Shown here piece after piece: positions 1 to 27,816 of a DNA stretch of 27,816 nucleotides; positions within the stretch are counted from its first letter, which is position 1; every line of letters starts with the position of its first letter. Made by a program: the position numbers and the translations under genes. Below the pieces are notes generated by a model. That model saw nothing but the letters and a program-made list of their open reading frames with translations. It had not been told where the DNA came from and made no database searches. The stretch comes from a virus, in IMG/VR virus record IMGVR_UViG_3300032006_000068, positions 1 to 27,816 of that record; one strand, written 5' to 3'.

Positions 1-143
1 TTTTCTCTAAATTCCCTATATGTTTTTTATTTAAGCTTTTATTTTCTTTAAGAGTGGCAACTGTGGTTGACACTGATTCGCGTCCCGTGGCAACTGTGGT
101 TGACACCCCCCCTTCTTCCGTGTCGTCTCCAGTTGCCAGGATG
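1..143. repeat. Terminal direct repeat, left copy
   Basis: These 143 bases recur at 27674-27816. The only difference I find is T at 17 versus C at 27690. Because one continuous reading frame (the replication initiator) is restored when the copies are superimposed, the repeat most likely marks closure of a circular or circularly permuted genome of about 27,673 bp. It does not look like a biological terminal repeat placed between genes. Confidence 0.93.
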
Positions 144-418
144 TTTAGTGTGTAGGTTGGTGCTTTTTGGGGGTTGGTGCTGGGTTTTTTGGTTATCCAT
201 CCTTTTGCTTCTAGGTTTTTAAGTTGGGTGCTTATGTGTTGGTGTGTCATGCCGACCGCTTGGGCTATGGTTCTGGTTCCTACTGTTATTGTTTGCTTGT
301 GCCAGCCTAGTGTGACTCTTGCTAAATACATGAGGCAGCAGAATTCGGCTGGCGTGAATTCTTTTATGTTATCCAAGATACGATTTGGGCATTGGGTGTA
401 GTTGGGTTGTGTTATCAT
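1..418 (-). CDS. Replication initiator, lambda O-like, N-terminal part (gene continues at the right contig end)
   Basis: ATG at 418-416 opens a frame that runs without a stop to base 1 and continues in the same frame from 27673 to the stop at 27186, giving a 301-residue protein once the 143-bp repeat is counted once. The N-terminus begins MITQPNYTQCPNRILDNI, followed by FTPAEFCCLMYLARVTLGWH and GMTHQHISTQLKNLEAKGWI. This is the winged helix-turn-helix pattern of phage replication protein O families (YTQxPNxxLD, then TLGWHK). The start is supported by GAGGAG at 433-428, nine bases upstream, and by an in-frame stop at 464-466. In the lambda model the protein binds iterons inside its own gene and recruits the helicase loader. 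Here the iterons encode two VSTTVAT peptides. Confidence 0.88.
   Translation of the reverse strand, partial: MITQPNYTQCPNRILDNIKEFTPAEFCCLMYLARVTLGWHKQTITVGTRTIAQAVGMTHQHISTQLKNLEAKGWITKKPSTNPQKAPTYTLNILATGDDTEEGGVSTTVATGRESVSTTVATLKENKSLNKKHIGNLEK
54..139. repeat. Three palindromic iterons at 33-bp pitch; putative replication origin
   Basis: GTGGCAACTGTGGTTGACAC occurs exactly at 54-73 and 87-106. A third copy lies at 120-139 on the opposite strand and matches 15 of 20 bases. The starts are 54, 87 and 120, exactly 33 bp (about three helical turns) apart. Each unit is itself a near palindrome (GTGGCAAC, TGTG, GTTGACAC). Bases 1-53 next to it are only about 20 percent G+C and could be the unwinding element. 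Iterons with dyad symmetry inside the initiator gene beside an AT-rich tract are the known lambda ori arrangement; that this is the origin is inference. The same array appears at 27727-27812 in the right repeat copy. Confidence 0.8.
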
Positions 419-456
419 GTTTCTCGACTCCTCATATTGTTGGGGTGGCACCCCCG

Positions 457-482
457 GACCTGGTCACTATGATGGCCAGGTC
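457..482. promoter_or_regulatory. Inverted repeat in rep leader
   Basis: GACCTGG at 457-463 and CCAGGTC at 476-482 form a 7-bp perfect inverted repeat with a 12-base spacer. It lies between the candidate -10 of rep and the rep ribosome binding site, so it could be an operator or an mRNA hairpin limiting initiator synthesis. No binding protein can be assigned. Confidence 0.4.
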
Positions 483-486
483 TTTG

Positions 487-495
487 TTTATACCA
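487..495 (-). promoter_or_regulatory. Extended -10 element, candidate rep promoter
   Basis: On the minus strand the sequence is TGGTATAAA, an extended -10 (TG, one base, TATAAA) about 70 bases upstream of the rep ATG at 418. No good -35 hexamer is found 16-18 bases further upstream, so activity would rest on the extended -10 or on an activator. Confidence 0.4.
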
Positions 496-545
496 TAATT
501 TAATTTGTGGTATTGTGGGTGCGCTTCTTTTGAAGCCTCCTTTGG

Positions 546-604
546 GCCCGTTGACTACGGGCGTGCAGAAGCGGCCTGTTCTCTTCCGGGAGGGGCCGTT
601 TTTG
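546..604 (+). terminator. Double hairpin with T tract, leader element 1
   Basis: The first stem is GCCCGT (546-551) with ACGGGC (557-562) around a 5-base loop. The second is CGGCC (572-576) with GGCCG (594-598), holding an inner CTC/GAG pair, followed by TTTTT from 599. The shape is that of a rho-independent terminator preceded by a small hairpin, read rightward. It shares GAAGCGGC and GGAGGGGCCG in the same order with the element at 665-725. No strong promoter feeding it is visible. Confidence 0.55.
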
Positions 605-615
605 TTTTGTTTAGC

Positions 616-644
616 TTGACTACTTACTTTTCATGGTTTATAGT
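616..644 (+). promoter_or_regulatory. Sigma70-type promoter for early rightward operon
   Basis: TTGACT at 616-621 and TATAGT at 639-644 are separated by exactly 17 bases; each hexamer matches consensus at 5 of 6 positions. Transcription would start near 651 and run through the 665-725 hairpins into the methyltransferase gene at 783. Confidence 0.72.
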
Positions 645-664
645 CATTTGTCATTAATTACCTT

Positions 665-725
665 TCTCTTGGTGGAGAGAGTGTTGAAGCGGCTTCGAAT
701 CTTGCCGGATGGAGGGGCCGCTTTT
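665..725 (+). terminator. Double hairpin with T tract, leader element 2 (possible attenuator)
   Basis: A small stem TCTCT (665-669) with AGAGA (676-680) is followed by AAGCGGC (687-693) pairing with GCCGCTT (717-723), which ends in a TTTT run. It lies directly downstream of the 616-644 promoter, so it could terminate or attenuate early transcription, produce a short RNA of about 75 bases, or act as an RNA signal that modifies RNA polymerase in the manner of HK022 put sites. The last two are speculation. Confidence 0.55.
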
Positions 726-782
726 GCATTGGTTCACTTGCATTGCATGGGAACTGTTGCCAAGTCGTTGGGGGTGTGAGGT

Positions 783-1778
783 TTGAAGTTTGTAGATTTA
801 TTCTCCGGTATTGGCGGCTTTCATTATGCTTTGAAAGCCGCTACGGAAAGCCTTAACCTGCCTAGCTCTTGCGTGTTTGCTTCTGATATTGATGAACGGT
901 GCAGGGCATCTTACAAACAAAATTTTGGTATAGAGCCAGTTGGTGACATAACCACTTTCGACGCCCACCAAGTCCCCGAGCACGATATTTTGTTGGCAGG
1001 GTTTCCGTGTCAAGCATTCAGTATTATTGGCGAGATGCAAGGTTTTGCAGATACACGTGGAACCTTATTTTTTGATGTCGCTCGTATACTTAAAGCCAAA
1101 CAACCTAAGTTTTTTGTTTTAGAAAATGTAAAGCAACTTGTTGGACACGACCAAGGAAGAACACTCGCAACAATTATCAAAACGTGTAGAGATATTGGTT
1201 ATGATGTTCAATACAAAGTGCTTAATGCGTTGGATTTTGGGCTACCACAAAAAAGAGAAAGAGTGTTTATTGTAGGAGCACTTTCTAAACTTGTGTTTGA
1301 TTTTGATTTCGACCTCAAACACATCAAAAGCGTATCTTTATCAAATCTTTTAGAAAAAGACGTTGAGCAAAAATATTTCGCTTCTCAACACATTAGGAAT
1401 AGAAGACAAAAACTTGTTAAACGTGAACAATTAGCGCACGCAAGACCTACTATTTGGCACGAAAATAAAAATGGAAACATTAGCGCATATGAATTCAGTT
1501 GCGCTCTTAGAGCCGGAGCATCATACAATTATTTACTTGTTAATGGTGAACGCAGACTTACTGAACGAGAAATGTTATCCCTACAAGGTTTCCCGTTAAA
1601 ACATAAAATCGTTGGCAGCTATTCTGACTTAAGAAAACAAGCAGGAAATGCTTTACCCGTACCAGTGGCATCTGAGGTGATATTCAAATTGATTAGCCAA
1701 AACTTGGACATTAAGGAATCAGATGGAAACACCAAAACTGCGTCATGCATCAATAGTAAAGCCTCTATATCCGCTTAA
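783..1778 (+). CDS. DNA (cytosine-5) methyltransferase
   Basis: The enzyme transfers a methyl group from S-adenosylmethionine to cytosine C5 in DNA. At 331 residues it has the full C5-methylase motif order: motif I DLFSGIGGF (5-13), motif IV GFPCQAFS with catalytic Cys76, motif VI ENV (114-116), motif VIII QKRER (156-160), a variable target-recognition region, then LQGFP and QAGNALPVPVA. The start is TTG at 783, forced by a stop at 777-779 and by the family's usual beginning K-F-V-D-L-F-S-G. GAGG lies too close to serve as a good ribosome site. The gene is AT-rich: 1081-1140 has 18 G+C of 60 and 1321-1380 has 17, against 31 in 24361-24420, which suggests recent transfer. No partner restriction enzyme is visible, so it is probably an orphan that protects phage DNA. 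Target sequence unknown. Confidence 0.95.
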   Translation: MKFVDLFSGIGGFHYALKAATESLNLPSSCVFASDIDERCRASYKQNFGIEPVGDITTFDAHQVPEHDILLAGFPCQAFSIIGEMQGFADTRGTLFFDVARILKAKQPKFFVLENVKQLVGHDQGRTLATIIKTCRDIGYDVQYKVLNALDFGLPQKRERVFIVGALSKLVFDFDFDLKHIKSVSLSNLLEKDVEQKYFASQHIRNRRQKLVKREQLAHARPTIWHENKNGNISAYEFSCALRAGASYNYLLVNGERRLTEREMLSLQGFPLKHKIVGSYSDLRKQAGNALPVPVASEVIFKLISQNLDIKESDGNTKTASCINSKASISA

Positions 1779-1821
1779 TCATTTTTCACAAACATTTTAT
1801 AAAAGCGTTGCGCATGCCCCC

Positions 1822-1850
1822 TTTACAAGTCGTGGGCAGTATGCTATATT
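1822..1850 (+). promoter_or_regulatory. Strong sigma70-type promoter upstream of 1881 gene
   Basis: TTTACA (1822-1827), 17-base spacer, TATATT (1845-1850), with TGC before the -10 making an extended -10. It sits between the methyltransferase and the next gene, so the downstream early genes need not depend on methyltransferase transcription. Confidence 0.72.
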
Positions 1851-1880
1851 ACCAATAAGAAAGAAAAAAGGAGGCAACAA

Positions 1881-2144
1881 ATGTTCTACGAAAAGAAAGC
1901 AGCCGAAAAGTTAGTCACTTTCGAACAAGCCGAAAAGAACCTTAGGGAAGACGCAGAAATCAGCCGGGTTTTAGATGAAGCCATTTTGAATAAGGATGCT
2001 GATAGAGTAGCTGAAATACTTTTCCATTCAGCGTGGTACACGCAAGCGGGCAGCATGACTCGGGGATTTCCTCGTGGGAAGACCGCTACAGCTGCGTTGG
2101 CCCTTCGTTATCACCATAGTGTGGGCCGCACGTTAATCAGCTAA
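1881..2144 (+). CDS. Small hypothetical protein, 87 aa
   Basis: I do not recognise this family. The reading frame is well supported: AAGGAGG sits a few bases upstream of ATG 1881 and a strong promoter lies at 1822-1850. The N-terminal half is charged and helix-prone (KKAAEKLVTFEQAEKNLRED); the C-terminal half is rich in small and basic residues (TRGFPRGKTATAALALRYHH). It is soluble, with no signal peptide or membrane segment. It begins a run of closely spaced accessory genes. Confidence 0.75.
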   Translation: MFYEKKAAEKLVTFEQAEKNLREDAEISRVLDEAILNKDADRVAEILFHSAWYTQAGSMTRGFPRGKTATAALALRYHHSVGRTLIS

Positions 2145-2156
2145 GGGCTTCGGTAT

Positions 2157-3059
2157 ATGGATGACATGACTCCCCTTTTTCCGTTAGAAGCCGAACCAAC
2201 GCCATCGAAAACCAAAATTGTCGAGAAAAGCGTTAAGAGCAAAACGGACTATTCCAATAATTGGACCGCCGTAGTAGGTGTCCTGTTAGATGGTGAAAAA
2301 AGGTATAAAAGCAAAGGGCTTCCCACTAAGGAGGAGGCCCAAGCTGCCTTGAGGGAGCTGGTGGCCAAAGTGGAAAGCGGCGAGATGGAGGCTGAACTCC
2401 GAAGCAAACCCAAGCAGACGAAAAGGGACTTTCCGGAAGGCGTTTATTACGATAAGAAAAGGGAAAAGCCTTGGTTAGCGCAATCGCCAATAAAGGATTC
2501 ATATACCGCTAGCGGGCGGCGGCGTTATTCAAGGAGGGAATTTAAGACAAAGGAAGAAGCCGAGCGCGCTGTGAAAGTCGGGGTAGTAAGCTACGAATTA
2601 AACCTACTTAAAGCTGAAGGTAGTTTATTATCGGCTAAGCTGTATGAAAGAGCAGCGCACCAACACTTCGAAAAGTGCCGGCTTTCTTGTAATCACACCA
2701 AAAAGTCGAAAAGCATCTCAAGACTTGGGTTTAAAGAGTGGTTCAAGGTTAGCGCACAGGAAGCCCAGGACTTTTTAGCTGAGTACTTTAATGAAGATAG
2801 GTTGTTGTACAAAAATGGTGAGGAACTGAAGGAATGGACTGGTGATGACAAGACCGAGGTGATTTACGTGATGCGTCCAGAACATAAGCATATTGAGTAT
2901 GGTGATACTTGCAAAATAGGAATTACGAGGGCGCGGCGCCTTAAGGAGCGCATCCTTAAACTTTCCTACGAATCAAATACTGACGTGTTTTATTACTTCG
3001 CCGCTGCTGTTGGTGAGTTGGAGCCAGGCAGTTTTCGAACTCCTGGCATTCACGTATAA
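2157..3059 (+). CDS. AP2-like DNA-binding protein with truncated GIY-YIG (T5orf172-like) domain
   Basis: This 300-residue protein appears modular. Residues 34-66 (NNWTAVVGVLLDGEKRYKSK, then TKEEAQAAL) and 93-145 (EGVYYDKKREKPWLAQ, then RRYSRREFKTKEEAERAV) resemble AP2/Arm-type DNA-binding beta-sheets, which end in a TxEEA helix. From 233 on, VIYVMRP, CKIGITRARRL and ERILKLSYESNTDVFYYF match the start of the T5orf172/MUG113 branch of GIY-YIG nucleases. The protein then stops at 300 without the expected later helix carrying the catalytic glutamate, and the other two frames do not restore it. It may be a homing-endonuclease relic or a DNA-binding protein that reuses the fold. Domain calls rest on motif memory only. 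Confidence 0.75.
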   Translation: MDDMTPLFPLEAEPTPSKTKIVEKSVKSKTDYSNNWTAVVGVLLDGEKRYKSKGLPTKEEAQAALRELVAKVESGEMEAELRSKPKQTKRDFPEGVYYDKKREKPWLAQSPIKDSYTASGRRRYSRREFKTKEEAERAVKVGVVSYELNLLKAEGSLLSAKLYERAAHQHFEKCRLSCNHTKKSKSISRLGFKEWFKVSAQEAQDFLAEYFNEDRLLYKNGEELKEWTGDDKTEVIYVMRPEHKHIEYGDTCKIGITRARRLKERILKLSYESNTDVFYYFAAAVGELEPGSFRTPGIHV

Positions 3060-3307
3060 TGTGGACGCGAGGGATGAACAGGGCGATAGAAGAGGCTTCT
3101 AAGTACTGTAGGCGAAACCATAGCCCTCATCCTCTTACCTTGTATGACAGAAAAGTACTAGAGCAGTTAGGAGTAAAAAGCATGGACGATAAAAACTCTA
3201 TTTATGATGTTGATATTTATTGTGCTGACGGGCCTTGTGAGTGTCGAGCCGCGGATGAGGGGGCCCAATGCAAATGCACTGAGGAGGATGATGATAATGG
3301 TTCATGA
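3059..3307 (+). CDS. Small hypothetical protein with Cys-rich acidic tail
   Basis: The 82-residue frame starts at an ATG that overlaps the upstream stop (TAATG), so translation is probably coupled to the AP2/GIY-YIG-like gene. The C-terminal third has four cysteines in CADGPCECRAADEGAQCKC followed by an acidic EEDDDN tail, which could bind a metal or simply be a disordered tail. No family recognised. Confidence 0.6.
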   Translation: MWTRGMNRAIEEASKYCRRNHSPHPLTLYDRKVLEQLGVKSMDDKNSIYDVDIYCADGPCECRAADEGAQCKCTEEDDDNGS

Positions 3308-3623
3308 TGACTACAGTTTAGAGCAAATACTTGCCGCCGATTCTGCGGCGGTTCCGGACCCGTTGAATTACGTGTATAGCGCTAACAAGCTTTGTTATAC
3401 GTCAATAGAACCCCTTGAGGAGGGCGCCTGCTATGGGGAGCAAGAACGTAGCGGGCACATTGAGTGTAATTGTGTAAGCAGACACCTTCCCTGGGAGCCC
3501 GATGAGGCCAGCCGAGCTAGAGGGCTAATGGTTGGAGCCCAGAGAAAATTACAGGGTCTTCCGGTTAGGGAAATTCCGGATGAGAATGAACCTGAGATAC
3601 CCGAGGGCCAGGAGGTTAGCTGA
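3297..3623 (+). CDS. Hypothetical protein, about 108 aa
   Basis: The frame is open further upstream, but GAGGAGG at 3281-3287 best fits ATG 3297, nine bases away; ATG 3288 and 3291 lie too close. The protein starts MVHDDYSLEQILAADSA, has three or four scattered cysteines (CYTS, CYGE, CNC) and ends in an acidic, proline-containing tail (IPDENEPEIPEGQEVS). It overlaps the preceding gene by 11 bases. I do not recognise it. Confidence 0.6.
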   Translation: MVHDDYSLEQILAADSAAVPDPLNYVYSANKLCYTSIEPLEEGACYGEQERSGHIECNCVSRHLPWEPDEASRARGLMVGAQRKLQGLPVREIPDENEPEIPEGQEVS

Positions 3624-3757
3624 TGGGCTTATGGTGGGTGGTATTCGGTTTGACTACTTTTGGTCTGGGGCTAGCGTCTATTTTTTGCTGCCTCGTGAGA
3701 CCCCCAAGTATTTCGGTCTCCCCCACTGAGGGCCGTGAAGACACTGAATTGACTTAA
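3623..3757 (+). CDS. Tiny single-pass membrane protein, 44 aa
   Basis: This gene is shorter than common cut-offs. TGA of the preceding gene (3621-3623) overlaps ATG 3623, and CAGGAGG lies just upstream at good spacing. The product starts MGLWWVVFGLTTFGLGLASI, continues FCCLV and has a polar tail (RPPSISVSPTEGREDTELT). That gives one predicted transmembrane helix of about 20 residues with two adjacent cysteines at its end. A longer overlapping frame at 3532-3729 looks like its shadow. Function unknown; small phage inner-membrane proteins often act on the host or in superinfection exclusion, but nothing here shows that. Confidence 0.68.
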   Translation: MGLWWVVFGLTTFGLGLASIFCCLVRPPSISVSPTEGREDTELT

Positions 3758-3780
3758 TAAGTCGCGGGTGTAGTGCCCAG

Positions 3781-3812
3781 GGGTTGACACAACCCGCAGG
3801 CAGTAGTAAAGT
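3781..3812 (+). promoter_or_regulatory. Promoter with palindrome over the -35
   Basis: TTGACA (3784-3789), 17-base spacer, TAAAGT (3807-3812). The -35 lies inside GGGTTG-ACA-CAACCC (3781-3795), a 6-bp inverted repeat that could be an operator. The likely binder is the ribbon-helix-helix protein encoded at 3867, giving autoregulation; this is inferred from position only. GTTGACAC here equals half of an origin iteron. Confidence 0.62.
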
Positions 3813-3866
3813 AAGTGGGGGCATTTTAAAAAGATGCTCTAATTTAAAACGAGAAAGGAAAACAAC

Positions 3867-4085
3867 ATGGCGGAAAAATTAACTCAAGTCCAGGTGTATC
3901 TTCCCGAGCGCCGCATAGCCGCACTCAAAATCTTAGCCGAGGACCGGGGCGTGTCTTTATCTGGCATCTGCAAACTCGCTATCGGTGAATATTTGGAATT
4001 CACAGCTGCATTCTTGGACGGACAGAGCAAGGCGCTCCAGGACCCCGATACCTACATAATTAACAGGGGCTTAAGAGAGGCCTAA
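3867..4085 (+). CDS. Ribbon-helix-helix DNA-binding protein
   Basis: A 72-residue protein whose residues 7-40 fit the ribbon-helix-helix (MetJ/Arc/CopG) plan: a short strand TQVQVYLPE, helix RRIAALKILAEDRG, then the turn V-S-L-S and helix GICKLAIGEYLEF. Such proteins dimerise and bind DNA with the N-terminal strand, usually as repressors. AAAGGA precedes ATG 3867 by about seven bases, and a promoter with an overlapping palindrome lies upstream, fitting autoregulation. The 25-residue tail shows no motif. Confidence 0.78.
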   Translation: MAEKLTQVQVYLPERRIAALKILAEDRGVSLSGICKLAIGEYLEFTAAFLDGQSKALQDPDTYIINRGLREA

Positions 4086-4095
4086 ACAATAGGGG

Positions 4096-4146
4096 AGTGG
4101 CCCCCAATTCTCAAAAGTCACTAGTTAGATTTTTTTGAGGGCCACT
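4096..4146 (+). terminator. Long interrupted hairpin between small genes
   Basis: AGTGGCCC (4096-4103) pairs with GGGCCACT (4139-4146), and TCAAAA (4111-4116) pairs with TTTTGA (4133-4138), giving 14 pairs with a one-sided 7-base bulge. It sits between genes at 4085 and 4167 and may reduce readthrough or stabilise an mRNA end. No T run follows directly. Confidence 0.5.
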
Positions 4147-4166
4147 ATAGACGAAAGGAAACGATT

Positions 4167-4511
4167 ATGCTACGAAACACAACCATCTCGACGTCAATAA
4201 TACCAGACACACCCTCAGTTGCGTATAAGGAGTTGCGGCAAAGCATTGAGAATCATGGGGACCGCAGGTGGGAGAGCCGCTTCCGCTTGTTCAGAGCCTC
4301 ACTAGAGGCGTTCGAGCGTGAGTCCGGGCCTGGTACCTTCATCAAAATAAAGCGGGGCGTTAAATCCAAGATGATTGACGAGACTGATATGGGGATAGGC
4401 AAAGACATGACGCGGTATGGCTGGCGGTTAGTTGGAAGCCGAAGCAAAAGCGATACTGACCCCGTTTGGATTGGGTACATGAGGAAAGGAGGGGTCCAAA
4501 ATGACCTTTAA
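4167..4511 (+). CDS. Hypothetical protein, 114 aa
   Basis: Supported by GAAAGGAAA about nine bases before ATG 4167 and by tight coupling to the next gene, whose ATG 4501 lies inside its end. The sequence is basic and has a helical middle (RRWESRFRLFRASLEAFERE) and a glycine-containing second half (MTRYGWRLVGSRSKS). No signal peptide or membrane segment and no family I recognise. Confidence 0.65.
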   Translation: MLRNTTISTSIIPDTPSVAYKELRQSIENHGDRRWESRFRLFRASLEAFERESGPGTFIKIKRGVKSKMIDETDMGIGKDMTRYGWRLVGSRSKSDTDPVWIGYMRKGGVQNDL

Positions 4512-4599
4512 ATTAACGTTCGCAGCTGTAGTATTAGCATTGCTTGTATTAACGTTTCATGCTACTGGTTTTGAAATAGTAGTGAGGACAGGTTGTTAA
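4501..4599 (+). CDS. Tiny membrane or exported protein, 32 aa
   Basis: Although very short, this frame has AAAGGAGG a few bases before ATG 4501, and its stop TAA overlaps the ATG of the next gene (TAATG). It begins MTFKLTFAAVVLALLVLTFH, a positive N-terminus with one hydrophobic helix, and ends ATGFEIVVRTGC. It may be an inner-membrane peptide. It is the second such micro-protein in this operon. Function unknown. Confidence 0.66.
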   Translation: MTFKLTFAAVVLALLVLTFHATGFEIVVRTGC

Positions 4600-4832
4600 T
4601 GGGCTATAGAAGGAATAGGGTCGAGCTTCTTCTTCCGCCAGAAACTATTAAGCAGCTTCGGCTCCTGGCGGAAGAGAGCGGCGACACCATTAGTACCTTA
4701 GTTTCCGACCATATTCATTCATTCATTGTGTTGGAAAAGTCTAGACGCCTGAGAGCCTTATCGCATCCATTATGGGGCGAAGGCGTTCGGTGCCGGATAC
4801 TAAGTCATCTAGAAGAACAGCGAAAGGATTAA
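4599..4832 (+). CDS. Second ribbon-helix-helix-like protein
   Basis: The start at ATG 4599 (TAATG overlap) is preferred over an upstream TTG at 4593. The 77-residue product reads NRVELLLPPETIKQLRLLAE followed by ESGDTISTLVSDHIHSFI, that is strand, helix, turn and helix as in CopG/Arc repressors. The C-terminal part is basic. It is distinct from the 3867 protein, so the operon may carry two regulators that act on different operators. Confidence 0.68.
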   Translation: MGYRRNRVELLLPPETIKQLRLLAEESGDTISTLVSDHIHSFIVLEKSRRLRALSHPLWGEGVRCRILSHLEEQRKD

Positions 4833-4836
4833 AAAA

Positions 4837-5268
4837 ATGACAAGAATTATGACAGGTAACGTTTTCCAGAATGATAGCGTTTTTCCGTGGTTTGAGAGCT
4901 CGATGCTAGGCCCGGGAGGCTCAGCGATTCGGGTGATACACAGAGTCGAAGAAGAGGCGCTAAGGCAATCCGATGGTGAGATGGAAGAGAAGTTGTGCCT
5001 CTGTTTTTACGGCACAAAAAAGCGCATGATTCTGAGCAACGTCAACGTTAAGCGGCTAGCTCGTTTGCTAGGCCCTGAATTGAGTTCGTGGGCTCAGCAA
5101 GCCATAGAAATCCATATTGAGGACGTAAAAGCCTTCGGGGCTGTTCACCGTACCTTACGAGTGGTTGAGGCCCTACCGCCTAAGAATCGCATTCCGAAGG
5201 ACCAAAGGCAGTACCTTAAGGACGCCCCACCAGTAACAGACGCTGAGGCAAGAGCGATACTAGAGTGA
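4837..5268 (+). CDS. Conserved phage hypothetical protein, beta-rich
   Basis: The 143-residue protein contains KLCLCFYGTKKRMILSNVNV, then LARLLGPELSSWAQQAIEIH and KAFGAVHRTLRVVE. This order (LxLxFxGxKKxxLSNxN, LGxELxxW, IxLxxxxVKAFG, LRV) is one I associate with uncharacterised phage proteins of early operons that look like small beta-barrel, possibly OB-like, folds. No catalytic motif is seen. Its stop overlaps the GTG start of the following nuclease-like gene, so the two are probably made together and may act in recombination or replication. Confidence 0.68.
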   Translation: MTRIMTGNVFQNDSVFPWFESSMLGPGGSAIRVIHRVEEEALRQSDGEMEEKLCLCFYGTKKRMILSNVNVKRLARLLGPELSSWAQQAIEIHIEDVKAFGAVHRTLRVVEALPPKNRIPKDQRQYLKDAPPVTDAEARAILE

Positions 5269-6026
5269 GCCCCATTATCAACGACCTTAGCTACAACCAA
5301 TCTGCAAGCGTTTGGGAGGACTGCATCAATAAAGCCCTCCTAAGCGCTTACGGGTTCGAAACGAGCGACGTTGATGCGTTCGCGTCAATGGACGAAGATG
5401 GTTATATCCTCGGTCGGTCCAGGAGTGCTATTGATGTGTTCGGGGCGTTCCTTTTCTTTGAATGGAAGTCATACGGCGACATGGATTTAAAAACCGGACA
5501 ATCCATATTTCTGTCCAATTTAATGCGCCTCCTGTGGACGCATCCGACAAGCAGGGGTATGGTTGTTTTCCTAAAGATTAGGGACGCCCTAGGGGCTGAT
5601 AACAGGCCCGTGATGGTAACCCGGGAGGCGCCGCGCGATTCTACGGCCGCGATGAATGACGACAGGCCTTATTTGGCGATGCGTTACAAGAAGCAGGAAG
5701 TAGAACGGGTAGGGGTTTTCATACCGCATCGGGGCTTCCACAATAGGTATTTCGCTAGACGTTACTGGTTAAAGCAACCCGGCAAAAACCCACACGATAC
5801 GCTGGTGGATTTTTTGGTCGGCTGGAAAAAATACAACACAACAAATCGAAAGGCCGATAGTGCAAAGGGGCCGCTAGACAACCTTGTTTTCGGTGGTTAT
5901 GACACAACGGCCAGTGGTGAACTCGGTAATTACGAAACCACAGTAGATGAGTTGTTCCGCGTGGGCCACAAGGAAGAGCCAAGGCCTCCCAACATGTTCG
6001 AGCAAAATAATGAAGCTTACAATTAA
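5265..6026 (+). CDS. Putative PD-(D/E)XK nuclease
   Basis: Starts at GTG 5265 inside the upstream stop (GTGA). In the 253-residue product, SAIDVFGAFLFFEWKSYG places Asp57, then Glu66-Trp-Lys68, matching the D...(D/E)xK core of the PD-(D/E)XK superfamily; Glu19 in the first helix could complete the site. Such phage enzymes process DNA ends or Holliday junctions, or degrade host DNA. The rest (residues 90-253) shows a strand-rich middle and an acidic C-terminus without further motifs. Assignment is by motif only. Confidence 0.58.
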   Translation: MSPIINDLSYNQSASVWEDCINKALLSAYGFETSDVDAFASMDEDGYILGRSRSAIDVFGAFLFFEWKSYGDMDLKTGQSIFLSNLMRLLWTHPTSRGMVVFLKIRDALGADNRPVMVTREAPRDSTAAMNDDRPYLAMRYKKQEVERVGVFIPHRGFHNRYFARRYWLKQPGKNPHDTLVDFLVGWKKYNTTNRKADSAKGPLDNLVFGGYDTTASGELGNYETTVDELFRVGHKEEPRPPNMFEQNNEAYN

Positions 6027-6261
6027 AGCCAAGGATAAGAAAACGTTTAGGAGTAGGGTTTTTGACCCGAAAGAAGTGAGGTTCGTTGATTTGCTGAGTA
6101 AACGCCAGGTAGCAGCGCATTTCGGCATTGATTTGAGGGTTGTTGAGCGAGCTATGGAGGCGCGACGTATTCAAACACTATCGGTAGACAATAACGGTCC
6201 GCGTTACGCAGTGTATGAGTCTGCTAGGATTTGGGCTGATTGGTATCAAGCTCAATCGTGA
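6010..6261 (+). CDS. Small helix-turn-helix-like protein, 83 aa
   Basis: Starting at ATG 6010 it overlaps the previous gene by 17 bases and ends the rightward operon. Residues 29-60 (LSKRQVAAHFGIDLRVVERA then MEARRIQTLSVDN) resemble an excisionase- or MerR-type DNA-binding domain (SKRQVAxxFGIxxRxVxxAM). No integrase is present, so an excisionase role is not supported; a transcription regulator or small DNA-binding factor fits better. Its stop lies one base before the parS site. Confidence 0.62.
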   Translation: MKLTIKAKDKKTFRSRVFDPKEVRFVDLLSKRQVAAHFGIDLRVVERAMEARRIQTLSVDNNGPRYAVYESARIWADWYQAQS

Positions 6262-6262
6262 T

Positions 6263-6278
6263 TGTTTCACGTGAAACA
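6263..6278. promoter_or_regulatory. parS: Perfect parS site (ParB-binding centromere)
   Basis: TGTTTCACGTGAAACA is a perfect 16-bp palindrome and equals the consensus chromosomal parS bound by ParB/Spo0J in most bacterial phyla. It is placed in the only convergent gap of the genome, right after the last early gene and before a bidirectional hairpin. No ParA- or ParB-like protein is encoded here, so host ParB is the expected ligand. ParB is a CTP-dependent clamp that loads at parS and spreads. Chance of a given 16-mer in 27.7 kb is about 6.5 in a million on one strand. Confidence 0.85.
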
Positions 6279-6285
6279 TTCTTGT

Positions 6286-6325
6286 GGCTCCGTAGTCAGT
6301 GGGTGAGGACACTGCCTACGGAGCC
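6286..6325. terminator. Bidirectional hairpin between convergent operons
   Basis: GGCTCCGTAG (6286-6295) pairs with CTACGGAGCC (6316-6325), and CAGTG (6297-6301) pairs with CACTG (6310-6314), giving 15 pairs with one T-C mismatch and an 8-base loop. It separates the end of the rightward early operon from the end of the leftward late operon. T runs are poor on both sides, so it may rely on stem strength. Confidence 0.7.
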
Positions 6326-6348
6326 CATTAACTCTCTAGGCCCAAGCG

Positions 6349-6564
6349 TTACGCTTGAGCGCAAATTTTATATATACTTTCCCCACCAGTATCAATCAAA
6401 ATGACGAGCGCTCGGTACATATCGGGTGAACCATGAAGCCAAATATCATGAAGCTTGTCCACTACGTCGCTGAATTCATCGGCCGCCCTGTCTGTCTTGC
6501 GGTCCGGTAATCCAACTTCTATTGTGAGAACCCTGCTGTAGGACTCAAAATCCGGGTTTTTCAT
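6349..6564 (-). CDS. Small hypothetical protein, last gene of late operon
   Basis: The 71-residue frame starts at ATG 6564 overlapping the stop of the metallophosphoesterase gene (ATGA), so the two are coupled. It is acidic and soluble (SRVLTIEVGLPDRKTDRAAD and IWLHGSPDMYRALVILIDTG). I do not recognise it; the coupling suggests a partner or accessory of the phosphoesterase. Confidence 0.65.
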   Translation of the reverse strand: MKNPDFESYSRVLTIEVGLPDRKTDRAADEFSDVVDKLHDIWLHGSPDMYRALVILIDTGGESIYKICAQA

Positions 6565-7514
6565 TTGGCCCAGCTTAGCGAGTACTGGAGGGCTTTCTTA
6601 CCTTGGGGAGCCACTCCGGACCGCGTGGGACTCTTCAGACTCAACCTAATCCACAGCGCTCCGTTGGGACTGGGTCCCATGCCTCGCTCAAGAGCCCAGC
6701 CTGACCGGGGGCCTGGGCCTAAACTGTATTCTTGTTTCATTCCTGGAACCACTACGTCTACCCTCTCGATGAGCTCTTCTGTGTACTTGGGGGGCCTGCT
6801 CCTTACTGCTGCAAATGTGTTCTGTCTTTCCTGGTGAATATGACCGGAAAGCATTAGTTGAGCATCTGGGGCGTACACCATACGGCGTTGCCCTTGCATG
6901 ACGCCTTGTGTCACTATTCCTCCGCCTCCGTGCCCGTGTGTAAAGAAGGCCGTGATGGTTGATGTTGGGGGCTTGCTCTTTGTTTTTAATTTAATTTCAG
7001 CTGTAAAGTGTCCGTATCCTGTGTAACCAAATACGTGGGTGGATGGCGCTCCAGACCGACGCGCTAATTTGGCTAGTTCTTCAGTGAGGTTAATGTCGTT
7101 GTACTTAAGGGCTGCGGTTTCATGATTACCCATTCCGCATTGAATCAGGCGGGGTAGGTAGGGTTTGAGTAACTGCCCTGCATCGTCTACTATTCTTTGC
7201 CATAAGCCTTTACGTTTGTCAGCTTGTGGGGCTAAATATTCGGACCGCACTCCATCGCGTTCAGCGCGTTTGTCGCCACTTCCTTGCATGGCGTCCCAAA
7301 AATCGCCCCCGTCTATCCAGTACGCATTCCGCTCTACCATTTCGTCTAGTATTTTAAATAAGAGTTTCCTGTTGCAATGCTGACTGTCGAAATGAATGTC
7401 GGACGTATACAAAATATCTTGGTGCCAGTCGCTACCGCTTGTGTTAAATATGTGTCGGGGTGCTCCGCTTGGCGTGAGCGTGAGCCTGTACGGGGGTAGC
7501 TTGGCGGTCGTCAT
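6561..7514 (-). CDS. Calcineurin-like metallophosphoesterase
   Basis: At 317 residues it carries the complete two-metal phosphoesterase signature: DIHFD (Asp39, His41), GGDFWDA (Asp71), GMGNHET (Asn130, His131), THGHG (His193, His195) and SGHIHQ (His225, His227). Enzymes of this class cleave phosphomono- or diesters of nucleotides, nucleic acids or proteins. There is no signal peptide, so it acts in the cytoplasm or as a virion component. Its place after the lysis genes is unusual. Candidate roles are cleavage of a defence nucleotide signal, removal of 2',3' phosphates or DNA/RNA end processing; the sequence does not choose between them. Confidence 0.88.
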   Translation of the reverse strand: MTTAKLPPYRLTLTPSGAPRHIFNTSGSDWHQDILYTSDIHFDSQHCNRKLLFKILDEMVERNAYWIDGGDFWDAMQGSGDKRAERDGVRSEYLAPQADKRKGLWQRIVDDAGQLLKPYLPRLIQCGMGNHETAALKYNDINLTEELAKLARRSGAPSTHVFGYTGYGHFTAEIKLKTKSKPPTSTITAFFTHGHGGGGIVTQGVMQGQRRMVYAPDAQLMLSGHIHQERQNTFAAVRSRPPKYTEELIERVDVVVPGMKQEYSLGPGPRSGWALERGMGPSPNGALWIRLSLKSPTRSGVAPQGKKALQYSLSWAK

Positions 7515-7516
7515 GT

Positions 7517-7849
7517 CTAGCCTCCTCCACTTAACAGCTGGATAATGTCGCGCAATTGTCCGCTTAATTGACTTAAAAGCAGCCCGGCGAGCAAAGTTAT
7601 AACACCAAGGCTGATAGAAAATCCGGCTACGTAGGCTCGCCGTTTTTTGTCAAGTTCTTCTAGCTTCGTTGCTCTTTCCTCTAGAAGCCTGACTCTTTGC
7701 GTGAGGGACGTTAATCCTTGGCCTGAATCCCCAGAGTGCACGGTGATATCTAGCCTGTCAATAGCATCTTGGAGCCGTTCGATGCGAGAGACTAGCGGTT
7801 TTAGGTGTTTTGACAAAACTTCGTCTAGTAGCGCTGTGGGGAGGGTCAT
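7517..7849 (-). CDS. Coiled-coil protein with C-terminal membrane segment (XhlA/holin-like topology)
   Basis: Residues 1-70 are heptad-rich (LVSRIERLQDAIDRLDITVH and LTQRVRLLEERATKLEELDK), then KKRR is followed by a hydrophobic helix AYVAGFSISLGVITLLAGLL and a short tail. The layout, coiled coil then one membrane anchor, matches XhlA-type lysis accessory proteins and some holin partners. An AGGAG ribosome site lies just upstream of ATG 7849, directly after the 7867-7900 hairpin. Function by topology only. Confidence 0.65.
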   Translation of the reverse strand: MTLPTALLDEVLSKHLKPLVSRIERLQDAIDRLDITVHSGDSGQGLTSLTQRVRLLEERATKLEELDKKRRAYVAGFSISLGVITLLAGLLLSQLSGQLRDIIQLLSGGG

Positions 7850-7860
7850 ATAGAGGCTCC

Positions 7861-7900
7861 TAAAAGAAAGGGCGCCGAGTCAAAAAGACTGGCGCCCTTT
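7861..7900 (-). terminator. Strong intra-operon hairpin with T-rich end
   Basis: AAAGGGCGCC (7867-7876) pairs perfectly with GGCGCCCTTT (7891-7900), and an inner AGTC/GACT pair closes the loop. On the minus strand the stem ends in TTTCTTTTA. It lies between the exported-protein gene (ending 7931) and the coiled-coil membrane gene (starting 7849), so it probably lowers expression of the last three genes. Confidence 0.72.
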
Positions 7901-7930
7901 GGTGCTTGGTATTTGTCTAGCTTTTTATTG

Positions 7931-8308
7931 CTACCACTGGATGGACGCAATTATATCTGATTGTATCCGGATATAAGTTGCCCCCTGTTGTTCTCCTACG
8001 GCTACCCCCGGCCACATCGCTAATGAAATGTCTCCCAGTTGCACAGTCAGCGGTCTGTACAGGAGTATCTCGTAGTTATCTAAAGGCGCCCCATATTTAG
8101 GGCTTATCTGGAGAAACACACCATAACTCTCGCTCTTCTCAAAGTAAGCGTTCACCGAGCAAATACCACTCGCCTCCAGTGGAGACTGGTCGAGACCTAG
8201 ATGTATGCACGGAGATACACGCATCGCGGCCGTAAATTGTTGGCCCTGAGCCGCTGAGAGCCACAGGAAGGCCCCCGCAAGGACCAGCAGGCGTAATAAT
8301 ACCTTCAC
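7931..8308 (-). CDS. Exported small protein, 125 aa
   Basis: Starts at GTG 8308 within the stop of the upstream gene (GTGA). The N-terminus MKVLLRLLVLAGAFLWLSAA followed by QGQ is a typical Sec signal peptide with cleavage near residue 20-22. The mature part (about 103 residues) has two cysteines (SPCIHLG, SGICSVN) and beta-type sequence. Its place between holin-like genes suggests a periplasmic or outer-membrane role in lysis. No spanin signature (lipobox plus proline-rich or coiled coil) is seen. Confidence 0.66.
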   Translation of the reverse strand: MKVLLRLLVLAGAFLWLSAAQGQQFTAAMRVSPCIHLGLDQSPLEASGICSVNAYFEKSESYGVFLQISPKYGAPLDNYEILLYRPLTVQLGDISLAMWPGVAVGEQQGATYIRIQSDIIASIQW

Positions 8309-8523
8309 CTGGGTAAACTGCCGCCAGATATGGGGGTATTGCCTTTGACCCTTCCGTTAACAACTGAGAACCCTAGAAGGGACCCGGCTATTATGAGGGC
8401 TATTGGCGGGATTTCAGGTAGACCCAACCCTAATTGCCCTAAAGAGAACCAGGCGGTTAGTAGCGCCTGGGCTACACCGCTCAGGATGGTTTTGGACGCC
8501 CAGAATGGTTTGGATGCTGCCAT
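8305..8523 (-). CDS. Two-helix membrane protein, probable holin
   Basis: ATG 8523 is chosen over an upstream start at 8616 because AGGAGG lies a few bases before it and the family usually begins with a KPFWxSKT motif. The 72-residue product has SKTILSGVAQALLTAWFSLG and IPPIALIIAGSLLGFSVVNG as two membrane helices, then GRVKGNTPI, a common ending in short phage membrane proteins beside lysins. Such proteins are holin candidates that release the lysin. A true holin role is inferred from topology and context. Confidence 0.72.
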   Translation of the reverse strand: MAASKPFWASKTILSGVAQALLTAWFSLGQLGLGLPEIPPIALIIAGSLLGFSVVNGRVKGNTPISGGSLPR

Positions 8524-8534
8524 GTTTTTTCCTC

Positions 8535-8942
8535 CTAAATTCCTAAATACAGACAATATACACTGTTGTTTTTTGACGTGAATAGCGCCATTAGAGCCGA
8601 CTTGTTGCGTAGCCACAGGTCAAAGACGCCTATCTGGCCTAAGCCTAGTGGCGATGTGATTAGAGGCTCTAGTCCGGCCGCAGTAGCGGCGTTCTGCCTT
8701 AATTCCTGGCCGTTATTCTGCTGGCCAGACGCTTCTAGAGCAAAATCTAGCTCTAAAATGAAGCTAATCCACTCCCCGATGATTTCGCAGTACTCTAATT
8801 CCGTCTCTTTTAGTGGTGGGCCGTATTTATGGACCATTTCAGCCGGGCTTAAGGCCTCTAGCTCGTGAAGCTCCTCCAATTCTTCCGCCTGAATAAACGA
8901 CGCTAGCAATAGTATGACTAATGAATAAAATAGAGCTTTCAA
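8535..8942 (-). CDS. Exported hypothetical protein, 135 aa
   Basis: Starts at ATG 8942, overlapping the lysin stop (ATGA). MKALFYSLVILLLASFIQAE is a clear signal peptide with cleavage near Ala19-Glu20. The mature part opens with an acidic helix (EELEELHELEALSPAEMVHK) and ends in a hydrophobic stretch with one cysteine. Its position between the lysin and the holin-like gene suggests action in the periplasm, perhaps as a lysis accessory. Family unknown. Confidence 0.63.
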   Translation of the reverse strand: MKALFYSLVILLLASFIQAEELEELHELEALSPAEMVHKYGPPLKETELEYCEIIGEWISFILELDFALEASGQQNNGQELRQNAATAAGLEPLITSPLGLGQIGVFDLWLRNKSALMALFTSKNNSVYCLYLGI

Positions 8943-9562
8943 GTCCAGTACTCCCGCCTAATGTCGAATTTAACGGCCCCGAATTCCGTTGGTCTCGGTC
9001 CCGTCACCCTGATTTTACCCCTAGTGACTCCTGAGATGGCCGTTAACACCCTATCAAGGGGAGAACGGTGGTCTATTACCATCTCCGTCCTCCAGCTGCC
9101 TCCAGGGTGGTCTAATTCAGGTTCTAACTTGTAATCCTCTACGATAGAAACGACTTTATGAAAGGCCTTAGGGTCAGTAGCGTATCGTAGGGGACCAGTC
9201 AAAAATAGGCCCGCCGCAAACCCAACGGCTGACCGCCTGCCTGACACTGCGTACGGGTACAATCGCTCAACGAGCCGCGAGTAATCGGCGATACTTTCGG
9301 ACCACGAAAGGTATTTCCTGAATTTAGCGTGCACCACGGTAATGCCGTAGGGTGTGATTTCTTCTGTTGGTAATTCATACACGGGCCCTGTCCATTTGGT
9401 CCCCGCTTTCAAGCCAAATAAGTTATTGGCTTGGGCAGCTAAGGCACTCTTAGCCCAACCCGACTCGTTAGCCGCATGAGCAGCGCACGCAGCCGGATTA
9501 ATCAAGTCCGAGTATTCTTGTGCTTCCTCCGTCACTTTATTTAGGAAGGCTTTAGGGTGCAT
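8939..9562 (-). CDS. Endolysin, FlgJ-type N-acetylglucosaminidase
   Basis: The 207-residue protein hydrolyses the glycan strands of peptidoglycan. HAANESGWAKSALAAQANNL followed by FGLKAGTKWTG is the glucosaminidase family pattern (ESGWGxSxxxxxxNNLFGIKA, W-x-G) with Glu33 as the likely acid catalyst. The domain covers residues 10-145; the remaining 60 residues may bind the wall or the tail. No signal peptide is present, so holin-mediated export is expected. It is the first of three overlapping lysis-region genes. Confidence 0.88.
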   Translation of the reverse strand: MHPKAFLNKVTEEAQEYSDLINPAACAAHAANESGWAKSALAAQANNLFGLKAGTKWTGPVYELPTEEITPYGITVVHAKFRKYLSWSESIADYSRLVERLYPYAVSGRRSAVGFAAGLFLTGPLRYATDPKAFHKVVSIVEDYKLEPELDHPGGSWRTEMVIDHRSPLDRVLTAISGVTRGKIRVTGPRPTEFGAVKFDIRREYWT

Positions 9563-9570
9563 GCCTAAGT

Positions 9571-10161
9571 TTACCGTACTCGCCGAACGAAAAACCGAAC
9601 CCCCCCATATTTCCGACTAGTGGTCGTATTATAAGCCCAGGCCTTCACGGTATCATTTAGGGCAAGCTCAACCATGCCACTACAGGAAAGCTCAACATCA
9701 ACAGTTCCGTGAGCTTTCACGCTTATTTTCCCGAACGTTGTGTGGTCTCCCTTAGCTCCGGATGAAGTCGTGCCCTTAGTTATCTCTAAAAGCCTGCTCC
9801 CCGTAGCGTTGGCTGGGTCACCTATCGTTACTCGACAATTGACAAAATACGTCCCGGCTAAACTTGCGTCCTCAATGCGAACAAGTTCTTCTCCACCAAC
9901 CCCACTGCCCCTAAGAGCATTAGTGCCTGAATTGGGACGCTGTGACTCGGTTGCTATGGCTCCGCCAGTACCTATGGCAGTCCAACTGCTAGAGCCAATG
10001 GTAGTCATTGCCGTGCGTGTCCCTATGCAGTACGAGTGGTGGGTCATGATGGCGTCCGCAGTGGCCTTTTTAGTGGCTCCGGATGACAGGGTTACGAATA
10101 AATCAGCATCGTTGTCATAAGTCGCTAGATGCAGCCCGTTCGTTTGTTTGATTATAGCCAC
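9571..10161 (-). CDS. Tail-associated protein, probable receptor-binding or fibre component (3)
   Basis: The start is GTG 10161, seven bases after GAGGAGGG; an ATG at 10218 would overlap the previous gene. The 196-residue product starts VAIIKQTNGLHLATYDNDAD, then is rich in Gly, Ser and Thr with beta-strand periodicity and ends GGVRFFVRRVR. Like its two upstream neighbours it follows an N-terminal linker with a beta-sandwich-like domain, the plan of short fibre or head-domain receptor proteins. Exact function unknown. Confidence 0.65.
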   Translation of the reverse strand: MAIIKQTNGLHLATYDNDADLFVTLSSGATKKATADAIMTHHSYCIGTRTAMTTIGSSSWTAIGTGGAIATESQRPNSGTNALRGSGVGGEELVRIEDASLAGTYFVNCRVTIGDPANATGSRLLEITKGTTSSGAKGDHTTFGKISVKAHGTVDVELSCSGMVELALNDTVKAWAYNTTTSRKYGGVRFFVRRVR

Positions 10162-10183
10162 TTGAATTCCCTCCTCACGGGCG

Positions 10184-10729
10184 TCACAGAGCCATCCTAT
10201 GGGCGTAGAAGAAACCACCTGATATATCTAGGTTTCCTCCAGAGGCTTGGTTACCTTCAACGGTAATATAGTCGTGAGGCTCGAGTTTCACGATGGCCTG
10301 AGCCGCTAAGTCCGTCACGACAGATGCACTCGTTGCCCGTTGATAAATGCCTGATAGTAAATCAGTCCCGTTTTTAAGTATTCGCACGCGCCTCGGGGTC
10401 GTATTAGCCGCAGAATACGCAAATTCTAGAGATGAATATACAAACCAGTATCCAGCGGTAGTCTCATCCACTCTCAGAGCTAGGCCAGGGGCGAGTGATA
10501 AATCAGTGGTGTAGCCGTCATCCAGGGCTTCGGTTTTCCACTCAATTTGGGTCCAAGTGTTGTTAGTTAGCGTCTGAGTGCCGTCGCTCACGCCCGACAG
10601 GGATACCCTCAAGTTAATGGCTTCAGTTAGCGCCGACACAGTAACGTAGCGAGTGTTGCCACCCTGTTCTATTACTAACTGGTCGAGATTACCGGGCGCG
10701 GTGCTAGATGCAAATCCTGAGAAGCCCAT
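10184..10729 (-). CDS. Tail-associated protein with C1q-like beta domain (2)
   Basis: Its 181 residues begin SSTAPGNLDQLVIEQGGNTR and YVTVSALTEAI, matching the upstream neighbour's SIAPVNSTDLLLIEDTSASK and YTTLKDL. This is the short phage tail/fibre attachment repeat in which a value line is followed by a VTVxxLxxxI helix. The C-terminal part (WFVYSSLEFAYSAANTTPRR to DYITVEGNQASGGNLDISGG) is a beta-sandwich of TNF/C1q type. Start ATG 10729 overlaps the upstream stop. Confidence 0.68.
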   Translation of the reverse strand: MGFSGFASSTAPGNLDQLVIEQGGNTRYVTVSALTEAINLRVSLSGVSDGTQTLTNNTWTQIEWKTEALDDGYTTDLSLAPGLALRVDETTAGYWFVYSSLEFAYSAANTTPRRVRILKNGTDLLSGIYQRATSASVVTDLAAQAIVKLEPHDYITVEGNQASGGNLDISGGFFYAHRMAL

Positions 10730-11289
10730 CAGGCTGGTCCCATCTTATAGGCGTACACGGTGCCGCCTTCGAGGGTACCAGCAGAACCGCTATATTGCTT
10801 CACTCTAACTTGAACGTAATCGTTGTTAGTGAGCTCTAAGAACGATACGGCACTAGTGCGAGTCGGTCCCCCGTCGATGGTCGGGTAGGCTGTCTCAGCC
10901 CCGCCAGTTGCGGAACCATTGATGCGCAGCTGAACTTCAACTCTTTTAGAGGAACTCCCCGCATCAGAAAACTGAACCTCTGAATAGAACATGTACATAC
11001 CATCCTGATTATCGTCAGATAACAAAATGAATTTAGTGTTATCAGAGCTAATGCCGGATATAGAGCCCGTATCAACACTCGGGGCGTCAAACTTCACATC
11101 CTGGTACACGTTATGAGCTGTAGCCTGCGCCTCAGGCGTGGTTGAGGTGAACCCCCCTATCAAAATACTATGATAAGCACTTAAATCCTTCAAAGTCGTA
11201 TATTTACTTTTACTCGCGCTCGTGTCCTCAATTAACAGCAAATCCGTCGAGTTAACTGGCGCAATGCTTGATGTGGTCGGCCATCCCAT
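10729..11289 (-). CDS. Tail-associated protein with C1q-like beta domain (1)
   Basis: The 186-residue protein is a paralogue in layout of the 10184-10729 gene: linker PVNSTDLLLIEDTSASKSKY, helix TTLKDLSAYHSI, then a beta domain with GMYMFYSEVQFSDAGSSSKR, VEVQLRING and DYVQVRVKQYSGSAG, a pattern close to C1q/TNF-like head domains that end in a short strand (VYAYKMG). Such domains trimerise on tail fibres and can bind sugars. Receptor binding is inferred. Confidence 0.68.
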   Translation of the reverse strand: MGWPTTSSIAPVNSTDLLLIEDTSASKSKYTTLKDLSAYHSILIGGFTSTTPEAQATAHNVYQDVKFDAPSVDTGSISGISSDNTKFILLSDDNQDGMYMFYSEVQFSDAGSSSKRVEVQLRINGSATGGAETAYPTIDGGPTRTSAVSFLELTNNDYVQVRVKQYSGSAGTLEGGTVYAYKMGPA

Positions 11290-11294
11290 TTAAT

Positions 11295-11837
11295 TCACCC
11301 CGTCTCCTGGTAGTGGTCGTGAGCCCACGAACTGTGAGCCGAGCCCTCGATAGGGGACCCGAATTTAGAAAGGAACTCGGCAGCGTAAAAGCGGTTGATT
11401 TCACTAAATCCGTCGCCCGCCTCGCTATTAGAAAAATTGGTAAGACCATGGAGCTCTATGCTATGTCCGACACTCTCAAAAAGCGTATTACCATCAGCAT
11501 CAGTAATAGCACTCCCGCTGCTATCGAGGATGGTTGAAGTGTTCGCACATTTTACAAGCCTCGTCGCACCTGTTACGGCCGCATTAAGAGTATCGCTATC
11601 GGCCCACGCGTCAAGGTTATCATCTGAGGAGTTCAACCACTTTAGAGCCACGATAAAGGGTTCTTTTATTCCGTCGCCTAGGACAAAGCTACTCTTTCCG
11701 CCGGGACCCCTTACAGCCCGCCTCCTGACCTCCTGACGCCGTTGAACGGTGAACCTAGAAGCAGGCAAGGCAGTTGCTGAATCACCCCCGCTGTTTATCA
11801 GGTACCAATACACTTCACTGCTTGTTTCTGCCGGCAT
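11295..11837 (-). CDS. Minor tail protein, 180 aa
   Basis: Located between the large baseplate-type protein and the three fibre-type genes. It contains RRRAVRGPGGKSSFVLGDGI followed by KEPFIVALKW, a glycine-turn rich beta segment, and an acidic C-terminal half (AGDGFSEINRFYAAEFLSKF). I do not recognise a family; the position implies a tail-tip or fibre-connector role. The ATG at 11837 is preceded by AGGAGG three to four bases after the upstream stop. Confidence 0.62.
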   Translation of the reverse strand: MPAETSSEVYWYLINSGGDSATALPASRFTVQRRQEVRRRAVRGPGGKSSFVLGDGIKEPFIVALKWLNSSDDNLDAWADSDTLNAAVTGATRLVKCANTSTILDSSGSAITDADGNTLFESVGHSIELHGLTNFSNSEAGDGFSEINRFYAAEFLSKFGSPIEGSAHSSWAHDHYQETG

Positions 11838-11839
11838 TA

Positions 11840-14281
11840 CTAATTACCTCCTAATGAAAGGTCAGCTGCACTTGGGTTAACTCTAGTTAACGCGACTTCT
11901 CTAGAGGCCTGCTCGAGGGCGGGGGGGTTGCTAGCTAATCGTGGACCAATATGTATCACCGTGCTGGTGTCCTCTCCAGATAAAGAGTAAGTTATGGCCT
12001 CAACGCTCAAGTCTTCCTTTACGGTGCCTGAGGTCAATTGAACCGTCACGCTTGCACCTGGAGCGAGGTCAGTTGAGTACGACGTAATCGTAGCGCTATC
12101 AACGTTCGGAGTCTTGTACTCCTGTTCCGCAAGGTTATCTAGAACTGTGGTGTCTAGTTTCCATAATCGCCAGTCCCTAATTCTAGTAATTACGCTATGG
12201 GACCCCATCGCTTCGCCGTCACTCCTGAGGCTAGCGCCGAACCAAGAGAGGGATACGTCAACATTATCATAAGCTGCAGTCGCTCCATCAGCTCCAGGCG
12301 TATGCGAACGGGCAGCTCGGTCGCCTACCCACACCCACTTGTCTTTCACGTTAAAGGCCATTGTCGACTGCAGGATGTTCGCCGGTCCATTCGTGCCGGC
12401 TCTTACCTTCGGTATTGCAACGGCACCATTTACCGCATTAGGCGAGTCCGAACCGCCAACATTACTAGCGTTGCCCTGCTCATTGTACAGAGGTTGCTGA
12501 CTCCATCCTCCGACCAGCCATTCGGTACTCGCTAGACCGTCTCCAGTGAGTCCCTGACGGCCTATCGTGACTCCCAACGCTGAACCAGCCATGCTCCTAG
12601 CTTCGCCGCTGACTCCTGATTGAGCCCTTATGTCCGCACTCACGCTCATGGCCGCAAAATCATTAGCCGGAATGGTTGTTCTACCAGCCTTTAGCAACCG
12701 ATAGTTTATGAATTGAGGGAAGCCCCCCTGTTTACGATTTTGAGTGTTGTCTGAGCCCGACATAGCCTGCTTGAAGGCACAGTAGCTGCTAGGATTACCA
12801 TCCCAAATTCTGTCGAGCCTAATCCCAACGGCATTAGCTTGTACAGCATGCATTACGTACCCAGTGAGGGCACTCCAAGGGTCAGACGAACTTGCTTTTG
12901 CAGCAGCAGCGGCCGTCACTATAAAGATACCAGCACCCCGGTCGCTGCTTGCAGTTGCTGAGTCGTTAAACACGAGCACGGCCCCTGAGGGCAGAGCTGT
13001 ATGGGGCGATTTGATAACGAACTGAGTACCCCCCGTATGAGTTCCGCCAGGTACGTATAAGCTCTCGCTAGCGGCTACGGTTGAGTTCGTCTTTAAAAAA
13101 ATTCCATCGTCATCCCATGACCCATCGGCCTGGACGCCTTCGCTGTTATAGGGCTCACTTTCACCACCGGAGCGCCTCGACGTGTTCATGACTAGAGTGC
13201 CCTCGGCAGAGTAGTCACTACCGACGATACCTGATTTCTGCGTATTAGCGTCGAACAGAGGATTAATCACAACCTGCTGGTCAGGTACAGCCAGGGTAAC
13301 GGTCCGCCCGCCGTAGGTGGTGCTCCCGCTAGAACTCGTATGACTTTTCACGTCAGGAGTACGTAAATCAGTAAAGGTCGGGTCGGTAGAAGTGCCGACA
13401 GGGACGGGCAAAATGAACGGAATCCAGCCGTAGTTACCGTCCGCAATAGCCCATCTAACGGACTCTACAACGTCGCTAGAGCTAACGGGTTCGAACTGAA
13501 CTGTGACGGGACTACTGTCAGTACTCGCGTCACCGGAATTAGTTTCAATCAATGGTGTCATCTTGGTTGTTGATTTAGCCTCAATCCTCAACGTCTTAGA
13601 CCCATCAACACCAACAACAAGTGGAACGGTGCTAGTAGAGCCGGCCTTCCTTAACACCTCGAGTAAGGCAAACAGTGAACCAGAGCCCGGATTGATTGGG
13701 CCGCTACTACTCACACCCGAATCAGCAGCCTGAACGGAAATCCCATAGAAGAGCTTTCCGCCGTTTAGAGTGTTATTCCCGATAGCATCATTGATTATCG
13801 TCCTAAAGTCCACTCCGGCATCAACGAGCTGGTTCTGCCCAAGGTCAAAATACCTCAACCCATCAAGCAAAGATAAAACCCTGATTTCTTGTTCTTCTCC
13901 CGTGTACTCGTTCGTGTTTTGCGTGACAGACGCAATACCAGCCCACCTAGCGTATAACTTAGTCGTATCTTCACCAACCCGGGTGCCAGCCCTGTATAGA
14001 CTCAGGACGTCACAAGGCCCAATGTCCAGAGCGGCCTTAAGGTTTCCAGGTGCAACGGCCAGCTGCCCAGCTGTGATACTGCCATCAATAAGTAACCCAT
14101 TAACATCAACGCTGTACTGTATAGCCGAGATTGGGGCATCATTAATTATTGTCCCCCCGAGTTTTACGGAGGAATCGGCAAATGTAAGTGATTCAGTCGC
14201 CGGGATGTTCGTGTAAGCGACCTTATCAGAAGCGTCAGACGCTGATTGAACGCGCAGTAAGTAAGCACTAGTGTTGTTCAC
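11840..14281 (-). CDS. Large tail or baseplate protein, 813 aa
   Basis: Starts at GTG 14281 about ten bases after AGGAGG. The N-terminal 250 residues (VQSASDASDKVAYTNIPATE, DVLSLYRAGTRVGEDTTKLY, GEEQEIRVLSLLDGLRYFDL) look like a tail-hub or baseplate beta domain similar to distal-tail/hub proteins. The rest is Ser/Thr/Gly-rich with beta periodicity and contains an internal region of aromatic-rich strands (WVWVGDRAARS, DWRLWKL) that may be a carbohydrate-binding jelly roll. Coming straight after the tape measure, it probably forms the tail tip. Confidence 0.7.
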   Translation of the reverse strand: MNNTSAYLLRVQSASDASDKVAYTNIPATESLTFADSSVKLGGTIINDAPISAIQYSVDVNGLLIDGSITAGQLAVAPGNLKAALDIGPCDVLSLYRAGTRVGEDTTKLYARWAGIASVTQNTNEYTGEEQEIRVLSLLDGLRYFDLGQNQLVDAGVDFRTIINDAIGNNTLNGGKLFYGISVQAADSGVSSSGPINPGSGSLFALLEVLRKAGSTSTVPLVVGVDGSKTLRIEAKSTTKMTPLIETNSGDASTDSSPVTVQFEPVSSSDVVESVRWAIADGNYGWIPFILPVPVGTSTDPTFTDLRTPDVKSHTSSSGSTTYGGRTVTLAVPDQQVVINPLFDANTQKSGIVGSDYSAEGTLVMNTSRRSGGESEPYNSEGVQADGSWDDDGIFLKTNSTVAASESLYVPGGTHTGGTQFVIKSPHTALPSGAVLVFNDSATASSDRGAGIFIVTAAAAAKASSSDPWSALTGYVMHAVQANAVGIRLDRIWDGNPSSYCAFKQAMSGSDNTQNRKQGGFPQFINYRLLKAGRTTIPANDFAAMSVSADIRAQSGVSGEARSMAGSALGVTIGRQGLTGDGLASTEWLVGGWSQQPLYNEQGNASNVGGSDSPNAVNGAVAIPKVRAGTNGPANILQSTMAFNVKDKWVWVGDRAARSHTPGADGATAAYDNVDVSLSWFGASLRSDGEAMGSHSVITRIRDWRLWKLDTTVLDNLAEQEYKTPNVDSATITSYSTDLAPGASVTVQLTSGTVKEDLSVEAITYSLSGEDTSTVIHIGPRLASNPPALEQASREVALTRVNPSAADLSLGGN

Positions 14282-14304
14282 TTACTCAGCACCTCCTAAG
14301 GCCT

Positions 14305-17271
14305 TCATGACGCCCGCAAGGCATCTGAGGAAGCGAAGTTTCTATGGGATACAGCAGATAAGAGCGTATCGGCCGCAAGCTGTAATGATTGGGACGCTAT
14401 TAGTAGATTCTGACCGCTTTGGATTTGCACAGTCGATAACACAGGTTGCGATGCAGCCCGGCCTACAGTTTGGGCGGAAAGTATTTGAAACTCCTCAGGG
14501 TTCACCGTAGGGTCCTCTGACCAAGGGGTAACAATTCGCTTTCCTTTTGATGCCCTACGTTTCTCCAGAAGGTCCCTCAATCGACGGCGTCTACCGAAAA
14601 TCCTTCCGAAAAATGCTTTAATCACGTTCCAAATCCCGCCAGCTACCGCGCCAACCGCTGGGTGAATCATGTTTCCAACGTGTTGCAGGACATTCACCAC
14701 GTGCTTTTCGAGCCTACCGGCGGCATGCTTAAAGGCACCGGCTACAAGGTTCCCGCCGTTTGTTATGTCGTTCGCTAAGTTATTCAACAAGCCCATGAAT
14801 TCCACATCTTGGTCTATTTTTATCTTCGCACCAAAGACGTTCAATGTATGCACCGGGCTTTCCCTTGTCCCCTCTTCGTCAGTTTCTGGCTCTCCGAATT
14901 CCTCGTTAAGCGCTTTAAGTGCTTGCGTTGCTTGCTGAACCGTACTACCGAAACCACCCAGAGCCATCGTGTAACCCATTTGGGCTATATTGCTTTGCTC
15001 CAGCGTCAGGGCAAGCGCCTCTCGCTGCCGTTGCTCCTTAAACAAAACTTCTTCTTGCAGCTTAGCAGTAGCAATGTCCACCCGCGTGTTAGCCGCAGCC
15101 TCTTCCGCCTCCGTCATTTTGGAACCCATCGTTTCCCACTGGCGCATTGAGTCTTCGAACGCTATTGCGGCCGCTTTCTGCGCGGTAAGGGCTTCCTCCG
15201 CGAGTTTGGCGATATGCTCGTTGCTTGTCGCTATGCCAACCATGCTCGACGGTGTGGCCGCCCCTAAAATCTGTTTCCGAGCTTCCTTCTGCTCCCCAAT
15301 CGCTATATCCCCGCGCCCTGTCGCGCGCAAAAGTATCGGGGCTCGCGCCAGGTTCGCCAAATGCATAACCGCGTCTGCGGCGTCTTCCCCCAGCTTGGTT
15401 ATCCCAGCAGCATGCTGAGCTTCTTTAAGCTGGCCCGCACGCTCTGCGGCTAGTGCTGCCCTGGCATCCTTGAAATCGGCAACTTCCTCAGCTAAATGGT
15501 CTGCACTCATTGCAAGTTTAACTTCAGCCTTGTCTCTCGCCATTTGTGACGAGCTCCTTCTAGGCGGAAGGCCTCCTACCGCTCCTAGCCCCGTGTTGGC
15601 GCCCCATCCGCCCCTCCGCTGGCTTTCGTACTCCATGCTTAAGCCTGCGCGGGGAGTAGCGGGGTGGCTAAATGGTGAGGCCCACCGGTCCCGAGCAAAA
15701 ACGAAGGGATGCCTCTCCTGGCCCGGAGGCGGGGTTCCTCGGACGAGTGGGCCGCCTCCCTCTTCGCCAGCGCCTTCGTCGATTACGGTGGTCAGCTTTG
15801 CCGTTTCAAGGGCGTTAAGCTCTATGACAGTTATGTTGGTTTTTACTTGTCGCTCTAGGTCATCAAGCGCATTTATTAACTTTTCCGATTCCTCAACTTG
15901 CTTAGCAAACCTGCCTTCTTCCTTAGGGCTAAGGTCGTCCTCATATCTGGCTATGGTGTCCTGCATGTCTTTAACCAGGACACTTCTAATTACGGTTAAT
16001 TGGTCGAGAAGTGCCCGCTGCGACCCGGTGGTCTTGTTCCTCGGGTCAGTGGACGCTTCGTATGCGCGCATTAATTCGTTCCCTAGATTTTGCCTGCTCC
16101 TGGCTAGCTCCATGCTCCCCGTGGCTCGAACATTAGAGCCAAAGGAGAGGGGCCCAAAGTCAATTTTGTTTGAAAGCGCCCGTGCTTCTCGAGCGGGGGC
16201 GTTTTGCGCCGCTTCGATGGCGTTGCGGTGGCTTTTCTCGAAAGCATCCCAGCCCGCCAACCCAAGGAGCTTACCTATTGCGTTGCCTACGTTAGCGAGC
16301 ATGCTAAACAAAGGCTTAGCCCAAGTCAACCAAGGGCTATCTAGTAAATCTTGAAAAGCGGTTTTAATGTCGCCCACCGCGTCAGCAACTAGCGTCACTT
16401 TCTCGATTATTCTGGTAGCAAAATTAATCATGCCGGTTATGGTGCTCTCTAGACTAGCGCCGACCGAAATCTTCATCTGGGTAAACGCTTCGGCGAGCCG
16501 CGTGCTAGCTCCACCGTATCCCTCCATGAGTACCGGAACCGCCTCTATTTCGCCAGCTGACTCAGTCATGGTCATGGTCATAGCTGCGGTTGCTTTCTGG
16601 GCGTTAGTTAACTGGTCTACCGTCACTCCAAGTGCTTTGGCTTTGTCGCGGTAAGCTTTACTTAGGTTCGAAGCGATGCCTATTGAATTCAGCATCTGAG
16701 ACTGTTCTGACATAACGGCCTGAGCGACGTTAGAGAAGCCTGAGGCCACGTCGCGTCCGAACGCAAGGCTAGACGCCCCGGCAGCTGTAAGCAAGCCCTC
16801 TACGGCGTTTATGTCCGCTCCGTACCTAAGCAATTGCGTAGCAGCGTCTTCTACTACGCTTGAATGAACATTAAACTTTTCAGATAATCGTTGTACCAGG
16901 TCTTGACCCGCTTTGAGGCCATGGCCACCCACTTCTAACTCTCTGTTGAAGAGCTTAGTGGCGTTAGTAGCAGCGAAGGAGCTTTTGACCAGGCTATCCA
17001 TGGCTTTTACGCCCTGAGTAACCATAACGGCGGCCATTTTTACTAACTGAATGTTAGCGAGTATCAAGACGTTCTTGAAGCTGGCCAACTTTTGCCCAGC
17101 GCCCGCTAGAGGCGTTTTCATGGCGTTCAGCGAATTGCCCGCTATAACAACATTCCTTGATAGCTCTTTCGTGTTATTCGCTACCTTATTGACGACCTTG
17201 GTCGAGGCGTCCATCTTGCGGTTAAAGTCCTGAGTGAGGGCCTCTAGTTTGACGCTGATTTTTTCTGACAT
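14305..17271 (-). CDS. Tail tape measure protein, 988 aa
   Basis: The longest gene and directly downstream of the tail chaperones, as in almost all siphoviruses. Residues 1-60 are helical (VKLEALTQDFNRKMDASTKV), followed by a minor-tail domain (VVEDAATQLLRYGADINAVE, ASSLAFGRDVASGFSNVAQA) typical of tape measure N-termini, then long Ala-rich helices (DSMRQWETMGSKMTEAEEAA). A glycine/alanine hydrophobic patch near residue 880 (HPAVGAVAGGIWNVIKAFFG) is followed by a basic RIFGRRRRLR. By analogy its length sets the tail at roughly 140-150 nm. Its ATG overlaps the chaperone stop (TAATG). Confidence 0.92.
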   Translation of the reverse strand: MSEKISVKLEALTQDFNRKMDASTKVVNKVANNTKELSRNVVIAGNSLNAMKTPLAGAGQKLASFKNVLILANIQLVKMAAVMVTQGVKAMDSLVKSSFAATNATKLFNRELEVGGHGLKAGQDLVQRLSEKFNVHSSVVEDAATQLLRYGADINAVEGLLTAAGASSLAFGRDVASGFSNVAQAVMSEQSQMLNSIGIASNLSKAYRDKAKALGVTVDQLTNAQKATAAMTMTMTESAGEIEAVPVLMEGYGGASTRLAEAFTQMKISVGASLESTITGMINFATRIIEKVTLVADAVGDIKTAFQDLLDSPWLTWAKPLFSMLANVGNAIGKLLGLAGWDAFEKSHRNAIEAAQNAPAREARALSNKIDFGPLSFGSNVRATGSMELARSRQNLGNELMRAYEASTDPRNKTTGSQRALLDQLTVIRSVLVKDMQDTIARYEDDLSPKEEGRFAKQVEESEKLINALDDLERQVKTNITVIELNALETAKLTTVIDEGAGEEGGGPLVRGTPPPGQERHPFVFARDRWASPFSHPATPRAGLSMEYESQRRGGWGANTGLGAVGGLPPRRSSSQMARDKAEVKLAMSADHLAEEVADFKDARAALAAERAGQLKEAQHAAGITKLGEDAADAVMHLANLARAPILLRATGRGDIAIGEQKEARKQILGAATPSSMVGIATSNEHIAKLAEEALTAQKAAAIAFEDSMRQWETMGSKMTEAEEAAANTRVDIATAKLQEEVLFKEQRQREALALTLEQSNIAQMGYTMALGGFGSTVQQATQALKALNEEFGEPETDEEGTRESPVHTLNVFGAKIKIDQDVEFMGLLNNLANDITNGGNLVAGAFKHAAGRLEKHVVNVLQHVGNMIHPAVGAVAGGIWNVIKAFFGRIFGRRRRLRDLLEKRRASKGKRIVTPWSEDPTVNPEEFQILSAQTVGRAASQPVLSTVQIQSGQNLLIASQSLQLAADTLLSAVSHRNFASSDALRAS

Positions 17272-17573
17272 TAGCTAGACTCCTCTCGTGCCGCAGCGAT
17301 ACCGCGCAATTTGGCGGCCAGAGCACTCGTGCTCTTCGCTTCCTTGGGCTTCTTTTTGTCCTCCAGGAATGGGTATATATCTTTGGCCTGAAGGGTTGTG
17401 CTGCCTCGTTTTGAGTTTACGTTATACAGAGCAGCTATCAAGCTCCCCGAGAAAAAGAAATCCCGCTTATACCGCTCGGTCCAGGCCGTATATATAGCCT
17501 GGAATTCCGACACGTCAGCCAGCCAGAACGAGGCGGGCGATTGTCCAAACTCAGCCACCCACATCCCGAACAT
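17271..17573 (-). CDS. Tail assembly chaperone T part (reached by -1 frameshift)
   Basis: The separate ATG at 17573 gives 100 residues (MFGMWVAEFGQSPASFWLAD onward), but the frame is open upstream without a stop to the slippery heptamer at 17648-17654. It therefore most likely forms the C-terminal part of a G-T fusion of about 220 residues, as in lambda gpGT. The ribosome site before 17573 is weak (GAAGAG very close to ATG), which favours the fusion as the main product. It folds with G to chaperone the tape measure. Confidence 0.82.
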   Translation of the reverse strand: MFGMWVAEFGQSPASFWLADVSEFQAIYTAWTERYKRDFFFSGSLIAALYNVNSKRGSTTLQAKDIYPFLEDKKKPKEAKSTSALAAKLRGIAAAREESS

Positions 17574-17584
17574 CTCTTCTAGTT

Positions 17585-17932
17585 CTAGGGGTTCGCCACT
17601 TCCTTCGTCTTCTTCTTGGGTTCCTCCTCTGGTGGGGAGGCCTCCAAGTTTCCCAGGCAGATTTCTGTGACCGTGTCTAGGACGCTTTCATAATTCGTAA
17701 AGTCGATATTTTGCGCCCACCACGCGACAGGCGGATTTTCCCCTGCCTTCTCTGCTTTACCTCCGCCAGCCATATGCCAGAGCAAGAGGGGTAGATGCTC
17801 AACGTCCGTTAGGACCTCCTGGAGTCTATCCATGCTTCCAATTCCCGTGGCTCTCTTAAATTGAGTCATGACCCAGAAGTTGAAGACCAAATCTACGTCT
17901 CTATCGTTGAGTTTGATGTTGCCTACTGCCAT
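17585..17932 (-). CDS. Tail assembly chaperone G
   Basis: The 115-residue protein (NIKLNDRDVDLVFNFWVMTQ and FKRATGIGSMDRLQEVLTDV) lies between major tail protein and tape measure and matches the G-type chaperone plan: a globular helical N-terminus and a charged C-terminal tail (EEEPKKKTKEVANP). A minority of ribosomes shift at 17654-17648 to make the G-T fusion. The genes are separated from the major tail gene by a terminator at 17949-17982. Confidence 0.86.
   Translation of the reverse strand: MAVGNIKLNDRDVDLVFNFWVMTQFKRATGIGSMDRLQEVLTDVEHLPLLLWHMAGGGKAEKAGENPPVAWWAQNIDFTNYESVLDTVTEICLGNLEASPPEEEPKKKTKEVANP
17648..17654 (-). promoter_or_regulatory. Programmed -1 frameshift slippery site G GGA AAC
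   Basis: On the minus strand the heptamer GGGAAAC reads in the zero frame as G GGA AAC, with codons starting at 17653 and 17650. This is the X XXY YYZ pattern of lambda (G GGA AAG). After a -1 slip the frame reads CTT GGA GGC CTC and continues without a stop to 17271. The shifted protein would have 95 plus 125 residues. Confidence 0.85.
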
Positions 17933-17948
17933 AATTCCTCACCCTTTC

Positions 17949-17982
17949 TAAAAAATAGGTGCGCCAGCGTGACCAGCGCACC
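17949..17982 (-). terminator. Terminator after major tail protein gene
   Basis: GGTGCGC (17958-17964) pairs with GCGCACC (17976-17982) around an 11-base loop, and the minus-strand transcript then reads TATTTTTTA. It lies 11 bases beyond the major tail stop and probably gives excess major tail protein relative to the chaperones and tape measure. Confidence 0.78.
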
Positions 17983-17993
17983 AAAAGACTAGC

Positions 17994-18434
17994 TTAGGCC
18001 TCGTCGGTTATTGTGAAGTTGCCCGATACTTTGACGGTCAGAGTCATATCTAAAAGACCATCAAACGGCCCTGACAAAGAACTGCCAGTCGTGAGTCCGT
18101 CGAATTCTATCGCGAATTTGGTCGTGGAAGCGGATTTGAACGGTAATTGAATCCGGAAAGCATGGATTTTTCTGAGGTTAGTTATTTTCCAGAAGTTTAG
18201 CTGAGTATCATCGTCCGCCTCTGCCCTACAGGTAAGCGTAACATCACCGCCATCGTACATACCTGGCACATGAGTACGACTCGTGGTTCCGTGAGCTGTG
18301 GTCTCCAGGGCATCAATAACCGGGTTCGGTCCACTCAAATCAGTAAGCTCGCCTAAGGTTACGTAGGTAGGTGTGGCAGAAACGATTTTGGAGAAGTCGT
18401 ATCCGACTATAATGCCATTAGCAAATTGTCCCAT
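17994..18434 (-). CDS. Major tail protein
   Basis: The 146-residue protein (YVTLGELTDLSGPNPVIDAL, THGTTSRTHVPGMYDGGDVT-like GMYDGGDVTLTCRAE, DGLLDMTLTVKVSGNFTI) shows the usual tube-protein plan: a beta-sandwich with a central GDV strand pair and a TLTVKVSG-type final strand. It is the first gene after the tail terminator gene and ends at a strong terminator, as expected for an abundant tube subunit. Confidence 0.85.
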   Translation of the reverse strand: MGQFANGIIVGYDFSKIVSATPTYVTLGELTDLSGPNPVIDALETTAHGTTSRTHVPGMYDGGDVTLTCRAEADDDTQLNFWKITNLRKIHAFRIQLPFKSASTTKFAIEFDGLTTGSSLSGPFDGLLDMTLTVKVSGNFTITDEA

Positions 18435-18466
18435 AATTTTGTTTCCTCGCTTTCTATTAAGTTAAA

Positions 18467-18904
18467 TTAAGTTTCATTAAGCATCAAGTTATATCGAGTA
18501 ATAGCGCGATGAAGCACGTTCCCCTCGGGACTTTCATCCCTAAGGGTTCGCGTCTCCAAACGCCTGAGAATCACGGTTGAATAGCCGGTGACGCTAAAAC
18601 TGGGCGGGTCTCCCACCCTATCGATTAGGACGTCAACCGCGCGAGCTATGCCCTTGCAGTCCTTCCGTCCTTCTGATTTTGTCCACACGTCAATAGTGAG
18701 GTCAGTACTAGTGCCAGGTGTTGAATGGCTATCAAACGGGATATCAACGTCATCCCCGATGAGTACATACGGATAAGCGGTACCAGGGGGCGCTAGGTCA
18801 TACACAGGGACGTTACTAGAGTCCCACGTAACGTTTCCATTCAACGCCGCGAATATAGCGGCTTGAACGCTGTTTAAGCTGTTTTCTGAACGTACGGCCA
18901 TCAC
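18467..18904 (-). CDS. Tail terminator or tail completion protein, DUF3168-like
   Basis: The 145 residues carry SVQAAIFAALNGNVTWDSSN, PPGTAYPYVLIGDDVDIPFD, LTIDVWTKSEGRKDCKGIAR and a late LHRAITRYNLMLNE. This order (xVxxAIxxxL, YPYVxIG, LTIDVWS, RxxMxYxL) is that of DUF3168 tail terminator proteins which cap the tail tube. Start ATG 18904 or 18901 cannot be separated. Confidence 0.88.
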   Translation of the reverse strand: MMAVRSENSLNSVQAAIFAALNGNVTWDSSNVPVYDLAPPGTAYPYVLIGDDVDIPFDSHSTPGTSTDLTIDVWTKSEGRKDCKGIARAVDVLIDRVGDPPSFSVTGYSTVILRRLETRTLRDESPEGNVLHRAITRYNLMLNET

Positions 18905-19446
18905 TGCCTCCTTAATGCTCGGCGTAAGGCCTTAATGCCTTCAGGCACTAAGTCTCTCCGAGCCGTTGCTACATGTGGAAAAAAGAAATCGTTAGCAGCG
19001 ATACCTACGCGGCTTATCTGGAGCGCTATGGGAAACACTGCCTCCTCAGGGATGCCCTTCGCTCGACACCACGCAGATATCGAATCTAAAGGCGGCAGTT
19101 TTCCGGGTCCAGGTCGGTGGACATACCCAGTTTCCCGCATGTAATCCCGAGCTAATGGGTGGTGAGGTGAGGATAGCCCTTTGGATTTAGTGCCAAAGAG
19201 GACGAAAGGAGAGTAATCAACTCCTATCCTTATTTCGCCTGCGTATCCATCGCGTTGGGGTTTCCCCCTGTACGTGATGCTTCCCGCTAGTTCGCGAGTT
19301 GCTCCACGTGGTGCCCCACTCCTAGCTCTGGTTGCCGTGCGCTCGCCGAGCATGTCAACGGTGCGGGCCAAAACTTCGGCCGTGGTCCTCTTGACATCAA
19401 CCAGGAAATTTAGGTTACCCTTAACGGTCGCCTTAATGCGGGCCAC
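18901..19446 (-). CDS. Head-tail joining/tail completion protein, HK97 gp10-like
   Basis: 181 residues beginning with MARIKATVKGNLNFLVDVKR, followed by ATRARSGAPRGATRELAGSI, IRIGVDYSPFVLFGTKSKGL and a C-terminal ARRDLVPEGIKALRRAL. Short basic proteins with TGxLxxSI, Y-x-x-xxxxGTK and a terminal helix at this position are HK97 gp10-type proteins. They act between head closure and tail terminator. Confidence 0.82.
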   Translation of the reverse strand: MARIKATVKGNLNFLVDVKRTTAEVLARTVDMLGERTATRARSGAPRGATRELAGSITYRGKPQRDGYAGEIRIGVDYSPFVLFGTKSKGLSSPHHPLARDYMRETGYVHRPGPGKLPPLDSISAWCRAKGIPEEAVFPIALQISRVGIAANDFFFPHVATARRDLVPEGIKALRRALRRQ

Positions 19447-19447
19447 G

Positions 19448-19819
19448 TTATTCCGTCGCTACCCTGGACTCCATGCAGTCGATTTCTAGGAGCACGTTCA
19501 TTTCCCCCGGATTACCCACGCCGCTGATGCTGAACTGCCTATCCTGACCGCCCGGGTCTATCACTAGGACCGCGTCAGCGAGCCCAGAAGACAGCTTCGA
19601 TTGGACTAGAGTGTCATACTCCGTAACAAAAGTATGGGTCGCTCTAGCTTGCTCCTGGCCCGCAACTAACCCCTGCCACGCTCTACGTGAATTGAGTAAA
19701 CCCGAAACGGTTTTTACGGTTGACATCGTATAAGTCCAACCGCCCTGACCATCCGTAGTGCGGCTCTTAGTTCGAACAGCCGCTACAGTGCGCCGCTGAG
19801 TTGGTGGGATGGGCATCAT
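19448..19819 (-). CDS. Head closure protein
   Basis: 123 residues with VAAVRTKSRTTDGQGGWTYT, VSGLLNSRRAWQGLVAGQEQ, THTFVTEYDTLV and VLVIDPGGQDRQFSISGVGN. The pattern (VxxxxxxxDxxGGxxxxW, ARVxxxxGxE, THxxxxRY, IxxGxRxFxIxGV) is that of SPP1 gp16-like stoppers. Its start overlaps the connector stop (ATGA). Confidence 0.85.
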   Translation of the reverse strand: MMPIPPTQRRTVAAVRTKSRTTDGQGGWTYTMSTVKTVSGLLNSRRAWQGLVAGQEQARATHTFVTEYDTLVQSKLSSGLADAVLVIDPGGQDRQFSISGVGNPGEMNVLLEIDCMESRVATE

Positions 19820-20250
19820 AGGACGACCTCCACGCTCAACGAACCAACCCTATCGTTAGTGGTCGACCTTATTTTTTCGTCAATCCAACGGTTAGCAGAA
19901 ATGATAGCGTTCGCTATTTCGGAAGCGTTCCTGTTCGTCTGACGGTAGCCACTAAAGCCGTAACTATCAGCGTATGAAGGGCGCGACCGAATAATTCTCG
20001 CTGCGGCTCGGTGGGGAAAATAATAGTACGTGTCATCCCCACCTTCGCTGGCCTTATCCTGAACCCGTGTTCCCTCCAGAAAAACGTTAATTTCTTCGTC
20101 CTGGAGGCTTTGAGACGGATAATTAGATGCTGCGTCCGGCTTGTCTTCCAACAGAAAACGCACGTACGCTAGGGCAAAGAGAGGCCGATGAGCGGCATTG
20201 CTCGTATTAGGGTTGTAGGCTAAGTGAGTCGTGTTGTACGTTCTGGCCAC
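19816..20250 (-). CDS. Head-tail connector (adaptor) protein
   Basis: The 144 residues are mainly alpha-helical (LFALAYVRFLLEDKPDAA, SLQDEEINVFLEGTRVQD, AAARIIRSRPSYADSYGFSG, ASEIANAIISANRWIDEKIR), with LLEDxP and QDEEIxxFL motifs common in adaptor proteins of the HK97 gp6/SPP1 gp15 type. The position between capsid and head-closure genes agrees. Confidence 0.8.
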   Translation of the reverse strand: MARTYNTTHLAYNPNTSNAAHRPLFALAYVRFLLEDKPDAASNYPSQSLQDEEINVFLEGTRVQDKASEGGDDTYYYFPHRAAARIIRSRPSYADSYGFSGYRQTNRNASEIANAIISANRWIDEKIRSTTNDRVGSLSVEVVL

Positions 20251-20269
20251 TAAGGACCCCCCAATCTAT

Positions 20270-20740
20270 TTAAAAAGGTGTTAAATCCCCGTCGTCATCC
20301 GCCTTTTTCTTGGTGGATTTCTTCGAGGATTTAGGTTTCACAGGTTTAGCCCGAATCCTAACGGGCTTACCACCAACCATCTCCCACTTACCCTCCTGCA
20401 AGACGTAGTGGTCTACAGGACCCGCCTCCCCATTAACTGTGCCTTGAGGCCAATTGTGGGAATCGATAGAATAATGGCGCTTAGGACCGTCTCCAGGCAC
20501 GGCACGGTGCTGCATAGACTCAGCGTGATACACGACGTCCAATTCGGACTCTAGCACCCAAACGCTAGCCCCCTCTTGTAACGTGCTTTCGCCGTCTTTC
20601 ACGGCTTCATAGCGTGGGTTCGGGACAACTGCACGCTGAGTTATCACTTCGCCGTTAATAACGCGCTCGGCGTTACCCATCACAAACCTAGTGATGTGCT
20701 CTAGCGGCATGTTTCCAGTCGTATCCTTAATGGTTGGCAT
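20270..20740 (-). CDS. Head-region hypothetical protein with Lys-rich tail
   Basis: 156 residues, placed between the major capsid gene and the connectors. The body is beta-type (VVPNPRYEAVKDGESTLQEG, ASVWVLESELDVVY) and the C-terminus is strongly basic then acidic (KPKSSKKSTKKKADDDGDL). The position suits a head decoration, head-fibre or capsid-binding protein, but no family is recognised. Confidence 0.62.
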   Translation of the reverse strand: MPTIKDTTGNMPLEHITRFVMGNAERVINGEVITQRAVVPNPRYEAVKDGESTLQEGASVWVLESELDVVYHAESMQHRAVPGDGPKRHYSIDSHNWPQGTVNGEAGPVDHYVLQEGKWEMVGGKPVRIRAKPVKPKSSKKSTKKKADDDGDLTPF

Positions 20741-20769
20741 AAAACCTCACCTTTCTATTAATTAAATCC

Positions 20770-21600
20770 TTAAGACTCGTCGGCGGTAATTTCGCCGAAG
20801 GCGGTAGGCTGAGTGGCAGCCACACCGTAAACAACCCTGGCTCTAACGCCAGTTTCGAACGCTGCGTCACGACGGACTAGTTCAATGGTTGGCGCTTGCT
20901 GAACCGCAAGGCTGATGCCCATGCTGTGCCCATACATGTACGCGTAGTTGTTCGAGCTGATGTTAACCAAGTTGTTCGAGATGTACACGTCGAAACCAGC
21001 TGCGCGACCAACAATGCCGTTAGCCATTGCGTTGTCGCCCATTTCAGTTGCTCTCTGGAAGTCTGCTGACTCGAGTAATGCAGTCATGCCTTTCGGGCGG
21101 ACCACCAGCCATCTGCCTTGCTGGGGCACGTTAGCAGCGTTTAATTGCTCCGCAGCTGTAGTCAGTACTCCGTCCCAAGGGTCAGTAGTACCAACATCCC
21201 AAGCTATATCAGTTAACGTGCTGGACGTATAAAGTCCCGCCACGCCCTGGTCAATTTGGTCAGCCAAACCGTAAGCGATACGGTCTGCGAAACCATTAAT
21301 TTGGTCAACACCAGTTTGACCCTGAAGGACGTTTTTGTCATCCAAGGACACGGCGCCGTAGTAATCCTGATTAAGGGAGATACTAACGGTGCTGGAGCTT
21401 TCAGCCGCGTACGTCACGCTACCGGAGTAAGCGCCAGCTGTGACGTTGCCGAACTTCTGTGCGTGGATGGTGTCGCCTTGTCCTTGTACGGCGCTCTCGT
21501 AATCCCGGTTGGCCAACTGACCAAGCACCAGGCTTTTATCGAGCGTGTCTAGAAGACGTGCGGACCATACCTCTGGAATGAAATCATTAGGGTAAGCCAT
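20770..21600 (-). CDS. Major capsid protein (HK97 fold, P22-coat-like)
   Basis: 276 residues starting MAYPNDFIPEVWSARLLDTL, with the FIPExW-A-xxL opening common to P22-coat-like major capsid proteins, then GDTIHAQKFG, LDDKNVLQGQTGVDQINGFA, RWLVVRPKGMTALLESADFQ and FDVYISNNLV (the late P-domain/spine strands). It follows the scaffold gene. A stem-loop at its 5' side overlaps the scaffold stop, and GAAAGAGG is the ribosome site. Confidence 0.9.
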   Translation of the reverse strand: MAYPNDFIPEVWSARLLDTLDKSLVLGQLANRDYESAVQGQGDTIHAQKFGNVTAGAYSGSVTYAAESSSTVSISLNQDYYGAVSLDDKNVLQGQTGVDQINGFADRIAYGLADQIDQGVAGLYTSSTLTDIAWDVGTTDPWDGVLTTAAEQLNAANVPQQGRWLVVRPKGMTALLESADFQRATEMGDNAMANGIVGRAAGFDVYISNNLVNISSNNYAYMYGHSMGISLAVQQAPTIELVRRDAAFETGVRARVVYGVAATQPTAFGEITADES

Positions 21601-21616
21601 TTACTTGCCTCTTTCT

Positions 21617-21636
21617 CCGACTAGTCTTGTAGTCGG
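21617..21636 (-). other. Stem-loop between scaffold and capsid genes
   Basis: CCGACTA (21617-21623) pairs with TAGTCGG (21630-21636) around a 6-base loop. It covers the scaffold stop codon and lies just before the capsid ribosome site, so it may define an mRNA end or tune translation. No T tract follows. Confidence 0.5.
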
Positions 21637-22235
21637 TGTGAATTGCGCCTCACCCAAGCAACGCGAGCAGCTGAACCCTCGGGACCAACGGCCTCGAGTG
21701 CCTTCCGGAAAGACTCCCTGCTCAATGGGCTTTGTCCATCGTCAGCAACGGAGCCACCCGGATTAGTCACGTTAATTGGTGCGGGCTTAGTGTCTGTAGG
21801 CTTTAAGAAAGGCCACTTTTCAACAACTTTGACCGGGTCAATGACGCCTTCTTCGTTCACGAAGTCAGCGCTATTCTCACCAATAAGACTTACAGCAGCG
21901 TCAGCGTCCGCCACTTCCCCCGTCAAACGGGCGACAGCGTTAGCCTTAACGGTCTCGGCTCTACTAGCACTAAGTTCAGCTTCGAGGCCCGTTATTTTTG
22001 CCGTGAGGCGTTCCTGCTCGGTCATTTGTTGTAGTCGTAACTCTTCCTGTGCCGCTTTTTGGTCTGATTCCAACTGCTCCGCTTTCAGCCTGTGTTTCTT
22101 GGCTTCCTCGCGTAGTCGTTTTACGTAATCCAACGGAAACGACTGCTGTTGGTCCTGGCCTTCAGCTGGAACCTGTCCAACTTCAGGCGGTGGCGCTTCG
22201 GCTGCATCGACAACCTTCGCTTTGTCTTCGCTCAT
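21621..22235 (-). CDS. Scaffolding protein
   Basis: The start is ATG 22235 (GAGGG upstream) instead of 22268. The 204 residues have the classic plan: acidic, disordered N-terminus (AAEAPPPEVGQVPAEGQDQQ), then PLDYVKRLREEAKKHRLKAE and a coiled coil to about residue 95 (QEELRLQQMTEQERLTAKIT), ending in a basic, Arg-rich region (GPEGSAARVAWVRRNSHRLQ). It organises the procapsid and leaves on DNA packaging. The gene sits between the MuF-like head gene and major capsid. Confidence 0.88.
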   Translation of the reverse strand: MSEDKAKVVDAAEAPPPEVGQVPAEGQDQQQSFPLDYVKRLREEAKKHRLKAEQLESDQKAAQEELRLQQMTEQERLTAKITGLEAELSASRAETVKANAVARLTGEVADADAAVSLIGENSADFVNEEGVIDPVKVVEKWPFLKPTDTKPAPINVTNPGGSVADDGQSPLSRESFRKALEAVGPEGSAARVAWVRRNSHRLQD

Positions 22236-22265
22236 TGTCCACACCCTCTCGGTGCCCTCAAGCAC

Positions 22266-22329
22266 CAAAATAAAAGGGGCAAAATATTAACCCCTCACCA
22301 GTCACGCTATTAATAGATTTAACGTGACT
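22266..22329 (-). terminator. Two hairpins between MuF-like and scaffold genes
   Basis: AGTCACG (22300-22306) pairs with CGTGACT (22323-22329). Next on the minus strand AGGGG (22295-22291) pairs with CCCCT (22279-22275), followed by TTTATTTT, a weak rho-independent terminator form. They fill the 100-base gap before the scaffold start and may reduce readthrough or stabilise capsid mRNA. Confidence 0.5.
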
Positions 22330-22335
22330 CCTAAC

Positions 22336-22971
22336 CTAATTACGTTGGAACCGCTTGAACTCAAAGTCATTAGCGGAAACCTGCCTCAAGTACTGTAGCG
22401 CGTGGCCACAATTAGCCCACTCGCCAGCCTGAGCACGGTCCCAGTCCCTAGGGCCGTACACGGCCGCACCAGCGTTCGGGCCGCCAGGTAAGACGAATAG
22501 CTCTTTCTCTGGTAACGCCATTCCCTCGAGAGCGTCATGGTAATCCCGATGCACTTTACGGGGGAACACTCTTATCCATCGTTTCCAAGGTGCTCCGGCT
22601 TCTGCGGCTGAGTCACTCGCCGCGTCATCCTGACCGTGCCAGACGCCCAATCTAGCGCTTACGCCGCTTATGTTTTGCGCCTGTATTCGACTAACCTTCC
22701 CAGCTTTAATGCTCGTAGTGAGTTGACTACTGAAAGCCAGCGCATGCTCTCGCGCCCTAATTCTAATACTCCTCAATTGCGCACGATTAACCTCCTTAGG
22801 AAGGCCCAAGGAATGAGCATGGAACAAACGCCCTGCTCTTTGGCCCTCCAAATAAGACCGACTGAGTAACTCCTCCACCTGCCTCGTTGTTGGGTCATCT
22901 AGGGCTCTCGCCCTCGGTAAAATGCGGTTGAACGCCCTCCGCAATAGACGCGCTAGCCTACTGAGCAGCAT
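22336..22971 (-). CDS. Minor head protein, Mu gpF-like
   Basis: The 211-residue protein follows the portal gene directly (start shares a base with its stop). Its C-terminal half has KRWIRVFPRKVHRDYHDALE, LPEKELFVLP, AAVYGPRDWDRAQAGEWANC: the W-x-x-x-x-x-x-R-x-x-H-x-x-L-x-G, E-x-F, P-x-x, NC order of MuF domains. Such proteins are made in small numbers, enter the head and may be ejected with DNA. The classic NCRC ending is degenerate (NCGHAL). Confidence 0.8.
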   Translation of the reverse strand: MLLSRLARLLRRAFNRILPRARALDDPTTRQVEELLSRSYLEGQRAGRLFHAHSLGLPKEVNRAQLRSIRIRAREHALAFSSQLTTSIKAGKVSRIQAQNISGVSARLGVWHGQDDAASDSAAEAGAPWKRWIRVFPRKVHRDYHDALEGMALPEKELFVLPGGPNAGAAVYGPRDWDRAQAGEWANCGHALQYLRQVSANDFEFKRFQRN

Positions 22972-24350
22972 TATCCGCTAGTTAGGAACGTATCAGGGTC
23001 AATAATTTGACTTTGGCTACTTATCCACTCCGTAACGTCATCATCGCTCCATGTTGGGTATAAGTCCTTGACCTTGTTCACCGTGACGCTCAGAGGCACA
23101 ATCCCCTCCTGAAAAAGCTTAATGGCGGTATCAACCTCACTCAAGTAGTCCTTCTGTTTAAACGGAGTAACACTGACAGCGCCAATTTCTGTACCCGCTA
23201 TGTTAGCTAAGTCCGTAGTGACCTCGGTCAATAACTCCGATAAGTCACGAGCGTAACCTTGGTTAGAAAGCTGGGCGCTTAAATTCGCTTCTTTCAGCGC
23301 CTCTCCGCTTGGTGTGGCCGTACCAAGAAAACCACCCGGTAGGTTAACGTCCATCCGGACGCGCTCCGCCCTCATGGCCCTCTCTTCCCTCAATTCCTTC
23401 AGGTTGCCGGGCTCTAACCAGTCCACGGTTGCGTCCTTAGTGCCTGTCCAAACTTCCCCAGGACCAACAACCGCTCTTGATTTCGATTCACCGTCAACAT
23501 CAACGCCACCCAACGCCAACAGCATTGGATATCCAGCTAATTCCTCAGCCAGGATGAGCCTTGCGTCCGTAGCCCAAAGAGCTTTAATGGTGGGCAGGGC
23601 TCTCTCTATCTCCCCGATAGCCAAGCCGTCTGTAGTCCAACTCCTGACCCTAAAGCGAGGTCTGGAAGTGTTCTCATCAATGCTGACTGGGTTTTTTTGG
23701 AGGTCAGTAGGGTCATCCAAGCCCCTCCACAGAGTGCGTTTAGAAAAACCACCCGTGGTGTCATCAGACCAGTCCCATACCTCCACAGCCCAAGAGCCAG
23801 CGTCATCCATGATGATGTTGCGGCTGTCACCATCATCAAAATCACTCCGGCTGTCTGGATTTGACGGAATGAACGAATGGGGGACCTCTTGCCAAGTGCG
23901 ATAAAGCCCAATTACGTTATCCTTGTTATCGTCCTGCGTGATGGGCTCGATAACGCCGCCTAATCGAGTGATGGTCTGAGTGCCTTCCTCTGTATCGTGA
24001 GCCACGCAAGCCATGATGCCGATTGAGAGGTACGTTTCGAGTAACCTTCTGGATAAACTCCGCAAATCAATAGTGTGGAGCATCTCTTGACTGTCTTCAG
24101 TATCAACCGCGATGGTTCCGATGATACTAGGTATCTTTTTCTCCAAAATCTGTGGACCGACTGACTGGCACTGATTCAAAGCCCGATTCCAAGCCTCAGC
24201 CCTAGTGGCGTTACGAGCCGCAGGCATTAACTCCCCACTGTTAGGCCGCCAAACACCAGCTGCGATGTCTAGCGCCTCGTCCGCCGTGTCAATACGACCA
24301 CGAGCCGCCCTGAGTTGTAACTCTCGTAATTGTTCAAGTGCTATACCCAT
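22971..24350 (-). CDS. Portal protein
   Basis: 459 residues between terminase and MuF-like genes. Helical entry (ELQLRAARGRIDTADEALDI), long central clip and stem, GGFLGTATPSGEALKEANLS (a portal SGxALK motif of SPP1 gp6-type) and C-terminal crown helices (YLSEVDTAIKLFQEGIVPLS) are as expected. The dodecameric ring is the DNA gate and terminase docking site. Confidence 0.9.
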   Translation of the reverse strand: MGIALEQLRELQLRAARGRIDTADEALDIAAGVWRPNSGELMPAARNATRAEAWNRALNQCQSVGPQILEKKIPSIIGTIAVDTEDSQEMLHTIDLRSLSRRLLETYLSIGIMACVAHDTEEGTQTITRLGGVIEPITQDDNKDNVIGLYRTWQEVPHSFIPSNPDSRSDFDDGDSRNIIMDDAGSWAVEVWDWSDDTTGGFSKRTLWRGLDDPTDLQKNPVSIDENTSRPRFRVRSWTTDGLAIGEIERALPTIKALWATDARLILAEELAGYPMLLALGGVDVDGESKSRAVVGPGEVWTGTKDATVDWLEPGNLKELREERAMRAERVRMDVNLPGGFLGTATPSGEALKEANLSAQLSNQGYARDLSELLTEVTTDLANIAGTEIGAVSVTPFKQKDYLSEVDTAIKLFQEGIVPLSVTVNKVKDLYPTWSDDDVTEWISSQSQIIDPDTFLTSG

Positions 24351-24362
24351 AAAACAACTCCC

Positions 24363-25562
24363 CTAAAGCCCCATCGCTTGTTGCAAGGCTTGTCGACTAG
24401 TGCTCACGTTACCTTTAAGGCTGTAATGAAGTGACGCTAAACTATCAACATCGTCATCAGCCTCGTTCATGCCTGGTTCCCCTACAAAATGACTCAAATT
24501 CTCCGCAAGCTTACCGCTCCAGGGTAGGCCAAATGGAATTTGTATCATGCCACTATTCCAATCCGCAGCGGCCGGCTGAGAAGCGTAAAACTTACCCGTG
24601 AAATTCTTATCTCCTGACGAACGCAAACAATCGTTAATCCGTACTCCCACACTATTCTCTATATAAGCTTTCGTAGCAGCCTCAGTGCCTCCCAAACGCC
24701 CATAGACAGGCTTCGGGAACGTAGTCAATACTGGACTCCACTGCTCAATCTTTTGCTTCGCTGAATAATACTTCGTAACATAAACAACTCCATTAGAACC
24801 AAGAACGCCACCTATAAAAACCGTACTATCTCCACCGTTCTCAGTGTACGCAAAATCAACGCCCGTTCCCATTTTGCCAACCCCTTGTTGCTCCTCCCCC
24901 GGACTGTAAAACGTCGGAGGGCCAAACACCTGACCTCCACTGTCGATAAAGCGTCCGTAGAGCTCTTGCTCTTTAAAGGCGCCACTGTAAGCCTGATTTA
25001 GGCTATCAATGTACTCCTTCGGTAAATGAGGATTATCGAACGTTGAAGCCCTGAAGGTTTCGACGTCGTCCCCTTCCACTAGCTCCCGAAGCCATTGGGA
25101 CCGTTTGGGCGTTGTAGTAATCCACAATTGGCCGGGCGCGAGCCGTAAACGACCTAATGTAACCCGGTAAGCATCCTCATTCATTAACCCCGCTTCGTCC
25201 AATCCCGCCCAGTTCACGTTCACACCCCTCAGCCTCTCCGGGTTATCAGCTGACCTCAACCAAATTCTGGTGTCGTTAATTAAACGTATGACCATCTCGC
25301 TTTTATTGAAATCCGCTATGAAGGGCCTAAAGTGTTTAGTCAAAGTCTCCACTAAAATATCTCGAACCATTGGATAAGTCGGCTCCACCAGTAACCCCAG
25401 GCTTCCCCTGGGTTGACTGAATGCCTTGATAATTGATGCAAACGTCTTCCCGCTACCCAGCCCGCCGATATAAGCACTAATCCTAGATTGAGAGTTGATA
25501 AACCCTTTTTGGGCGGGCAGTGGCTGGAATTTGAGTTCCGCCGTTCGCGTCTCTAGCGTCAT
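24363..25562 (-). CDS. terL: Terminase large subunit
   Basis: 399 residues: Walker A GGLGSGKT (33-40), Walker B NWAGLDEAG with Asp-Glu 122-123, a coupling motif TTTPK, then the RNaseH-like nuclease with TGVDFAYTENGGDST near 233 and ADDDVDSLASL near the end as metal ligands. It packages DNA through the portal and cuts concatemers. Its start overlaps the small-subunit stop. Confidence 0.95.
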   Translation of the reverse strand: MTLETRTAELKFQPLPAQKGFINSQSRISAYIGGLGSGKTFASIIKAFSQPRGSLGLLVEPTYPMVRDILVETLTKHFRPFIADFNKSEMVIRLINDTRIWLRSADNPERLRGVNVNWAGLDEAGLMNEDAYRVTLGRLRLAPGQLWITTTPKRSQWLRELVEGDDVETFRASTFDNPHLPKEYIDSLNQAYSGAFKEQELYGRFIDSGGQVFGPPTFYSPGEEQQGVGKMGTGVDFAYTENGGDSTVFIGGVLGSNGVVYVTKYYSAKQKIEQWSPVLTTFPKPVYGRLGGTEAATKAYIENSVGVRINDCLRSSGDKNFTGKFYASQPAAADWNSGMIQIPFGLPWSGKLAENLSHFVGEPGMNEADDDVDSLASLHYSLKGNVSTSRQALQQAMGL

Positions 25563-25912
25563 TCAACCATGTTGATATGAATATCGGTCCGCACGTCACC
25601 TTGTATGGCGTGCTCCTGCCGCTCTACGAAGCCTCGGCCTCTTCCTAAAGTGCGTAATGTCAGCTGTATCGCCCAGGGTTGACCTTCCTCAACGGCCTCA
25701 CGAAGTTTGTTCTGGGCCACGTCCAGACCGTAGTCGGCTGCCTCCTCGCGTGCCTCCCGCACTGTCGGGTGTTCTTCTAAATACCTATAAATGACCTTGC
25801 GGTCGCAGCCAAGCTGTCTAGCTGCCGCTGCTACCATGCCATTACTACTACGCAATGCATCCGCCACTTTCTTTGGCGTCATGGGCCTAGCTCGTCTTGT
25901 TTTTTGGGTCAT
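25559..25912 (-). CDS. terS: Terminase small subunit
   Basis: The 117-residue protein has a helix-turn-helix (VADALRSSNGMVAAAARQLG then CDRKVIYRYLEEHPTVREA) for packaging-site recognition, and a helical oligomerisation core (AEEADYGLDVAQNKLREAVE-like EEAADYGLDVAQNKLREAV). It heads the late operon. The ATG at 25912 has AGGAG nine bases upstream (25926-25922). Confidence 0.88.
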   Translation of the reverse strand: MTQKTRRARPMTPKKVADALRSSNGMVAAAARQLGCDRKVIYRYLEEHPTVREAREEAADYGLDVAQNKLREAVEEGQPWAIQLTLRTLGRGRGFVERQEHAIQGDVRTDIHINMVE

Positions 25913-25938
25913 CAGTCCCTACTCCTATCATAAGAGTA

Positions 25939-25967
25939 GCCCCCGTGCTCTTCCAAACCACGGGGGC
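25939..25967 (-). other. 9-bp hairpin in late leader
   Basis: GCCCCCGTG (25939-25947) pairs perfectly with CACGGGGGC (25959-25967) around 11 bases. It lies just upstream of the terminase small-subunit ribosome site, in the untranslated leader. It could be an RNA element, or part of a packaging (cos/pac) site, which often sits next to the small-subunit gene. Confidence 0.55.
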
Positions 25968-25993
25968 ATTCCAACCAGCTCACAGGGCGCAGA

Positions 25994-26034
25994 GGCCAGC
26001 GCTTGCGTGCTTGAGACAGGGGCAGCGCTGGGCC
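25994..26034 (-). other. Bulged hairpin in late leader
   Basis: GGCC+AGCGCT (25994-26003) pairs with AGCGCT+G+GGCC (26024-26034), ten pairs with one bulged G and a 20-base loop. It is the upstream of two hairpins between the late promoters and the terminase genes. Confidence 0.5.
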
Positions 26035-26039
26035 TTTGG

Positions 26040-26084
26040 ATTAACGCCCTTAGCCATTATACGTTAATGAGTGAATAACGTCCA
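26040..26084 (-). promoter_or_regulatory. Candidate late promoter P1 with overlapping inverted repeat
   Basis: On the minus strand a perfect TATAAT (26061-26056) follows TGGACG (26084-26079) at 17 bases. ATTAACG (26040-26046) and CGTTAAT (26062-26068) are a perfect inverted repeat flanking the -10, as an operator would. A repressor bound here would block this promoter. Confidence 0.55.
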
Positions 26085-26093
26085 ACCTAAGGC

Positions 26094-26122
26094 TTAATAA
26101 CACAAAACACGCGAAATGTCAA
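26094..26122 (-). promoter_or_regulatory. Candidate late promoter P2
   Basis: Minus-strand TTGACA (26122-26117), 17-base spacer, TATTAA (26099-26094). The -35 is a perfect match and begins one base from the long hairpin at 26124-26160. It would transcribe the terminase-to-tail operon, upstream of P1. Confidence 0.62.
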
Positions 26123-26123
26123 G

Positions 26124-26160
26124 GGTGGTCCCGGGGAAAGGAAGGAAACCCGGGACCACC
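26124..26160. terminator. 12-bp perfect hairpin at the end of the rep operon
   Basis: GGTGGTCCCGGG (26124-26135) pairs perfectly with CCCGGGACCACC (26149-26160) around 13 purine-rich bases. It lies 14 bases after the stop of the 26175 gene, so it may end the leftward rep operon; there is no T tract. It abuts the P2 -35, so it could instead be an activator or repressor site for late transcription. Confidence 0.6.
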
Positions 26161-26174
26161 TAAGAATGTAGCAT

Positions 26175-26621
26175 CTACAGCACAACAGCTACATCAATAA
26201 TTTTTCGGCTTGATGACAGCAAAGGCCTAGATGGACGTTTGTTTAGGTTCAGCTGGTAGCCCGCAGCGTTGCCCTTCCTTTGGTATATGGGGTAGGGACG
26301 CCTCAGAACGCGGGCATCTTTCGTCATGCTCTCCAAAAACCAGAATGATAACTCTCGGCGTTCTACGTCTATTAGCTCGTTTTCCACCACGTCAATATAA
26401 GCTTGTCTCGAGAGGCGCAACGTATGCGCAGTGATTCCGAGTGGTTCGTCTGCTTCGACCGAGATGTCTATTGTGGCTGGTGATTCGTCTGACCCTTTAC
26501 CTGAGGAAGTGCGTGTAGGACGAGAATTATGATGATGATGCCAGCGTGATGTGCCGTTAGCAATGAACCATAATTCTGTTAATAGTAGTTCCGCTCCTAA
26601 CCGCCTAGAGTTCCTATTCAT
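26175..26621 (-). CDS. Hypothetical protein at the end of the rep operon
   Basis: 148 residues; I do not recognise it. A basic start (MNRNSRRLGAELLLTELWFI) leads to a flexible His/Ser-rich segment (RWHHHHNSRPTRTSSGKGSD), then a more ordered half (LGITAHTLRLSRQAYIDVVE and RRELSFWFLESMTKDARVLR) with a basic C-terminus. It is the last gene before the late promoters, the place where several phages encode their late regulator, so a transcription role is possible. AAGG is a weak ribosome site. Confidence 0.58.
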   Translation of the reverse strand: MNRNSRRLGAELLLTELWFIANGTSRWHHHHNSRPTRTSSGKGSDESPATIDISVEADEPLGITAHTLRLSRQAYIDVVENELIDVERRELSFWFLESMTKDARVLRRPYPIYQRKGNAAGYQLNLNKRPSRPLLSSSRKIIDVAVVL

Positions 26622-26645
26622 GCCTTGTGTAACGTTTGTTCAACG

Positions 26646-26981
26646 TTATTCCTTTTTGCATAATTCTTTTAGGTCTGCCTCTAGTGCGCCGCTCAATATT
26701 TGGTCTGGGGTATAACGGAGCACCCTGTAGCCATAATGAACCACGGCCGTATTGTACTTCTCGATATCTGCCCGGAAGCCCTTACCAGTCGTGTGGCGCG
26801 ACTTTCTCCAGGTTCCACCCTCGATTTCAATACCGATTTTCCAGGGTTCGTTGGGGATACAGTAGTCAAAGCGCCATCGCCTTTTTAAGCTCTTGGCAAA
26901 GCTGAATTCGGCTACCCAAGTAAAATGCATGCTTGATAACAACTCTTCCACGTAGAGACTGGCCGCCGTCTTGTTGGTCAC
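26646..26981 (-). CDS. Vsr/DUF559-like PD-(D/E)XK endonuclease
   Basis: 111 residues with RRWRFDYCIP (Asp39), KIGIEIEGGTW (Glu52/Glu54), SRHTTGKGFRADIEKYNTAV and YRVLRYTPDQI. This RWRFDxxxP, IExEGGxW, SRHxxGxGFxxDxEKYN, GxRVLRxTPxQ order is a well-known small phage nuclease usually placed beside replication genes, like RusA or recombination nucleases. GTG start overlaps the upstream stop (TAGTG). Probable role: recombination or branched-DNA cleavage. Confidence 0.82.
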   Translation of the reverse strand: MTNKTAASLYVEELLSSMHFTWVAEFSFAKSLKRRWRFDYCIPNEPWKIGIEIEGGTWRKSRHTTGKGFRADIEKYNTAVVHYGYRVLRYTPDQILSGALEADLKELCKKE

Positions 26982-27193
26982 TAGAGCTTATTGTACCCTA
27001 CAGGCCGCGAGTGTAAGCCCTCTAGTGGGGTGCCATCGTCTGCCTTAATGCTGACACTGAAGTACTCATCATCAATGATGAGACGCTCATCACGCTTAAT
27101 TATTGCTTCAGCTAATTGTGGATGATAATTCAATATAACGTCCTTAAGTAAGACCCTCAGTTGGGCTTGTTGTTTAGTGAGCTTTCTACCCAT
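26981..27193 (-). CDS. Small hypothetical protein in rep operon
   Basis: 70 residues (MGRKLTKQQAQLRVLLKDVI, YHPQLAEAIIKRDERLIIDD, EYFSVSIKADDGTPLEGLHS). ATG 27193 overlaps the rep stop by eight bases and its stop overlaps the nuclease start by one base. It is likely a helix-then-beta small soluble protein. Family unknown; context suggests replication or recombination. Confidence 0.62.
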   Translation of the reverse strand: MGRKLTKQQAQLRVLLKDVILNYHPQLAEAIIKRDERLIIDDEYFSVSIKADDGTPLEGLHSRPVGYNKL

Positions 27194-27816
27194 TGTTCAC
27201 CGCGAGTCGTTGCATCAACTCCCTAGCCCTCTGTTCCAATTCGTTGCGCTGGGTATTTTGCAATGCCTCCTCCGTCCTTTCTTTGAATTCTACGCGTTGC
27301 CCTCTAACTGGCCTCCAATCCGGGTGATTCCGGTTAGCCCTGTCTCCCCCCTCCAGCTCCTGAGACGAACGAGAAGACGGCGAGCGCAACCAACTCACAT
27401 CCAAACCAATCCAGCCATTCTCCAAAGCCTTAGAAAGCAACTCATTAGCTCGCGGGCCGGCCGCAAAAAGCTTAGCCACAAGCCGCTTGCATGATTGTTT
27501 CGTAACCCCTTTACGGAGCTCCCGCCTATGAGAAAGGAAGGAAATCCAGAGCTCCCTAGACACACCTGAAGGTAGGTCAATATCTTCAAATTGTTCTTTG
27601 GGGCTTGTGTTCTTGGGTTTTGCTCTCATGTTCTTCTCATTCTTGGGGCTTTTGCTTTTTGGTTTTGGTTGTGTTTTCTCTAAATTCCCCATATGTTTTT
27701 TATTTAAGCTTTTATTTTCTTTAAGAGTGGCAACTGTGGTTGACACTGATTCGCGTCCCGTGGCAACTGTGGTTGACACCCCCCCTTCTTCCGTGTCGTC
27801 TCCAGTTGCCAGGATG
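27186..27816 (-). CDS. Replication initiator, lambda O-like, C-terminal part (gene begins at 418 in the circle)
   Basis: A GTG at 27779 could start a truncated form, but the frame is open through the contig end. In the circle it joins the winged-helix domain starting at 418. This part contains the iteron-coded STTVAT repeats, a Lys/Asn/Pro-rich linker, then FEDIDLPSGVSRELWISFLS with VTKQSCKRLVAKLFAAGPRA and ALENGWIGLDVSW, the common C-terminal domain of phage O/DnaT-like replication proteins (LWxxFLxHR, T-x-x-x-x-x-L, SIENGWKGI). The end is charged and helical. The variable codon at 27692-27690 is Met here and Ile in the left copy. Confidence 0.85.
   Translation of the reverse strand, partial: ILATGDDTEEGGVSTTVATGRESVSTTVATLKENKSLNKKHMGNLEKTQPKPKSKSPKNEKNMRAKPKNTSPKEQFEDIDLPSGVSRELWISFLSHRRELRKGVTKQSCKRLVAKLFAAGPRANELLSKALENGWIGLDVSWLRSPSSRSSQELEGGDRANRNHPDWRPVRGQRVEFKERTEEALQNTQRNELEQRARELMQRLAVNNG
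27674..27816. repeat. Terminal direct repeat, right copy
   Basis: Copy of bases 1-143 with C at 27690 where the left copy has T at 17. It includes the iterons at 27727-27746, 27760-27779 and 27793-27812. See the left copy for the interpretation as circle closure. Confidence 0.93.

Follow-up and report, generated by a model that had tools for sequence, protein, structure and literature searches.

A candidate host-ParB site identical to the chromosomal parS consensus in a marine tailed phage without visible Par proteins

The window, the whole stretch of 27,816 nt analysed here (IMG/VR record IMGVR_UViG_3300032006_000068), is a ~28-kb marine tailed-phage record whose ends repeat each other over 143 bp with 99.3% identity, and the map is therefore essentially a complete circle. 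The minus strand carries the terminase, capsid, tail and lysis genes together with an O-like replication initiator that spans the record ends, and a short plus-strand operon encodes a C5 methyltransferase, ribbon-helix-helix proteins and proteins without assigned function. When the first 25 kb of the window were compared with catalogued phage DNA, no match was found, and searching bacterial genomes with the terminase revealed neither a prophage nor a host. The two operons meet at the sole convergent gene junction of the window, and the gap between the plus-strand stop at 6261 and the minus-strand stop at 6349 holds a 16-bp palindrome, which is followed by a hairpin and then by the minus-strand gene (Table 1).

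Table 1. Features of the convergent junction and of the replication initiator gene (window coordinates).
Feature	Position	Strand	Remarks
Last gene of the plus operon, 83-aa HTH-like protein	6010..6261	+	weak phrog_7506 match, E 7e-4
parS, candidate host-ParB loading site	6263..6278	.	perfect 16-bp palindrome TGTTTCACGTGAAACA; kept in relative
Hairpin, candidate terminator	6286..6325	.	16-bp arms, 8-nt loop; fold z = -5.5
Last gene of the minus operon, 71-aa protein without assigned function	6349..6564	-	convergent with plus operon
Replication-initiation O-like gene, C-terminal part	27186..27816, continuing into 451-1	-	phrog_678, E 3e-16; PF04492 in 2-451

The palindrome, TGTTTCACGTGAAACA, agrees with the chromosomal-type parS consensus, TGTTNCACGTGAAACA, at 16 of 16 bases and is the only parS match in the window even when three mismatches are allowed; the number of matches expected per window at up to three mismatches is 0.06 by dinucleotide shuffles, and the chance expectation for the exact 16-mer by base count is ~1e-5. 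The same sequence is the optimal parS of B. subtilis (PMC4333373) and the parS consensus of several other phyla (PMC7022226). The initial annotation, which had called a perfect chromosomal parS here and placed it at the single convergent junction of the genome, is borne out in both respects. The neighbouring hairpin was considered as a simple intrinsic terminator and rejected; it probably is not one, because a T-run is absent, and the sole terminator-like call in the junction region is a weak one at 6346-6362. The product of the plus-strand gene adjoining parS weakly resembles recombination directionality factors, yet no integrase was found.

Searching IMG/VR with the terminase, portal and capsid yielded one distinct relative covering the site, IMGVR_UViG_3300030329_005118 (26,963 bp), whose larger stretches of matching DNA are 79-96% identical to the window. 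A check of the same gap in related phages, as the initial annotation had proposed, thus has one informative genome, and in it the 16-mer is identical and lies in the same gap with the same layout; the stem pairing of the hairpin is also kept there, GTAG/CTAC being changed to GCAG/CTGC (L126, about 1524-1563). Two more contigs with near-identical DNA span ~1/2 to 2/3 of the genome and the parS gap is outside both. Another relative, found by its capsid (93%), is too short a contig to reach the site. In a more remote terminase relative (30%) the best match has three mismatches and was not counted as a site. Since the divergence near the site is 7.3%, at which an unselected 16-mer would survive with a probability of ~0.3, the conservation appears supportive but by itself weak.

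No ParB_N (PF02195), HTH_ParB (PF17762), ParA-type AAA_31 (PF13614) or tyrosine integrase (PF00589) domain was detected at E<=10 in the window or in the relative, and no serine integrase was seen in the scanned subset of window proteins. The description of the phage as one with no visible ParA or ParB therefore holds, and the accompanying claim that it has no integrase agrees with the search for the tyrosine type. Lysogeny or plasmid-maintenance genes are likewise not visible in the window phage.

The abundance of the site in phage collections was compared with that of control palindromes. The exact 16-mer is present in at least 120 stretches of IMG/VR, whereas two palindromes of the same composition, TGTTTGACGTCAAACA and TTGTTCACGTGAACAA, the latter retaining the CACGTG core, gave 1 and 5 matches, respectively. 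In INPHARED (50,697 records) parS was found in 315 records with an 18-mer probe that picks up 16-base matches as well, as against 0 and 0 records for two composition-matched palindromes; these counts, like those from IMG/VR, contain redundancy and perhaps some host DNA, and do not represent independent events. The core-swapped CAGCTG form gave 5 records, all from one Erwinia jumbo-phage lineage and within the RNA polymerase gene, and the natural parS variant TGTTCCACGTGGAACA gave 108. Counting the 16-mer in large phage sets thus returned a strong excess over composition-matched palindromes in both collections and, because the core swap gives 5 records and the natural variant 108, the phage excess appears to follow the specificity of ParB. 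The initial view that a lone host-type parS is rare among phages, or rarely described, does not survive these numbers and the precedent of phi29 discussed below. The INPHARED carriers include phages of Listeria, Microbacterium, Arthrobacter, Gordonia, Bacillus, Lactobacillus, Enterococcus and Ruegeria as well as microviruses and inoviruses. Enteric phages, such as those of Escherichia and Salmonella, abundant in INPHARED as a whole, were absent from the ten commonest names and from 60 evenly spaced rows of the parS matches; to our knowledge, the chromosomes of Escherichia, Salmonella and other enterics have no ParABS.

Most of the carriers examined resemble the window phage in their ParB content. 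ParB_N was absent (E<=0.001) from 46 of the 50 long parS-bearing IMG/VR records among the matches listed, an upper bound given that such records may be fragments, and from 13 of 14 catalogued phages examined, two of which, phi29 and Pseudomonas phage Lana, carry variant sites and not the exact 16-mer. Among the phages free of ParB_N are phi29, B103, SpV4, which is a microvirus of 4.4 kb, and an inovirus of 6.2 kb with six perfect sites. At the 120 IMG/VR loci among the matches listed, 76 of 146 sites lie inside called ORFs with a minimum length of 70 aa, as against 128 expected; 42 sites fall in tandem gaps (10.8 expected), 9 in divergent gaps (2.9) and 12 in convergent ones (2.0). Sites are thus ~3-6x enriched between genes and under-represented within them. 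The site of Lana is also in a convergent gap.

Several of these genomes have arrangements of their own. SpV4 (L147, M17988) has one perfect parS at 693-708 and the inovirus bajarodino virus 3 (L146, PQ006097) has six, at 704, 740, 3041, 3583, 4380 and 5921; capture of ParB in such 4-6 kb ssDNA phages may act on the double-stranded replicative form. A phi29-like contig (L071) carries a perfect parS near both record ends (132-147 and 11579-11594). Two further loci, L017 (2657-3444) and L044 (10535-11462), each contain five perfect copies within ~0.8-0.9 kb, located upstream of the terL frame apart from one L044 copy that is inside it. Perfect parS sites no more than ~165 bp ahead of terL are found in marine phages of one TerL family (L027, L042, L101, L119, L029, L019, L066, L093, L097, L120 and others).

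This marine clade, which is unrelated to the window phage, was sampled by terminase with closer relatives taken at 75% identity or above. Of 37 closer non-seed relatives, 9 had the site at most ~165 bp ahead of terL, 8 of them in exact form and 1 with a single mismatch, and none of 37 more distant relatives had it there; some bias remains in this comparison, as the seeds were picked for parS. By these counts, parS is dispensable in the clade and is gained and lost there. Even close relatives differ in whether they have the site, degenerate copies are almost absent, and this perfect-or-missing pattern suggests selection that depends on circumstances, for example on the host.

The closest known parallel is the virulent phage phi29, which has four parS sites with one mismatch each, TGTTTCACGTGGAACA, and for which PMC9437464, citing Meijer et al. 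2005, states that entrapment of the genome in spores depends on host Spo0J (ParB). Like phi29, the window phage is a tailed phage in which a host-type parS is present and a phage ParB is absent, and one of the four phi29 sites (17243-17258) is found in the same order at a convergent junction, with the gene 16 stop (17242) immediately ahead of it and two annotated terminators (17262-17301) behind it. The two differ in that phi29, a linear and protein-primed podovirus, infects a spore former, has four one-mismatch sites and is subject to Spo0A control, whereas the map of the window phage is circular, its initiator is O-like, it has a single perfect site and a marine host, and no spore context is visible. 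A second parallel is SGI1, in which parS mimics use the ParABS of IncC plasmids and the element gains stability (PMC10954446). There, too, a mobile element with parS copies exploits the ParB of another replicon for its own stability, but the mimicked parS is of plasmid type and the helper is destabilised, whereas the site of the window phage is of chromosomal type. Phage-plasmids (P1, N15, the extrachromosomal prophages of mycobacteriophages, cyanophage Mic1) likewise carry sites of the parS type on their genomes. Unlike the window phage, for which neither an own ParB nor an own ParA was found (E<=10), they encode ParA/ParB with a cognate parS. Our search of the open literature, with most subscription journals outside its scope, returned phi29 as the only phage described with a host-type parS on its own; phi29 is the known first example, and what is new is the breadth, which is wider than we found described.

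ParB proteins generally load at parS with CTP, slide and contact ParA and SMC. A site for host ParB in a phage without Par proteins appears well supported by the excess over controls, its loss upon core swap, the intergenic bias and the conserved site of the relative, and we regard it as highly probable that host ParB loads at the candidate site of the window phage. The 16-mer would recruit the chromosomal ParB of the host, ParB-CTP clamps would load there and slide along the circular phage genome, and ParA and/or SMC would then link this unintegrated genome to the host origin/nucleoid segregation machinery. The genome could in this way stay positioned and co-segregate with the chromosome during slow, paused or carrier-state infection, a step for which phi29 in sporulating cells, acting through Spo0J, offers a parallel. 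That the benefit consists of tethering or segregation is the view towards which we lean somewhat, and the whole reading, in which a functional parS recruits the host chromosomal ParB and ties the unintegrated genome to the segregation machinery, seems to us reasonably probable.

The strongest competing explanation is a role in the lytic cycle, where host ParB might bring the phage DNA close to the host origin or pole at which replication proteins concentrate, or might load SMC in order to compact and disentangle replicating phage DNA. Sites of this kind do occur in lytic or tiny ssDNA phages, such as SpV4 and those resembling phi29, and the O-like initiator implies that the window phage is probably dependent on the host replisome. 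Against tethering or segregation it counts that no lysogeny or plasmid-maintenance genes are visible, as long-term segregation would be pointless if the phage were strictly lytic. Sequence does not separate such a lytic role from tethering for inheritance, and we consider the lytic role rather unlikely, albeit a serious contender; control of transcription and a decoy function are weaker. Spreading of ParB from parS could silence nearby genes or insulate the converging operons, as might be expected from a site directly between the last plus-strand gene and a strong hairpin at the only convergent junction, a layout shared by one phi29 site and, as to the convergent gap, by Lana. However, the hairpin could by itself end transcription, and tandem and divergent gaps are enriched besides convergent ones at the 120 listed IMG/VR loci. 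On account of this enrichment in all gap types, parS was rejected as a general marker of operon ends, an option raised in the initial annotation, and regulation of transcription by ParB spreading is judged improbable for the window phage.

A decoy, in which replicated phage copies titrate ParB off the host chromosome, would fit best those phages that have 5-6 perfect copies (L017, L044 and bajarodino virus 3). The window phage has one copy per genome and host chromosomes usually have several parS sites, which makes this explanation very improbable. The use of host ParB as initially envisaged is supported in part: the host-type site in a Par-less phage is upheld by the evidence given above, the decoy fares poorly and the marking of operon ends does not hold in general. 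An equally slight probability is given to the proposal that the palindrome arose by chance or serves another palindrome-binding protein and is not parS. There is a single site and a single distinct relative, but the chance expectation is far below one match even at three mismatches, and the phage excess tracks ParB specificity, as the core swap and the natural variant indicate.

Beyond the window phage, it seems common for phages to reach the DNA-segregation machinery of their hosts by way of a lone host-type centromere, a route that looks under-noticed. Capture of host ParB by a lone parS may be a general strategy across unrelated tailed phages, microviruses and inoviruses of ParABS hosts, by which genomes without lysogeny or plasmid genes make use of chromosome segregation to persist in growing cells and of which the window phage would be one case, a proposition on which we are evenly divided. 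How phages that lack known lysogeny genes maintain themselves in growing or starving populations is in many cases poorly understood, and if the proposition is true, a 16-bp site would offer a simple mechanism behind both carrier states and the location of phage DNA in the cell. In addition, parS would then serve as a host clue, as carriers should infect bacteria with ParABS.

Two further features of the window are recorded here. Two exact 20-bp direct repeats, GTGGCAACTGTGGTTGACAC, lie at 54-73 and 87-106 (the same DNA as 27727-27746 and 27760-27779) inside the O-like initiator gene and are accompanied by an inverted partial copy; they resemble the iterons of lambda within gene O, and this region is possibly the replication origin. 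The protein encoded at 2157-3059 has Arm-DNA-bind_4, AP2-like and T5orf172 matches, and its gene is probably homing-endonuclease-like.
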